Origin: Methylocystis parvus OBBP
Lineage (GTDB): Bacteria; Pseudomonadota; Alphaproteobacteria; Rhizobiales; Beijerinckiaceae
Direction of reading: 5' to 3'
Length of the DNA: 64,000 nucleotides
Assembly (NCBI RefSeq): GCF_027571405.1
Contig: NZ_CP092968.1
Coordinates: 2,750,001-2,814,000 of the forward strand
In this document: in pieces, positions 1 to 64,000 of the stretch
Numbering within the stretch: the first letter of the stretch is position 1
Layout: the number at the start of each line of letters is the position of its first letter
The notes under the pieces: generated by a model
The model's input: the letters and a program-made list of their open reading frames with translations, nothing else
The model's database searches: none
What the model was told of the DNA's origin: nothing
Made by a program: the position numbers and the translations under genes

Positions 1-278
1 GCCGAAATGGGCCGCGGCGTGCGGATTCTTGGCGCTCTGGCCCATCCAGAGCGCGCGGTCGGCCTCCGCCGCGGCGGCGCGTTCGCGCGCGAGGCGGGCG
101 TTTTCGGCGGCCCCGAAGCCGAGCGCCGCGAGCATCAGCAGCGCGGTGAAGACAAATAACGCGAGCAGGCGCCGGTCGCGGCGCATCTCCGTCCATTCCT
201 TGGCCGCGACGGCGCGGACGATGCGGGCGTGCGCCGGCGTCGGCGCGGTTCTGGAGAGTGGGCCGATGGCGAAATCGC

Positions 279-282
<4 letters not shown>
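1..282 (-). CDS. ABC-2 type permease, N-terminal part (cut by window edge)
   Basis: Reading the minus strand from an ATG at 282 gives 94 codons that stay open to the window edge. The product starts MSDFAIGPLSRT, has a basic stretch (EMRRDRRL), then a hydrophobic segment at about residues 37-53, then a polar part containing LWMGQSAKNPHAAAHFG. A first transmembrane helix followed by an NPH-A-AHFG-type loop is typical of ABC-2 permeases of the DUF3526 type. The ATG overlaps the TGA of the upstream ATPase by four bases (ATGA), so the two are translationally coupled subunits of one exporter. The substrate cannot be told. Most of the gene lies outside the window. Confidence 0.75.
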
Positions 283-1022
<740 letters not shown>

Positions 1023-1180
1023 GCCGCACCTTTCATGACGTCAAGCGCGCGTGGCCTCGCGCAGGCGCCAGTATGAGAAACGGCGATAAGCTGCATCGCG
1101 TCTGGGATTTGGTCAAGCGCGGGGGTCGATGCTGCGGTCGATGACGATAGGGCTGGAGCGACGCATCATCGCGGGCTTGA

Positions 1181-2557
1181 TCAATTGGCGGTCGGTTTGA
1201 TCGCTTCGACGAAGAGCGGCAGGCCGCCCTTGGGCCGCAGCGTGAAATCCGGAGAAAGCTCGATGCGCGGGCCGGGGACAGGGGTGAAGCGAAAATCGCG
1301 TATGAGCGCCGCCAGGATCGTCGTCATTTCCAGCATCGCGAAGCTCATGCCGATGCAGATGCGCGGGCCGGCCCCGAAGGGCATGTAGGCGCAACGATGG
1401 CGCCCTTTCGCCTTTTCGGGCGCGAAGCGGTCCGGGTCGAAAGCATTTGGCTCATCCCATAGCTTTTCGTGGCGATGCAGCGCCCAGATCGCCACATAGA
1501 TCGGCTCCTTCTTGAGAACCTTGTAAGGCCCGAGCGTCGTGTCCTCTCGCGGCTGGCGCCCGAGCGCGGCGACGGGCGGAAAGAGTCGCATGGCTTCCTG
1601 GATGACCTGCCGCGCGAAGGGCAGGTTTTCGACCGCATTACGATCGATGTCGGATTCGCCGACGACGTCGCGAACCTCGTTTCGCAAACGCTCCTGCGAC
1701 GCCTGGTCCTTGGCGAGCAGCCAGAGACTCCACGCAAGCGCAACGGCGGAGGTTTCGTGTCCGGCCACCATCAATCCGTAAAGATTGGAGATGAGTTCGC
1801 CATCCGTCAGCATGCGCCCGGTTTCTGGGTCCTTCGCCGAAAGCAGCAAATCGAGAATGGCAGGCGCATGGGCGTGGCCGGCGAGTCGCCGCTCGGCGAC
1901 AAGGCGCGCCGTCTCGGCATAGAGATATCGCAACTTCCGGTCGATCTCTCGCGATCCGGGGAAGGGCAGCCATTTCGGAAGTCCGAGAAGCGCATAGAAG
2001 CGCTGCCAACCCATCCCCTTGAAGCCAGTGAGCATGGCCGAGAGATATCTGGCGCGATCAAACGTTCCCGTAGCGCCAAGGAGCGCGTGCTCGATGATCG
2101 AGAAGGTTACTTCGGACATTGGCTGCGTGACGTCGACGGCCGTATTTCGCGGAAGCTGACGCCATGCCGCGCACTGCGCTTTTGCGCATTTCGCGAAGAT
2201 CGGGACAAGCGCCAGCAGATTCTCGTGACGAAAGGCCGGCGCAAGCGCGCGGCGCTGCCAGCGCCATTCAGCGCCTTCGGAGAAAAACAACGCGTCGTCG
2301 GCGATATTCGCCGACAGCGCCGCCGTCGTCAGCTTGTCTCGGCCGAAGGCTTCGGGCCGCGCAATCAGCATTTCTTCGATCAGTTCGGGATCGCTGAGAT
2401 AGACGGTTTTCGGGATGATCGGCCAAATGCCTGAAAGCGACCAGAAATCTTCCCGATAGGCCGCCGGCGGCCAGTTTTCGAGGAAATTACGCAAGGCGGA
2501 GCGGAATGTGGGCTGTTCGTTCGTCCTGACGGGCGTGAAATCGGGATCGTGAAACAT
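1181..2557 (-). CDS. cytochrome P450
   Basis: A 458-residue heme monooxygenase. The oxygen-binding I-helix motif AGHETS is at residues 265-270, the ExxR motif (EAMR) at 321-324, and the heme-binding loop FGAGPRICIG carries the cysteine ligand at C401. Length and motifs are complete, and no N-terminal membrane anchor is obvious, so the enzyme is probably soluble and needs separate redox partners, none of which is nearby. The start is backed by a GGAGAG ribosome-binding site. The gene is divergent from a TetR regulator, with a palindromic operator in the 89-base gap, so expression is probably repressed by that regulator and induced by a small hydrophobic ligand. The substrate is not predictable from sequence alone. 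Confidence 0.95.
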   Translation of the reverse strand: MFHDPDFTPVRTNEQPTFRSALRNFLENWPPAAYREDFWSLSGIWPIIPKTVYLSDPELIEEMLIARPEAFGRDKLTTAALSANIADDALFFSEGAEWRWQRRALAPAFRHENLLALVPIFAKCAKAQCAAWRQLPRNTAVDVTQPMSEVTFSIIEHALLGATGTFDRARYLSAMLTGFKGMGWQRFYALLGLPKWLPFPGSREIDRKLRYLYAETARLVAERRLAGHAHAPAILDLLLSAKDPETGRMLTDGELISNLYGLMVAGHETSAVALAWSLWLLAKDQASQERLRNEVRDVVGESDIDRNAVENLPFARQVIQEAMRLFPPVAALGRQPREDTTLGPYKVLKKEPIYVAIWALHRHEKLWDEPNAFDPDRFAPEKAKGRHRCAYMPFGAGPRICIGMSFAMLEMTTILAALIRDFRFTPVPGPRIELSPDFTLRPKGGLPLFVEAIKPTAN

Positions 2558-2586
2558 GGTCGACTCTCCTCAAGCGAATCGTCGAA

Positions 2587-2614
2587 CCAAACCATACCAT
2601 ATGGTATAGTTTTG
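2587..2614. promoter_or_regulatory. palindromic operator between P450 and TetR genes
   Basis: A perfect 14-base palindrome, ATACCATATGGTAT (2594-2607), extends to 28 bases with only two mismatched pairs. It lies midway between the P450 start (2557) and the tetR start (2647), the normal place for a TetR operator controlling both divergent promoters. The perfect core is AT-rich against the surrounding GC-rich DNA. Binding by the adjacent regulator is inferred from position and symmetry. Confidence 0.75.
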
Positions 2615-2646
2615 GAAAGAGCGGCGCGCCGTGCGAGCCTGACGCC

Positions 2647-3198
2647 ATGAGTCGATTCAGAAAGGAAGACTGGCTGGCGCTCGGCGCGAAGCTGCTTGCC
2701 GGGGAGGGTTCGGCCGCGCTGACGATCGACCGCCTGACGGCGGAGGCGCGGCGGACGCGCGGCAGCTTCTATCACCACTTCGAGGATCGCGACGCTTTTC
2801 TTCGGGCTTTGATGGCGCGCTGGCGCAAAGAGGTCATCGACGAAGCGGGCAAGCGTTACGAGCAGGCGCAATCCGCCAACGATCTGAGGCGGTTGATGCG
2901 GGAATTGCCCTTCGAGGTCGATCACCGGTTCGAGCGCGCGCTGCGCCGCTTGGCCGCGAGCGAACCCATCGTGCGCGAGGCCGTCGCCGACGTCGACTCA
3001 AGACGCATCGAGGGCCTGGCATGCGTGCTCGCACATATCTACCCGGAACTGAAGGACCCGCAATCCGCCGCTTATGTGCAATATGCGGCGGTTGTCGGCC
3101 TGCAATGGCTGATTGGCGACATTGACGATCCCCGCGCGCCGGGAATCATGGAAGCCGGCGCCCGGATATTCCGGCTCAATGACGAGCCTGAACCATAG
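2647..3198 (+). CDS. TetR family transcriptional regulator
   Basis: A 183-residue regulator with the TetR N-terminal helix-turn-helix at about residues 25-45 (LTIDRLTAEARRTRGSFYHHF) and a variable helical ligand-binding domain after it. The GSFYHHF end of the recognition helix is characteristic of the family. It is transcribed away from the P450 gene, and the palindrome at 2587-2614 lies in the shared promoter region, so it most likely represses itself and the P450. The ligand is unknown but is plausibly the P450 substrate or product. Confidence 0.88.
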   Translation: MSRFRKEDWLALGAKLLAGEGSAALTIDRLTAEARRTRGSFYHHFEDRDAFLRALMARWRKEVIDEAGKRYEQAQSANDLRRLMRELPFEVDHRFERALRRLAASEPIVREAVADVDSRRIEGLACVLAHIYPELKDPQSAAYVQYAAVVGLQWLIGDIDDPRAPGIMEAGARIFRLNDEPEP

Positions 3199-3287
3199 AG
3201 ATCGCGCCGCCTTTAGGCTCCTAATGCAGCAGGGCTGAGTCCTAAGTCGTTGAGGATTGGTTAACGATAATGGCTTCGAAGGGCGCA

Positions 3288-3318
3288 AAAACGGCGCGCC
3301 GGTCCCCCGGCGCGCCGC
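3288..3318 (-). terminator. Rho-independent terminator after ccr
   Basis: A perfect 11-base-pair GC-only stem (3293-3303 with 3308-3318) with a four-base loop. On the minus strand it is followed by five T residues (the A run at 3288-3292). It lies 26 bases past the ccr stop codon, as expected for an intrinsic terminator of ccr. Confidence 0.8.
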
Positions 3319-3343
3319 GAAATCCATCAGCAAGCGAACCCGC

Positions 3344-4633
3344 TCACTTCTTCTTGCCATAGGCCTCGACCACGTCCTCGACCGTGTGCAGGCCGGGCTC
3401 GATCGAATTGACCAGCACCGCCATATTGCCCGGCGCGTGCTCGTTCTTCCACATCTTCATATGCGCCAGCGGGATCTTGTCCCAGGCGAAGACCTCGGAC
3501 ATGCAGGGATCGACCCGGCGGTCGATGACGAACTGGTTCGCGGCGGCGGCCTGCTTCAGATGCGCGAAATGCGAGCCCTGAATGCGCTTCTGACGCATCC
3601 ACACATAGCGGGCGTCGAAGGTGATGTTGAAGCCGGACGTGCCGGCGCAGAACACGATCATGCCGCCGCGCTTGGCCACCAGCGTCGAGACCGGAAAGGT
3701 CGCCTCGCCCGGATGCTCGAAGACGATGTCGACGTCCTTCTTGCCCGTGATGTCCCAGATCGCCTTGCCGAATTTGCGCGCTTCCTTGGACCACTCGACA
3801 TATTCCGGCGAGTTGACCTTGGGGAGCTGGCCCCAGCACTTGAAATCCTTGCGGTTGATCACGCCCTTGGCGCCGAGCGACATGACATAGTCGCGCTTGG
3901 ACTCGTCCGAGATCACGCCGATGGCGTTGGCGCCGGCCGCCGCGCAGAGCTGCACGCCGAAAACGCCAAGGCCACCGGAGGCGCCCCAGATCAGGACATT
4001 GTGGCCGGGCTTCAGCTCATGCGGCTCATGGCCAAAGAGCATGCGATAGGCGGTGGCGAGCGTTAAGGTGTAGCAGGCCGACTCTTCCCAGGAGAGATGC
4101 TTGGGGCGCGGCATGAGCTGGCGGTCCTGCGCGCGGCAGAACTGGGCGAAGGAGCCGTCCGGCGTCTCATAGCCCCAGATGCGCTGCGAGGGCGAGAACA
4201 TCGGGTCGCCGCCATTGCACTCCTCATCGTCCCCATCGTCCTGGTTGCAGTGGATGATGACCTCGTCGCCGACCTTCCAGCGCTTCACCTTGGCGCCCAC
4301 CGCCCAGACGATCCCTGAGGCGTCGGAGCCCGCGATGTGATAGGGATTCTTGTGGACGTCGAGAGTCGAGACCGGTTCGCCGAGCGCCGCCCAGACGCCG
4401 TTATAATTGACGCCGGCGGCCATTACGAGAACGAGCACGTCGTGGCTGTCGAGCTGCCAGGTCGGGAGGACCTCGAGCTGCATCGCCGTCTCCGGCGGGC
4501 CGTGACGCTCCTTCCGGATCGCCCAGGCGTACATGTTCTTGGGAACATGGCCGAGCGGCGGAATTTCGCCCAACTCGTAAAGGTCTTTCGTCTCGCTCAA
4601 GGTAGGGCTCCCTCCATCCGGGCTCGTCTGCAA
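3344..4633 (-). CDS. ccr: crotonyl-CoA carboxylase/reductase
   Basis: A 429-residue enzyme that reductively carboxylates crotonyl-CoA to ethylmalonyl-CoA with NADPH and CO2, the signature reaction of the ethylmalonyl-CoA pathway for C2 assimilation. The medium-chain dehydrogenase fold is complete: GroES-like N-terminal half with VNYNGVW at 76-82, the Ccr-specific stretch around HCNQDDGDDEECNGG (128-142), and the Rossmann glycine motif WGASGGLGVFG at 216-226. The wording of the whole protein (for example FEHPGEATFPVS and MRQKRIQGSHFAHLKQA) matches methylotroph Ccr proteins as I know them. It is a single-gene unit with its own terminator. The exact start is slightly uncertain within the first 14 residues. 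Confidence 0.97.
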   Translation of the reverse strand: MQTSPDGGSPTLSETKDLYELGEIPPLGHVPKNMYAWAIRKERHGPPETAMQLEVLPTWQLDSHDVLVLVMAAGVNYNGVWAALGEPVSTLDVHKNPYHIAGSDASGIVWAVGAKVKRWKVGDEVIIHCNQDDGDDEECNGGDPMFSPSQRIWGYETPDGSFAQFCRAQDRQLMPRPKHLSWEESACYTLTLATAYRMLFGHEPHELKPGHNVLIWGASGGLGVFGVQLCAAAGANAIGVISDESKRDYVMSLGAKGVINRKDFKCWGQLPKVNSPEYVEWSKEARKFGKAIWDITGKKDVDIVFEHPGEATFPVSTLVAKRGGMIVFCAGTSGFNITFDARYVWMRQKRIQGSHFAHLKQAAAANQFVIDRRVDPCMSEVFAWDKIPLAHMKMWKNEHAPGNMAVLVNSIEPGLHTVEDVVEAYGKKK

Positions 4634-4843
4634 AACATAATCCGGCAGCGCTTATAATCGCCCGGCGCCCGACGGCATAGGGTGAAAATTCCGATCGGCG
4701 GGGCGGCTGGCGCCCATGATGAAGGCGAGGGGACGGGACCCGCGCCGAGACCGCGTTCGCGCCCGGAACGGCCTGGGTTGCTGGCTCCCGGCCGCCGCTT
4801 ATCTCAAAGCGTGGGGCGGCGGGTTGCAAGGGGAGCCTCGGTC

Positions 4844-5308
4844 ATGAGCGATACACAGGTCGCAGCGCTCGACCACACGGTCCAGCTCACCAATGTCTGG
4901 CTCAAAAAGCTTGCGGAAGAGGAGCGTCTCGGCGATCGGCCGCGCGCCTATGCGGCCCTGCGCGCCGTGCTCCACGCATTGCGCGACAGGCTGACGCCCG
5001 AGCAGGCGGCGCATTTCGGCGCGCAACTCCCTTTGCTGGTTCGCGGGGTTTTCTACGAAGGCTGGCATATGGCCGACAAACCCATGGCGGTCCGCAATGT
5101 CGAGGCTTTCGAGAACATGGTCGACCGCGGCCTGCCGCCGGGCTTCCCGGTCGACGCCGCGACCGCGGCGCGGGCGGTCTTCGCGGTGATCTGGCGGGAG
5201 CTGGATTTCAACGAAACCGCCAAGGTCGTCTCGGACCTGCCTTTGCCGCTACGGGAGCTGTGGCCGGAGGCGGCGCGGGATTTGGCGAAGGCGCGGTCGA
5301 GGGAGTGA
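4844..5308 (+). CDS. DUF2267 domain protein
   Basis: A 154-residue protein carrying the DUF2267 signature: a first helical block ending in AVLHALRDRLTPEQA (about residues 45-59), then GAQLPLLVRGVFYEGW (63-78), then a second block starting FENMVDRGL. DUF2267 proteins are small, helical, cytosolic and of unknown biochemical role. I chose the ATG at 4844 because a GGGGAG ribosome-binding site precedes it; the longer open frame upstream has no family similarity. It sits between the convergent pathway genes ccr and ecm but is not obviously co-transcribed with either. Confidence 0.82.
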   Translation: MSDTQVAALDHTVQLTNVWLKKLAEEERLGDRPRAYAALRAVLHALRDRLTPEQAAHFGAQLPLLVRGVFYEGWHMADKPMAVRNVEAFENMVDRGLPPGFPVDAATAARAVFAVIWRELDFNETAKVVSDLPLPLRELWPEAARDLAKARSRE

Positions 5309-5408
5309 TCGGTTAAGCCTTGTCGTAAGCCGGCGCCTTCCAAGGCGGGCGCCGCGCGGGCGCGATCAACGGCTTCGAACTCGGATTAATTTCAGCTCAC
5401 TTTCCGCC

Positions 5409-5538
5409 GTCATGCCCGCGCTTGTCGCGGGCATCCACGCCGGAACGATCGCGAAACGCATCGCGCGGACGGTATGTTCGGCTAACGTTCTCAGATTTGT
5501 GGCGTGGCGTGGATGGCCGCGACAAGCGCGGCCATGAC
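5409..5538. repeat. inverted pair of palindromic intergenic repeats (family B)
   Basis: Two 33-base arms in inverted orientation, 5409-5441 and 5506-5538, match at 31 of 33 positions. Each arm is itself a hairpin (GCCCGCG-CTTGT-CGCGGGC type) flanked by a CATCCACG-like tail. The paired arms enclose 64 bases. The structure resembles a small non-autonomous inverted-repeat element of the kind scattered in Hyphomicrobiales genomes. It fills much of the 338-base gap between the DUF2267 gene and ecm; the rest of the gap holds nothing else recognisable except the ecm ribosome-binding site (GAGGAGG, near 5636). Confidence 0.8.
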
Positions 5539-5646
5539 GTGGTGAGATGACGCGTCGTTAACCTGGATTCGGAGCCACGCCGCGACCAAGCCGCAACTTG
5601 TCAAAACCTCCTTCTGTGCTATCGCAGCATTTCGAGGAGGACCACG

Positions 5647-7620
5647 ATGAACGACATGACCGCCCCGCGTCGCGACAAGCCCTGGATGTTCCGCACCTAT
5701 GCGGGCCACTCGACGGCCGCCGCGTCCAACCGGCTCTATCGTTCGAACCTCGCCAAGGGCCAGACGGGTCTCTCCATCGCCTTCGACCTGCCGACCCAGA
5801 CCGGTTACGACAGCGACCACATCCTCTCGCGCGGCGAAGTCGGCAAGGTCGGCGTGCCGGTCTCGCATCTGGGCGACATGCGGACCCTTTTCGACGGCAT
5901 CCCGCTCGCCGAGATGAACACGTCGATGACCATCAACGCCACCGCCGTATGGCTGATGTCGCTCTATATCGCCGCTGCGGAAGAGCAGGGGGCGCCGCGT
6001 GTAAAACTGCAGGGCACGACGCAGAACGACATCATCAAGGAATATCTTTCGCGCGGCTCCTATGTGTTTCCGCCGAAACAGTCGCTGCGCCTGACGCAGG
6101 ACCTTATTCTCTTCACCACGAAGGAGTGCCCCAAATTCAACCCGATGAACGTTTGCTCCTATCATTTGCAGGAAGCAGGCGCGACGCCGGCGCAGGAATT
6201 GGCTTATGCGCTGGCGACGGCGGTGGCGATCCTCGACGGCGTCAAGGCCGCCGGCATGTCGGACGAGGATTTCGCCCAGGTCGTCGGCCGCATCTCCTTC
6301 TTCGTCAACGCGGGCATGCGCTTCGTCACCGAACTCTCCAAGATGCGCGCCTTCACGGAGCTGTGGGAGGAGATCACCCGCGAGCGCTACGGCGTGAAGG
6401 ACGAGAAAATGCGCCGCTTCCGTTACGGCGTGCAGGTCAATTCGCTGGGCCTCACCGAGCAGCAGCCGGAAAACAACGTCTATCGCATCCTGATCGAAAT
6501 GCTGGCCGTCGTTCTTTCGAAGAACGCCCGCGCCCGCGCCGTGCAGCTTCCGGCCTGGAACGAGGCGCTCGGCCTGCCGCGTCCGTGGGATCAGCAATGG
6601 TCGCTGCGCATGCAGCAGATCATGGCCTATGAGACCGATCTGCTCGAATATGGCGACATTTTCGACGGCAATCCGGAGATCGCCCGCAAGGTCGCCGAGC
6701 TGAAAGCCGAGGCCATGGCCGAGCTGAAGAAGATCGACGAGCTCGGCGGCGCGGCCGCCGCCGTCGAGATCGGCTATATGAAGTCGAAGCTCGTCGAATC
6801 CAACACGGCGCGGCTCGAAGCGATCGAGGCCGGCGAGCAGACCGTCGTCGGCGTCAACAAATTCACCTCGACTGAGCCCTCGCCGCTCGCCACCGGCGAA
6901 GACGCGATCATGGTCGTGCCGGAAGGCGTCGAGGCGGATCAGATCGCACGGCTGAAGGCCTGGCGCGACAGCCGCGACGACAAGGCCGCGCAAGCCGCGA
7001 TCGAGGAGCTCGCCCGCGCCGCCAAGGAAGGCCGCAATATGGTCGAACCCTCCATCGCCGCCGCCAAGGCTGGCGTCACGACCGGCGAATGGGGCAATGT
7101 GCTGCGCGGCATTTTCGGCGAATATCGCGCGCCGACGGGCGTCTCCTCCACGGCGCGCCAGGTCGGCGGTCAGCTCGACAAGGTGCGCGGCGAGGTCGAG
7201 CGCGTCTCCCACAAGATCGGCTCCCGCGCCAAGTTCTTGGTCGGCAAGCCCGGCCTCGACGGCCATTCCAACGGCGCCGAGCAGATCGCCGTGCGCGCGC
7301 GCGACGCGGGCTTCGACGTGATCTACGCCGGCATCCGCTCCACGCCTGCGGAGCTGGTCGAGACCGCGAAGAAGGAAGGCGTGCATTGCGTCGGCCTCTC
7401 CATCCTCTCCGGCTCACATGTGACGTTGGCCCATGAAGTGATGCGGCTGATGAAGGAAGAGGGCGTCTCGGCCCCGCTCGTCGTCGGCGGCATCATCCCC
7501 CCGGCGGACGAGAAGCTGCTGCTCGAAGCGGGGGTCGCGGCGGTCTATACGCCGAAGAATTACGATCTGAACGTGATTATGACGGATCTGGCCGGGATCA
7601 TCGAGAAGAGCGTGGGGTGA
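5647..7620 (+). CDS. ecm: ethylmalonyl-CoA mutase
   Basis: A 657-residue B12-dependent mutase converting (2R)-ethylmalonyl-CoA to methylsuccinyl-CoA, the step after Ccr in the ethylmalonyl-CoA pathway. The N-terminal TIM-barrel substrate domain starts at residue 1 (SIAFDLPTQTGYDSDH near 38-53). The C-terminal cobalamin-binding domain carries the DxHxxG motif as D538-G-H540-S-N-G543, followed by LSILSGSH and VVGGIIP. The single-chain form (substrate and B12 domains fused) and the whole sequence fit MeaA/Ecm rather than methylmalonyl-CoA mutase, although specificity among close mutases is inferred. A GAGGAGG ribosome-binding site precedes the start. Confidence 0.95.
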   Translation: MNDMTAPRRDKPWMFRTYAGHSTAAASNRLYRSNLAKGQTGLSIAFDLPTQTGYDSDHILSRGEVGKVGVPVSHLGDMRTLFDGIPLAEMNTSMTINATAVWLMSLYIAAAEEQGAPRVKLQGTTQNDIIKEYLSRGSYVFPPKQSLRLTQDLILFTTKECPKFNPMNVCSYHLQEAGATPAQELAYALATAVAILDGVKAAGMSDEDFAQVVGRISFFVNAGMRFVTELSKMRAFTELWEEITRERYGVKDEKMRRFRYGVQVNSLGLTEQQPENNVYRILIEMLAVVLSKNARARAVQLPAWNEALGLPRPWDQQWSLRMQQIMAYETDLLEYGDIFDGNPEIARKVAELKAEAMAELKKIDELGGAAAAVEIGYMKSKLVESNTARLEAIEAGEQTVVGVNKFTSTEPSPLATGEDAIMVVPEGVEADQIARLKAWRDSRDDKAAQAAIEELARAAKEGRNMVEPSIAAAKAGVTTGEWGNVLRGIFGEYRAPTGVSSTARQVGGQLDKVRGEVERVSHKIGSRAKFLVGKPGLDGHSNGAEQIAVRARDAGFDVIYAGIRSTPAELVETAKKEGVHCVGLSILSGSHVTLAHEVMRLMKEEGVSAPLVVGGIIPPADEKLLLEAGVAAVYTPKNYDLNVIMTDLAGIIEKSVG

Positions 7621-7786
7621 GGAGCGACGTCCTCTCGCCGAGCATGGGCCGAACCGGCGCTCCTGCGATAGGCGCCCGAATTGCTTGATCGCAGGCGTCG
7701 GGGCGATTCCGGACATTTGTCGACATCGCCGCCCCGAAGCCGCGCCTCGAAGAGGCGAAGATCAACCCGGACCGGGCGGTGAAAAG

Positions 7787-8101
7787 ATGCAAGTCACGTT
7801 CATTCGAAACACATCCGACGGGCGCGCGATCGAAGTCATCGGACCCTATGTCTGCGTCGATCGCGATCCCGTCGCGGATGAGGTCGTGGAAGTTTTGACC
7901 CATCCCAATCGCGAGGCGATCCTCGCCGCCGTTCCCAACGCCACGCATATGGCGGGGCCGATCGCGCTGCTGCCCTCCGAGGCCTCGGCCGTTCGCGGCG
8001 CGCTGGCGCAGGCGCGGGAGCCTCTCACCGATCCGGGCCAAATTTCCAAGCGCCTGAGCGACGCCTGGATGACGCGCAGCCGCAACAACGGCATCGAATG
8101 A
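7787..8101 (+). CDS. hypothetical protein, 104 aa
   Basis: An open frame from an ATG preceded by GGTGAAAAG, encoding a soluble mixed protein beginning MQVTFIRNTSDGRAIEVIGP and ending near RLSDAWMTRSRNNGIE. Codon use is like the neighbours. No domain is recognised. The frame is open further upstream (to 7685), but that part has low-complexity composition and lacks a ribosome-binding site. It stands alone between ecm and a transporter gene. Confidence 0.6.
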   Translation: MQVTFIRNTSDGRAIEVIGPYVCVDRDPVADEVVEVLTHPNREAILAAVPNATHMAGPIALLPSEASAVRGALAQAREPLTDPGQISKRLSDAWMTRSRNNGIE

Positions 8102-8244
8102 GGGAGCCGACGGCTTTTCTCGCTCGACTCGGGAGCGTCCTGACGGGCGTCATTCATTGAACAATCTTTCGCAGCGCGATATGCAAAGATTCTGTCTTTG
8201 CATGAGCGTCAGTCGGCGCCTTTAGCGCCCGGAAAGGTCGAGAG

Positions 8245-9957
8245 ATGGACGTCGCGGTTGCGCCGAAGCCGAGTTTCCTTTCCCGCGAACGGACGATCGC
8301 CTCTCCCGCTTTCAATCGCTGGCTGGTTCCGCCGGCGGCGCTGGCGATTCATCTTTGCATCGGCATGGCCTATGGCTTCTCGGTCTTCTGGCTGCCGCTG
8401 TCGCGCGTCGTCGGCGGCGCCGCGCCGAAGGACTGCCCGGCCGATATGGGCGTGCTGGCGCAGATCGTCGCGACGAATTGCGACTGGAAGATCAGCATGC
8501 TGGGCTGGACCTTCACGCTGTTCTTCGTGCTGCTCGGCTCCTCCGCCGCCATCTTCGGCCATTGGCTGGAGACGGCGGGCCCCCGCAAGGCCGGCCTCGC
8601 CGCCGCCTGCTGCTGGTGCGGCGGCCTGCTCATTTCCGCGCTCGGCGTCTTTCTGCACCAGATCTGGATGATCTGGATCGGCTCCGGCGTCATTGGCGGC
8701 GTCGGGCTGGGGCTCGGCTATATCTCGCCGGTCTCGACCCTCATCAAATGGTTCCCCGACCGCCGCGGCCTCGCCACCGGCCTCGCCATTATGGGCTTTG
8801 GCGGCGGCGCCATGATCGGCGCGCCGCTCGCCGACAAGCTCATGGGCTATTTCGCGACGCCTTCATCGCCCGGCGTCTGGCAGACTTTCGTCGCCCTCGC
8901 CGCCATCTATTTCGTCTTCATGGTCTCCGGCGCGCTCGGCTATCGCGTGCCGCCCGAGGGCTGGGCGCCCGCCGGCTGGACGCCGCCCGCCCCGGCCGCC
9001 AACGCCATGGTCACCCATCGCCACGTCCATCTCGACGTCGCCTGGAAGACCCCGCAATTCTGGCTGCTCTGGGGCGTGCTCTGCCTCAACGTCTCGGCCG
9101 GCATCGGCGTGCTCGGCATGGCCTCGCCCATGCTGCAGGAGGTGTTCGGCGGCAAGCTGATCGGCGTCGATCTCGGCTTCGACGCGCTCAACGCCGACCA
9201 GAAGAAGGCGATCGCCGCCATCGCGGCGGGCTTCACCGGTCTTCTGAGCCTGTGCAACATTGGCGGCCGCATCGGCTGGGCCTCGGCCTCCGACGCCTTC
9301 GGCCGCAAGGGAACCTACGCCATCTTCTTCGTCGTGGGCTTCCTGCTCTACGCCGCGGTTCCCTTCGCGGCGAAGGGCGGCGTGGTTTTCCTCTTCGTGC
9401 TGCTCTTCGCCGTGATCATCACCATGTATGGCGGCGGCTTCTCGACCATTCCCGCCTATCTCGCCGATATTTTCGGCACGCATTATGTCGGCGCGATCCA
9501 TGGCAGACTACTGACCGCCTGGTCGACGGCGGGCGTGCTCGGCCCGGTGCTGGTCAATTACATCCGCGAATATCAGCTTTCGATCGGCGTGCCGCGCGAG
9601 GCGGCCTATAATCAGACCATGTATGTGCTGGCCGGTCTGCTGCTCGCCGGCCTCGCCTGCAATCTCCTCGTCGGCCCCGTGGCCGAGAAATTCTACATGA
9701 GCGACGCGGAGGTCGCGGCGGCGAAGAAGACCAGCGTCGCCGCCGTGAAGGAAGAAGAGAAGGAGCCGCGCGCCGATTTCGAGGACTTCGTCGAGGAGGG
9801 GCTGGAGCCGCCCGAAGACCCCGCTCCGGTCCCCGCCGCGCGAACCCCGCCCGCCGGGCTCTCCCCGGCCCTGATCCTCGCCTGGCTCGCCGTCGGAATT
9901 CCCCTCGCCTGGGGCGTCTCAATGACCGGCCTCAAGGCCATGGCGCTGTTCAAATAG
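8245..9957 (+). CDS. MFS transporter of the oxalate/formate antiporter (OFA) family
   Basis: A 570-residue inner-membrane carrier with twelve or so hydrophobic segments and the OFA-type features YGFSVFWLPLSR near the N-terminus, GLGYISPVSTLIKWFPDRRGLATG in the first half (typical MFS A-like motif after TM4-5) and AIHGRLLTAWSTAG in the second half. A charged cytoplasmic loop (KEEEKEPRADFEDFVEEG) of about 60 residues precedes an extra C-terminal hydrophobic segment, which is an addition relative to the core fold. Related proteins exchange oxalate and formate or other small carboxylates; the true substrate here is not certain. The gene is monocistronic. Confidence 0.88.
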   Translation: MDVAVAPKPSFLSRERTIASPAFNRWLVPPAALAIHLCIGMAYGFSVFWLPLSRVVGGAAPKDCPADMGVLAQIVATNCDWKISMLGWTFTLFFVLLGSSAAIFGHWLETAGPRKAGLAAACCWCGGLLISALGVFLHQIWMIWIGSGVIGGVGLGLGYISPVSTLIKWFPDRRGLATGLAIMGFGGGAMIGAPLADKLMGYFATPSSPGVWQTFVALAAIYFVFMVSGALGYRVPPEGWAPAGWTPPAPAANAMVTHRHVHLDVAWKTPQFWLLWGVLCLNVSAGIGVLGMASPMLQEVFGGKLIGVDLGFDALNADQKKAIAAIAAGFTGLLSLCNIGGRIGWASASDAFGRKGTYAIFFVVGFLLYAAVPFAAKGGVVFLFVLLFAVIITMYGGGFSTIPAYLADIFGTHYVGAIHGRLLTAWSTAGVLGPVLVNYIREYQLSIGVPREAAYNQTMYVLAGLLLAGLACNLLVGPVAEKFYMSDAEVAAAKKTSVAAVKEEEKEPRADFEDFVEEGLEPPEDPAPVPAARTPPAGLSPALILAWLAVGIPLAWGVSMTGLKAMALFK

Positions 9958-10088
9958 CTGGCCGACTTTCAGCCGGATATGTGGGAAGCGGCGGCTTCGC
10001 GCCGCCGCCACATTTCCTGTCCATTAACCAAATGCGCGTCATGGTGAACGCTCCTGGCGCCCCCCGCGCAGCCTCGACAGGGAATGAC

Positions 10089-10961
10089 ATGGCCTCGGCT
10101 TGCACCAATGGTCTCGATACGGGTTTCGTCGATCTCGGTTATATGAAGGTGGCGGCGCTCGGAGTGGTTCAGGGCATTTCCGAGCTGCTGCCGATTTCCT
10201 CCACCGCTCATATGCGCATCGTGCCCGCGCTGCTCGGCTGGAAGGATCCGGGTTCGGCTTTCTCCGCCGCCATGCAACTCGCGGCGCTCGCGGCGGTCGT
10301 GAGCTATTTCTGGGGCGACATCCGCACGCTCGCGGTGGGTTCGCTCGCGGCCGTCAGACGGCGCGACTTCAACGACTGGAGCTTCCGCTTCGTCTTCTGG
10401 ATCGGGCTCGCGACCATTCCGATCGGGCTCACCGGCATCCTGCTGTCGCATACGCTGAACACCTGCGGCTCGCCCCTGCGGTCTCTGCCGGTCATCGGCA
10501 TTTCCTGCATCGTGATGGCGGCGCTGCTCGCCATCGCCGAGCTCTACTGCAATCACAAGCGCACGCTCGATCATGTGAGCCTGAAGGACGCGATGATCGT
10601 TGGCTTCGCGCAGGTCGGCGCGCTCATTCCCGGCGTCTCCCGTTCCGGCTCGACTTTGACCGCCGCGCTGTTCCTCGATCTCAAGCGGGAAGAAGCGGCG
10701 CGCTTCTCATTCCTGCTCGGCCTGCCGGCCATTGCGCTCGCCGGGCTGAAGGAATTGTGGGAATTGCACAAGGCGCATCTCGATTTCCACGGCTGGTCGG
10801 TGCTGTCGGTCGGACTGCTTGTCGCGTCGATCTCCGCTTTCGCGGCGATCTGGGGCCTGCTGCGCATTCTCGAACGCTTCTCGGCCTGGCCCTTCGTCGC
10901 CTATCGCGCTTTCATCGGCGTCCTGCTGCTCGTGGGCTTTTACGGCGGATTCCTGATCTAA
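10089..10961 (+). CDS. uppP: undecaprenyl-diphosphatase
   Basis: A 290-residue polytopic membrane enzyme (BacA/UppP family) that dephosphorylates undecaprenyl diphosphate to recycle the lipid carrier for peptidoglycan. The first signature GISELLPISSTAH is at residues 29-41 and the second, PGVSRSG with the catalytic-type arginine R185, at 181-187. I chose the ATG at 10089 because an AGGGA ribosome-binding site lies six bases upstream and it gives the usual family length; the frame is open to 9981, with in-frame ATGs at 10032 and 10041 as weaker alternatives. Confidence 0.94.
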   Translation: MASACTNGLDTGFVDLGYMKVAALGVVQGISELLPISSTAHMRIVPALLGWKDPGSAFSAAMQLAALAAVVSYFWGDIRTLAVGSLAAVRRRDFNDWSFRFVFWIGLATIPIGLTGILLSHTLNTCGSPLRSLPVIGISCIVMAALLAIAELYCNHKRTLDHVSLKDAMIVGFAQVGALIPGVSRSGSTLTAALFLDLKREEAARFSFLLGLPAIALAGLKELWELHKAHLDFHGWSVLSVGLLVASISAFAAIWGLLRILERFSAWPFVAYRAFIGVLLLVGFYGGFLI

Positions 10962-11059
10962 GAAAGGCGGCGCTGTAAACCAATCGATCGCGTTGTCTGC
11001 GGTTCAGGCGATTCCGCCTGAACGCCGCGTGATTGTTTAAGAGACAAACGTCGCCATCG

Positions 11060-11125
11060 TTGCGAGCGAAGCTGCGCAATCCAGAACCGTGATTGTGATT
11101 CTGGATTGCTTCGCTTCGCTCGCAA
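11060..11125. repeat. inverted repeat of the CATTGCGAGCGAAGC type (family A)
   Basis: Two 27-base arms, 11060-11086 and 11099-11125, are reverse complements except for three central bases, separated by 12 bases. The arm TTGCGAGCGAAGC..GCAATCCAGAA is of the same type as the element at 37645-37758. It lies between uppP and the 3' end of ccrM, which converge here, so it may also slow transcription from both sides, but it has no T-tract on either strand. Confidence 0.75.
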
Positions 11126-11141
11126 TGACGGTGTTTGACGT

Positions 11142-12443
<1,302 letters not shown>

Positions 12444-12462
12444 TTAGCCGTAACGCGCGCCG

Positions 12463-13068
12463 TCACCGGATCTCGCGCAGCGGCGAGAAACTCAGGCGAT
12501 GAACGGGAGTCGGGCCGTTTTCGCGCAAGGCCTCGAGATGGCGCCTGGCGGCGTAGCCCACATTCGTTTCGAAGCCATATTGCGGATAAATTGCGCCGAG
12601 TCGTCGCATCATCGCGTCGCGCGCGACTTTCGCGACGATGGAGGCGGCGGAGATGGAAAGCGCCAGCGCGTCGCCTTTCACGATGGCGCGCGTCGGACAG
12701 GAAAGACGCGGCGGATCGGAGCCGTCCACCAGAACGAAGGCGGGGGCGTTCGACAGGCTGGAGACGGCGCGCGCCATGGCGGCGAGCGAAGCTTGCCGGA
12801 TGTTCATCGCGTCGATCTCCGCCGGCGTAACGAAAGCGACGCTGACCGCGAGCGCCCGGGACATGATCGCCTCGAAAGCTTCCTCGCGCTGCTTTTGCGT
12901 CAACGCCTTCGAATCGTTCAAGCCGCGCGGCAGGCGCTTGGGATCGAGAATCACCGCGGCGGCGGCGACCGGGCCGGCGAGGGGGCCGCGCCCCACTTCG
13001 TCGACCCCGGCCACCGGCCAGACGCCCTGCCGATGCAGGCGGCTTTCGAGACGAAAATCGGGACCCAT
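12463..13068 (-). CDS. rnhB: ribonuclease HII
   Basis: A 201-residue endonuclease that cuts the RNA strand of RNA-DNA hybrids and single ribonucleotides in DNA. The motif AGVDEVGRGPLAGP places the acidic metal ligands at D23 and E24; LVDGSDPP and KGDALALSISAASI supply the other conserved positions. The length is normal. It lies upstream of ccrM on the same strand, with about 190 bases between the coding regions, so co-transcription is possible but not assured. Confidence 0.95.
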   Translation of the reverse strand: MGPDFRLESRLHRQGVWPVAGVDEVGRGPLAGPVAAAAVILDPKRLPRGLNDSKALTQKQREEAFEAIMSRALAVSVAFVTPAEIDAMNIRQASLAAMARAVSSLSNAPAFVLVDGSDPPRLSCPTRAIVKGDALALSISAASIVAKVARDAMMRRLGAIYPQYGFETNVGYAARRHLEALRENGPTPVHRLSFSPLREIR

Positions 13069-13188
13069 TCCAACCCTCGCAAATATGAGCTTCTTTGCGT
13101 CGCCGGCCGATGCCTTGCTAAGACTTTAACCGCTTTGGCGGCCGCCCGTCGCGTGAAATTCCCGCCCGCGCCCTTATCGGAGCTTCCC

Positions 13189-13662
13189 ATGGATGAAGAC
13201 ATTCAAGCGCCAGTCGAACAGGCCCTGGCGCCCGTCGTCGATGAGAGCCTGCCCGCATTGACGACGACCGCGCCCGGGCCGTCCGACGCCGGGCGCGCCA
13301 AGGGGATTTTCGGCAAGCTCGTTTCGAGCGACGACGATCTCGTCGGCCTCGTCGCCTATTCGCTCTACAAGCAGAACAAGATCGATTGGATGCGGGATTT
13401 CGAAAAGGCGCAGGGGCGTCCGCCGAACGAACAGGAATTCTCCGTCTATGGTCTCGGCGAAAACACCGGGCGCCGCGTCGCGACCTATCGCTATCTCGCC
13501 GAAGCCACGATTGCGCGGCTCTCGCCAAGCAGGGCTAGCGGCTTCAGACGCGAACATCCCGCTCTGAGCGCGACGCTGAACATATTCTACGGCCTGATCG
13601 GCGTGGCGTCGGTCGCCGCGCTGATCGTGCTGCTGCGCTTCTTCATCTCCCTTCGTCATTGA
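13189..13662 (+). CDS. conserved-looking protein with C-terminal membrane segment
   Basis: A 157-residue product. The first 40 residues are acidic and proline/alanine-rich; a folded part follows (residues about 42-110, with DDDLVGLVAYSLYKQNKIDW and a tyrosine-rich VATYRYLAEATIARL); and one transmembrane helix ends the protein at about 134-152, followed by SLRH. It is therefore a tail-anchored protein with its bulk in the cytoplasm. The ATG at 13189 has a GGAG ribosome-binding site; the longer frame to 12499 is antisense to rnhB and is rejected. I do not recognise the family. Confidence 0.7.
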   Translation: MDEDIQAPVEQALAPVVDESLPALTTTAPGPSDAGRAKGIFGKLVSSDDDLVGLVAYSLYKQNKIDWMRDFEKAQGRPPNEQEFSVYGLGENTGRRVATYRYLAEATIARLSPSRASGFRREHPALSATLNIFYGLIGVASVAALIVLLRFFISLRH

Positions 13663-13677
13663 TCAAACGGCGTTCGC

Positions 13678-14799
13678 TCAGAAAAGCGCGAGCTGCTGCG
13701 GACCGCGGCGCGGCGGCTCGAAGAGATCGGCGCGAAGCTTCGTCTGCGATTGCCCGAAGCCGATGCGCTTGGCGGCGATTTCGAAACGCCGGCCGACCAT
13801 CCATGCATAGGGCCCCTCGCCCGTCATGCGCTTGCCGAAGGTCGAGTCGTAGATCTTGCCGCCGCGCGTCGAACGGACCAGCGACAATGCGCGGCGCGCT
13901 TTGTCGGGAAAATTGGCGACGAGCCATTCGCTGAAAAGATCGCGCAATTCGAGCGGCAGACGCAGCATGACGTAGCCTGCCTCGCGCGCGCCAGCAGCGT
14001 GAGCGCGGGTCAATATGGCTTCGATCTCGTCGTCATTGACGGCGGGAATGACCGGCGCCGTCATGACGGCGACGGGGACGCCCGCGGCGGCTAATTTTTC
14101 GATCGCCTCGATCCGCCGCGCAGGCGTCGCCGCGCGCGGCTCCATGATGCGCGCGAGACCCGGATCGAGAGTCGTGACGGAGATGGCGACTTTCGCGAGA
14201 CCCTGTTCCGCCATCGGCGCGAGAAGATCGAGATCGCGCAGCACGAGCGCGGATTTGGTGACGATCGCCACCGGATGCTTCGCCCGCGCCAGGATTTCCA
14301 GAATCGATCGCATGACGCGATGGCGTCTCTCGATCGGCTGATACGGATCGGTGTTCGTGCCGATTGCGATCGTCTTCGGGACATATCGGGGCGCGGATAA
14401 TTCGCGCTCGAGAAGCTGCGCCGCGCCTTCCTTGACGAAAAGCTCCGTCTCGAAATCGAGGCCCGGCGAAAGGCCCATATAAGCGTGAGTCGGCCGCGCG
14501 AAGCAGTAGACGCAGCCATGCTCGCAGCCTCGATAGGGATTGATCGAGCGATCGAACGAGATGTCGGGAGAATCGTTGCGCGTAACGATGGCGCGCGGCT
14601 TCTCGACATGAATATTCGTCTTCAGCGCGTCGAGACTGTCGAGCGAGCCCCAACCGTCGTCGATCTCCTCGCGCGCCTCCTTCTCAAAGCGGCCGCTGCG
14701 CTTGGAGAGCGCGCCGCGCCCGCGCCGTCGCTCGGCGTCGACCAGCGGCCCCGGCGGGACCGCGAGTTGCGGATCAGGAGAGATCGCGAGCCGGCTCAT
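13678..14799 (-). CDS. radical SAM protein of the PA0069/SplB-like family
   Basis: A 373-residue protein with the radical-SAM cluster motif CX3CX2C at C92, C96 and C99 (RGCEHGCVYCFARP), followed by the family-typical HAYMGLSPGLDFETELFVKE and IAIGTNTDPYQPIER. Proteins of this family are related to spore photoproduct lyase in the radical-SAM core, but their substrate is not established. I chose the ATG at 14799, which has a GGGAG ribosome-binding site, over the 51-residue longer frame. It converges with the tail-anchored gene at 13189-13662 and stands alone. Confidence 0.87.
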   Translation of the reverse strand: MSRLAISPDPQLAVPPGPLVDAERRRGRGALSKRSGRFEKEAREEIDDGWGSLDSLDALKTNIHVEKPRAIVTRNDSPDISFDRSINPYRGCEHGCVYCFARPTHAYMGLSPGLDFETELFVKEGAAQLLERELSAPRYVPKTIAIGTNTDPYQPIERRHRVMRSILEILARAKHPVAIVTKSALVLRDLDLLAPMAEQGLAKVAISVTTLDPGLARIMEPRAATPARRIEAIEKLAAAGVPVAVMTAPVIPAVNDDEIEAILTRAHAAGAREAGYVMLRLPLELRDLFSEWLVANFPDKARRALSLVRSTRGGKIYDSTFGKRMTGEGPYAWMVGRRFEIAAKRIGFGQSQTKLRADLFEPPRRGPQQLALF

Positions 14800-15055
14800 G
14801 ACGTGCTCCCAAGAGAACCCGCCCCGATAAAGCATCGATGGGAGACCGGCGCCGCCGGCCTCCCATATCGCGACTCTGGGGACTTGGCGTTCCCGCCCGG
14901 CTCGACCTGCCGGATCGGAACATATCGCGAATAAGGAACAAATAAAGAACATTTTTTACGCGCGCAAGGGGGACGCGCGCAAGAGGCTTGCCGAAGCGCC
15001 GGCGGCGCGATCGCGGAAAGCCGGCCGCCCGGGGGAGCGGGCGGCGCGCTTTGCT

Positions 15056-16243
15056 TTACAGGAGCCAGCTTCCGCCCGGCCCCTCCGCCAGCGCGTCGGC
15101 GAGCGCGCGGGCGCGCGGCTGCTTCGGCGCGTCTGGGAAGAGCTGCTCGAATTTCTGCAGATAATCGCGCGTGGCGGGCGATGAGGCGACGAAACGGCTC
15201 TGGCATTTGCGCACCGACTGCAGCGTCACCGGCGGAAAGACCAGCCCCTCTTCGATCAGGCGGTCGCGGTGCGTCGTGTCGAAGCGCCAGCCCCAGCTCG
15301 AAATCCGGCTGTTGATCGCGGTGATGTTGAGGAAAGCCCTGTGCCGCGTATCGAGCTCGCGGACCGGCGCCTCCTCAATCGAATCGTAGCAGAAGAGACG
15401 ATGCGGGCGCACGACGAGATCGCAATATTGCCGCCACAGCGCCTTCACGCTCGGCAACTGCTCTTCAGGCGAAACGACATTGACGAAGGCGCCGCAAGCG
15501 CCGCGCGCCCGCACGGCGAGGAGAGTCGAGACGAAAGCGTCCTGATGCACGAGCGGCAGGGAATGATCGCTCGCGACGACATGGATCGTGTCGCGGTAGC
15601 GGTCCATCATGACTTTGGCGAAGGACTCCCAATATTGATAGACGCCATAGTCCGGACCGAAATAATGGCCGTCGCGGCTGTCGCCGATAACGATGCTCGG
15701 ACGCAAAATGATAAAGGGCAGGCCGCTTTCCGCGACGAGATATTCGGAGCGCCGTTTGAATCGCGTATAGGGCGTCGGGTCGGCGGGCGGCTCCGGCAGA
15801 AGCGCCTCGACGGAAGGCTCGAGGGAAAAGCCGCAGGCGAAAGCGGTTGAAACATGAATGAAGCGGTTGATGCGCGCTTCCTTCGACGCCCTGAGCAGAT
15901 CGTTGACGAGATCGATGGTCGACGCCTGTAGGGCCTCGACGTCGAAATAATGCACGGCGCCCGCGCAGTTGATCACCTCGTCGATTCTGTTCTCACGGAA
16001 AAGGCTGGAAAAGCCTCTGCTGTCGCCGGGGGCGGGGAGGCGCACGATGCGCAGCCGCTCCAGCGCCGCGCCGTCAGGATCCCCCGCGGCGGTCATCTCC
16101 ATGCGCAGCCTTGCGACAATATCGTCTCTCTGATGGCCCGGCCGCGCGGCGAGCACGACAAAGTCCTGCGTCTTCTCCAGCAAAGTCGCGCCAATCAAGC
16201 TGCCGAGATAACCGGTTCCGCCGATAACGAGAACGCGCGCCAC
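15056..16243 (-). CDS. SDR-superfamily NAD(P)-dependent reductase (thioester reductase/epimerase-like)
   Basis: A 395-residue protein with an N-terminal Rossmann motif GGTGYLG at residues 8-14, a serine-type active-site stretch IHVSTAFACG and a YTRFK motif supplying the YxxxK pair. The wording INCAGAVHYF and RPSIVIGDSRDG resembles the Male-sterility/NAD-binding-4 reductases acting on fatty-acyl or carrier-protein thioesters, and the extra C-terminal region (about 130 residues) is longer than in simple epimerases. The substrate is unknown; a lipid or polyketide role is an inference. It is monocistronic and borders a long gene-free stretch. Confidence 0.72.
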   Translation of the reverse strand: MARVLVIGGTGYLGSLIGATLLEKTQDFVVLAARPGHQRDDIVARLRMEMTAAGDPDGAALERLRIVRLPAPGDSRGFSSLFRENRIDEVINCAGAVHYFDVEALQASTIDLVNDLLRASKEARINRFIHVSTAFACGFSLEPSVEALLPEPPADPTPYTRFKRRSEYLVAESGLPFIILRPSIVIGDSRDGHYFGPDYGVYQYWESFAKVMMDRYRDTIHVVASDHSLPLVHQDAFVSTLLAVRARGACGAFVNVVSPEEQLPSVKALWRQYCDLVVRPHRLFCYDSIEEAPVRELDTRHRAFLNITAINSRISSWGWRFDTTHRDRLIEEGLVFPPVTLQSVRKCQSRFVASSPATRDYLQKFEQLFPDAPKQPRARALADALAEGPGGSWLL

Positions 16244-17058
16244 GATGGCCTCCTTTATTTGACCGCTGTGAAAATACGAACTGCGAGACGACGCGCCTCA
16301 AGACGTCGAATGACGTTGCATTCTCATGCGCAGAGCCAGGGAAGCGCCGGCGCGTTTCGATGCAACTGCTTCATTTCGGAGCAAAGAGAGGACTTTGCGA
16401 TCGAACCTCCGGGATATGGGAAGCGGTGAGCTAAGCCCCGTCTCGACCGCCCGGCGCGCGCGCGAGCCGCCGCCGCGCCGCGTGGCCGTGCGAATTCGCC
16501 TGATTGGAAGCGGAGATGGGCGAAATGGGCCTTGTCCGCTCGCGACCAACGCCGCGCTGTCGAATGCGAGCAATGGCGCTCCTTTCAAAAAAATCGTTCC
16601 GATCAAGAGCAAGAAGCAATCCAATTGCGCGGCGATCGATCGAATTCCGACAGTAGCGATCGGTTGCGGCGAGTCCAGATTGGGGAATGCGTTTCGAACA
16701 GTTCTTTCCCTGTGCGACGGCGTATCGCGCGTCCTTGCGAAGGACACGAAAATCGCCATCGCCGGAGCAAGGACTCCGTGATGAAAGGCAAGTCGTTATG
16801 GAGTCGCTAAATTTCGATTTTGCGCGGGGACGCTTCGCTTCATCGCCGCTCGTCACCGCGCCGGCGCTCGCCTTCTATGCGATCGGAGCCGCCATTCCGT
16901 CCCTGGCGTCGATATCGACGCCTGCGCCGGCGCGGCCCGGCTTCTCGTCGGCGCCAGAGCGCGGCTTTCCATCTTCGCCTTGGGTGTGACGCCGATTTTT
17001 TCGGCGACGCCGCTCGCCGACATTGCGCGATCGACGAGACGGCTCGCCCTTCGACACG
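16244..17058. other. gene-free stretch of about 0.8 kb
   Basis: No convincing coding region. The open frames on both strands (longest about 150 codons, at 16326-16781 on the plus strand and 16431-16856 on the minus strand) are rich in Arg/Ser and lack family-like features or good ribosome-binding sites. The stretch looks somewhat less GC-rich than neighbouring genes. The plus-strand frame beginning MESLNFDFARGRF (16798-16989) has a hydrophobic middle but no support. It must contain the promoter of the SDR gene. A regulatory RNA or a decayed gene is possible. Confidence 0.5.
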
Positions 17059-17089
17059 AAAAAAAGAGACGGCGCCGTTGCGCCGTCTC
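17059..17089 (-). terminator. Rho-independent terminator after hss
   Basis: A perfect ten-base-pair stem, GAGACGGCGC (17066-17075) with GCGCCGTCTC (17080-17089), loop of four, followed on the minus strand by seven T residues (A run 17059-17065). It lies just downstream of the hss stop at 17127. Confidence 0.9.
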
Positions 17090-17126
17090 CACGAATTTCG
17101 CTGCGAAGTCGAGGGCGTTGCGCCGC

Positions 17127-18557
17127 TTACTTCACGAGAATGTTCTTGAACTGCCAGGGATCGCTCTCGTCGATATCCTCGGGGAACAGTCCCGGGCGGC
17201 CGTCGAGCGGCGTCCAGTCCGTGTAATAGCCTTTCACCGGGCCGAGATAAGGCGTCTGCACGTCGAGGCAGCGCTTGTAATCCACCTCGTCCGCCTCGAC
17301 GATGCCGGCCTCCGGATTCTCCAGCGCCCACACCATGCCCGCAAGCGCGGCGGAGGAGACCTGCAAACCGGTCGCGTTCTGATAGGGCGCGAGGTCGCGC
17401 GTCTCCTCGATGGAGAGCTGCGAACCGTACCAATAGGCGTTTTTGGCGTGGCCGAAGACCAGCACGCCGAGCTCGTCAATGCCGTCGACGATCTCGTTCT
17501 CGTCGAGAATCTTCCAGCTCGGCTGCATCTTGCCGGCGGCGCCGAAGATTTCGTGCAGGCTCAGCACCGCGTCATTCGCCGGATGATAGGCGTAATGGCA
17601 GGTCGGACGATAGACGACCTTGTCGCCCTCGCGCACGGTCAGATAGTCCGCGATCGAGATCGCTTCGTTATGCGTGACGAGGAAGCCATATTGCGCGCCG
17701 GGCGTCGGGCACCAGCTGCGCACGCGCGTATTGGCGCCGGGCGAGAGCAGATAGATCGCAGCGCCGCAGCCCGTCGCATGGGTGCGGCCGATGTCCGGCA
17801 ATGATTTTTCATTCGTGCCCCAGCCCAGCTCCGCCGGCTGCATGCCTTCGGAGACGAACCCCTCGACCGACCAGGTGTTGACGAACACGTTCAGGGGCTT
17901 GGGGTCGCGCGCGCGCTGCGTGTCGCGTTCGGCGATGTGAATGCCCTTGACGCCGAGCTTTTGCGCCAGCGCGCCCCATTCGGCGCGGTTCGCGGGCTCC
18001 TTGTCGAAGACGCCCGTATCCTTGGCGATGTCGACCATGGCCTGCTTGACGAACCAGGAGACCATGCCCGGATTGGCGCCGACGCAGGACACGGCCGTGG
18101 AGCCGCCCGGATTCTTGCGGCGCTCTTCGAGAATCGTCTCGCGCAGCGCGTAATTGGTGCGGTCGTTATTGCCCTTCGACTTGTCGAAATAGAAACCCGG
18201 CCAGGGCTCGATGACCGTGTCGACGTAAAGGCACTTAAGCTCGCGGGCGAGCTGTATGATCGCGAGCGAGGAGACGTCGACCGAGAGATTGACGATAAAG
18301 CCTTGTCCGCCGCCCTTGGTCAGCAGCGGCGTCAGCAACTCGCGATAATTCTCGGGAGTAAGCTTGTCCTTTACGAAGGCGACGCCGCGCTCATCGAGCA
18401 GGCGTCGATGCGTATCGACCGGATCGATGACCGTGAACCGGCTCTTGTCGAATTCGAAATGCCGTTCGATGAGAGGCAAGATGCCGCGTCCGATGGAGCC
18501 GAAGCCGATCAAGACGATCGGACCGGTGATTTTTCCATAGACGGGCCATACGGACAT
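17127..18557 (-). CDS. hss: homospermidine synthase
   Basis: A 476-residue NAD-dependent enzyme making sym-homospermidine from putrescine, the main long polyamine of many alphaproteobacteria. The N-terminal Rossmann fold carries GFGSIGRG at residues 18-25. The saccharopine-dehydrogenase-like body is full length and contains stretches I know from bacterial HSS (VSCVGANPGMVSWFVKQA, TCHYAYHPANDAVLSLHE). Monocistronic, with a strong intrinsic terminator. The divergent neighbour is a CHAD-domain gene, about 270 bases away. Confidence 0.95.
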   Translation of the reverse strand: MSVWPVYGKITGPIVLIGFGSIGRGILPLIERHFEFDKSRFTVIDPVDTHRRLLDERGVAFVKDKLTPENYRELLTPLLTKGGGQGFIVNLSVDVSSLAIIQLARELKCLYVDTVIEPWPGFYFDKSKGNNDRTNYALRETILEERRKNPGGSTAVSCVGANPGMVSWFVKQAMVDIAKDTGVFDKEPANRAEWGALAQKLGVKGIHIAERDTQRARDPKPLNVFVNTWSVEGFVSEGMQPAELGWGTNEKSLPDIGRTHATGCGAAIYLLSPGANTRVRSWCPTPGAQYGFLVTHNEAISIADYLTVREGDKVVYRPTCHYAYHPANDAVLSLHEIFGAAGKMQPSWKILDENEIVDGIDELGVLVFGHAKNAYWYGSQLSIEETRDLAPYQNATGLQVSSAALAGMVWALENPEAGIVEADEVDYKRCLDVQTPYLGPVKGYYTDWTPLDGRPGLFPEDIDESDPWQFKNILVK

Positions 18558-18831
18558 TGGCGGAAACTCCTGCCTGCGGGGTGAATGTTGCGCCGCGATA
18601 AAGCAGGGGCGGGCGTCTTAATCAAGTGCAGGCGCCGCAGGGCCCAGCGTTCGGCGCGCGCCGCCGCCGCATTTGCGCGAACTTTTCTCCAAATCCTGCG
18701 TTCCGCCATGTGAACGACGTCATCATCCCGCCGCCCTCACATGCGCATAACTTGCCCTGCCGCGCCCGCGCGCTTGATTATGACAATCGCATGACCACAG
18801 TTGAGCGCCCTCTATAGCGAGAGGTAAGCCA

Positions 18832-19809
18832 ATGGCGCGTTCGGTAAGGTCTCAAGATCCTCAGGCGGGGGAAAATCCGGCCCTGCATGTGGTCGAGGCG
18901 CCGGCTCCGGCGCAGAAGGCCGGCCCCGTCAAATTGCTGGCGAGCGACTCGACGGAGGACGCCGCCGTCTGCGTCTTTCTCGCGGCGCTCGATCATTTCG
19001 AGGCCAATCTCGACGCCTTCCGCCATTCGCAGGCGCCAGAAAGCGTTCATCAGATGCGCGTCGCGCTGCGCCGGCTCCGCGCGGCGATCGGTCTTTTCAA
19101 AAAGGCTTTGTCCGGCCCATCGATCGACGCCGGCCGCGCGCGCGCCAAGGAAATCGCAAGCGTTCTGGGCCGGGCGCGCAATTGGGACGTTTTTCACGAC
19201 ATGCTGCAGGGCGCGCCGAGCGACGCGCTGGCCCGGGAGGCGAGCTATCACGTTCTGCTCGACGCGCTGGAATTCAACCGCTCCAAGGCCTATCGCAGCG
19301 CGCGCGAGACTCTGGCGGACGCGGGGACATCCGCCTTCCTCGCCGATTTCCGCAAGGCCGTCGCCGAGCGAGACTGGACCGCGGCGCCCGGTATGACGGA
19401 TGAAGGCTCGGCGCGTCCTTTCGCGCGGGAGGCGCTCACGAAACTGCGCAAGCGCGTGCTGAAGAAATCCAAGGGACTCGCCGCGCGCGCCCCGGAGGAG
19501 CGTCATCAACTGCGCATCGCCCTGAAGAAGGCGCGTTACGGCGCCGAGTTTTTCGAGAGCCTGTTCTCGCATGTCGAGGATGCGGAGGACTTCTCCCTCG
19601 CGCTCGCCAAGATGCAGGACGGGCTCGGCGTCTACAACGATATGGAGATGGCGAACGCGCTGCTCGACGAGATCGACGCGCATGGCGAAGCGAGCCTGCG
19701 CGCGTCGGGCTTCGTGCGCGGCTGGTTCGCGCATGCGGCGCTGGCGGGCGCGGCGCATGCGAAGAAAAGCGAGAAGCGGCTGAAAGGTCTGACGCCTTTC
19801 TGGGAGTGA
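18832..19809 (+). CDS. CHAD domain protein
   Basis: A 325-residue, helix-rich protein with the conserved histidine alpha-helical domain. The first helical repeat includes VHQMRVALRRLRAAIGLFKK (about residues 68-87) and the second RHQLRIALKKARYGAEFFE, each with the conserved His and the basic residues that bind polyphosphate in this family. The usual N-terminal CYTH triphosphatase domain is absent, replaced by about 40 disordered residues, so this is a CHAD-only protein. A role at polyphosphate granules is family-based inference. The gene converges with mutS, ending nine bases from it. Confidence 0.88.
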   Translation: MARSVRSQDPQAGENPALHVVEAPAPAQKAGPVKLLASDSTEDAAVCVFLAALDHFEANLDAFRHSQAPESVHQMRVALRRLRAAIGLFKKALSGPSIDAGRARAKEIASVLGRARNWDVFHDMLQGAPSDALAREASYHVLLDALEFNRSKAYRSARETLADAGTSAFLADFRKAVAERDWTAAPGMTDEGSARPFAREALTKLRKRVLKKSKGLAARAPEERHQLRIALKKARYGAEFFESLFSHVEDAEDFSLALAKMQDGLGVYNDMEMANALLDEIDAHGEASLRASGFVRGWFAHAALAGAAHAKKSEKRLKGLTPFWE

Positions 19810-19817
19810 CGCGGGCT

Positions 19818-22466
19818 CTACGCTTTCCCTTTCAACTCATATAACGCTGCGAGCGCTTCGCGCGGGCTCAACTGGTCGGGATCGATCCGCGCCAACGTCT
19901 CGCGCAGCGCATCCCTGGACTGCGCCGCCTCCACGACATGTTTGAAGAGCGGAAGATCGTCGATCAGCGCCTCGACCGGGGCGCGCCGGTCGGCGGCCTC
20001 CAATTCCGCGAGGATGGCGTGCGCCCGCGCGACGACGCTTGCGGGGAGACCCGCGAGTTGCGCCACATGCACGCCATAGGATCGATCCGCCGCGCCTTTC
20101 ACCACCTCATGAAGAAAGACGACCTCGCCCGCGTGATCCGTCACTTTCATGGTGAGATTGACGAGCCGCGCCATGCGTTTCGTGAGCTGCGTCAGCTCAT
20201 GGAAATGCGTCGCGAAAATCGCGCGCGCGCGATTGATCTCGTGCAGATGCTCGATCGTCGCCCAGGCGATGGAGAGGCCGTCGAAGGTCGCGGTGCCGCG
20301 GCCGATTTCGTCCAATATCACGAGGGAGCGCTGCGTCGCGCCGTTGAGAATTGCGGCGGTCTCCACCATCTCGACCATGAATGTCGAGCGTCCGCGCGCA
20401 AGATCGTCCGAAGCGCCGACGCGCGAGAAGAGGCGATCGACGACGCCGATGCGCGCTTCGGCGGCCGGCACATAGGAGCCCGCCTGCGCAAGCAACGCGA
20501 TCAGCGCGTTCTGACGCAGAAAGGTCGATTTGCCGGCCATGTTCGGGCCTGTGACGACGGCGATGCGGCCTGCTTTCTCGCCCGTCAGATCGCAATCATT
20601 CGCCGCAAAGGCCTTGCCTTGCGCCTGAAGCGACGCTTCGACCACCGGATGACGGCCCGCGACGATCGCAAAGTCGAGGGAATGATCGACAGAGGGCCGC
20701 GTCCAGCTTCGCTTTTCGGCGACCTCAGCGAGCGCGCCCAGCACGTCGAGACGCGCAAAGGCCTGCGCCAGCGCCTGCAATTCGTCGGCTCCGGCGAGAA
20801 TGGCCGCCGACAAGGCGTCGAAAATCGCAAGCTCCCGCGCTAAAGCGCGATCGGCGGCGGAAGCGATCCGGCTTTGCAGATCGGCGAGTTCGCGCGTCGA
20901 GAAGCGCATGGCGTCGGCCATGGTCTGGCGATGCGTGAAGGTCTCGTCGCGCAGAAGCTTCTCGCCTTGCGCGGCGGGCACTTCGAGAAAGAAACCTAAG
21001 AAATTATTGTGCTTGATCTTGAGTTTCGTTCCCGTCGCCTCGGCGTAGCCCGCCTGCAGCGAGGCGATGACGATGCGGCTTTCGTCGCGCAACGCCCTCG
21101 CTTCGTCGAGTTCCGCGTCGCGGCCTTCGCGCACGAAGTCGCCATTGCGTTTATCGAGCGGCGCGCTGTCCTTGAGGCTACGCGCGATCTCCTGCGCCAG
21201 TCCGGCGTCGGCGCCCGCAAGCCTCGCGACGTCGCGCGCAATCTTTGCCGGCGATTCGGCGCGGGCGAACAGATCCGCAATGTCGCGCGCGGCGGCGAGC
21301 GCGGCGCCGACGCTTGCGACGTCGCGCGGACCGCCGCGCTGCAAGGCGAGACGCGACACGGCGCGGGCGAGATCGGGCGCGCGCGAAAGCTTGGCGCGCA
21401 ACGCCGCGCGTATCTCCGACCTTTCGAGAAAGAAAGTCACGGCGTCGAGCCGCGCGGCGATCAGCGCGGGATCGGTCGACGGCGCCGCGAGGCGCTCTCC
21501 CAGCAGACGCGCGCCCGCCGATGTCGCGGTGAGATCGACGACGGAAAGGAGAGAGCCCTCGCGCGCGCCCGACAGCGTGCGAAGGAGTTCGAGATTGGCG
21601 CGCGTCGCGGCGTCGATTTCGAGCGTCGCGCTTTCGCGCAGACTCATGGGACGCGCGAGGGCGGGGCGGCTCCCTTTCTGCGTGCGCTCGACATAAAGGA
21701 TCGCGGTCGCCGCGGCCGCAATCTCCGCTTCGCCCAGGGCGCCGAAACCCTCGAGCGTCGCGACGCCGAAGAAATCCATCAGGCGCCGGGGAGCGTCCCC
21801 GGCCTCGCGTCCGAGCGGCGCGACCGGCGCGCCGAGATTGACGAACAAGGTCGCGAGCGCCTCTTCGCGGCACAGGCTTTCGGCGGCGACGATCTCGCGC
21901 GGCTCGAAACGCGCGAGCGTCGATGAAAGCTCGTTCTCCGCGCATTGGACCACGGTGAAAGCGCCGGTCGAAATATCGACGCTGGCGACGCCGTAGCGCC
22001 ACGCGCCCTTCGCGTCCCTCACGCGCGCGACCGCCGCGAAAGCGTTGGCGCGCGCCGGATCGAGCAGCGCGTCTTCGGTGATCGTGCCGGGCGTCACGAG
22101 ACGCACGACGTCGCGCTTCACCACCGATTTGGGGCCGCGCTTCCTGGCCTCGGCGGGATCTTCGATCTGCTCGCAGACGGCGACGCGATGGCCGAGCGCG
22201 ATGAGCTTTTGCAGATAGTCGTTGGCGCGCTCGACGGGCACGCCGCACATGGGAATGTCTTCGCCCAGATGCTTGCCGCGCTTCGTCAACATGATCCCGA
22301 GAGCGCGCGACGCGGTTTCCGCATCGTCGAAGAACAATTCGTAGAAATCGCCCATGCGATAGAAGAGCAGGCAATCCGCATTCGCCGACTTGATCTCGAT
22401 ATATTGGGCGATCATCGGCGTCGCGCGCGCCGCGGCGGCGGCCTGATCCGTGGCTCTCTCGCTCAT
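19818..22466 (-). CDS. mutS: DNA mismatch repair protein MutS
   Basis: An 882-residue mismatch-recognition ATPase. The N-terminal mismatch-binding domain has [10 protein letters not shown] (the FYE motif that contacts the mispair), the middle has the lever and clamp helices, and the C-terminal ATPase carries Walker [10 protein letters not shown] at residues 640-648, then [12 protein letters not shown] and ATHFHELT. Length and order are typical. No mutL is in the window. It is transcribed alone and ends next to the convergent CHAD gene. Confidence 0.98.
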
Positions 22467-22519
22467 GGCGGCAGTTTAGCGGCGCGTAAACGGCGGCGCC
22501 ATCGGCCAGCGCCTTTTAC

Positions 22520-22699
22520 ATGTGGACGCCTCGGGCGGACGGCGCCAAGGCGCTCGAGCAGAAGGACGATGACGGCGCGAATGCGCCTCTCAAGCCGGAG
22601 GCGCTTTATTTCATTTCATCTGACCCGACGCGACTGCGGGCGCTCGTCCTTTCCGACCAGGGATTGGACGGCGCGCCGCTCGTCTTCGACATTCCGTGA
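22520..22699 (+). CDS. possible small protein, 59 aa
   Basis: An ATG-started frame of 59 codons. The product is acidic in the first half (DGAKALEQKDDDGANAPLKP) and ends ALYFISSDPTRLRALV..GAPLVFDIP, which reads like a real folded peptide rather than a random frame. The ribosome-binding site is poor. It lies alone between mutS (divergent) and the small-membrane-protein cluster (convergent). No family is recognised. Confidence 0.4.
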   Translation: MWTPRADGAKALEQKDDDGANAPLKPEALYFISSDPTRLRALVLSDQGLDGAPLVFDIP

Positions 22700-22709
22700 T
22701 GAGGCGTCT

Positions 22710-22784
22710 TTAGCGCCACATAGCGAGCAGGATGATGATGGGGATCGGCACCCCGAGCAGCCACAATAAAACCGAACGGCCCAT
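22710..22784 (-). CDS. 24-residue single-helix membrane peptide
   Basis: A 25-codon frame (with stop) preceded by a strong GAGGAGG ribosome-binding site six bases from the ATG. The peptide begins MGRSVLLWLLGVPIPI and is one hydrophobic helix with a positively charged N-terminus and a WR end. It starts 12 bases after the membrane-protein gene at 22797-23693 ends, so it is the last gene of a short operon whose first gene (23703-23777) is another 24-residue membrane peptide. Function unknown. Confidence 0.72.
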   Translation of the reverse strand: MGRSVLLWLLGVPIPIIILLAMWR

Positions 22785-22796
22785 ATTCGCCTCCTC

Positions 22797-23693
22797 TCAC
22801 CAGCGCATCGCCGCCGACAGCCCGATATTTTCGTCGCGATGGCGACCGCCCATGACCGCGCCGCTCCAGGCTGACGCCGCCGCGAGCAGCATGGCGGCCG
22901 CGGCGATGAAGCTCGCCATGATTCCCGCCTTGCGCGCCTTGTCCGCGACGTCCTTGGCGCGAGCGTTGTCGTCGCGAACCTGCTGCATGACCGAATCGAC
23001 CCGCGCGCGGGCGTCGGCCGGCGAGAGGCCCGTGCTCGAGGCGAGCAGGTTCTGCAGATAAATGCGGTCCTGATCGCCGATCTCGCCCGTGGCCTGCCCC
23101 CGCGCGATGATGCGCGAGACGATCTGGCGCGTATCCGCCGTCGTGGCGATCGGCGCGGGCGTCCCGGCGCGCTGCGCGCCGCCGCCGTCGCCCCGCATCA
23201 GCGTATCGACGCGGTAATCGACGGGGTTGGAGACGAGCCCGCTCTTTTGCGCCTGCTGAGTCGCCGTATCGACGCCCGCCTTGCCGAGATTGTAGAGCGA
23301 GGAGCCGAGCGCCAGCGCGACGATGATCATGCAGGTGGCCCAGACGGTGAGCCCATGGGCGCCGTCGCGCACCTCCGCCTCCTCGCGCGGCGCGTCGATA
23401 TTGCGCCGGCGCAGACGCCCGCAGACATAGCCGCCGGCGGCGTAGCTCGCGACGGTGACCCAGATGACCCACAAAGCCAGCGCGATGGCGTGCGTCATGG
23501 GCGAGGCGCCTTCGTAAGGCGAGGCGAGCGACAGCCCGATCCCCGAACCGAAGGCCGCCATGACGAAGGAAATCGCCGTGGCGACCGCGACCCCCGCGAG
23601 GATCGCGCCCCAATCCACGGCGCTGACGAAACCCGCGCGCTCCGTGGCGACGGGAGCGCCCGGCGCATAGCCGGGCCGTATGACGTCCGTCAT
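22797..23693 (-). CDS. membrane protein of unknown function, 298 aa
   Basis: The first two hydrophobic hairpins are WGAILAGVAVATAISFVMAA (about residues 28-47) and IALALWVIWVTVASYAAGGYV (about 70-90); the third is about 117-134, and the fourth, near the C-terminus (about 262-282), is followed by GGRHRDENIG. The loop between helices three and four is about 125 residues, polar and Gln/Thr/Arg-rich. The N-terminus begins MTDVIRPGYAPGAP. I believe similar proteins are widespread in Hyphomicrobiales without known function. It is tightly flanked (9 and 12 bases) by two genes for 24-residue membrane peptides on the same strand. Confidence 0.8.
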   Translation of the reverse strand: MTDVIRPGYAPGAPVATERAGFVSAVDWGAILAGVAVATAISFVMAAFGSGIGLSLASPYEGASPMTHAIALALWVIWVTVASYAAGGYVCGRLRRRNIDAPREEAEVRDGAHGLTVWATCMIIVALALGSSLYNLGKAGVDTATQQAQKSGLVSNPVDYRVDTLMRGDGGGAQRAGTPAPIATTADTRQIVSRIIARGQATGEIGDQDRIYLQNLLASSTGLSPADARARVDSVMQQVRDDNARAKDVADKARKAGIMASFIAAAAMLLAAASAWSGAVMGGRHRDENIGLSAAMRW

Positions 23694-23702
23694 GCGCCCC
23701 TC

Positions 23703-23777
23703 CTATCGCAGGCCGAGCAGAGACAGGATCGCCATGACGATCACGACCAAGCCGACAAGATAAATGATGCTGTTCAT
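23703..23777 (-). CDS. 24-residue single-helix membrane peptide
   Basis: A 25-codon frame (with stop) with a GGAGGCGGGG ribosome-binding region directly upstream of its ATG. The peptide begins MNSIIYLVGLVVIVMA and ends SLLGLR, a single transmembrane helix with a short basic tail. It is the promoter-proximal member of the three-gene cluster and ends nine bases before the 298-residue membrane protein gene. It differs from the other micro-protein in sequence, so the two are not simple duplicates. Confidence 0.72.
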   Translation of the reverse strand: MNSIIYLVGLVVIVMAILSLLGLR

Positions 23778-24010
23778 CCCCGCCTCCATGTCGGCGCGCG
23801 ACGGCGCCGGGCGTGAAAAGTGAGGCGGGAACGCGGGGCGGGCGGGGATTGTTCCGAGGAGAGCCCCGATGCTGGCATGGGCTGAAAGCGGGGACGAACC
23901 CCAGGACGCGCAGATGTCCGGGCGGACTCCCGCCCGCCCGCTTGTCCATCCCGCCCGCCCCCGGCTATGCTGCGCCGCAATAGGCGCAGCAATCGGAAAG
24001 GCTTGCCCAA

Positions 24011-26284
24011 ATGAGTGAAAGCATGAGCGATCGGCCCGTCTTCACGGAGAAGGAGGCGCTGCTCTTTCACTCGCGCGGGCGCCCCGGCAAGCTCGCCGTC
24101 GTCTCGACCAAGCCCATGGCGACGCAGCGCGATCTCTCGCTCGCTTATTCGCCCGGCGTCGCCGCGCCGGTGATGGCCATCGCCAAGGACCCCTCGCTCG
24201 CCTTCGACTATACGACGCGCGGCAATATGGTCGCCGTCATCACCAATGGCACGGCGATTCTAGGGCTCGGCGATCTCGGGCCGCTCGCGGCCAAGCCCGT
24301 GATGGAAGGCAAGGCCGCCCTCTTCAAGCGCTTCGCCGACATCGATTCGATCGACCTCGAAGTCGACGCCAAGGAGGTCGAGGATTTCATCAACGCGGTG
24401 CGCTATCTCGGCCCCTCTTTCGGCGGGATCAATCTCGAAGACATCAAGGCGCCCGAATGCTTCGTAATCGAAGAGCGGCTGCGCGAAATGATGGACATTC
24501 CCGTCTTTCACGACGACCAGCACGGCACGGCGATCATCTCGGCGGCGGGCCTCATCAACGCCCTGCTGCTCACCGGCCGCGACATCAAGGAGACGAAGCT
24601 CGTCTGCAACGGCGCGGGCGCGGCGGGCATCGCCTGTCTCGACCTCGCCAGGGCGCTCGGCTTCGATCCGCGCAACATCACGCTTTGCGACACGAAAGGC
24701 GTCGTCTATCGCGGGCGCGCGGAAGGCATGAATCAATGGAAAAGCGCGCATGCCGTCGAGACCAGGGCGCGCACGCTCGCCGAGGCGCTGGAAGGCGCGG
24801 ATATTTTCTACGGCCTCTCCGTCGCGGGCGCGCTGACGCCGGAAATGCTCAAGAACATGGCGTCGGACCCGATCGTCTTCGCCATGGCCAATCCCGATCC
24901 TGAAATCACCCCGGAAGAAGCGCGCGCGGCGCGGCCGGACTGCATCATCGCCACGGGGCGTTCGGACTATCCGAACCAGGTGAATAACGTTCTGGGCTTT
25001 CCCTACATCTTTCGCGGCGCGCTCGACGTTCGCGCCAAGACCATCAATATGGAGATGAAGATCGCCGCCGTGCAGGCGCTCGCCGACCTTGCGCGCGAGG
25101 ACGTGCCGGACGAAGTGGCGAACGCCTATCGCGGCGCGCGCCCGCGCTTCGGGCGCGATTATCTCATCCCCGCGCCTTTCGATCCGCGCCTCATACACGT
25201 CGTGCCGACGGCGGTCGCGCGCGCCGCGATGGAATCGGGCGTCGCGCGCCGGCCGATCATCGACATGAAGGCTTATCGGCATGAGCTTTCCGCGCGCCGC
25301 GATCCGATCGCGGGCGTGATGCAGACCGTCTTCGAACGCGTGCGGCGGGAGCCCAAGCGCGTCGTCTTCGCGGAAGGCGAGGAGCAGCAGGTCATCCGCG
25401 CGGCCGTCACTTTCGTCAATCAGGGATTGGGAACGGCGGTGCTCGTCGGCCGCGAGGACCGGGTGAAGGCCAACGCCGCCAATGCGGGCGTCGAGCTCGC
25501 GCCCGGCATCGAAATTCACAACGCCAAGCTCTCCCACCGCAACACGGTCTACGCGCAGTTTCTCTTCGAGCGGCTGCAGCGCAAGGGCTTTCTGCTGCGC
25601 GACTGCCAGCGCCTGATCAATCAGGACCGCAACCATTTCGCCGCCGCCATGGTCGCCCGCGGCGACGCGGACGCGATGGTGACGGGCGTGACGCGCAATT
25701 TCTCCAATGCGCTCGAGGAAGTCCGCCGCGTCGTCGATCAGAAGCCGGGACATCGCGTCATCGGCGTCTCGCTCATTCTCGCCAAGGGACGCGTCGTCGT
25801 CGTGGCGGATACGGCGATCACGGAATTGCCGGAAGCGGAGGAGCTTGCCGAAATCGCGATCGAGGCGGCGGGCGTCGCTCGGCGCATCGGCCTCATTCCG
25901 CGCGTCGCCATGCTCGCTTTCTCGACCTTCGGCTATCCGCCCGGCGAGCGCACCGAGCGCGTGCATGACGCGGTGCGGGTGCTCGATCAGCGCCGCGTCG
26001 ATTTCGAATATGAGGGCGAGATGGGCGCCGACATCGCGCTCAACAAGGAATTGATGGGCGCCTATCCCTTCTCCCGGCTGAAGGACACGGCGAACGTCCT
26101 CGTCATGCCGGCTTTCCACTCCGCGGCGATCTCGACCAAGATGCTGCAGGAGCTGGGCGACGCGACGGTGCTCGGGCCGCTGATCGTCGGCCTCGACAAA
26201 CCCGTTCAGATCACCCAGCTCGGCGCGACCGATACGGAGATCGTCAATATGGCGGCGCTCGCCGCGTTCGGCCTCGGCGGCTGA
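24011..26284 (+). CDS. maeB: NADP-dependent malic enzyme (MaeB type, phosphotransacetylase-like C-terminus)
   Basis: A 757-residue cytosolic enzyme that oxidatively decarboxylates malate to pyruvate with NADP. The N-terminal malic domain (to about residue 430) contains the malate-binding stretch [12 protein letters not shown], the catalytic region around FHDDQHGTA and the nucleotide-binding motif [11 protein letters not shown]. The C-terminal third resembles phosphotransacetylase ([26 protein letters not shown]) and is regulatory in known MaeB enzymes rather than catalytic. Full length. In this context it drains C4 acids from the ethylmalonyl-CoA pathway and supplies NADPH. Confidence 0.96.
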
Positions 26285-26287
26285 CGA

Positions 26288-26530
26288 TCAAAGGGTGAAG
26301 GGCGGCAGCGCGCTTGTCATGCGCGCGGCGGCGAAGAGGCCCACGGCGAAGTGGATGAGCAGCGTCGTCGTCCCGAATCCGAAAGCGAAAAGGCCGAGAT
26401 TCTCGACAGCGCGGCGCATCTCCCGTCGGCTGGGAAGGCTCGGCCCGCGCGTTGCGCGGAACAGATGCGTTACGGGCTGCGGCGGAACGGCTGCAACGCC
26501 GCCCTCGAGGGAATATTGAACGCGGCTCAT
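26288..26530 (-). CDS. small hypothetical membrane protein, 80 aa
   Basis: An 80-residue frame with a basic N-terminal half (TRGPSLPSRREMRRAVE) and one hydrophobic segment at about residues 46-70 (GLFAFGFGTTTLLIHFAVGLFAA). Codon positions look coding, with GC-rich third bases. It converges with maeB, ending five bases past it. The ribosome-binding site is weak and no family is recognised. Confidence 0.5.
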   Translation of the reverse strand: MSRVQYSLEGGVAAVPPQPVTHLFRATRGPSLPSRREMRRAVENLGLFAFGFGTTTLLIHFAVGLFAAARMTSALPPFTL

Positions 26531-26690
26531 GGCGATCGACCCGTCTTCTATTGTGGTTGCTGCTTCGTAGCCGCATTAGAAGACACCCGGCGGTTTAAGG
26601 CCGGGCGAAAGAGACGCGCGCAATTCTAGCGATGCCCATCGTTCGCAGGCCTTTGGAACAAAATCCTTCGATCGACGCCAAGCGAGAAAG

Positions 26691-26722
26691 AAAAGGCCCC
26701 AGACGTTTCGACGTCCGGGGCC
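26691..26722 (-). terminator. Rho-independent terminator after hemA
   Basis: A 12-base-pair stem with one mismatch: GGCCCCAGACGT (26695-26706), loop TTCG, ACGTCCGGGGCC (26711-26722). On the minus strand it is followed by TTTT (26691-26694), then C and TTT. It lies about 40 bases past the hemA stop at 26764. Confidence 0.82.
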
Positions 26723-26763
26723 CGCATTTGAGGATGATTTTTGAACCGTAAGCCAAGGCGCGC

Positions 26764-28050
26764 TTATTGCGCGGCGAGCTTGATCTCCGGATAGGTGCAA
26801 CGCTCGTCGCTCTTGTGGTCGACATGCAGATGCGCCGGCGGCTCGGCGAAGGCGATGCCCAGCGTATGCCAGACGTCGACCATCGCTTCGACGAGTTGCG
26901 CAATATGCTCATGCGTGTGGCGCGGCGTCGGCGTGATGCGCAGGCGCTCGGAGCCTTTGGCGACGGTCGGATAGTTGATCGGCTGGATGTAGATGCTGTG
27001 GCGCGTGAGCAGCAGGTCGCTCGCCGCCTTGCAGAGCTCCGCGTCGCGCACCATCACCGGGACGATATGCGAGCCGTTTTCGAGGATCGGCAGGCCGGCG
27101 GCGGCGAGCGCGTGCTTGGTGATATGGGCGGCGCGCTGATGTGCGGCGCGCAGATCGGTGCGGCGCTTCAGAAGCCGCACGGAGGCGCAGGCCGCAGCGG
27201 CGACGGCCGGCGGCAGCGCGGTCGAGAAGATGAAGGCGCCGGCATAAGAGCGGATGGCGTCGATCACCGCCGAGTCGCCCGCGACATAGCCGCCGATCAC
27301 GCCGAAGCCCTTGGCGAGCGTGCCCTCGATGACGTCGATGCGGTCCATCACGCCTTCGCGCTCGCAAATGCCGCCGCCCCGCGCGCCATACATGCCGACC
27401 GCATGGACTTCGTCGACATAGGTCATGGCGCCGTAACGCTCGGCGAGCGCCGCGATTTCTTTGACCGGCGCGATATTGCCGTTCATCGAATAGAGGCTCT
27501 CGAAGACGACGAGCTTGGGCCGGTCGCCGGCCTCGATCAGCAATTCTTCGAGATGAGCGAGATCGTTATGGCGGAAAATCCTGCGCTCTGCGCGCGAGCG
27601 CTTCACGCCCTCGATCATCGAATTGTGGTTCGACGCGTCGGAGAGGATGACGCAATTGGGCAGGAGGTCGGCGATGGTCGAGATCGCCGCGAGATTGGAG
27701 ATCCAGCCCGAGGTGAAGATGAGGGCGGCTTCCTTGCCGTGAAGGTCGGCGAGTTCGCGCTCCAGCTCGACAATGGCGTGGCTCGTGCCGGAAATGTTGC
27801 GGGTGCCGCCCGCCCCGGCGCCCACCTTGCTGGCGGTGTCGACCATGGCGTCGATCACCTCGGCGTGCTGGCCCATGCCAAGATAGTCGTTGGAGCACCA
27901 GACGGTCACGTCGTCGACCGCGCCGTCGTCGCGATGCCATTTGGCCAGAGGAAACGTCTCGACGTCGCGTTCGAGATGAACAAAGACGCGATAACGGCGC
28001 TCGTCCTTCAGACGGGCGACGGCCGCCTCGAAATATCGCCGATACACCAT
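26764..28050 (-). CDS. hemA: 5-aminolevulinate synthase
   Basis: A 428-residue PLP enzyme condensing glycine and succinyl-CoA to 5-aminolevulinate, the first step of the C4 heme pathway of alphaproteobacteria. The start [11 protein letters not shown], the glycine-rich [21 protein letters not shown], the cofactor aspartate region [10 protein letters not shown] and the PLP lysine in [13 protein letters not shown] are all present. Length is normal. Monocistronic, with its own terminator. The promoter lies in the 260-base gap shared with the divergent phosphoesterase gene. Confidence 0.97.
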
Positions 28051-28310
28051 TACCGAACCCTCGATCTCTTGACGCCCATCAAACCGGTCGGCGAGGCCCC
28101 GTCCTGCCTGCCGCCTAGTTTGGACGTTTTCTTACATAGCCGATCCTAAGCTGAATGGCGAGAGGCGGAACGTCGCGGGGCATGGGTCCAGCAGCAGGAA
28201 AAGTTGTGGCGCCGGCCGGGCCGCGCGATGCTATAAGCGGCAATAAAAGCTTCACTTTGGGGCGCGAGAAGGCTTTCCTGAGACATTGCGCCGCAAGGAA
28301 ATTGGACAGC

Positions 28311-30020
28311 ATGCCATCCTCCGATCCATTCAAGCGCCGCGCGGTTCTGGCGCTCCTCTTTTCCGTCGCGGCGGACGTCGCGCCTTGCGCAGGCGCGACG
28401 CCGGAGAGAGTGGCCGATTTCGAGAAAATCGTCGTGATCGTCCAGGAGAATCACAGCTTCGACAATCTTTTCGGAAAATGGGGCGATGTCGGCGGCCAGC
28501 CGGTGAACGACCTCCGCTTCGCCGCTTCGGCCGCGCCCCAGATCCGCGCCGACGCGACGCCCTATGAATGCCTCCCGCAAAACGACGTCAATCTGACCGC
28601 GCCCGCGCCTTTGCCGGTTCTCTGCGTCGAAAAGAGCGTCGCGGGAGCCCCGCTGCCGGGAGCTTTCCCCAATCGGCCCTTTGAGATCGACGCTTTCATC
28701 GTCCCGACGGACACGACCTGCCCGCTGCCCGGCGAGCGCCCGCCAAAGGACGGCGTGGCGAAGGGAAAAGGACTTCCCGGCGGCTGCACGCGCGACATGG
28801 CGCACCGCTTCTACGCCGAGCAGTTCCAGATCAATGGCGGCAGGCAAGACCGCTTTGTGACCGGCGGCGACGCGATGGGCCTCGTCATGGGCTATTACGA
28901 CACGACGAAGCTGCCCATCTATCGCTATCTCCATGCGCCCGGCGCCCCGCATTATGTGGTCGCGGACAATTTCTTTCACGCGGCCTTTGGCGGCTCCTTC
29001 ATCAATCACCAATGGCTGATCGCCGCCGCGACGCCCGTCTTCGAACAGGCCGACAATTCTGGCGGCGCGCATGATTTGCATGCGGTCGTCGACGAGAACG
29101 GGATGGGCGCGAATACGCCGCTCTACGCCAGTCCGCTCGGCAAGATGGCGCAGGAATACGCGCTGACCGCCTCCTGCGCGCCGCCGCCCGGCCGTCCCGC
29201 GCCGCCGCCGGGCGTCGCCTGCGGAGATTTCGCTGTCGGAACGATTCAGCCTTCCAACGAACCCATCAAGCCGGGGACGCCGCCGTGGCAACGCCTCCCC
29301 GCCCTCGCGCATGAGACGATCGGCGATCGCCTCGATGACGCACATATAGATTGGGCCTGGTATGCGGGCGGATGGTCCAACGCCGACGGCCGCGTCGGCG
29401 CGCCGGGCTGGACGAATCCTCCGACGCATTGCGATCCCGCGACGACGATGGCCGGAGCGGTTTTTCCCCGCTGCCCGGACATGATGTTCCAGTTCCACCA
29501 CCAGCCCTTCGTCTATTTCGGCAAATATGCGCCGGGAACCGACGCCCGCAAGGAACGCCTTCTCGACGAAACGGAATTCCTCGCAGCCGCGGCCCAGGGC
29601 GGACTGAGGCCGGTAAGCTTTGTGAAAGCGCTGGGGTCGGAGAACGAGCATCCCGGCGACGCCAGCGAATCCCGCGGCGACCAGCATCTCGTCGATCTTG
29701 TCGAGGCGGTCGTGAAAGGTCCGGACGCAAACAGGACGCTGATCGTCGTCATCTATGACGAATTCGGCGGCGCATGGGACCATGTCGCTCCGCCGCCGTG
29801 GAATGCGGACAAGAGCGCGCCTTCCGACAAATGGGGACCCGGCGCGCGCGTTCCCGCGTTGCTCATCTCCGCGCGTTTCGCGCGCTCCGGCGTCGACAAG
29901 GCGGCGCATGACACGACGTCGGTCACGAAGCTGATCGAGGAGCGCTTCGGCCTCGCGCCGCTGTCGGCGCGCGACGCCGCCGTGCGCAGCCTCTCGAGCG
30001 CGATCAGCGTCGCTTATTAG
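28311..30020 (+). CDS. secreted phosphoesterase (phospholipase C / acid phosphatase AcpA-like)
   Basis: A 569-residue exported hydrolase. The ATG at 28311 gives a signal peptide (FKRRAVLALLFSVAADVAP, cleavage near CAGA). The metal-binding start of the phosphoesterase family, VIVQENHSFDNLFGKW, follows at about residues 43-58, and IYDEFGGAWDHVAPPP near residue 480 is the second metal-site motif. Related enzymes act on phospholipids or phosphate monoesters in the periplasm. Which applies here cannot be told. The open frame runs upstream to 28155 without family similarity. Confidence 0.87.
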   Translation: MPSSDPFKRRAVLALLFSVAADVAPCAGATPERVADFEKIVVIVQENHSFDNLFGKWGDVGGQPVNDLRFAASAAPQIRADATPYECLPQNDVNLTAPAPLPVLCVEKSVAGAPLPGAFPNRPFEIDAFIVPTDTTCPLPGERPPKDGVAKGKGLPGGCTRDMAHRFYAEQFQINGGRQDRFVTGGDAMGLVMGYYDTTKLPIYRYLHAPGAPHYVVADNFFHAAFGGSFINHQWLIAAATPVFEQADNSGGAHDLHAVVDENGMGANTPLYASPLGKMAQEYALTASCAPPPGRPAPPPGVACGDFAVGTIQPSNEPIKPGTPPWQRLPALAHETIGDRLDDAHIDWAWYAGGWSNADGRVGAPGWTNPPTHCDPATTMAGAVFPRCPDMMFQFHHQPFVYFGKYAPGTDARKERLLDETEFLAAAAQGGLRPVSFVKALGSENEHPGDASESRGDQHLVDLVEAVVKGPDANRTLIVVIYDEFGGAWDHVAPPPWNADKSAPSDKWGPGARVPALLISARFARSGVDKAAHDTTSVTKLIEERFGLAPLSARDAAVRSLSSAISVAY

Positions 30021-30110
30021 CGCGAGCTGCCGTCGTTGCGCCTGTGCGGGCGCGCAAAGCCGCCGATCGCCGACCGCCCTAATCTGCGCGCAACTGAAGG
30101 AGTGCGCGCC

Positions 30111-30581
30111 ATGGGCGAGATGACGCTTGTGCAGGACGAGGAATTCATGGAAAGCGGCGGCCGTTTCGCGGCGCTGCCGGGCGAGACCATCTTTGCATAT
30201 TGTTCATTCGATGATTTCGAGATCAGCAGACCCAGCGTCGAAGGCGCGATTATCGGCTGCGCTTTCACGCGCGTGACCTGGTACTGGGAGCTGTTCAACA
30301 CCGCTTTGATATTAGATACGACTTTCGAAAATTGCGTTTTTCAGGGTTGCTCCTTCCGCAGCGTCGATTTTGTGAACTGCACGTTCAAGCGTTGCCGTTT
30401 CGAGCTCGACAATCTCGGCGGCGCCTGCCTCTTCGACGATTGCCGCGTCGTGGAATCGGCCTTTGAGGATTGCGTTTTCGTGAAAGACGAGCGGCCGGGA
30501 GCCGGGCCGCTTTTCAGCAAGAACCGGTTTTACGGCTGCACGCAGCGGGGAACGCGGGGCGAGAGGCCGCCTTTCGACTGA
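30111..30581 (+). CDS. pentapeptide-repeat-like protein, 156 aa
   Basis: The sequence shows a five-residue rhythm with a central Phe or Leu and frequent Cys: for example TTFENCVFQGCSFRSVDFVNCTFKR at about residues 70-94, and later LFDDC and SAFEDCVFVKD. This is the right-handed beta-helix pattern of pentapeptide-repeat proteins, here short and slightly irregular. No signal peptide, so cytosolic. The start at 30111 follows a GGAG ribosome-binding site. Some members mimic DNA and inhibit gyrase, but nothing here shows that this one does. Confidence 0.7.
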   Translation: MGEMTLVQDEEFMESGGRFAALPGETIFAYCSFDDFEISRPSVEGAIIGCAFTRVTWYWELFNTALILDTTFENCVFQGCSFRSVDFVNCTFKRCRFELDNLGGACLFDDCRVVESAFEDCVFVKDERPGAGPLFSKNRFYGCTQRGTRGERPPFD

Positions 30582-30643
30582 GCCTTGAAGCACACGGCGC
30601 GGCTGCGTCGAAAAGGTCGCCGGTTCGCCTCTTTCAGACGATT

Positions 30644-32029
30644 TCACCGCGCGAGCGCGTCCAGCACCCGCGCCCAGCTCCGCGCGCCCTTGTGGAAGCT
30701 CGTATAGCTGTATTTCTCGTTCGGCGAATGGATGCGGTCGTCATCCAGCGCGAAGCCGATCATCAGCGTGTCCATATTCAGGTCGCGCTTGAAGGCGCCG
30801 ACGATCGGGATGGAGCCGCCGCAGCCCGTGAGCGCCGCGTCCTTCCGCCACTCTTCGGTCAATGCGCGGCGGGCGCGCGAAAGCGCCTCGGAGCTGAAGG
30901 GCAGCTGAAGCGCGTTGGAGGCGCCGTGATTGATGAATTCGACCTTGGCGTCCGCCGGCAGCCTCTCGCGCACAAAGGCGCGGAAGCTTTCGAGGATCGC
31001 CTTGGCGTTCTGCTGTCCGACGAGACGGAAGGAGAATTTCGCCGAGGCCTGCGCCGGCAGCACGGTCTTCGAACCCTTGCCCGTATAGCCGCCGACAATG
31101 CCGTTCACGTCGCAGGTGGGGCGCGCCCAGATCTGCTCCATGACGCCCTTGCCCTTCTCGCCGCCGACGCGCGTGAGGCCAATATCGGCGAGCCATTGGC
31201 TTTCGTCGAATTCGAGATTGCGCCACTGCTCGGCGATGTCTTCCGGGATTTCAGGCACGCCGGCGTAGAAACCCGGCAGCGTCACCTTGCCCTCTTCGTC
31301 GTGCAGATCGGCGATGATCTTCGAGAGCGCATGCACCGGATTGTTCACCGGCCCGCCGAACATGCCGGAATGCAGATCGTGGCTCGCGATCCTGATGACG
31401 ACTTCCTCCTGGGCGAGGCCGCGCAGCATGACGGTGATCGCGGGCGTTTTCGCGTTCCACATGCTGGTGTCGCAGACGAGAGCGATGTCGGGCTGCGAAA
31501 GTTCGTCCTTGTGCTTGGCTAGGAAATCGGGAAGCGAGGGCGAGCCCGTCTCCTCTTCGCCCTCGAAGAGGAAGGTGACGTTGCAGGGCAGGCCGCCATT
31601 CGCCTCGAAGGCGCGGCAGGCCTCCACGAAAGTCATGAGCTGGCCCTTATCGTCGGAAGAGCCGCGCGCGACGATCTCCTTGCCTTCCTTGCCATCGGCT
31701 AGACGCGGCGCGAAGGGATCGGCCTCCCACAGCTCCAGCGGGTCCGGCGGCTGCACGTCGTAATGGCCGTAGAACAGCACATGCGGCGCATCCTTGCGCT
31801 TCGCCCTGGCGTGGCCGACGACGATGGGATGGCCGGGCGTCTCGCGCACCTCGGCCGTATAGCCGAGCCCTTTCAATTCATCGGCGAGCCAATTGGCGGC
31901 GCGCAGACATTGCTGCGTGAAAGCGGGATCGGTCGAAACCGAGGGGATGCTGAGCAAATCGAACAGGCGCTGCGTCGACGCGGGCAAATTCGCGTCGATC
32001 GCGTTCAAGACATCGTCGATCGTGGCCAT
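30644..32029 (-). CDS. M20 family metallopeptidase (dipeptidase, ArgE/DapE/CPG2-like)
   Basis: A 461-residue di-zinc amidohydrolase. The first metal motif FYGHYDVQPPDP has H89 and D91, the bridging aspartate lies in RGSSDDKGQ (about 123-130), and FEGEEETGSPS (about 156-165) supplies the catalytic glutamate. A dimerisation domain sits in the middle (about 190-315), and a C-terminal metal histidine is expected. No signal peptide, so cytosolic. Family members cleave dipeptides or acyl-amino acids; the exact substrate is open. Confidence 0.9.
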   Translation of the reverse strand: MATIDDVLNAIDANLPASTQRLFDLLSIPSVSTDPAFTQQCLRAANWLADELKGLGYTAEVRETPGHPIVVGHARAKRKDAPHVLFYGHYDVQPPDPLELWEADPFAPRLADGKEGKEIVARGSSDDKGQLMTFVEACRAFEANGGLPCNVTFLFEGEEETGSPSLPDFLAKHKDELSQPDIALVCDTSMWNAKTPAITVMLRGLAQEEVVIRIASHDLHSGMFGGPVNNPVHALSKIIADLHDEEGKVTLPGFYAGVPEIPEDIAEQWRNLEFDESQWLADIGLTRVGGEKGKGVMEQIWARPTCDVNGIVGGYTGKGSKTVLPAQASAKFSFRLVGQQNAKAILESFRAFVRERLPADAKVEFINHGASNALQLPFSSEALSRARRALTEEWRKDAALTGCGGSIPIVGAFKRDLNMDTLMIGFALDDDRIHSPNEKYSYTSFHKGARSWARVLDALAR

Positions 32030-32113
32030 GGAATCAGGTCCTTCGCAGTTGATGCGAAGCTAGTGCGAAGTGGCGGCGGTGGGAAGGCGGAATGGGGCGG
32101 AAACGATCCCTCC

Positions 32114-32242
32114 TCCTTCGAGACGGCCGCTTTGCGCGCCTCCTCAGGAGGACGGGCATTTGCGAGGTGGCGGGCCAAGGAATTTGCTGTACAAAAAGCA
32201 GTCCTCATCCTGATGAGCCGCCGAAGGCGGCGTCTCGAAGGA
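32114..32242. repeat. inverted pair of TCCTTCGAGACG-type repeats (family D)
   Basis: The left arm (32114-32153) starts TCCTTCGAGACG and ends CAGGAGGAC. The right arm (32201-32242) is the approximate reverse complement, ending GTCTCGAAGGA. The arms carry internal hairpins CTCATCCTGATGAG and GCCGCC-GAA-GGCGGC. The spacer is 47 bases. This motif is familiar from intergenic regions of Hyphomicrobiales genomes. It occupies the gap between the M20 peptidase gene and the 3' end of the acyl-CoA dehydrogenase gene. Confidence 0.7.
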
Positions 32243-32273
32243 CGAGCGCTGCGCCTGTCGTAAGCCTGCAAAC

Positions 32274-33155
32274 TCAACGCGTCGGCGTCGGCGTCCCGCT
32301 ACGGTAATCGTAAAAGCCCCGCTGGGTCTTTTTGCCGAGCCAGCCGGCCTCGACATATTTCACCAGCAGCGGGCAGGGGCGGTATTTGGTGTCGGCGAGG
32401 CCTTCATGCAGCACCTGCATCACCGAGAGGCAGGTGTCCAACCCGATGAAATCCGCGAGCTGCAGCGGGCCCATCGGATGATTGGCGCCGAGCTTCATCG
32501 CCGTGTCGATCGCCTCGACCGAGCCCACGCCCTCATAGAGCGTGTAGATCGCCTCATTGATCATCGGCAGCAGGATGCGGTTGACGATGAAGGCGGGGAA
32601 ATCCTCGGCGACCGTCACGGTCTTGCCGAGCTTCGTGCAAAATCTCTTCGCCTCTTCGAAAGTCGCGTCGTCCGTGGCGATGCCGCGGATCAGCTCGACG
32701 AGCTGCATGCGCGGCACCGGATTCATGAAATGAATGCCGATGAAGCGCTCGGGACGGCCCGTGATGGAGGCGAGGCGCGTGATCGAGATAGACGAGGTGT
32801 TGGAGGCGATGATGCCCTCGGGCTTCACCACCAGCGCGACGTCCGTGAGGATCCTGCGCTTGATCTCTTCGTTCTCCGTCGCAGCCTCGATGACGATGTC
32901 GCAATCGCGAAAGTCCTGAATCGCGGGCGCGCCGGAAATGTGAGGCAGAGCCGCCTCGACCGCATCTGCCGCGAGGAATCCGCGTTCGGCCGACTTCCGC
33001 ATCTGGACGCCGATATCCGTGACGCCCGCCTCGATCCGATCCGTCGTCACGTCGTTGATGGCGACGTCATAGCCGGCGAGCGCGCAGACATGCGCGATGC
33101 CTTTGCCCATCTGTCCCGCGCCGATTACGCCGACTTTGCGAATTTCGAAGCTCAT
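32274..33155 (-). CDS. hbd: 3-hydroxybutyryl-CoA dehydrogenase
   Basis: A 293-residue NAD(P)-dependent dehydrogenase interconverting 3-hydroxybutyryl-CoA and acetoacetyl-CoA. The Rossmann motif VGVIGAGQMGKG is at the N-terminus (about 8-19), the catalytic His-Glu region is IGIHFMNPVPRMQLVELI, and the C-terminal helical domain has the typical NRILLPMINEAIYTLYEG and ANHPMGPLQLADFIGLD. Single-domain size, so not a fusion FadB. It is next to etfBA on the same strand, separated from them by a repeat element. Confidence 0.93.
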   Translation of the reverse strand: MSFEIRKVGVIGAGQMGKGIAHVCALAGYDVAINDVTTDRIEAGVTDIGVQMRKSAERGFLAADAVEAALPHISGAPAIQDFRDCDIVIEAATENEEIKRRILTDVALVVKPEGIIASNTSSISITRLASITGRPERFIGIHFMNPVPRMQLVELIRGIATDDATFEEAKRFCTKLGKTVTVAEDFPAFIVNRILLPMINEAIYTLYEGVGSVEAIDTAMKLGANHPMGPLQLADFIGLDTCLSVMQVLHEGLADTKYRPCPLLVKYVEAGWLGKKTQRGFYDYRSGTPTPTR

Positions 33156-33293
33156 TGTCCGAACACCATAGCGAGAGGACCGCCGTCAAAAGGGCGGGAC
33201 GGCTGCGATGCAAATGCGGCCACGTTGCACTGCAATATAACGCGCGAATGGGTCGAAAGAAAACTGGCAAGCTTGGAAAAAGTCGCGTTGACG

Positions 33294-33371
33294 CTTCCCC
33301 CTCCCCGCCGATGAAGGCTTTCGGCCTGCTCCCTCTCCCGCATATGGCGAGGGAGGGTTGGGGAGGGGGTC
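33294..33371. repeat. hairpin repeat of the CCCTCTCCCGC type (family C) downstream of etfA
   Basis: Outer arms CTTCCCCCTCCCC and GGGGAGGGGG pair over about 75 bases, with an inner hairpin CCCTCTCCCGC / GCGAGGGAGGG around CATATG. It begins seven bases past the etfA stop. The same arm type recurs at 37577-37598, 37862-37886, 61141-61162 and inside ileS. It could act as an mRNA 3'-end stabiliser or terminator. It lacks a clean T-tract. Confidence 0.65.
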
Positions 33372-33377
33372 ATGTCC

Positions 33378-34322
33378 TTACTTGCCGAGCTTGGCGAGTT
33401 CCGCGTCGAGCTCGGGGATCGCGTTGAAGAGATCGGCGACGAGGCCGTAATCGGCGACCTGGAAGATCGGCGCCTCTTCGTCCTTGTTGATCGCGACGAT
33501 GATCTTCGAGTCCTTCATCCCGGCGAGATGCTGGATCGCGCCCGAAATGCCGACCGCGATATAGAGCTCGGGCGCGACCGCCTTGCCGGTCTGGCCGACC
33601 TGAAGGTCGTTCGGCGCATAGCCGGCGTCGACCGCCGCGCGAGAGGCGCCGATGGCGGCGTTGAGCTTGTTCGCGACGGGGTCCAGCACTTTCTGGAAAT
33701 TCTCGGCCGAGCCGAGGGCGCGGCCGCCGGAGACGATGATGCGCGCCGAGGTCAGCTCGGGACGCTCGGACTTGGCGAGCTCCTCGCTCTTGAAGGAGGA
33801 GACGCCCGGATTGGACGCGGCGCCGATCGACTCGACCGGAGCCGAGCCGCCATCCGGCGCGGCCGCGAAAGCCGTGGTGCGGACGGTGATGACTTTCTTG
33901 GCGTCCCTGGCGCGGACCGTCTGCACGGCGTTGCCGGCATAGATCGGGCGCTCGAACGTATCAGGCGAGACGACCTTGATGATGTCCGAAACCTGGGCCA
34001 CGTCGAGCAGCGCGGCGACGCGCGGCAGCACGTTCTTGGCGGCGCTGGTCGAGGGCGCCATGATAACGTCATAGGACGGCGCGAGCGACAGAATGAGCGC
34101 CGCAACCGGCTCCGCGAGCACATGGTCGAGCGACGCGTCGGCGGCGTAGAGCGCTTTCTCGACGCCCGCGAGCTTGGCGGCGGAGGCCGCAGCAGCGTCG
34201 AGGCCGGGGCCGACGACGAGGATGTGGACCGGCCCGCCGATCTGCGCGGCGGCTGCAAGCGCCTTGGCGGTGGACGGCGCCAGCGCGCCATTGGCGGTTT
34301 CAGCGAGAAGCAGAATGGCCAT
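33378..34322 (-). CDS. etfA: electron transfer flavoprotein, alpha subunit
   Basis: A 314-residue FAD-binding subunit of ETF, which carries electrons from acyl-CoA dehydrogenases to ETF-ubiquinone oxidoreductase. The N-terminal alpha/beta domain begins [17 protein letters not shown]. The C-terminal FAD domain has the signature run from [11 protein letters not shown] to [22 protein letters not shown], and [17 protein letters not shown]. Full length. It starts one base after the etfB stop and is translated from the same message. In this context it would accept electrons from methylsuccinyl-CoA dehydrogenase, which is not in the window. Confidence 0.97.
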
Positions 34323-34323
34323 T

Positions 34324-35070
34324 TTAGAGAACTCCCGCTTCCTTGAGCTTGGTGACGAGTTCGGCGACCGAGCCGACCTTGACGCCGGCGGCGCGCGTCG
34401 CGGGGGCGGCGGTGCTCAGCACCTCGAGACGCGGCGAAATGTCGACGCCGTAATCGGCGGGCGCCTTCACGGCGACCTCCTTCTTCTTCGCCTTGATGAT
34501 ATTGGGGAGCGAGGCGTAGCGCGGCTCGTTGAGGCGCAGATCGGTGGTGACGACCGCCGGGAGCTTGAGGCTGACCGTCTGCAGGCCGCCGTCGATCTCG
34601 CGGGTCACGTCGACCGAGCCGTCCGTCAGATCGACCTTGGAGGCGAAGGTGCCCTGACCCCAGCCGAGCAAAGCGGCGAGCATCTGGCCGGTCTGGTTCG
34701 AATCGTCGTCGATCGCCTGCTTGCCGAGGATGACGAGGCCGGGCTGTTCCTCGGCCGCGATCCTGGCGAGGATCTTGGCCACGGCGAGCGGTTCGACCGT
34801 ATCGTCGGTCTTCACCAGAATGCCGCGGTCGGCGCCCATGGCGAGCGCGGTGCGCAGGGTCTCGTCCGCCTTGGCCGGACCGATGGAGATGACGACGATT
34901 TCCGTCGCCTTGCCGGCTTCCTTCAGGCGCAGCGCCTCCTCGACGGCGATCTCGTCGAAGGGGTTCATCGACATTTTGACATTGGCGAGATCGACGCCGG
35001 AGCCGTCGGGCTTGACCCTGATTTTAACATTGTAGTCGACGACCCGCTTGACGGGCACGAGGATTTTCAT
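34324..35070 (-). CDS. etfB: electron transfer flavoprotein, beta subunit
   Basis: A 248-residue subunit with the standard start [20 protein letters not shown], the AMP-binding region [19 protein letters not shown] (about 33-51) and the ETF-beta signature around [20 protein letters not shown]. It is the first gene of the etfBA operon, with etfA following after one base. The upstream region on the minus strand (35071-35190) would hold the operon promoter. Confidence 0.97.
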
Positions 35071-35190
35071 CGCGCGACCTCTGGAGATGGAGCGGACGCG
35101 GCGCGTCCCGCTTGGAAAACTGTGGCGGTCTGGTAACGGGGGCGCGCGCGAGTGTCAAACGGGGAGGTCAAGCCCTTTTTTCAAGTCCCT

Positions 35191-36036
35191 TCATCCATCA
35201 AAGCCCGTCTGCTCCGGCGGGGCCGGCTCCGTCGCCGGCGGCGCCTTTGGCGGACCATAGGGGCCGCGGTCGAGCAATTTGTGCCGGCGGCGCTTGAAAA
35301 GCGGCGTCAGGAGGAGCCCGGCGACGATGCCGCCGACATGCGCCATCCAGGCGACGTGGGTCTCGCCGCCGCCCCAGCTCGCATTGACAAGCTGCAGCGC
35401 GATCCAGGCGCCGACGAAGAGAAAGCCGGTGGCGTGGAAGCTGAAGAGCGGCGGCGTCAGGCCCAGAAGGCGGCGCAGCGGCGGGCGCGACTTGTCGGCG
35501 AGGGTGATGAACCAGAAGGGCAGCATGACCATGGTCAAAGGCGGGAAGAAGCCCGTGACCGTCGCGCCCGGATAGAGCAGCAGAAAGGCGGCGCAGACGC
35601 CGGAAATCGCCCCCGACGCGCCGACCAGAGGGGTGATCGATTGCGGCGTGGCGTAGACGTAGAAGACGCCCGACATGACGCCGCATGAGAGGTAGAAAAG
35701 GACATAATGGAGCGAACCCATCGCGTCTTCGACATTGTCTCCGAAGACGTAGAGGAAGAGCAGATTGCTCGCGAGATGAAGCAGAGAGGAGTGGAAGAAG
35801 AGCGAGGTGACGAGCGTCAGCGCGGGCGGCGGACCGACGATCCAGTCGGCGAGGCTGGCCTCGCCGAACAGCACGCGCGGGATGATCGCGAAACCGCGCA
35901 TGACCGTGAGGGGGTCGCCCAATATCTCGCTCTGGACGAGCAGGAAGACGGCGATATTGACGACGATCAGCGCGTGATTGGCGACGGGGCGCTTGAGATG
36001 GCGCAAAGGCGCGTCGTCATAGAGCGGCATCACCAT
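35191..36036 (-). CDS. rhomboid family intramembrane serine protease
   Basis: A 281-residue polytopic protein with six or seven hydrophobic segments. The catalytic serine is S141 in the GASGAISG motif, the catalytic histidine H233 in MAHVGG, and the supporting H87 and N91 in HLASNLLFLYVFGD. All residues needed for activity are present. The C-terminal tail is proline-rich (PYGPPKAPPATEPAPPEQ). Substrates are unknown. The start could be M1 or M3. Monocistronic. Confidence 0.92.
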   Translation of the reverse strand: MVMPLYDDAPLRHLKRPVANHALIVVNIAVFLLVQSEILGDPLTVMRGFAIIPRVLFGEASLADWIVGPPPALTLVTSLFFHSSLLHLASNLLFLYVFGDNVEDAMGSLHYVLFYLSCGVMSGVFYVYATPQSITPLVGASGAISGVCAAFLLLYPGATVTGFFPPLTMVMLPFWFITLADKSRPPLRRLLGLTPPLFSFHATGFLFVGAWIALQLVNASWGGGETHVAWMAHVGGIVAGLLLTPLFKRRRHKLLDRGPYGPPKAPPATEPAPPEQTGFDG

Positions 36037-36125
36037 TGCGCGAACCCCGTCTTTCGTTTGAGCCAGCCCTTAAAGATAAGCGCCTGCGCGCTTCTGTCAC
36101 ACCCGCGCAAGCCACGCCGCACAAG

Positions 36126-37556
36126 TCAAGCCCGCACAAGTCTTGGCCGCAGCCAGGCGAGCGCCTGCCCGCGCAGCCCGGCAATGTCGAAGGCCGCGAC
36201 CATGACGCCATAGATCCCGGCGCCGGCCGCAATCTGCGCCACGAGGGTGAGGAAACCGGGCGACATCGATTCGCGCATCGGCGTCAGCGCCAGGAACATG
36301 ATCCCCGTGCCGACCGCCGCCGCGAACAGGTCCCGGAAGGAGGGCCAGACCGGCTGGGCGCGCAGGGCGAAATAGATCGTCGCGACGAGAGCCGCGACAT
36401 AGCCGCCCGCCTGCGCGACGGCGAGATTGGAGGCGTCGCGGCCCCATGGCAGCAGAAAGAGAAGCAGGAGCGAAACGGCCGCCGCCGCGACCGCCGCGAC
36501 GATGAGCGGAGCCGTGCGCTTGCTGATCTGGAAGACCGGGTTCACGCCGAAATTCAGGAAGGCCATGGCGAAGAGGCCGGGGAGCAGCAGCCCGAGATAA
36601 TGGCCGAAGGGGCCGCGAAACTGGCCCGGCACGATGAGCGCCTCGACGGAGGGCATGACCAGCCAGAGCCCGGCGCAGGCGGGCAGCAGGAAGGCGAAGA
36701 CGACGCTCATATTATGCGCGACCTGCTCGCGCGCGCGGTCCTCGCCATGCTCTTCATGAGCCGCGACGGCGATCTGGAAGAGCAGCACGTCGAGCGCCGA
36801 GCCGAAGGCCATGACCGCGCGCATGCCGAGATCGTAAGCGAGCGCGAACTGGCCCGTTTCCGCGAAGTCGTAGACGCTGGCGACGATGGCGCGCGCCGCG
36901 AGCGGCATCGTCTGATAGACGAGATGCGCGGCGACGATGGGCGCGCTATAGGCCATGAGCTGCTTGACCGTTTCAGCTTCCGCGTCGAGGCAGCGCACGC
37001 CGGGATCACGCAACGCGTCGCGCGCGAAAAACACCGTGCCAAGCAGACTCGCGACGCCGCCGGCGAGGGCGACGCCCGCCGAGCGAAACCAGAAGGCGCC
37101 GCCGCCGATGAGCGCGAAGGCCAGCAGGTTCTTGACGAGGACGAGGCGTCCATAGGCGCCGTCTTCGAAACGGGCGCGGGCGAGCGCGGTGGAATAATCG
37201 AAGAGCCCGTTCGCCGTCGCCGTCGCCAGGGCGAGCAGGATCAGTTCATTGTCGAAATCGAGTTCGGGGCCGACCAGCGAATAAGCGAATGTGCTGATGA
37301 CGAGCAGCGCGGTGATCGCGAGGAAGGACGAGCCGAGCGTCGAGCGGATGATGGGGTCGCTCTCGCGGGTGCGCTGCGAATAAAAGCGCGTCGCGGAAAG
37401 CCGCAGCCAGTCATAGAGCGCCGTCTGCACGACGACGGCGATGGAGAAGGCGAGGGCGAAGCGGCCATATTCCTCGGGACCGAGGAATTTCGCGACCATC
37501 AGGCCGATGATGAAATTGGTGATGGTGTTGGCGAGGAAGGCGAGAAGGACTTTCAA
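36126..37556 (-). CDS. oligosaccharide flippase (Wzx/PST family membrane protein)
   Basis: A 476-residue inner-membrane protein with about 12-14 hydrophobic segments. It begins KVLLAFLANTITNFIIGLMVAKFLGPEEYGRFALAFS, the usual N-terminal helix and GPEEYG loop of polysaccharide flippases (MATE/MOP superfamily). Such proteins move lipid-linked sugar units across the membrane. No glycosyltransferases surround it, so its pathway (capsule, O-antigen or other) is unknown. A 376-base repeat island lies upstream. Confidence 0.88.
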   Translation of the reverse strand: MKVLLAFLANTITNFIIGLMVAKFLGPEEYGRFALAFSIAVVVQTALYDWLRLSATRFYSQRTRESDPIIRSTLGSSFLAITALLVISTFAYSLVGPELDFDNELILLALATATANGLFDYSTALARARFEDGAYGRLVLVKNLLAFALIGGGAFWFRSAGVALAGGVASLLGTVFFARDALRDPGVRCLDAEAETVKQLMAYSAPIVAAHLVYQTMPLAARAIVASVYDFAETGQFALAYDLGMRAVMAFGSALDVLLFQIAVAAHEEHGEDRAREQVAHNMSVVFAFLLPACAGLWLVMPSVEALIVPGQFRGPFGHYLGLLLPGLFAMAFLNFGVNPVFQISKRTAPLIVAAVAAAAVSLLLLFLLPWGRDASNLAVAQAGGYVAALVATIYFALRAQPVWPSFRDLFAAAVGTGIMFLALTPMRESMSPGFLTLVAQIAAGAGIYGVMVAAFDIAGLRGQALAWLRPRLVRA

Positions 37557-37932
37557 TGAAAGGCCCCCGCCTCAATCCTCCCCCGCTTCGCGGGAGAGGG
37601 AGTGATACGGCTTCCGCCTGATCGCTTCGCGACAAGGCTCGCGGCGTCATTGCGCGCTTTTCTCGAAGTCGGGTATACCCGACTTCGCAATACCGGCGAA
37701 GCAAACCAGGAGCGGCTATGGCGGCGCTGGATTGCTTCGCCTTCGGCGCGCAATGACGGCCGCACGGTCGCGAGCGTCCCTTTTCCCGCGGAACCCGGAA
37801 AGGAGCGAGGCGCGCAATGCGAAAAGCCTGGCCCCTTCGCATGAAGATGACGGGCGCGCGCCCTCTCCCGCGAAAGCGGGGGAGAGTTGGGGACGGGGCA
37901 AGCCGGCTTCGCGCGCGCTTCCATTTCTTCGC
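37557..37932. repeat. composite repeat island (families C and A) between flippase and ileS
   Basis: No gene. Family C hairpins stand at both ends: CCTCCCCCGC-TT-CGCGGGAGAGG at 37577-37598 and CCTCTCCCGC-GAAA-GCGGGGGAGAG at 37862-37886. Between them is a family A element (37645-37758) bounded by the inverted arms CGTCATTGCGCG and CGCGCAATGACG and containing the GGATTGCTTCGC core. At 37664-37687 is a perfect palindrome (separate entry). It looks like successive insertions of small palindromic elements. The ileS gene ends just right of it and the flippase starts just left of it. Confidence 0.7.
37664..37687. repeat. perfect 24-base palindrome
   Basis: CGAAGTCGGGTA followed by its exact reverse complement TACCCGACTTCG, with no loop. 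It lies inside the family A element at 37645-37758. It is too symmetric for chance in one place, and could be a protein-binding site or the centre of an element. Confidence 0.7.
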
Positions 37933-40900
37933 TTACGCGCTCCAGCGCCCGAGCGCCTTCAGCTCCTTGAGCGCCTGCGCGTCGCGGGGCGTCACGTCGG
38001 GATAGTCGGGGTCGGCCGTGGCGGGGTCGAAATATTTCCAGGAGCGCGCACATTTGACGCCGCCGGCGCGGCGCGGCGCGACGGCGACGCCCTTGACCTC
38101 CGGAATCCGGAAAGCGTCCGACGGACCTTCGCCCGTTTCGATGGCGATATCCGACACGATGCAGATTTCCGCGAAATCCACACCGTCGAGCGCCGCGCGC
38201 ATATGGCCGTCGGCGACGTAAACCGCCGGAGCCGCTTCAAGCGACGAGCCGATGCGCTTCTGCGCGCGTTCGATCTCCAGCGCGCCGGTGACCACCGAAC
38301 GGATGTCGCGCACGCTCTCCCATTTCTTCGCGAGCGCCTCGTCGCGCCAATGCGACGGGATGTCGGGGAAGCTCTCGACATGCACGGAAACGGCTTCCGG
38401 ATAACGCGCGAGCCAGGCCTCCTCCGCCGTGAAGACGAGGATCGGCGCGAGCCATGTCGTCACGCAGCGGAAGATGCGCTCGATGACGGCGAGCGACGCT
38501 TTCCGTTTCACGCTCGACGGCGGCTCGCAATAGAGCGCGTCCTTGCGGATGTCGAAATAGAAGGCCGAAAGATCGCTTGTCATGAAGGGCGTGAGCAAGG
38601 CGACGACGCGCTTATAGTCGTACGTCTGATAGGCGGCGCGAATCTGCGCGTCCATCTCGACGAGACGATGCAGCATCAACCGCTCGAGTTCGCTCGCATG
38701 TTCGAGCGCGGCGTCGTCATCCGAGCCGTAATGCGCAAGCGCTCCGATCATCCAGCGCAGCGTGTTGCGCAATTTGCGATAGAGATCGACGAAGGTCTTC
38801 AGGATCTCGGGCCCGACGCGCAGATCGTCGGCATAGTCGGACGCCGCGACCCACAGACGCAGAATGTCGGCGCCGGAATCCGCGATCACCTTTTGCGGCG
38901 CGACGACATTGCCGAGCGACTTCGACATTTTGCGGCCCTTCTCGTCGAGCACGAAGCCATGCGTCAGCACGGCGTCATAGGGCGCGCGGCCGCGCGCGCC
39001 GCAGCTTTCGAGAAGCGATGAGTGAAACCAGCCGCGATGCTGGTCTGAACCTTCGAGATACATCACCTCGTCCTCGCCGCCGTCGCGCTTGCGATGGATG
39101 CCGGCGAGCGCGGGGAAGTTCTTCGGATCGTCGAGAACGAAGGCGTGTGTGGAGCCGGAGTCGAACCAGACGTCGAGAACGTCGGCGACTTTCTCGTAAT
39201 CGTTCGGAGCATATTCGGGCGCGAGGAAGCGCTCGGCCGCGCGCGTCTCGTACCAAGCGTCCGCGCCTTCCTTCTCGAAGGCCTCGACAATGCGAGCGTT
39301 CACGCGCGCGTCGACGAGGATTTCATGCGTGCCCTTCCTGACGAAAACGGCGATCGGCACGCCCCAGGCGCGCTGGCGCGAAACGACCCAGTCCGGGCGA
39401 TTGGCGATCATGCCCCGAATACGGTTCTCGCCGGCCGCCGGCGTCCATTGCGTGCGGGAGATTTCTTCCAGTGCGATGTCGCGGAGGGTGGGATTGTTCG
39501 CTCCCGCTCGTGCGGCCGCCTCATCCCTCCCCTTTACGGGGAGGGTCGAAGCGCGAAGCGCTTCGGGGTGGGGTTCGCCGGCGCCGCCCCCCACCCGGCG
39601 GTCTTCGACCGCCGACCTCCCCGCAAGGGGGAGGTAGGGCGCCGCGCCGAACGGCTTGTCCATCGCGATGAACCATTGCGGCGTGTTGCGGAAGATCACC
39701 GGCTTCTTCGAGCGCCACGAATGCGGATATTGATGCTTCAGCCTTCCGCGCGCGATGAGATTGCCGGCCTTGATCAGCTCGGCGATCACCGCTTCATTGG
39801 CGTCGCCCTTCTCGCCCTTCTCGGTAAGCACGCGCCTGCCGTCGAAACCCGGCGCGTCCTTGGTGTAGAAGCCGTCTTCATCGACCGTATAGGGAATGCG
39901 GGCGTCGATGCCCGATTCCGCGAGACGGCGGCCATTCACCATCCAGATGTCGAAATCCTCGCGGCCATGGCCCGGCGCCGTATGCACGAAGCCGGTGCCG
40001 GCGTCGTCAGTGACATGATCGCCGTCGAAAAGCGGCACGTCGAAGACATAGCGCAGATGCGCCAGCGGATGGGCGCAGACGAGGTCTTTCAACTCGTCCG
40101 CGGAGACGTCGCGCAGCCGCTCGAAGCCATCCACCTTCGCGGCTTTGAACACGTCGCTCGCGAGCTTGTCGGCGAGGATGAATTTCGCGCCGGGAAAGGC
40201 CCAATTCTTGTCGGGCGCCTGCGTCACGCGATAGAGGCCGTAGGAAATCTTCGACGAGAAGCTGATCGCGCGATTGCCCGGCAGCGTCCAGGGCGTCGTG
40301 GTCCAGATCACCACGCGGGCGTCGGAGAGGTCCTCTTCCGCGCCGCGCGGGATCGGGAAGGCGACCCACACCGTATCTGACGTGTGGTCCTCATATTCGA
40401 CTTCGGCTTCCGCCAGCGCCGTCTTCTCCACGACCGACCACATCACCGGTTTGGAGCCGCGATAGAGCAGGCCGTTTTCGGCGAATTTCATGATCTCGCG
40501 GGCGATGATCGCTTCGGCCGGATAAGCCATGGTCGCGTAAGGATGATCCCATTCGCCGGCGACGCCCAGCCGCTTGAACTCCTCGCGCTGGATGGAGAGC
40601 CAGTTCTCCGCATAGGCGCGGCATTCGCGGCGGAAGGCGATCATTTCGTCGGGCTGCGCAAAATCCGGCTTCTTCCTGCCCTTGGCGCGGTAATTTTCCT
40701 CCTCGATCTTCCATTCGATCGGCAGGCCATGGCAATCCCAGCCCGGCACATAGACGCAGTCCTTGCCGGTCATGCGCTGGCTGCGCGTGACGACGTCCTT
40801 AAGGATCTTGTTCAGCGCATGGCCGATATGGATATTGCCGTTGGCGTAGGGCGGCCCGTCATGCAGCGTGAATTTCGGCCGGCCTTTGGCGGCCTCGCGC

Positions 40901-41043
40901 ATCTTCTCATTGAGGCCGATTTCGGCCCAGCGCTTCAGAAATTCCGGCTCGCGCTGGGGCAGGCCCGCGCGCATCGGAAAATCGGTCTCCGGCAGATAGA
41001 GGCTCTTGGAATAATCGGGCCCTTTGGGCGTTTCGTCGTTCAT
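37933..41043 (-). CDS. ileS: isoleucyl-tRNA synthetase
   Basis: A 1036-residue class I synthetase charging tRNA-Ile. HIGH is at residues 72-75, the editing (CP1) domain follows, and KMSKS is present in [15 protein letters not shown]. The C-terminal anticodon-binding region ends at [10 protein letters not shown]. The protein is about 50 residues longer than expected because of a low-complexity block at about residues 467-517 (Gly, Ala, Arg, Pro-rich), placed between the conserved QWFIAMDKP and [15 protein letters not shown]. This block is encoded by a palindromic repeat (39493-39645) inserted in frame. The reading frame is kept and all catalytic motifs are intact, so the enzyme is presumably active. 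Confidence 0.97.
39493..39645. repeat. palindromic repeat element inserted in frame inside ileS
   Basis: About 153 bases (51 codons) made of consecutive hairpins: CCCTCCCC-TTTAC-GGGGAGGG (39525-39545), the 12-base palindrome CGAAGCGCTTCG (39554-39565), GGCGGTC-TTC-GACCGCC (39597-39613) and CCTCCCC-GCAAG-GGGGAGG (39616-39634). These are the same kind of arms as the intergenic family C elements at 33294-33371 and 37577-37886. Its length is a multiple of three and no stop codon arises in the ileS frame. Exact borders are judged from where family-like IleRS sequence stops and resumes. Confidence 0.75.
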
Positions 41044-41273
41044 GGGTCTTGGACAACCGGGTCGGGCGGCGCCGGGACGGCCGGCAAGTTCCGCGTGACA
41101 TAAAGGATTTGGTGGGGAAGCGCCAATGCGCGGAAAACCCGGAACCCCGCGAGCAGAAGCTCAAGCGTGGGCCGGGCCGGTAATTCGAATGCGGCGCAAA
41201 GACGGCATGCCTCTTCAATACCAAGCAGGGGCGTCGCCGGAAAGCGGAAACTTCGCTGTCAACTTTGGCGGCG

Positions 41274-42212
41274 TCAGGGGCAGGCTCCCTTGCTGGTGAG
41301 AAGCCCGTTGGTGAAGGTCAGCACGCCGCAGGGGACCTCGACCGTCGTCGTCAATCCTTGGGCGGAACCGGCGGAGAAGCCGCTGGCGGCGACCGCGCCG
41401 TTCGGCGAAACGCAAAAGCCCTGCGATTTGAAGGCGCATTGGGAGAAGCGCACGGAGGAGAAATCGACGCCGTTGGCGGCGACGGCGGGACCGGTTCCCG
41501 GCGGCGAGGCCCCGATCAAGTCGCCCGCGGGATCGATCGGCCATGTGCTGTCCGGACGGCCGAAGGCGATTCCGCGACGCCAGCCCGTCTTCGTCGTATT
41601 GTCCCTGGACAAAGCGAGCATGGCGTCGAAAAGGACGCCCTGAACCGCGTCGCTATTGACGCTGATGAGGGTGAGGATCGACTTGTAATCGGCGCTCGCC
41701 CCGGCGTTCAGCGACACGTCGAACTCGCCGCCCGAAACGCCGACGAGATTCGTGGCCCCGGCGAAGGCCTGCGTCAGAGCGTTCAAGCCATAGAAATTTC
41801 CGCGCCTCCTTTCCGCGTCGCCGCCGTCCGGCGCGTAGACATAGGTCTGGGGAAAGGCGGCGGAGTAGAACTTCTTGTCGTCGTCCGATCCGGGGAGGGC
41901 GTGATTGAAATTGAGGATCGGCAACAAGGCGGTTCTATTGCCGGCCCCGGCGCCCTTATTGACGCTGTGATCGATGCGGAGCGCGGACAGGGCGAACACA
42001 TTGTCCGCCGACGCCTTGTCGTCCACCGAGATTTCGGCGTAAGGGCCCGAGCCCTTTCCGCGATATTCGCCGGCGAGGAAGAGGGCTTGATTTCCCGGCG
42101 CGAAGGTCGTCGCCGAGGCGCTCCCGTTCGGCGAGAAAGCGCATTCCGCGCCGGCCGGGAGCGGCGCGAAAAAGAGGAAGGCGAGGGCGCCGGCCGTCAG
42201 GCTTTTGCTCAT
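41274..42212 (-). CDS. secreted protein of unknown function, 312 aa
   Basis: From the ATG at 42212 the product has a clear signal peptide (MSKSLTAGALAFLFFAP, cleavage after AGA). The mature part starts ECAFSPNGSASATTFAPGNQ, and the C-terminal part has a related stretch FCVSPNGAVAASGFSAGSAQ, so the ends look like divergent copies of one small motif with cysteines. Between them are Asn/Gly/Ser/Ala-rich beta-like sequences. It ends in CGVLTFTNGLLTSKGACP. Six cysteines remain after the signal peptide, suggesting disulfides in the periplasm or outside. I do not recognise the family. The longer frame to 42269 is less likely. Confidence 0.68.
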   Translation of the reverse strand: MSKSLTAGALAFLFFAPLPAGAECAFSPNGSASATTFAPGNQALFLAGEYRGKGSGPYAEISVDDKASADNVFALSALRIDHSVNKGAGAGNRTALLPILNFNHALPGSDDDKKFYSAAFPQTYVYAPDGGDAERRRGNFYGLNALTQAFAGATNLVGVSGGEFDVSLNAGASADYKSILTLISVNSDAVQGVLFDAMLALSRDNTTKTGWRRGIAFGRPDSTWPIDPAGDLIGASPPGTGPAVAANGVDFSSVRFSQCAFKSQGFCVSPNGAVAASGFSAGSAQGLTTTVEVPCGVLTFTNGLLTSKGACP

Positions 42213-42231
42213 GAGACGCGCCCTTCGGCGC

Positions 42232-42537
42232 TCAGCGCAGGCGCCGGAAAGGGCCAAAGCCGAGCGCATTGGCGACCCACGCCGCCGCGCCGATCAGCGC
42301 GACCGCCGGCACGAGGATCAGCAGCAGGCCGGACAGAAAGAAGAGGCACAGCCCGATGAAGAGCAACAGCCCGACGCCCAGCATCATGCTCTGCAACGGT
42401 CCGAGCCTGACGAATTTGACGTCGCCGGAGCCCGACGAAATCCAGATGCGCGAACTCGCGAAACCGTCTTCATGGCTCCGCCGGGGCTCTTCGCCCGGCG
42501 GAATGATCTCAACTTCGCCTCTGGGTTCGTCGCTCAT
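42232..42537 (-). CDS. small membrane protein with two helices, 101 aa
   Basis: The ATG at 42537 has an AAAGGGA ribosome-binding site and gives MSDEPRGEVEIIPPGEEPRR, an acidic soluble head that includes ISSGSGDVKFVRLGP, then two hydrophobic segments (about residues 54-73 and 74-91) with little loop between them, and a basic end (FGPFRRLR). The head-plus-hairpin layout is common in small alphaproteobacterial envelope proteins. No function is known to me. It lies between tesA and the secreted-protein gene on the same strand, probably one operon with tesA. Confidence 0.72.
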   Translation of the reverse strand: MSDEPRGEVEIIPPGEEPRRSHEDGFASSRIWISSGSGDVKFVRLGPLQSMMLGVGLLLFIGLCLFFLSGLLLILVPAVALIGAAAWVANALGFGPFRRLR

Positions 42538-42584
42538 GTCGCGTCCCTTTCGAAAGGCGAAGATAGGCGCTGGCGCGCCCGGCT

Positions 42585-43277
42585 TCAATAACGCGGCGCG
42601 CGCGCGTAGAAGCCGCGCATGCCGCGCATATTGTCCCGCCTGTCCAGCGCCCTCAGCTCGCGCTCGACCATCGGCGCTATCTTCGCGGCGATGAGATCGG
42701 AGCCGGCGGCGTTCGGATGCTCGCCGTCGCTCTGCATGTAACGCCGATCGCCGAAGGCGCCGTCGAGGAAGAAGGGGTAGAGCGCCACGCGCTGGCGCGC
42801 CGCGAGAGCGGGATAGACGGCGTCGAAACGGGGTTTATAGGTCGGGTCGCGCTTGGGCGTCGAGACCATGCCGGCGACGATCACCCGCGCCCCCTGCGCC
42901 TTGCTCTGGCGCACGATCGTATCAAGATTTCGGTAAACGACGCGCGGATCCTCGCCGCCCAGCATGTCGTTGCCGCCGAGTTCGACGATGACGAGATCGG
43001 CGCCGCCGCTGAAGGCGAGCGGGAGACGATCCACGCCGACGCCGGTCGTATCGCCCGCGCGCGAGGTGTTCATGACCAGCGTGTCGCCGCGGCCGCGCCG
43101 ATAGAGCTGCTTGCGCAGCGCCCAGGCGAAATCCGTTCCTTCGGGAAGATTGAAGCCGGAGGCGAGACTGTCGCCATAGATCACCACGCGTTTGGGCTGG
43201 GCCTCGGCCGCCAGGGGAAAGCACAGGGAAACGAAAAGACAGGCTGCTAGAAGACGCGATGAGCCGCTCATGGCCAT
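42585..43277 (-). CDS. tesA: periplasmic SGNH hydrolase (TesA-like arylesterase/thioesterase)
   Basis: A 230-residue exported lipase/esterase. A signal peptide (SGSSRLLAACLFVSLCFPLAAEAQ) is followed by block I YGDSLASG with the nucleophile S37, the block III GGNDMLGG, and the block V SDGEHPNAAG with the Asp/His of the triad. These are the motifs of the TesA thioesterase I/arylesterase branch. The substrate range of relatives is wide (acyl-CoA, aryl esters, lysophospholipids). Confidence 0.92.
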   Translation of the reverse strand: MAMSGSSRLLAACLFVSLCFPLAAEAQPKRVVIYGDSLASGFNLPEGTDFAWALRKQLYRRGRGDTLVMNTSRAGDTTGVGVDRLPLAFSGGADLVIVELGGNDMLGGEDPRVVYRNLDTIVRQSKAQGARVIVAGMVSTPKRDPTYKPRFDAVYPALAARQRVALYPFFLDGAFGDRRYMQSDGEHPNAAGSDLIAAKIAPMVERELRALDRRDNMRGMRGFYARAPRY

Positions 43278-43361
43278 CCTCCGGGCTGAGGAACAGGCCT
43301 AGAAGGCTAGGGCCGGCCGCCCGGCCGCCAAGCGGCGCGGAGAATGTTTAATTTTGCAGGG

Positions 43362-44312
43362 TCAGCGGCGCTGAAGGATGTCGCGCGCTTTCAGGCAATC
43401 ATCCTCCATCTGCGCGATGAGCGCGTCGACGCTCTCAAATTTGGCTTCGCCGCGGACGAAGCCGAAAAAGGCGACTTCGACCGCCTTGCCATAGAGGTCG
43501 CCCGAAAAATCGAAGACGAAGACCTCGAGCAGCGGAGGGCCGTTGTCGAAAGTCGGACGCCGGCCGAAACTGGCGGCGCCTTCGCGCACGACGCCGTCGG
43601 CCTCCAGCGTCGCCGCATAAACGCCATGCCGCAGGCGGTTCGAGGGATCGAGCGCGATATTGGCCGTGGGAAAGCCGAGATGGCGTCCGCGCTTGTCGCC
43701 GGGGCGCACCACCCCGCGCACGAAATAAGGGTGGCCCAGCAGATGGCGGGCGAGTTCGACGTCGCCTTTCTCCAGCGCTTCGCGCGTCGCGGTGGAGGAG
43801 ACGGCCTCCAGGCTTCCCTCCTCGTCCTTTGTGATGCGGTCGACGATCTCCACCGAGACGCCGAGACGCGCCCCTTCCGACGCCAGAAAAGCCGCGTCGC
43901 CCTTGCGGCCCGCGCCGAAGCGGAAATCGTAGCCCGCGACGATCGCCGAGAGCCCGAGGCGCGTCACGAGAATGTCCCGCACGAAACGCTCGGCCGGGCA
44001 GGCGGCGAGATCGCGGTTGAAAGTCAGGACGATCATGCCGTCAAGCCCGAGGCGCGCCGCCTGCGCCGCCTTGGCGTCGGGCGGCGTGAGGCGGAAGATG
44101 ACGGGCTTGCCCGCGAAGACGTCGGCGGGATGCGGCTCGAAGGTGAGCAGCACGCAGGGTCTGCCGAGCTTTGTCGCCAGAGCCTGGGCGCGCGCGATCA
44201 CGCCGCGATGGCCGCGATGCAGCCCGTCGAAATTGCCGATGGCGGCGACGGCTCCTTCAAGCCCGGCGGGGGGAGAGACGGGATCGCGGACGACGAGGAA
44301 ATTCTGGCTCAA
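43362..44312 (-). CDS. ribF: bifunctional riboflavin kinase / FAD synthetase
   Basis: A 316-residue cytosolic enzyme making FMN and FAD. The N-terminal nucleotidyltransferase domain has AIGNFDGLHRGHRGVI (about 26-41) and LTFEPHPADVF; the C-terminal kinase domain begins after residue 185 and holds GDKRGRHLGFPTANI with the conserved PTAN motif, and VFVFDFSGDLYGK. Complete. In related genomes ribF sits near ileS and a HAD phosphatase gene, as here, except that a foreign gene now intervenes on its upstream side. Confidence 0.96.
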   Translation of the reverse strand: MSQNFLVVRDPVSPPAGLEGAVAAIGNFDGLHRGHRGVIARAQALATKLGRPCVLLTFEPHPADVFAGKPVIFRLTPPDAKAAQAARLGLDGMIVLTFNRDLAACPAERFVRDILVTRLGLSAIVAGYDFRFGAGRKGDAAFLASEGARLGVSVEIVDRITKDEEGSLEAVSSTATREALEKGDVELARHLLGHPYFVRGVVRPGDKRGRHLGFPTANIALDPSNRLRHGVYAATLEADGVVREGAASFGRRPTFDNGPPLLEVFVFDFSGDLYGKAVEVAFFGFVRGEAKFESVDALIAQMEDDCLKARDILQRR

Positions 44313-44734
44313 GGTGGGATCCGTCAGGCGGCGCTAGGCGGGCCAAACTGCCGCGCGGCGGAGGGAAGCGCAAGGGGAGCAAATTGTCGACGTCCCGTCT
44401 CGGCGCCGACGACGCGCCCGGCGGTCATGGCGCCGTGAGAGCCGGAGGCCTATTCGCGCGTTCCCGCCAAAACGGCGTTCCGAGCCTGGTTTTGGTTACG
44501 AATATCCGGATTGTCTGCGTTGTGGAGCCTCGGGAGCAGTCGGTATGAAATAATTTCATGACATTACTGCTCTGAGATTTAAAATAGATGGCGAATCCTA
44601 AAGCTTGAATGTATATCAAATATTAGAATTAAATTGAAATAAGCTACATAGCTTCTTAAATTTATCTGCGCTATTGGTTCCTAAATATTTTTTAAGAAAA
44701 AAATTGATATATATGGCCTCAACGGAGGCAGAAA
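44313..44734. other. 422-base gap that turns strongly AT-rich
   Basis: The first 150 bases look like host DNA and must include the ribF promoter. From about 44540 the base composition falls sharply (long A/T runs such as TAAATATTTTTTAAGAAAAAAATTGATATATATGG), and the low-GC part continues into the gene at 44735. A small perfect hairpin AAGCTA-CA-TAGCTT lies near 44642. No flanking direct repeat, tRNA gene or integrase could be seen. The short minus-strand frame at 44425-44619 has no support. Confidence 0.6.
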
Positions 44735-45853
44735 ATGGCTACTGTTCGCGTTAACTTAAGTTCTGTGTTGAATACGGTTAATAATTCAATAAAAGATTGG
44801 GAGCAATGGAAACAAATTCATAAAGATAAGATTGTTTGCACAACGAGCAGGGGTGAAGTCATAAACTATGAAGAACGGTTCGTAGATTCAGTACTATCTC
44901 AGATTTCCGAATTAGCTCCATCCGATGTTACGCCACAATATCCATTTTCTGACAAAAAAGGAAAATCAAGACGGGTTGATTTTATGATTGCCAATCCGTC
45001 AAAAGGATATTTATTACCTATTGAACTCGATGGCACAAACAGAGATAGGTATACAGATAGCGCCAATCGACATATCGATTGGAATGATTTTCTTGAACGT
45101 CAAAACGCATTATTAGAAAAGTTCGGAACATTGCTCCGTTATTCTAATTGGAGAATGCTTAATAATCCAAATGAGATAATTCACGAGATTTCGGATAAAT
45201 TGGCGAGCCAAAGAGCCGCCAAAAACAAGAAGGACGAACAACAAAGAATTATTATTAAACCATTTGTGCCGCCATCAGAACCTACGCCATTAGAACCAGA
45301 ACCACCAAAATCAATTCCACCGGAAACGGCTTCTCCAAAACCAGTTCGGCCTTCAGCTCCCTTGTCCTCGCCAACGCCATCGCCACAACCAGCCGTAGCG
45401 ATAGTACAATCTCCGCCTCCCAAGCGATCAGCATGGCGGGCGGCTTCGACCGTTGTGTTTGCTATGGGCGCTCTGGGTTATTTTGTTTTGCAAAATGGTC
45501 CACGCCAAAATCTGGCTGTTCAGGTCGTATCCGCCGCAGAAAGCATTGAAGCTCTGAAGGCTCCCTTTCATGTGAGCGAAAGCGTCCTTGCATGCGGGAG
45601 AGTGGCGCAGGTGAGCGCCCATCCTGAGATCACCTACATCAATCTAGATCGCCCGTATCCGGACCAAACCCTTGCTCTGGTAGTTTGGCAGAATGATCTG
45701 GCGGCCTATGAAGCTCGGTTTGGAAATTTGTCAGCTTTAGAAGGCAGGCGAGTATGCGCACAAGGCGTGATTGAAGAGCATAAGGGAAGCCTTCAGATGA
45801 TTCTGAAAAATCCTCAATTCCTTCGTCTGATGACCCATCAGCCTTCCTTCTAA
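44735..45853 (+). CDS. putative PD-(D/E)XK-like nuclease with membrane helix and OB-fold-like domain (foreign gene)
   Basis: A 372-residue protein with four parts. Residues about 41-140 resemble small PD-(D/E)XK nuclease domains of the DUF559/DUF2726 type: YEERFVDSVL, then RRVDFMIA with D82, a hairpin, and LLPIELDG with E97 and D99 where E-x-K is usual. Residues 175-230 are proline-rich. Residues about 235-253 are one transmembrane helix after basic PPPKRSAWR, putting the nuclease part inside. Residues about 283-365 (ACGRVAQVSAHPEITYINLD..RRVCAQGVIEEHKGS) look like an OB fold with C287 and C341 placed for a disulfide, consistent with a periplasmic domain. A GGAGG ribosome-binding site precedes the ATG. 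The gene is AT-rich to about 45420, then nearer host GC. Function unknown. Confidence 0.72.
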   Translation: MATVRVNLSSVLNTVNNSIKDWEQWKQIHKDKIVCTTSRGEVINYEERFVDSVLSQISELAPSDVTPQYPFSDKKGKSRRVDFMIANPSKGYLLPIELDGTNRDRYTDSANRHIDWNDFLERQNALLEKFGTLLRYSNWRMLNNPNEIIHEISDKLASQRAAKNKKDEQQRIIIKPFVPPSEPTPLEPEPPKSIPPETASPKPVRPSAPLSSPTPSPQPAVAIVQSPPPKRSAWRAASTVVFAMGALGYFVLQNGPRQNLAVQVVSAAESIEALKAPFHVSESVLACGRVAQVSAHPEITYINLDRPYPDQTLALVVWQNDLAAYEARFGNLSALEGRRVCAQGVIEEHKGSLQMILKNPQFLRLMTHQPSF

Positions 45854-45948
45854 AAGGAACAGCAATTCCATAGCGTGCAGCGCTGTGGCGGCGATTGCTG
45901 AATTAGCAGCATTCTTGTTTTTGATTTTCTCAAAGTCGCCGTCGCCGA

Positions 45949-46425
45949 TCACGCCGTCGCGGGCTTCTCAGCAGGCGGGGCCGAGCGGGTCGCCTGTTCG
46001 CGCGAAGGCACCATCACGGTCGCTTCGCCGTCGAGCACCACCTTGCCGTCGACGAGACATTCGCAATGCAGCTTGGCGCGGCGGCCCTTCTCGACGAGTT
46101 CGATCACTTCCACGACGACGGTGATGACGTCGCCGATCTTGACGGGCGCCTTGAAATTCAGGGTCTGCGACAGATAGACCGCGCCCGGGCCCGGCAGATA
46201 CATCCCGATCACAGTCGAGATCAGCGAGGCGGTGTAGAGGCCATGGACGATGCGTTCGCCGAAGCGCGTCTTGGACGCGAAGTGATCGGAAAGATGAATC
46301 GGATTGCGGTCGCCGGAAAGATCCGCGAAGGCGATGACGTCGTCGTCCATGACGGCCTTCATCAGCGTCTCGCGCATGCCGACGCTCAAGTCTTCGAAAT
46401 AATAGATTTTGAACGGCGTCGACAT
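45949..46425 (-). CDS. MaoC-like (R)-specific enoyl-CoA hydratase
   Basis: A 158-residue hot-dog-fold hydratase. The active-site signature DRNPIHLSDHFASKTRFGERIVHGLYTASL contains the conserved Asp and His of R-hydratases (about residues 40-69). Such enzymes convert crotonyl-CoA and (R)-3-hydroxybutyryl-CoA, linking the polyhydroxybutyrate cycle with Ccr; this assignment (PhaJ/CroR-like) fits the ethylmalonyl-CoA genes in the window but is an inference. Start taken at the ATG at 46425 (MSTPFKIYYFEDL). The frame is open further upstream only as antisense or overlap with the HAD gene. Confidence 0.87.
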   Translation of the reverse strand: MSTPFKIYYFEDLSVGMRETLMKAVMDDDVIAFADLSGDRNPIHLSDHFASKTRFGERIVHGLYTASLISTVIGMYLPGPGAVYLSQTLNFKAPVKIGDVITVVVEVIELVEKGRRAKLHCECLVDGKVVLDGEATVMVPSREQATRSAPPAEKPATA

Positions 46426-46475
46426 GGAGTCACCGGATGGTCTAGGGGAAGGGCGAAGCGCCCGCTTCCCTCCTT

Positions 46476-47384
46476 TTACCAGAAAACTTCGCGCGCCAAA
46501 GCCATTGGACGCGCTTGCGCCGCTAAGGCGAGGCGTTCGAGCGCGGCGCAATCGACGCCGTCGCCGCCAGGACGCAGCTCCTCGACATGCACGCCGTCGG
46601 TGACGAAGACGCAGTCGAGCCCGGCGCGTCCGGCGCCGGCGAGATCCGTGAAGGCGCCGTCGCCGATCGCGACGATGCGCGCGTCGGGGACGGCCCCGCC
46701 CGGCAGCGCCGCGAGGCGCGCGCGCGCCGCGTCGTAAATTGGCGCAAAAGGTTTGCCGTACATCAAGACGTCGCCGCCCATCGCGGCGTAGCGCTCGGCG
46801 AGCGCCCCGGCGCAATAGACGACGTCGTCGCCGATCGCCACGACGATGTCCGGATTGGCGCAAAGCATAACGAGGCCGCGCGCCTTCAAGGCGGCGAGAC
46901 GCGCATCATAATCCTGCGGGATTTCCTCGCGCTCCGCGAAAAGTCCGGTGCAGACGACATAATCGGCTTCGTCGGGCCCGACCTTCCTGACCGGTGCGCC
47001 GATGCGGCGGCCGGCTTCCTCGAAAAGCCCGTCGTCGCGCGCCGGACCGAGATGATAACAGGCCTGTCCGTTTCGGGCGACGATCTCCCGGCAGGTCAGT
47101 TCGCCCGCGGAGACGAGGTCGTCGAACGCCGCCGCCGGAAGGCCGAGGCCCAAAAGCTGACGGCGCACCTCGGCGTCGGGACGCGAGGCGTTGGTGATCA
47201 GCACGACCCGGCCGCCCTGCGCCCGGAATCGACGTAAGGCGTCCGCCGCGCGCGGAAAATGCTTCTTGCCGTCGATGAGCACGCCCCAGACGTCGCAGAG
47301 GATCGCGTCATAGCGGCCTGTGAGTTCGTGCAGGCCGGAGATCGTCGGAATGTCGCGCGCCGAGGCGGCCGGTTGCGGCGTCAA
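46476..47384 (-). CDS. HAD-superfamily class IIA phosphatase (TIGR01459 type)
   Basis: A 302-residue HAD hydrolase. Motif I is the variant CDVWGVL with the nucleophile D31, motif II is LITNAS, and the C-terminal motif IV region IVAIGDGAFTDLAGAGRAGLDCVFV is complete. The DVWGV form is typical of the TIGR01459 family, of unknown substrate. The start codon is TTG (TTGA overlapping the stop of the upstream carbonic anhydrase gene) with a GGAGG ribosome-binding site seven bases before it; no ATG exists before motif I. Translation is thus coupled to the carbonic anhydrase. Confidence 0.88.
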   Translation of the reverse strand: MTPQPAASARDIPTISGLHELTGRYDAILCDVWGVLIDGKKHFPRAADALRRFRAQGGRVVLITNASRPDAEVRRQLLGLGLPAAAFDDLVSAGELTCREIVARNGQACYHLGPARDDGLFEEAGRRIGAPVRKVGPDEADYVVCTGLFAEREEIPQDYDARLAALKARGLVMLCANPDIVVAIGDDVVYCAGALAERYAAMGGDVLMYGKPFAPIYDAARARLAALPGGAVPDARIVAIGDGAFTDLAGAGRAGLDCVFVTDGVHVEELRPGGDGVDCAALERLALAAQARPMALAREVFW

Positions 47385-48097
47385 AACCGCGCCTCCAGCA
47401 AGGCGGCCGCATGGGCGTTCTCGGCGACGGGACGAAACTCGCCGGATTCCTCATCGAGTGCGAGAAGCCTGCCGTCCGTCACGCCGAAATAGGCGCCGTG
47501 GAGATGCAGATAGCCGCGGCGCTCGAGAATCTGCACCATCGGAAAGCTGCGCAGATGGATCAGCGTCTGCTTGATCGTCTCGAATTCGAGCTTCTGCAGA
47601 TCGTTTTCATCCTCGGGATCGGGCGTGCGTCCGAGCCGCTCGACGGCGGGCGCCAGCATCTTGATCCAGTCGCCGATGAAGTCGGAGTGACTGAGCCGGG
47701 GCGTCTCCGGATCGACCGAAATTTGCGCAAAGGCTTTCACGCCGCCGCATTTGCCGTGGCCGAGCACCAGGACGTGCTGCACCTCGAGCGCCATGATGGC
47801 GTATTCCAGCGCGGCGGAGGCGCCGTGAAAATGATCGTCGGGTTCGTAAGGCGGAACGAGCGCGGCGACGTTGCGCAGGACGAAGAGTTCGCCCGGCCCG
47901 GCGTCGAAGATCGCCTCCGGCGTCACGCGCGAATCGCAGCAGCTGATCACCATCGTGGTGGGTTTCTGGCCTTTGATGGCGAGCATCCGGAAGCGCTCCT
48001 GCTCGGCGCGGAAACGGCCGCCGAGAAAGACTTCATAGCCTTCGACGAGGTGAGGCGGGAGGCCGCCCCCGGGGTTGGGGTTGCTATCGGCTGCCAT
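47381..48097 (-). CDS. beta-class carbonic anhydrase
   Basis: A 238-residue zinc enzyme interconverting CO2 and bicarbonate. The first zinc motif is ISCCDSRVTP with ligand C53, the catalytic pair D55 and R57; the other zinc ligands are H114 and C117 in LGHGKCGGV. Length is normal and no signal peptide is present, so it is cytosolic. It could supply CO2 or bicarbonate for carboxylases such as Ccr. It is the first gene of a unit with the HAD phosphatase (four-base TTGA overlap). Confidence 0.94.
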   Translation of the reverse strand: MAADSNPNPGGGLPPHLVEGYEVFLGGRFRAEQERFRMLAIKGQKPTTMVISCCDSRVTPEAIFDAGPGELFVLRNVAALVPPYEPDDHFHGASAALEYAIMALEVQHVLVLGHGKCGGVKAFAQISVDPETPRLSHSDFIGDWIKMLAPAVERLGRTPDPEDENDLQKLEFETIKQTLIHLRSFPMVQILERRGYLHLHGAYFGVTDGRLLALDEESGEFRPVAENAHAAALLEARF

Positions 48098-48232
48098 GAA
48101 TTCGTTTCCGGCTGAGAGACGGCGGGGGCCGCTACATTCGCGCTAACGCCCGATGGCGGAGACGCTTCTTATTGTGTAGGACAACGCTCGCGGCAAGAGG
48201 AAGATCGACCCCACCGACGAGCGAGCCAGAAA

Positions 48233-49102
48233 ATGATATCGAAACTCAAGCGCAGCGTCCTGGCCATGCCGGGCTCCAACGCCCGCGCCCTGGAAAAAGG
48301 CAAGAGCCTCGCCGCGGACGTTTTGATGTTCGAGCTCGAAGACGGCGTCGCCGAGGCGGCCAAGGCGACGGCGCGCCAGCAGGTCGCCGCGGCGATCCTG
48401 GGCGGCGGTTATGGGGCGCGGCAGATCGTGGTGCGCGTCAACGCCCGCGGCTCCGAATGGTACAAGCCCGACATCGCCGCGATCGCGCCGACGGGCCCCG
48501 ACGCCATCGTCATTCCCAAGGTCAATTCCCGCGACGACATTCTGAAAGCCGCGGCCGACATCGTGGCCGCCGGCGCGCCCTTCAGGACCAGGCTCTGGGC
48601 CATGATCGAGACGCCGCGCGCCATTTTCGACATCGAAAAAATCGCGAGCGCCGCGGACGATCCGGCGGCGCGCCTCGAAGTGCTGGTCCTCGGGCCCAAC
48701 GACATCGCCAAATCGACCCGCGCGCGCCTCACTCCCGGCCGCCCGGCGCTGCTCTCCTGGCTCTCCGCCGGCGTGCTCGCGGCGCGCGTTCACAATATCG
48801 AGATCATCGACGGCATTTATAACGACTTCAACGACGAGGCGGGCTTGCGGCGCGAAGCCGAACAGGGCCGCGACATGGGCTTCGACGGCAAGATGCTGAT
48901 CCACCCGAACCAGATCGCGCCGGTCAACGGAATCTTCGCGCCGAGCGCGGAAGAGGTCGACTTCGCGCGCCGCATCATCGCCATTTTCGACGATCCGGAA
49001 AACGCCGAAAAGGGCGTCGTCCAGATCGACGGCCAGATGGTCGAGCGCCTGCATCTCGACATTGCGCGCCGCACGCTCGCTTTGGTCGAAGCGGCCGGCT
49101 GA
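48233..49102 (+). CDS. HpcH/HpaI-CitE family CoA-ester lyase (malyl/citramalyl-CoA lyase or malyl-CoA thioesterase type)
   Basis: A 289-residue TIM-barrel protein. It starts LKRSVLAMPGSNARALEKGKSLAADVLMFELEDGV, with the conserved Arg and the metal-binding glutamate/aspartate of LEDGV (about residues 34-38), and contains LWAMIETPRAIFD and KMLIHPNQIAPVN. CitE-like stand-alone proteins include (3S)-malyl-CoA/beta-methylmalyl-CoA lyases, (3S)-malyl-CoA thioesterase and citramalyl-CoA lyase. Given Ccr and Ecm nearby, a role in the end of the ethylmalonyl-CoA pathway (Mcl2-like) is likely but not proven. Its position directly before the mitofilin-like gene is where a hemD gene is often found in relatives. 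Confidence 0.88.
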   Translation: MISKLKRSVLAMPGSNARALEKGKSLAADVLMFELEDGVAEAAKATARQQVAAAILGGGYGARQIVVRVNARGSEWYKPDIAAIAPTGPDAIVIPKVNSRDDILKAAADIVAAGAPFRTRLWAMIETPRAIFDIEKIASAADDPAARLEVLVLGPNDIAKSTRARLTPGRPALLSWLSAGVLAARVHNIEIIDGIYNDFNDEAGLRREAEQGRDMGFDGKMLIHPNQIAPVNGIFAPSAEEVDFARRIIAIFDDPENAEKGVVQIDGQMVERLHLDIARRTLALVEAAG

Positions 49103-49197
49103 CCGCCGCGCCTTGAGGCGACGAAAGCCTGTTTCGCGGGCAGGCCGCCTACTTTATATCTGCCGATCCGTAGGGCGAAAAAACGAGGACGGTGAGC

Positions 49198-50580
49198 ATG
49201 GCGGCGCCTGATACCGAGAAGACCGACAAAGCCTCCAAAGTCGAAAGCCCCGCGGATAAGGGGTCGCCAGCGACGCCGCCGGCCAGGCCCGACACGCCGA
49301 AAAAACGCAAGGGCGGCTTTCTCTCCAAGCTCTTCCTCTCCGCCGCGACGCTGGCGATCCTCGCCGGGGCCGCCGGATATGGCGCCCTGACCTTCCGCGA
49401 CGCCGATCCGCGCATCGGGCTCGCCGCCAATTATGTGGAAGAGGGGATCGCCGAAGCGCGCGGCGCGCTGGACAAGGCGCAGGGTCTCGTCGCAGATCTG
49501 ACCGGCGAACCGAAACCCGCGCCCAAGACGCAAAGCCGCCGCACGCTGCTCGACAAGGCGCCGCTGCCGCCGGCCGCCGGCTCGGAATCGGGACCCGCCC
49601 CGCAGACCGAAGCGGCGCAGGCCGGCGAAACCGCCGCCCCGGAAGCCGCGCCCGAAACGCCGCCGCCTGCGCCCGCGGAAACCGCGAAGGAGCCCGAAAC
49701 GCCGGCCGGCGCCTCGGTCGCGGAGACGTCGCAGCCCAAACGCGCCGACATTCCCGAACCCCCGCGCAAGCCGGTGGAGCTCGCCCAGGAAGCGCCGCAA
49801 ACGCTTCCGCCGCCGGCTCCGGTCGCCGCCCCGCCGGTCCCCGCTCCCGCGGCCAAGGCCCTCGACGCCGACGGCTTCACCGATCGCGACCTGATTTCGG
49901 CGCTCGAAGGGCGCATCGAGGCGCTGAGCGACGAAGTGCAGACGCTGCGCGGGAAACTCGACGCGCCAAAGAGCGAGACGCGCGCCGCGCCGGAAACCGA
50001 AGTGGCGAAAGCGCCGGTCGAAAAGCCGGCCCCCCCTCCTTCTCCTCCCGCGGCTGACGCGGGCGGCGCGGCGGTCGTCGTCGCCTTCGCGCTCCAGCGC
50101 GAACTTGAAGCGGGCCGTCCATTCGCCGAGGAGATCGCCGCCCTTTCGCGCCTCAACGCGGAACCCGCGCCGGCGCCGGCGCTGATCGAACTCTCCGAAA
50201 AAGGCGTCCCGACAGGCGCGCAGTTGCGCGACGCCTTCCTGCCGCTCGCCAAGAAGCTCAGGACGCAGGACGTCCATCCGGAAACGCCGCATGACAGCGG
50301 CGACATCGCCGGCCATCTGCTCGAGGGCGCGAGCAAGCTCGTGAAGGTGCGGCCTGCCGGCCAGGCCAATCCGGAGAGCCTCGACGGCAAGCTCGACCGT
50401 ATCGAGGCGGCGCTCGGCCGGAGCGATTTCGCCGCAGCCGAACGCATTTTCGACAGCCTGCCTGAGGAAGCGCGGGCCGAGACGAAAGAATTCGGCGAAA
50501 CGCTCCGTCAGTGCGCCGAAGCGGCGAAAGCGGCGGATGAATTGCTGCGCGGGGCCATCGCGGCGCTCGGCAAGAAGTAA
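49198..50580 (+). CDS. mitofilin-like inner-membrane protein (COG4223 type)
   Basis: A 460-residue protein. A short basic cytoplasmic N-terminus (DTPKKRKGGFL) precedes one transmembrane helix at about residues 41-62; then a long Pro/Ala/Glu-rich periplasmic stretch, a coiled-coil segment (LISALEGRIEALSDEVQTLRGKL, about 235-257) and a helical C-terminal domain. This is the layout of alphaproteobacterial mitofilin/Mic60 homologues, which sit upstream of hemY. The ATG at 49198 fits the AGGA ribosome-binding site better than the GTG at 49192. hemY follows after 12 bases, so they form one operon. Confidence 0.86.
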   Translation: MAAPDTEKTDKASKVESPADKGSPATPPARPDTPKKRKGGFLSKLFLSAATLAILAGAAGYGALTFRDADPRIGLAANYVEEGIAEARGALDKAQGLVADLTGEPKPAPKTQSRRTLLDKAPLPPAAGSESGPAPQTEAAQAGETAAPEAAPETPPPAPAETAKEPETPAGASVAETSQPKRADIPEPPRKPVELAQEAPQTLPPPAPVAAPPVPAPAAKALDADGFTDRDLISALEGRIEALSDEVQTLRGKLDAPKSETRAAPETEVAKAPVEKPAPPPSPPAADAGGAAVVVAFALQRELEAGRPFAEEIAALSRLNAEPAPAPALIELSEKGVPTGAQLRDAFLPLAKKLRTQDVHPETPHDSGDIAGHLLEGASKLVKVRPAGQANPESLDGKLDRIEAALGRSDFAAAERIFDSLPEEARAETKEFGETLRQCAEAAKAADELLRGAIAALGKK

Positions 50581-50592
50581 GCGGGAACGACC

Positions 50593-51978
50593 ATGCTTTT
50601 CATGTTCTTCTTCATCGTCGCGCTCGCCGCCGCCGCCTATGGAATCGAATGGCTGATCGAGCAGCCCGGCAAGCTGCTGCTCGAATTCGCCGACAAGCAG
50701 TATGAGGTTTCGATTCCGGTCGCCGTCGCCGGTCTGCTGCTGCTCATCGCCGCAATCATCATGGTCTGGGCGATCGTCGTGGCGCTCATCCGCCTGCCCG
50801 GGCGCATCACCGGCGGCTCGCGCGAAAGGCGCAAGGCCAAGGGCCTCGACGTGATCTCGCATGGCCTCGCGGCGGTCGGAGCGGGCGACGTCGCCAAGGC
50901 CCGCAAGGCGGCCGGGCTCGCCGAAAAGCTCATCCCCGAAGAGCCGCTGACCCAGATGCTCGTCGCGCAGGCGGCGCAGCTCGCCGGCGACAAGACGGGC
51001 GCCGCCAAGGCGTTCCACAAGATGACGCTCAATCCGGAGACAAAGCTCCTCGGCCTGCGCGGTCTTCATATCGAGGCCAAGCGGCGCGAGGACGCGGAAG
51101 CCGCGCATCACTTCGCCGCCGCCGCCCATGACATCGCGCCGCTGCCCTGGGCCGGCTCCGCCGTGCTGGAGCATCTCGCCGCCTCGGGCGAGTGGGAGAA
51201 GGCGCGCGAAGCCTTGGAGAAGAGCGTCAGCTCCAAGGCGATCGACCTGCCAAGCGCTCAAAAGCTGCGCGCCGTCATCGAAACCGCGATGGCTATTCAG
51301 AAAGAGCGCGAGCATCCGCATGAAGCGCTGCATCTCGCCCGCCAGGCCCTGAAGCGCCGCCCCGGCTTCACGCCCGCCGCAACGACCGCCGCGCGCGTGC
51401 TGATCCGCCATGGCGACCAGAAGCAGGCGCTGAAGCTGATCGAAGCCGTGTGGACCACCGATCCGCATCCGGATCTCGCGGAAGTCTATCTTCAGGCGCT
51501 GCCGGAGGAGACCAATACGCAACGCGTGGCGCGGATGGAGCGCCTCGCCAAGATGGCGTCAAACGCGCCGGAAAGCCGCCATATCGTGGCGCAGGCGGCC
51601 CTCGCGGCGCGCGACTTCGACAAGGCGCGCGAAGCGCTCGCCCCGCTGCTCGCGAGCGGCCAGCATCCGACGGCGCATACCTGCCTGCTGATGGCGGAGA
51701 TCGAGGACGCCGAGCACGGCCCGAGCGGGCCGGTGCGGGAATGGCTGGCGCGCGGCTCGCGCGCCCCGCGCGATCCGGCGTGGATCGCCGACGGGACGGT
51801 CTCGCGGCGCTGGCTGCCGCTCTCGCCCGTCACCGGCCGCCTCGACGCCTTCGAATGGAAGACGCCGCCGCATTCTGCGCAACATCTGACCGAAGAGGGG
51901 CGCCCCAACATCCCCGCCGCTTTCCTGGCGCGCCCGGAACAGGCCCCGCAGATCACGGCGCAAGCGGTGGAGTCGTAA
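50593..51978 (+). CDS. hemY: HemY domain protein (TPR membrane protein)
   Basis: A 461-residue inner-membrane protein. Two N-terminal hydrophobic segments (LFMFFFIVALAAAAYGIEWL, and VAVAGLLLLIAAIIMVWAIV at about 45-64) flank a short loop that contains YEVSIPVAV, as in the HemY-N domain; the rest is helical TPR-like repeats. Despite the name it is not the protoporphyrinogen oxidase of Bacillus; its role in heme synthesis is associated by context. It is in an operon with the mitofilin-like gene. The C-terminal region (about 370-461) is proline-rich. Confidence 0.9.
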   Translation: MLFMFFFIVALAAAAYGIEWLIEQPGKLLLEFADKQYEVSIPVAVAGLLLLIAAIIMVWAIVVALIRLPGRITGGSRERRKAKGLDVISHGLAAVGAGDVAKARKAAGLAEKLIPEEPLTQMLVAQAAQLAGDKTGAAKAFHKMTLNPETKLLGLRGLHIEAKRREDAEAAHHFAAAAHDIAPLPWAGSAVLEHLAASGEWEKAREALEKSVSSKAIDLPSAQKLRAVIETAMAIQKEREHPHEALHLARQALKRRPGFTPAATTAARVLIRHGDQKQALKLIEAVWTTDPHPDLAEVYLQALPEETNTQRVARMERLAKMASNAPESRHIVAQAALAARDFDKAREALAPLLASGQHPTAHTCLLMAEIEDAEHGPSGPVREWLARGSRAPRDPAWIADGTVSRRWLPLSPVTGRLDAFEWKTPPHSAQHLTEEGRPNIPAAFLARPEQAPQITAQAVES

Positions 51979-52054
51979 GCGACCATCGATGATGGCCCGC
52001 CGCTTTCCCCGCTCGCCGAGAAAGGCGCGCGCGGGCGATCGTCGAAAGCCTTGC

Positions 52055-52615
52055 CTAACCCCGACGCCGGTCCGCCCGGCGGATCTGCACATAGAGCGCG
52101 CCCTCGCCGCCGTGATGGCGGGCGGCCTCGCCGAAGCCCACGACCACGTCCCGCAGATTCGGGGCCTGCAGCCACATGGGCACGACGCGGCGCAAGATCC
52201 CGCCCTCCTCCCGCGACAATCCCTTGCCGGTGACGACAATCGCAACCTTGGCGCCGTCGGCCTGGGCCCGGCGTAAAAATGCGTTCAAAGCGCGCTGCGC
52301 TTCGTCCTGCCGCAAGCCATGCAGATCGAGCTTGGCGGAGACGTCGAGACGGCCGCGCTTGATCTTCACGCGGGTGCGATGGTCGATCTCGACGAGAGGC
52401 GTCGGCGGCTTGGGCGGCGGCGGGCGGTCGAGATGGGGAACGGGCGCGGGCGACTTTACGCGCAAAGGTTCAGCGGGTTGATGCGCGGGCGCCGCCGGCT
52501 CCTCGACCGGCGCGGGCCGGGCGCGGAAGGGGCGCACGCTGGCCGTGACCACGGTCCAAAGCTCCGCCTCGGCATGGGTGAGGCGGCGTGTATAGGGGCG
52601 CCGGTCGTCGCTCAC
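52055..52615 (-). CDS. Smr domain protein
   Basis: A 186-residue protein with a proline-rich first half (residues about 25-85) and a C-terminal Smr domain (about 95-180) carrying KLDLHGLRQDEAQRALNAF with the LDLHG motif and VVTGKGLSREEGG with TGKG, both conserved in the family. The standalone Smr type often has nuclease activity; here that is family inference. The start is GTG (GTGA), overlapping the mltA stop by four bases, so it is the last gene of the Tim44-mltA-smr unit. Confidence 0.9.
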   Translation of the reverse strand: MSDDRRPYTRRLTHAEAELWTVVTASVRPFRARPAPVEEPAAPAHQPAEPLRVKSPAPVPHLDRPPPPKPPTPLVEIDHRTRVKIKRGRLDVSAKLDLHGLRQDEAQRALNAFLRRAQADGAKVAIVVTGKGLSREEGGILRRVVPMWLQAPNLRDVVVGFGEAARHHGGEGALYVQIRRADRRRG

Positions 52616-53703
52616 TGCGCGGCGCCCTCTCTTGGCAGGAAGACGATGAAATCCGCCGGATGACGCACGCGACCCGCGAGCGATCCCGCTTGCGCGCCGG
52701 TCCCGAAAAAGAGATCGGCGCGCGCCGCGTCCAAAATCGCCGAGCCCGTGTCCTGCGCGATCATCAGCCGCTCGAACCTCGTCTCCGCCTCCCCCTCCCA
52801 GGGGACGCTGGTCGCGATCCAGAAAGGCAGGCCGTAACTCCAGATCGACCGGTCGACGGCGATGGAGCGAAGCGGCGTCAAACCGACCCCCTCGCCCCCG
52901 ACGGGACCGAGCCGCCGGTCGTCTGAATTGTCCAGACGGAAAAATACATAAGATTGGTTTTCCTGCATCAGCCTTCGGCCCGGCTGATTGGGGCCAACGC
53001 CCATTTCTCGCAGCGTCGCCTTCAATCTTTCCAGCGACATCTCGCTTTCCGGCGCGAGCCCGCGCTCGATCATCAACCGGCCGATCGACGTATAGGGCCA
53101 GCCATTGCGCCCGTCATAGGTGAGGGCGCGCGTCGTTCCGTCCGGCAGACGCAGCCGCGCGGAGCCCTGCACCTGAATGAGGAACAGCTCGACGGGATCG
53201 CTCACATAGACGAGCGGGACGGAGCCCGTCGCCGCGCCCGCCAGCTCGATCTCGCGACGCGTCGGATAGGGAACAAGCGTTCCGTCCGCCAGGCGGCGCG
53301 CACTCGTGACGACGTCATGATCAAAGATCGGAAGCGGGGTCCTGTTGAGCGTGACCAAATCGGGCGGGCGCGAGAGCGCGGGCGTTTCGAAACCCGGCTC
53401 GGGCGCGAGCCGCGCCTCGACCTCCGGCTCGTAATAGGCGGTCACGAAGCCCTTGCCCGGGATGCGACAGGGACGAAACCATCTGCGGAAAAACGCGCCG
53501 CCGCCGACGTCGCCCCCGAGCGCCGCGCGAGCCGCCAAAATGAGCGCGGCGGGCGGCGAAGCGGCCGGGCGCTGCGCCGGCTTCAGCTCGGCGAGATGCG
53601 CCGCCGAACGTTTGAACGCCGCAAAGGCGGCGTCGAGATCGTCGGAATCGAAACCCGGGATCGCCTCGAACGCAATCGGCTCGATGTCCCAAGGGGCGCG
53701 CAC
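52612..53703 (-). CDS. mltA: membrane-bound lytic murein transglycosylase A
   Basis: A 363-residue protein that cleaves peptidoglycan glycan strands. The MltA domain has GFVTAYYEPEVEARL (about 92-106), VQGSARLRLPDG and GWPYTSIGRLMIERG in the order typical of the family, and the C-terminal 3D domain has SAILDAARADLFFGTG with the conserved aspartates near residues 327-340. The frame begins with GTG at 53703 and no signal peptide is visible before the catalytic domain. It overlaps smr by four bases and follows the Tim44 gene by four bases. Confidence 0.9.
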   Translation of the reverse strand: MRAPWDIEPIAFEAIPGFDSDDLDAAFAAFKRSAAHLAELKPAQRPAASPPAALILAARAALGGDVGGGAFFRRWFRPCRIPGKGFVTAYYEPEVEARLAPEPGFETPALSRPPDLVTLNRTPLPIFDHDVVTSARRLADGTLVPYPTRREIELAGAATGSVPLVYVSDPVELFLIQVQGSARLRLPDGTTRALTYDGRNGWPYTSIGRLMIERGLAPESEMSLERLKATLREMGVGPNQPGRRLMQENQSYVFFRLDNSDDRRLGPVGGEGVGLTPLRSIAVDRSIWSYGLPFWIATSVPWEGEAETRFERLMIAQDTGSAILDAARADLFFGTGAQAGSLAGRVRHPADFIVFLPREGAAQ

Positions 53704-53707
53704 GGCG

Positions 53708-54400
53708 TCACGCGGCGCGGGTGGCGGTGAGCTTCCAGTTCGGATCCGAGGCGCGCGGATCGCGCCCGAAGGTCCAGAGCTCCTCGACGGGAGTTGTGTT
53801 TCCGCCCTCGATCACCTCGCCGGATTTGTCCTTCCGGACATTCATGAGCCGCACGGCGAAACGCACGGTGACCTCGTTGAGGCGCGGCGCCGCGCGGGCG
53901 GCTTCGACCAAAGCGGAGTCGATTGCGACGATCGCGCTCTCCACGGTCTCGCCCGCCGCTTCGCGGCGCGCGATTTCATGCGCGAATCCGTCATAGACGT
54001 CTTTCGAGAGCAGCGGGCGCAACGTGTCGCGGTCCCCGGCGGCGAACGCCCCGACGATGATCTCATAGGCGCGGCGGGCGCCATCCAGAAACGCATGGCC
54101 GTCGAAACGCGAATCGGCGGCGGCGATGGCGTCGAGCCCTTCCGCGGCGGCGGCGTTCTTTTCCGCAACGCCGGCCCAGCGGTCTTCATGGCGGACGGGC
54201 GGCAGATCGTCGGCGGGCGGCGCGCCCGGAAGCGGCGCGGGACCGAGCGACGCGCGGCGCGGCTGGAATTGCGGGGGCGGGGGCGCCTCTTCGCGATCGA
54301 CGCGCATGCCGAGGACGGAGCGAAGTTTCCACACGACGAAGATGGCGAGCGCCGCGAAGACGACCAGCGAGGGGTCGAAAGGTTCGCCGGACGGCGACAT
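53708..54400 (-). CDS. Tim44/TimA domain protein
   Basis: A 230-residue protein with an N-terminal membrane anchor (DPSLVVFAALAIFVVWKL, about residues 8-25), a Pro-rich spacer and a C-terminal Tim44-like domain (about 85-228: FLDGARRAYEIIVGAFAAGDRDTLRPLLSKDVYDGF). Bacterial Tim44-like proteins are anchored in the inner membrane; their role is not settled. I chose the ATG at 54400 (ribosome-binding site GGGAGAG) over the ATG at 54448. It is the first gene of the Tim44-mltA-smr unit and is divergent from fxsA. Confidence 0.88.
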   Translation of the reverse strand: MSPSGEPFDPSLVVFAALAIFVVWKLRSVLGMRVDREEAPPPPQFQPRRASLGPAPLPGAPPADDLPPVRHEDRWAGVAEKNAAAAEGLDAIAAADSRFDGHAFLDGARRAYEIIVGAFAAGDRDTLRPLLSKDVYDGFAHEIARREAAGETVESAIVAIDSALVEAARAAPRLNEVTVRFAVRLMNVRKDKSGEVIEGGNTTPVEELWTFGRDPRASDPNWKLTATRAA

Positions 54401-54536
54401 TGATCTCTCCCGAATTTCGGTCTTGTGGGCTACCATGTCGCGGCTCACATGTCACGAATCAAGGGTCGCGCGGATCGCCGCAGTCGGCCCGGGTTCAAGC
54501 TTAAAAGGTGGCGCAGGCGGCGCGGGAGTTCACGGC

Positions 54537-55007
54537 GTGACGGACAGGACGAAGCTTATCGGGCTCGCGCTCGGCCTTTGGCTCGCCCTGGAGATTCTGG
54601 CCTTCGCCTTCGTCCTCAGATCCGTGGGCCTTCTCGTCGCGATCCTGCTCGGCCTCGGCACCACGGCGCTGGGCCTCTCCGACGTGAAGCGGCTGATGGG
54701 CGTCTGGCGCGAGCGCGGGAAACTGCGCCCTGACGGGACCATGCTGGACGGCGCGCTGCAGGCCTTCGCCTCCTTCCTTCTGATTCTCCCCGGCTTCGCC
54801 TCCGACGTCGCGGGGCTGGCTCTGAAATCGCCTTCCGTGCGCATGGCGGCGATGAACCGCATCCGCAATCGCGGCGAGGCGGAGCAAAAGGCGGAGGGGC
54901 CGCAAACGATCGACCTTGACCCCCGCGAATGGAAGCATCTGACCCCGAGCGGCCGCCCGAAGCGCAAACGCAAGAAGCCCGACGGGGCGTCGCCGACGGT
55001 CCGTTAG
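54537..55007 (+). CDS. fxsA: FxsA family membrane protein
   Basis: A 156-residue cytoplasmic-membrane protein with hydrophobic segments at about residues 6-27, 30-46 and 75-94, and a basic C-terminus ([12 protein letters not shown]). The N-terminal wording [21 protein letters not shown] and the later [14 protein letters not shown] match the FxsA family. The start is GTG with a GGGAG ribosome-binding site; the frame upstream is antisense to the Tim44 gene. Its order before secB and dnaQ is the conserved alphaproteobacterial arrangement. Confidence 0.88.
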
Positions 55008-55140
55008 TTCCTTTAATTCGCGCCGCGCGAAAAACCGGTCGCCGCTTTTTCGTCGCTTGCCGCAGCCTTGTTCCGCATCGGGAGACGTGTTAGGCGGGCG
55101 CGACTTCTCACCGCAAAGCGGCACGGCTGGAGATCCCGAC

Positions 55141-55629
55141 ATGTCCGATACGAATGGAAACGGCGCCAACGCCAATCAGGGCGGCGCTCCGGCCCTCAAT
55201 GCGCTGGTCCAATATTTGAAGGATTTCTCCTTCGAGAATCCGAACGCGCCGAATTCGCTCGGACCTCAGGAGAAGGCGCCGAACATTTCCATTCAGGTGA
55301 ACGTCAACGCCAAGCAGCTTGCGCCAACCGATTTCGAAGTGTCGCTGACGCTCGACGCCGCCGCCGGCGAGGGCGCGGGCCTGCTCTTCAAGCTCGAGCT
55401 CGAATATGGCGGCGTCTTCCGCCTCGTCAACATTCCGCAGGAGCAGATCCATCCGATCGTCATGATCGAGTGCCCGCGCCTGCTTTTCCCCTTCGTGCGC
55501 CAGATCGTTGCCGACGCCACGCGCGACGGCGGCTTCCCGCCTCTCTATGTCGATCCGATCGACTTCGTCGCGCTCTACCAGCAGAAGGCGGCGGAAGCCG
55601 CCGGCCAACCAGGAACGGCGAACGCCTGA
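55141..55629 (+). CDS. secB: protein-export chaperone SecB
   Basis: A 162-residue cytosolic chaperone that keeps preproteins unfolded for SecA. The core from [17 protein letters not shown] to [32 protein letters not shown] contains the family signature. The N-terminal [10 protein letters not shown] tail and the C-terminal Ala/Gln/Gly tail are unstructured. The ATG at 55141 has a GGAG ribosome-binding site. It converges with dnaQ, with 21 bases between stop codons. Confidence 0.97.
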
Positions 55630-55650
55630 CGCCATCTCACAATTTGCGCC

Positions 55651-56388
55651 TCAAGCGGCGGAGGGCGGTTGCTCTCCGCTTTCTTGTTTTTCGGGAAGAT
55701 ATTCGGGCGGATATTTGTCCCAGAGGACCGTTTTGCCCAACGCCGCGACAAAGGCGCGATGGGCGTCCGCCTCCTCCTTCGTTAGACGGCTCGGCAGCGG
55801 CTCCGGCCGCGCGCGCATGAGATCGCCGGTCGCGGCGCGGCGCGCGACGCTGATCGGCGCGAGCGACAAGGCCGCCTGACGGCCGCCGCGCAACTCCGCA
55901 TAGACTTCCGCGAGCAGCCCGGCGTCGAGAAGCGCCCCGTGCTTGTCGCGGCGCGAGAGGTCGACGCCGTAGCGCTGACAGAGCGCATCGAGCGAAGCGG
56001 GGCTTCCGGGATGAAGCCGGCGCGCCATGGCGAGCGTGTCGATGATCCGCGCCGGCGCCAAAGGCGCAAAACTGAGCATCGCGAATTCGGCGTTGATGAA
56101 GCGCGCGTCGAATTCGGCGTTATGCGCGACCAACGGCGAATCCTCGATGAAATCGACGAACTCCCGCGCGATCTCGCGAAATTTCTTATGCTGCGAAAGA
56201 AACTCGCGCGAGAGGCCGTGAACGCGGAACGCCTCTTCCGGCATGTCGCGTTCGGGATCGATATAGACGTGAAAGACGCGGCCGGTGGGAATGAGATTCA
56301 AGATCTCGACGGCGCCGATCTCGACGACGCGGTCGCCCTTCGACGGATCGAGGCCGGTTGTTTCCGTATCGAAGACAATTTCGCGCAT
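55651..56388 (-). CDS. dnaQ: DNA polymerase III epsilon subunit (proofreading exonuclease)
   Basis: A 245-residue 3'-5' exonuclease. ExoI is FDTETTG with metal ligands D7 and E9, ExoII is VAHNAEFDARFI, and the ExoIII region LSRRDKHGALLDAGLLAEVY has the conserved His and Asp. The C-terminal 50 residues (after ADAHRAFVAALG) are for binding alpha and are ordinary for the group. Order coaE-dnaQ-secB is conserved near the alphaproteobacterial origin. Confidence 0.96.
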   Translation of the reverse strand: MREIVFDTETTGLDPSKGDRVVEIGAVEILNLIPTGRVFHVYIDPERDMPEEAFRVHGLSREFLSQHKKFREIAREFVDFIEDSPLVAHNAEFDARFINAEFAMLSFAPLAPARIIDTLAMARRLHPGSPASLDALCQRYGVDLSRRDKHGALLDAGLLAEVYAELRGGRQAALSLAPISVARRAATGDLMRARPEPLPSRLTKEEADAHRAFVAALGKTVLWDKYPPEYLPEKQESGEQPPSAA

Positions 56389-56401
56389 TCCGATAGTTCT
56401 C

Positions 56402-56584
56402 TCAATCGATCACGTGACGTAACAGCCCAAAGAGCCAGCGTATCGGAGACCAGACCAGACGCGCCGCCCAGACCAGAAATTCCAGTCCGTCCAGAAAATC
56501 GACGACGATATCGACGAACCGTCTCCAACCGCTTTTGGGCGGCGCGCCGTGACTCAGGCGCGCGTCATCTTCTTCGCAGCTCAT
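56402..56584 (-). CDS. possible small membrane protein, 60 aa
   Basis: A 60-codon frame that starts within the last codons of coaE (20 bases overlap) and ends 13 bases before dnaQ. It has a polar head ([20 protein letters not shown]) and an aromatic, hydrophobic tail ([26 protein letters not shown]). Tight packing between coaE and dnaQ on the same strand makes it a plausible operon member, but the ribosome-binding site is weak. Confidence 0.45.
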
Positions 56585-57161
56585 CGAGAATGGCCCGAAC
56601 CTCTTCGCGCGCCGCCTCGATCCCCTTTTCCGTATGGACGACGAAATCGGCGCGGGCGCGTTTTTCGGCGTCGGGAACCTGCTTGGCGAGAATGGCCTCG
56701 AATTTCTCCCGCGTCATGCCTGGACGCGCGAAAACGCGCGCCTTTTGCACATCTTCCGGCGCCGAGACGACGACGATGGCGTCCACCGTCCTGTCGGCTC
56801 CGGTCTCGAAGAGCAGCGGCACGTCATAGACGACGATGCGCGTTCCCTTTTCCTCCTGTTCCTTCAGAAAGGCGTCGCGCGCCGCCCAGACCAGCGGATG
56901 GACGATGTCTTCCAATCTCTTCAGCGCGTCTGGATTTCCGAGCACGCGTTCAGTCAGCCTGCCGCGATCGATCGCGCCGTCCACCGTCACGCCGGGAAAA
57001 GCCGCCTCGATCGGCGCGACGGCCGCGCCGCGATAGAGATCGTGGACGATTCTGTCGGAATCGAGAACCGGCGCGCCGGCCTCGCGAAACATTTCGGCGG
57101 TCGTCGATTTTCCCATGCCGATAGAGCCGGTGAGGCCGACGCGGATCATTTGGCCGCTCAC
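56565..57161 (-). CDS. coaE: dephospho-CoA kinase
   Basis: A 198-residue P-loop kinase that phosphorylates dephospho-CoA in the last step of CoA synthesis. The P-loop is GSIGMGKS at residues 12-19, the substrate region is [22 protein letters not shown], and [11 protein letters not shown] and the C-terminal helix are present. The start is GTG in a GTGA overlap with the maf stop; the internal ATG at 57149 is a weaker alternative. In many relatives aroE lies between maf and coaE; here they touch. Confidence 0.94.
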
Positions 57162-57784
57162 GAGATCAGCGCCCCCTCACGTCGGAGCGCATCGAGCAAA
57201 GGCAGGATGGGCAGGCCCATGATCGTCCAGTGATCGCCTTCGACGCTCGAGAAGAGCTGCGCGCCCAGCCCCTCGACCTGATAGGCGCCGGCGCTCGTCA
57301 GAGCCGTCTCGCCCATGGCCTGGAGATAAGCGGCGATGAAATCTTCGCTCAGGGGACGCATGGTGAGGTCGGCATGCGCCACGGTCTCGAAAATCGGCGA
57401 CGCGTCGCGAAAAAGCGCGATCGCCGAATGCAGCCTGTGACGCCGGCCAGAGAGAAAACATAGCAATTCCGCCGCCTCCTGCATCGACCCGGGTTTGCCG
57501 AAGATGCGGCCTTCGCAGCTTGCGACCTGATCCGCCCCGAGGGTGAGACGGCCGGGCGCGCCGGCGGAAATGGCGGCGGCCTTGGCGCGAGCCAGCGCGG
57601 CGGCGATGACGTCGGCGCCTGCGGACCCAAGGGAAGCTTCGATCGCCCGCTCGTCAATGCCGGCGGGACGCGATTCGAAGGGCAGCCCCGCCTGCGCCAG
57701 CACCTGCCGGCGCCCGGCGCTTTTCGAGGCGAGAATCAACGGCGCCCCGACTCGCCAGAAAAGGGAGGACCGATTTTCGCTCAC
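57158..57784 (-). CDS. maf: Maf-like nucleotide pyrophosphatase
   Basis: A 208-residue Maf/Ham1-fold protein that hydrolyses non-canonical or pyrimidine nucleoside triphosphates. The N-terminal phosphate-binding motif is [11 protein letters not shown] (about residues 16-26) and the metal/catalytic aspartate is in [10 protein letters not shown]. The GTG at 57784 gives this start; the 50 upstream codons to 57934 are not Maf-like and belong to the non-coding origin-like region. It overlaps coaE by four bases. Confidence 0.9.
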
Positions 57785-58215
57785 GCGCGCATCCACAGGC
57801 TCGGGGAACAACGAGGAAAAGCGGGGAAAGTTATGGGACCCCGGCGGCGTCCCTGTCGATAGCTGGGCATATCCTCGCCTTTCCATCAACAGGGATGTGG
57901 CTGTCGGGAACGAAGCAGTGAATTCGCGACGCAAGACTCATAAACAGCCATAGGCTCGATTCTCCACAACGAGGCTTCGACGCAATGATTTGAAAATACG
58001 TCATTTTCATCAGTTTTACCGCTTTTGGAGAAATAGCGGGACGAATCCGTCAGGATTCGGTTTGGCTGTGGGCGAATTCTTAACGAAACGTTAATGACCG
58101 CGCCGCAAAGGTTAATAAAAAGTAAATCAATCTCTTTTAAATGAATTTTTATTTTTGGGGCTTTCAGGCTAACTCCTTTTGCAGGGCCTTGGAACGGCGA
58201 AGCAGGGAAAGAAAA
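57785..58215. other. candidate chromosomal replication origin (oriC) between maf and hemE
   Basis: A 431-base divergent gap with the marks of an alphaproteobacterial origin. It is next to hemE, as in Caulobacter. It has a sharp AT-rich tract at about 58080-58155. It has a perfect CtrA box at 58080-58094 and a near match at 58112-58126. It has a DnaA-box-like TTCTCCACA (57960-57968, one mismatch to TTATCCACA). It has three GANTC methylation sites within 101 bases (57958, 58043, 58054), two of them in the inverted repeat CGAATCC-GTCA-GGATTCG (58042-58059). No perfect DnaA box was found, which is the weak point. Confidence 0.6.
58080..58094. promoter_or_regulatory. CtrA binding box TTAA-N7-TTAA
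   Basis: TTAACGAAACGTTAA matches the CtrA consensus TTAA-N7-TTAA exactly and is also a near-palindrome. A second TTAA-N7-TAAA lies at 58112-58126. In Caulobacter such boxes in the origin let CtrA block initiation in non-replicating cells. No ctrA gene is in the window. The boxes could also regulate hemE. Confidence 0.65.
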
Positions 58216-59244
58216 TTGTCGGAAGAGAAACGCCTGATTTCGGCCTTGCGCGGCAAGGCCCATGACGTCCCCCCCATGTGGCTCATGCGCCAGGCGGGCC
58301 GCTATCTGCCGGAATATCGGGAGCTCAGGTCCAAGGCGAGGAGCTTTCTCGATTTTTGCTACACGCCGTCCATGGCGGCCGAAGTCACGCTGCAGCCGGT
58401 TCGCCGCTTCCATTTCGACGCGGCGATCCTTTTCTCCGACATACTCGTCATTCCCGACGCGATGGGGCAGACGGTCTCCTTCGAAACCGGCGAAGGTCCG
58501 CGCCTCGATCCGATCGAGACGCCGGAGGGCGTCGACAGGCTCGGGGTTTTCGACGCGGAGAAGCTCTCTCCGGTCTTCGAGACGATCGACCGGGTGAAGT
58601 CGGCGCTTCCTTCGGACGTCGCCTTTATCGGCTTTTGCGGCGCCCCCTGGACGGTGGCGAGCTATATGATCGCGGGCAAGGGCACGCCGGATCAGGCTCC
58701 GGCGCGGCTCTTCGCCTTCCGCCATCGCGACGCCTTCCAGAAGCTCATCGACCGGCTGGTCGAGGCGTCGGTCGACTATCTCATCCGACAGATCGACGCT
58801 GGGGTCGAGACGGTGCAGATCTTCGACTCCTGGGCCGGCGTGCTGCCGGCGAATGAATTCGAAAGCTGGTGCGCGGCGCCGATCACGCGAATGGTGGCGG
58901 CTCTCAAGGAGAAGCGGCCAGGAACGCCCGTCATCGCCTTTGTGCGCGGCGCCGACGCGCAGCTTCCAGGACTGACGCGGCGTCTTGGCGCCGACGGCTA
59001 CGGCCTCGATACGGCGCTCGACGCGAAATGGGCGGTCGCCGAGACGGCGTCCAGTGTCTGCCTGCAAGGCAATCTCGATCCGTTGGCGCTGATCGCGGGC
59101 GGCGACGCGCTCGACCGGGAAGTGGACGCGATTCTGGCGGCCTTCGCCGGCCGGCCGCATATCTTCAATCTCGGCCACGGCATTCTCCCGCAGACCCCGA
59201 TCGACAATGTCGAGCGGCTGATCGCGAGAGTGCGCCGCGCATGA
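58216..59244 (+). CDS. hemE: uroporphyrinogen decarboxylase
   Basis: A 342-residue cytosolic enzyme removing four carboxyl groups from uroporphyrinogen III to give coproporphyrinogen III. The substrate-binding motif PPMWLMRQAGRYLPEYR has R25 and R29; GFCGAPWTVASYMI and FDSWAGVLP are further signatures. I chose the TTG at 58216, which has an AGGGAAAG ribosome-binding site and the usual length; the frame opens at an ATG at 58141 within the AT-rich tract but without a ribosome-binding site or family similarity in the extra 25 residues. hemJ follows in a four-base ATGA overlap. Confidence 0.95.
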   Translation: MSEEKRLISALRGKAHDVPPMWLMRQAGRYLPEYRELRSKARSFLDFCYTPSMAAEVTLQPVRRFHFDAAILFSDILVIPDAMGQTVSFETGEGPRLDPIETPEGVDRLGVFDAEKLSPVFETIDRVKSALPSDVAFIGFCGAPWTVASYMIAGKGTPDQAPARLFAFRHRDAFQKLIDRLVEASVDYLIRQIDAGVETVQIFDSWAGVLPANEFESWCAAPITRMVAALKEKRPGTPVIAFVRGADAQLPGLTRRLGADGYGLDTALDAKWAVAETASSVCLQGNLDPLALIAGGDALDREVDAILAAFAGRPHIFNLGHGILPQTPIDNVERLIARVRRA

Positions 59245-59666
59245 ACCCTTATCTCTGGATCAAGGCGCTGCATGTCATGGCCGTCATCGCCTGGATGGCC
59301 GGGCTCTTCTATCTGCCGCGCCTTTTCGTCTATCACGCCCGAGTGGGACCGGGGCCGCAATCCGAGACTTTCAAGGTCATGGAGGAGAAGCTGCTGCGCA
59401 TCATCATGCGCCCGGCGATGATGGTCTCCTGGGCGACCGGCCTCTATCTTGCAACCGCCGGAGATCATTGGCGCGAGGCCTGGTTTCACGCGAAGCTCGC
59501 CCTCGTCGTCGCCATGACCGCGGCGCATCATTACGACGCGATTCTCGTGAAGCGCTTCGCCGCCGACGCCAATAGCCGGCCGCATGTCTTTTATCGCTAC
59601 CTCAACGAGGTCCCGACTTTACTGATGATGGCGATCGTCGCGCTGGTGATCGTTAAGCCGTTCTAA
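59241..59666 (+). CDS. hemJ: protoporphyrinogen IX oxidase HemJ
   Basis: A 141-residue membrane protein with four hydrophobic helices that oxidises protoporphyrinogen IX in many alphaproteobacteria lacking HemG/HemY oxidases. The conserved His lies in [22 protein letters not shown] (H11) and the second motif is [24 protein letters not shown] and YLNEVPTLL complete the signature. It overlaps hemE by four bases and is translated with it. Confidence 0.93.
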
Positions 59667-59865
59667 ACCGCGACGAATCGGCGGGTCTTGCTTTTCGGTA
59701 AAGAACGTTTTAGAGACAATCAGCTCACCTCAAAAAGGCAGTCTGTCGCAACGCGACCCGCCGGTATTTTCCTCCCGGCGACCACGGGACTCCCGGTCCT
59801 TTCCGACCTGCCCTTTCCTCACGAAAAGTCAAAGAACTTTGGAACTTACGGCCAAGGAACTCCCC

Positions 59866-61131
<1,266 letters not shown>

Positions 61132-61140
61132 GAAGTGGCA

Positions 61141-61162
61141 CCTCTCCCGCTCGCGGGAGAGG
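61141..61162. repeat. hairpin of the CCTCTCCCGC type after rho (family C)
   Basis: CCTCTCCCGC (61141-61150), two-base loop TC, GCGGGAGAGG (61153-61162): a perfect ten-base-pair stem between the convergent rho and GNAT genes. No T-tract follows on either strand, so it is not a classical terminator. It is a minimal copy of the family C arms seen at 33330, 37577, 37862 and in ileS. Confidence 0.65.
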
Positions 61163-61199
61163 CTGGATTCGCATAATCGGGTCCGATGACGGACGCGCC

Positions 61200-61751
61200 C
61201 TACATTGCTCGCAGATCGAGCGCCATCAGCGTTTCATCGAGATAATTCCCTTCCGCGATCTTCGCCGCGCATTTGTCGACGCCATAGGGGCGGAATCCCC
61301 AGCGCGTGTAAAAGCGCAGGGCGCGGGCGTTTTCCGAAACGACGGTGAGCACGACGATTTCGACCCGCGCGCGCGCCTCGTCGAGCAGCGCGCGCATGAT
61401 CGCGTCGGCCGCTCCCGCTCCTCGATAATCGGCGTCGACATACATGCCGTAAAGCAGCGCCCTGTGTCCCGTCTTCGCGCCTGTGAAGCAAGACAGGCCG
61501 CCAATGCCGATCAGCCTGTTTTCGTCATAGGCGCCGACCACATAATCGCGCTCAAGACGCGCCGCCGCTTCATCGTTCGGCATGGCGGCTTCATCCTCTG
61601 GCGCAAAGCGAAAAGCGCGGGTTTCGCGGCGAAAGCCCTCCATGCGCAGCGCCTGATAAAGTGCGGCGTCCCGAGCGCCGAGACGACGGCATATGGCTTG
61701 CGCTACCACGCTGATGTCCCCAAGGTCTTCGCCTAACCCACGGTGCGGCAT
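61200..61751 (-). CDS. GNAT family N-acetyltransferase
   Basis: A 183-residue acetyl-CoA-dependent acetyltransferase. The beta-alpha core holds GHRALLYGMYVDADYRGAGAADAIMRALL, in which YRGAGAADA is the pyrophosphate-binding motif A (Q/R-x-x-G-x-G/A type), and LTVVSENARALRFYTRWGFRPYG is motif B. The substrate is unknown. The start is uncertain: ATG at 61751, with GTG codons a little further in. It lies between convergent rho and divergent mnmE. Confidence 0.85.
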   Translation of the reverse strand: MPHRGLGEDLGDISVVAQAICRRLGARDAALYQALRMEGFRRETRAFRFAPEDEAAMPNDEAAARLERDYVVGAYDENRLIGIGGLSCFTGAKTGHRALLYGMYVDADYRGAGAADAIMRALLDEARARVEIVVLTVVSENARALRFYTRWGFRPYGVDKCAAKIAEGNYLDETLMALDLRAM

Positions 61752-62014
61752 GTTTTCAAATTTCGCCAATGTCCGGACGATGGTCGCGCTTTCGCGCGAT
61801 CTCCGACGCGGCAAAACTCCCGGCCCGCGAATCGCCGGGGGGAGGGTTGTCCTCCTTCGCGACGCCGGGAGCGAGCTTCCGCCGGCGGGTGAGGAAGTTT
61901 CAGTTCGGACCGACGCCCCTACCCTCGCCTTCCGGCGTCTTTATCGCAAGCGGCTTCTCGGCGGCGGCGCCGAACCGCCGGGCGGACGTCGTCAAGAGAC
62001 GCAGGCCGACTGAG

Positions 62015-63307
62015 ATGGAAACCATATTCGCCCTCGGCACTGGCGCAGGCCGCGCCGCCATCGCGGTGATCCGGCTCTCGGGGCCTGGCGTCTGCGAAAC
62101 GCTAAGCGCTTTCGCCGGCGGGCTTCCCGAGCCGCGTCGCGCCGCCTTCGTCACCCTGCGCGACCCGGATAAGGGCGAGCCCCTGGATCAGGGCTTGGCG
62201 ATCTATTTTCCCGGTCCGCATTCGGCGACGGGAGAGGATTACGCCGAATTCCAGATCCATGGCGGCGGCGCGGTCATCGACGGCGTGCTCGCGGCCCTCT
62301 CGCGGCGCCCCGGCCTACGCCCAGCCGAGCCCGGCGAATTCGCCCGGCGGGGCTTCGCCAATGGCAAACTCGATCTTTCCCAGGCCGAAGCGCTGGCCGA
62401 TCTCATCGACGCCCAGACCGAGGCGCAGCGGCGCCAGGCCTTGCGAATCGCGGGCGGCGCTTTGCGGCGGAAGGTCGAGGGGTGGCGGACGTCTTTTATC
62501 GAGGCGCTCGCATTAGTGGAGGCGGAGCTGGATTTCAGCGACGAGGCGGATGTCTCGGGCGTCGACATCGCACGTCTCGCGGCAATTCTCGACGTCCCCC
62601 ATGCGGAGATGCTCGCCGCCCTTGAACGCGCGCCGGCCGCCGAGCGGATGCGAGATGGCTTTCTGGTCATGATTCTCGGGCGGCCGAACGCTGGCAAATC
62701 GACCCTGCTCAACGCCCTCGCCCGCCGCGACCTTGCAATCGTCTCCGCCACGCCGGGCACGACGCGGGACATGATCGAGGCGCATCTCGATCTTGATGGC
62801 CTTCCCGTCACCTTCGTCGACACGGCGGGGCTGCGAGATGCGGCCGATGAAATCGAACGGATCGGCGTCGACCGCGTGCTGGAGCGCGTCGAGACCGCCG
62901 ACCTTGCTTTGTGGCTGTCTGCGGCGGGCGAAGAACCCGAATGCGTGTCGGGGGTCGAAATCGTCAAGGTCGCGACGAAGGGCGACCTTGTCGGGGCTCC
63001 ATCCGGTTGGCTCGGGATCTGCGCTAAAACCGGTGCGGGGCTGGACGCTCTTTTGAAAGAAGTCTCGGATCGCGCAAAGGCGAAAATGGGGGATGGCGGG
63101 TCCGCTCTTCTCATCCGCGAAAGGCACCGCAGCGCCGTCGCCGTGGCGGCGGCGGCGGTCGACTCCGCTCTTGCCCCGGACAAGGAGTTGGAGTTTATCG
63201 CGGAGGATCTACGCTCGGCTGCGAGGGCTTTGGGGCGTATTATCGGCGCGGTGGATGTCGAGCATGTGCTCGATGCGGTCTTCTCGCGCTTTTGCATCGG
63301 GAAATGA
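62015..63307 (+). CDS. mnmE: tRNA modification GTPase MnmE
   Basis: A 430-residue GTPase that, with MnmG, makes the 5-carboxymethylaminomethyl modification of wobble uridines. N-terminal folate-binding domain, central helical domain, then an inserted G domain with G1 GRPNAGKST (222-230), G3 DTAG, G4 in the form TKGD and G5 as CAK instead of the usual SAK. The C-terminal FCIGK has the functional cysteine. The ATG at 62015 starts [10 protein letters not shown]. mnmG starts 16 bases after the stop, overlapping a parS site. Confidence 0.96.
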
Positions 63308-63315
63308 GCGGGGGC

Positions 63316-63331
63316 TGTTTCACGTGAAACA
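63316..63331. promoter_or_regulatory. parS centromere site for ParB
   Basis: TGTTTCACGTGAAACA matches the widely conserved parS consensus exactly over all 16 bases and is a perfect palindrome. It lies 8 bases after the mnmE stop and covers the mnmG start codon and the codons next to it. ParB binding to such sites near the origin directs chromosome segregation. The distance to the candidate origin is about 5.2 kb. Confidence 0.9.
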
Positions 63332-64000
63332 GAGCTTTGACGTTGTGGTCGTGGGGGGCGGACATGCGGGCTGCGAAGCGGCTGCCGCGGCCGCTCGTCT
63401 TGGCGCGCGCACGGGGCTCGTCACCCATTCTCGCGCCACGATCGGGGTCATGTCCTGCAACCCCGCCATTGGCGGCCTCGGCAAGGGCCAACTGGTCCGG
63501 GAAATCGATGCGCTGGACGGGCTGATGGGTCGCGTCGCCGATCGAGGCGGCATCCAGTTCCGCATGCTGAACCGCTCCAAGGGACCCGCCGTTCGCGGCC
63601 CCCGCGCCCAGGCGGACCGCAAGCTCTATCGTGAGGCTATGCAGTTCGCGATTGGCGCGGTTGAAAATTTGTCGGTGATCGAAGCGGCAATCGAGGATTT
63701 GCTGGTCGAGGGCGACCGCGTCCGAGGGGTGGTGACGGGGACAGGCGAAGCGATCCGCGCCGAAGCCGTCATCATGACGACCGGCACCTTTCTCGGCGGG
63801 ATGATCCATATTGGGGACGAACGCACCCCCGCCGGCCGGATGGGCGATCCGCCCGCGCTGGGCCTTTCGCGTCGTCTGCGTAATACGGGTTTCGCGGTCG
63901 GGCGCCTCAAGACCGGCACGCCGGCGCGTCTCGACGGCAAGACGATCCGCTGGGATGGCCTCGAAAAGCAATATGGCGACGAGAAGCCGGAACCGTTTTC
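63324..64000 (+). CDS. mnmG: tRNA uridine-5-carboxymethylaminomethyl modification enzyme MnmG (N-terminal part, cut by window edge)
   Basis: From a GTG at 63324 the frame is open to the window end (225 full codons). The FAD-binding motif [14 protein letters not shown] has its glycines at residues 11, 13 and 16, and [42 protein letters not shown] and [14 protein letters not shown] are MnmG signatures. FAD- and NADH-dependent partner of MnmE in tRNA wobble modification. The GTG lies inside the parS palindrome, so the first residues after the start (Lys-Gln) are fixed by the site. No alternative start is close. Confidence 0.96.

Follow-up and report, generated by a model that had tools for sequence, protein, structure and literature searches.

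The window, a stretch of 64,000 nucleotides of Methylocystis parvus OBBP DNA, carries an uninterrupted open reading frame of 372 amino acids on the forward strand (44735..45853), preceded by the ribosome-binding-like site GGAGG (44724..44728), read in the sequence. It lies between ribF and the maoC-HAD pair, as the preliminary description had placed it. A protein search returned 123 proteins at E<=1e-3, the window protein counted; the frame is therefore a real gene. From the N-terminus, the product comprises a predicted Vsr/DUF559-type nuclease core (residues 20-160; 44792..45214), a low-complexity Pro-rich linker of low pLDDT (residues 176-233; 45260..45433), a predicted membrane helix (residues 234-254; 45434..45496) and a predicted OB fold (residues 263-366; 45521..45832), all encoded on the forward strand.

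The gene is a recent insertion. The order HAD-maoC-ribF was found in 19/19 congener loci and a gene of this type in 0/19 (20 loci were fetched from the 26 genomes carrying ribF; one of these is the strain's own). Of eight measured congeners, seven have a maoC-ribF spacer of 22-230 bp; the eighth, L144, has 651 bp. Similarity to the congener spacers ends at about 44404 and restarts at about 45944, hence about 1.5 kb was inserted (44405..45943, limits approximate). GC is 0.36 for residues 1-175 and 0.52 for residues 263-372, versus 0.68 for ribF; GC3 amounts to 0.31 (residues 1-175), 0.33 (176-262) and 0.51 (263-372). The inserted stretch, its absence from the congener loci and the low GC bear out the proposal of an AT-rich, acquired gene. 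Only one copy of the gene occurs in this genome. Neither a tRNA nor direct repeats marking the insertion were found, and promoter-like matches did not exceed those in shuffled sequences.

Another open reading frame of 160 amino acids occupies the maoC-ribF site in L144 (2598-3080); its product presumably resembles a Dps-family protein. Given this different frame, the site may accept insertions repeatedly. Elsewhere in the window, ileS contains an in-frame, GC-rich, palindrome-like element of ~126 bp (39513-39639). The ileS match was split in two in 4/12 congeners searched and stopped near this element (residues ~466-518).

Nuclease core, membrane helix and OB domain

A PD-(D/E)XK-like core with the catalytic acids D82, E97 and D99, a single membrane helix and a C-terminal OB-like domain with two cysteines had been proposed, and all these parts were recovered. 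The AF2 model of the nuclease core (~residues 20-160) has a pLDDT mostly >90, except at ~101-120. The core was folded separately, as the fold-search rows of the full model were dominated by the OB domain. Its predicted fold matches solved nucleases in structure comparison, including I-Bth0305I (3r3p) and AbaSI (4par), at 12-16% identity. In the alignment, D82 (44978..44980), E97 and D99 of the IELDG motif (45023..45031), C287 (45593..45595) and C341 (45755..45757) are invariant in 49/49 sequences, the window protein included. The motif E-x-DG is present in 120/120 listed family proteins. The window protein scores under both Pfam cut-offs (19.4 vs 38.2 and 12.1 vs 20.6 bits) for DUF559 (PF04480) and MTES_1575 (PF18741); its match to MTES_1575 has E=0.0011. 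MTES_1575 was matched at E<=0.1 by 17/26 scanned members, again with the window protein included. Vsr pairs D51 with the catalytic H69; an invariant or near-invariant histidine was not found across the 49 aligned sequences. On its predicted PD-(D/E)XK fold and the conserved D...E-x-D acids, the window protein fits the Vsr-type DUF559/MTES_1575 superfamily. One relative (L124, 8341-9339) has a nuclease part and hydrophobic C-terminal segments; an OB domain was not found in it, and E-L-E-G replaces E-L-D-G.

The helix, predicted from alignment, AF2 and hydrophobicity, lies at the helix position of the family. It has a weak hydrophobicity (KD19 1.36) and a low pLDDT. The OB fold (~268-366 in the AF2 model) reaches a pLDDT of 95-98 across residues 271-360 and matches solved nucleic-acid-binding OB folds in the fold search.

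The A-(B)-C gene set and the fused window gene

The domain order had been called unusual, but it is common in the family: nuclease, hydrophobic helix and OB domain were detected by HMMs in 116/120 listed proteins (of 123, window protein included), with the 49 members of alignment A2 matching partly by construction, as the domain HMMs were cut from it. The four listed members lacking the OB domain are short (207-269 amino acids). A distant branch, reached with a Polaromonas protein, has the same layout in 114/120 listed proteins of 188 matches. The long linker varies across the alignment. Genes with this layout are termed A; B encodes a small membrane protein and C a small, secreted-looking OB protein.

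Counting 27 A loci (L007, nearly a copy of another locus, and duplicate contigs were left out), a C gene for a protein of ~120 amino acids with an OB domain neighboured A in 21/27. It is located upstream of A in L113 and downstream in the other C-bearing loci; L009, L011, L018, L021, L115 and L121 have no C gene. A itself is incomplete in 3/27 loci: L116 is in pieces, L120 is short at the start and L121 is without a recognised nuclease part. A simple hydrophobicity test found a signal-peptide-like start in 19/21 C proteins; the exceptions, L013 and L107, may have start calls that are too short. A B gene between A and C was detected by phmmer in 10/27 loci. It occurs in two forms, one with two hydrophobic helices flanking a charged, coiled-coil-like stretch and a longer one ending in another OB domain. 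L117 exemplifies a complete set of the A-C kind and L111 one of the A-B-C kind.

The A-(B)-C gene set is conserved. It is the new part of the observation and apparently undescribed: a literature search, thin on subscription journals, found neither a DUF559 nuclease combined with an OB fold and a transmembrane segment nor DUF559 in anti-phage defence. A term search of the DefensePredictor main text (PMC13092281) found no mention of OB-fold, Vsr or DUF559.

The window gene has the A-type nuclease-TM part, and its nuclease and helix region aligns with A. A second match and a separate C gene were absent from its genome. Its OB domain is of the C type. A tree calculated from 53 OB domains places it with P0002 and the Rhodopila L002 C protein (100/99), within a clade made up of C proteins and their solitary C-like relatives (99/95). 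With C domains it shares 50% identity on average and 70% at most (n=14), with the OB domains of A proteins 27% and 38% (n=26). An assignment of this domain to the A type, the OB branch of most relatives, was ruled out. The C-like part starts where C proteins start past the signal peptide, according to the alignment and a probable cleavage site. By alignment and tree, the window gene is thus a fusion of A (nuclease, helix) with C (OB).

P0002 is a second fusion with 55% identity, an equal arrangement and a longer spacer. The C motif was found in no other protein >200 amino acids among 282 fetched proteins. In the tree, the OB domain of P0002 pairs with the C protein of L002 rather than with the window OB domain (100/77), a topology compatible with one as well as two fusion events. 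A GC3 change point located exactly at the A/C joint was not found. The best single GC3 break falls after residue 208, where 19/2000 shuffles were as strong; a cut at residue 262 gave p=0.00097 in a Fisher test and was equalled in 1/5000 amino-acid-matched shuffles. The one-gene device of the preliminary description applies to this condensed form only; in most relatives, the components are spread over two or three genes.

The natural fusion of two genes that are otherwise adjacent is good evidence for joint action of the A and C products. It also bears on topology. C proteins look secreted and the window OB domain is of their type, which argues for a periplasmic OB domain, as had been proposed. 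The nuclease would then reside in the cytoplasm. The window OB domain has a net charge of -2, compared with +2 to +12 in the C proteins (20/21 measured) and -3 to +5 in other sampled OB domains of the A layout. This calculated charge does not favour DNA binding. Slightly acidic and unlike C proteins, the domain may bind protein rather than DNA.

Distribution and gene neighbourhoods

Among 298 members of the organism's family, the nuclease part was strongly matched in the own genome only; one member (G204) had a match to the OB domain alone (8.9e-19). A genes were present in 11/299 and 5/247 genomes of two other families, the Acinetobacter/Psychrobacter and Vibrio families, as assigned from contigs shared with named loci. 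A search of genome contigs with the single protein gave no match, and with the alignment 16 loci. Many weak matches with E near 1e-4, often to the linker or helix alone, were set aside as chance. Six plasmid records matched, five via the nuclease part and one via OB only. Phage records had no match. In viral contigs, eight stretches fitted the one peptide pattern used, of which none was confirmed in this search of limited sensitivity. The absence from phage records and confirmed viral contigs is neutral for a role in defence. A solitary C-type OB gene was observed in a genome that probably belongs to the Vibrio family (L134, 7670-8041). Its surroundings, an array of 78-141 nt direct repeats with GGCGTTA at the end, resemble the cassette array of a superintegron.

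Secreted-type DNase genes were located in the fetched flanks of 8/27 A loci: Endonuclease_NS relatives (L013, L018, L020, L021, L106, L115, L116), endonuclease I (L012, L021) and SNase (L013, L106). Equal queries matched 1/12 solitary-C loci (L131, SNase). Endonuclease_NS was the commonest Pfam family among the scanned neighbours, with 9/107 as an upper figure, since the 107 were hand-picked from 194 with known DNases included. In 8/11 A-bearing genomes of the Acinetobacter/Psychrobacter family, Endonuclease_NS had a single match, located on another contig or ~1 Mb away. All listed matches in the remaining three, G851, G770 and G939, were ~7 kb or less from A. The five A-bearing Vibrio-family genomes had none, and the genome of strain OBBP has a single copy ~193 kb from the window gene. 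At L106 (4477-10846), a short span holds three Endonuclease_NS-like frames, a transposase-like gene, A, C and an SNase gene.

Restriction genes were a second group of neighbours. In L019 and L107, hsdS and hsdR flank A, and in L003 an hsdS precedes it. These loci are 94-97% identical and represent one lineage, not three cases of restriction-modification (R-M). Of 16 A-bearing genomes, 14 have matches of the hsdS type and two (G923, G1161) have one near A; linkage to type I genes is therefore modest evidence by itself. Other loci had an HNH gene whose GmrSD-like part scored just below cut-off (L108), hsdM and YhcG (L119), Hachiman HamA and GMT genes (L021), or a RecB-like nuclease, an SNF2 protein and a methyltransferase (L018). 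A PADLOC scan of the 107 neighbours mostly revealed type I R-M subunits, with 3-4 members each. The A-B-C set of L019 (1521-3851) is carried by a mobilizable Acinetobacter plasmid, and L003 and L107 have nearly the same A.

A DNase or restriction/defence gene was thus near A in 13/27 loci, and the suggested role against incoming DNA is plausible in this respect. It gains nothing from the other 14/27 loci, where such neighbours were not seen among genes identified in part, or from the window gene, which stands alone in a housekeeping operon.

Possible role and known systems

Taken together, a tethered nuclease, a periplasmic OB domain and a secreted OB partner, along with the DNase genes and some R-M or defence genes nearby, fit a barrier that stops phage, plasmid or transforming DNA from entering at the inner membrane. 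We consider this function the most likely one and give it an even chance. The periplasmic OB domain would recognise DNA in transit or the machinery carrying it. On the cytoplasmic side, the tethered Vsr/DUF559-type nuclease would cut the DNA on emergence, and the membrane tether would keep it away from the chromosome. Relatives would split the job among A, an optional B and a secreted C, and the window gene would have A and C condensed into a single chain. The topology, DNA cleavage, a ligand of the OB domain and the defence role are what we infer for these proteins. A more specific version is tentative: an envelope-spanning checkpoint of DNA entry, in which secreted and membrane-borne OB proteins catch periplasmic DNA and pass it to the tethered nuclease. 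It would block phage, plasmid and transforming DNA by the place of entry, not by sequence, and would consist of one gene in the window.

The order outside-helix-inside is also receptor-like, and the long, variable linker could relay a signal. The periplasmic OB domain might sense phage, envelope damage or a ligand and direct the nuclease against the cell's own DNA in an abortive response; toxin-antitoxin or AbiE genes near L018, L020 and L021 would agree with this. Such a suicide response is unlikely, as a C protein secreted as a product of its own and the secreted DNases encoded nearby better fit an action on outside DNA, and a known sensor domain was not found. The often adjoining DNase genes could instead indicate that the set helps to bind and degrade envelope DNA for nutrition, or processes it in natural transformation. 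The extracellular nucleases ExeM and Xds are likewise discussed with OB folds, for Xds reportedly in its own paper. The use of extracellular DNA is rather improbable, with a nuclease that would sit on the cytoplasmic side, a patchy distribution (own genome only of 298; 11/299 and 5/247) and a placement in an R-M operon unlike that of a nutritional core function.

For the window copy alone, the solitary recent insertion, the mixed codon composition and an OB charge unlike that of its C relatives could point to a decaying chimera without function. This is quite improbable considering the open frame, the retention of every invariant residue and the second fusion at 55% identity. A membrane-held Vsr-type repair nuclease, suggested by the Vsr-like fold and by database names such as very-short-patch-repair endonuclease, is very improbable in view of the membrane helix, the secreted-looking OB partner and the lack of a conserved histidine.

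The barrier against incoming DNA would be of interest for self/non-self discrimination by entry place, for which few worked examples exist. If true, recognition in the periplasm would be added to this principle by a conserved nuclease-TM-OB gene and its secreted OB partner. As a naturally fused gene, the one in the window offers a one-gene construct for testing the idea.

In PADLOC-DB 2.0.0, 0 families matched the window protein at E<=10. I-Bth0305I and AbaSI have the nuclease fold in common with it at the identity given above; neither is known to us to carry a membrane helix. The Vsr-type restriction endonuclease domains DUF559 and MTES_1575, as far as the accessible text describes them (PMC3710099), share the nuclease core and the E-x-DG motif, whereas the window nuclease is fused to a TM helix and an OB domain. 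ExeM is also an envelope or extracellular nuclease for which an OB fold is discussed. According to the available part of its description (PMC6085458), it is an EEP-type nuclease exported from the cytoplasm, in contrast to the Vsr-type nuclease predicted inside the cell. SNIPE, a membrane-bound nuclease with DUF4041 and GIY-YIG domains, can cut phage DNA during injection, as stated in the accessible part of its report (PMC13190303). SNIPE is an inner-membrane nuclease with a cytoplasmic catalytic part, an arrangement that is predicted for the window protein, and location rather than sequence could spare the host. The nuclease folds are unrelated, the SNIPE helix is near the N-terminus and that of the window protein in the middle, and neither an OB domain in the periplasm nor a secreted partner is mentioned in the same part of the report. 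DUF4041 and GIY-YIG were absent from the Pfam scan of the window protein at E<=10. An identification as SNIPE was rejected because the two proteins differ in nuclease, in the position of the anchor and in the outside domain. Zorya and Kiwa also respond to incoming phage DNA at the membrane. In the available sections of a review (PMC12904381), Zorya is a rotary motor with separate nucleases, and Kiwa forms a lattice in the membrane that binds but does not cut DNA, unlike the single tethered nuclease with a periplasmic OB domain proposed here.
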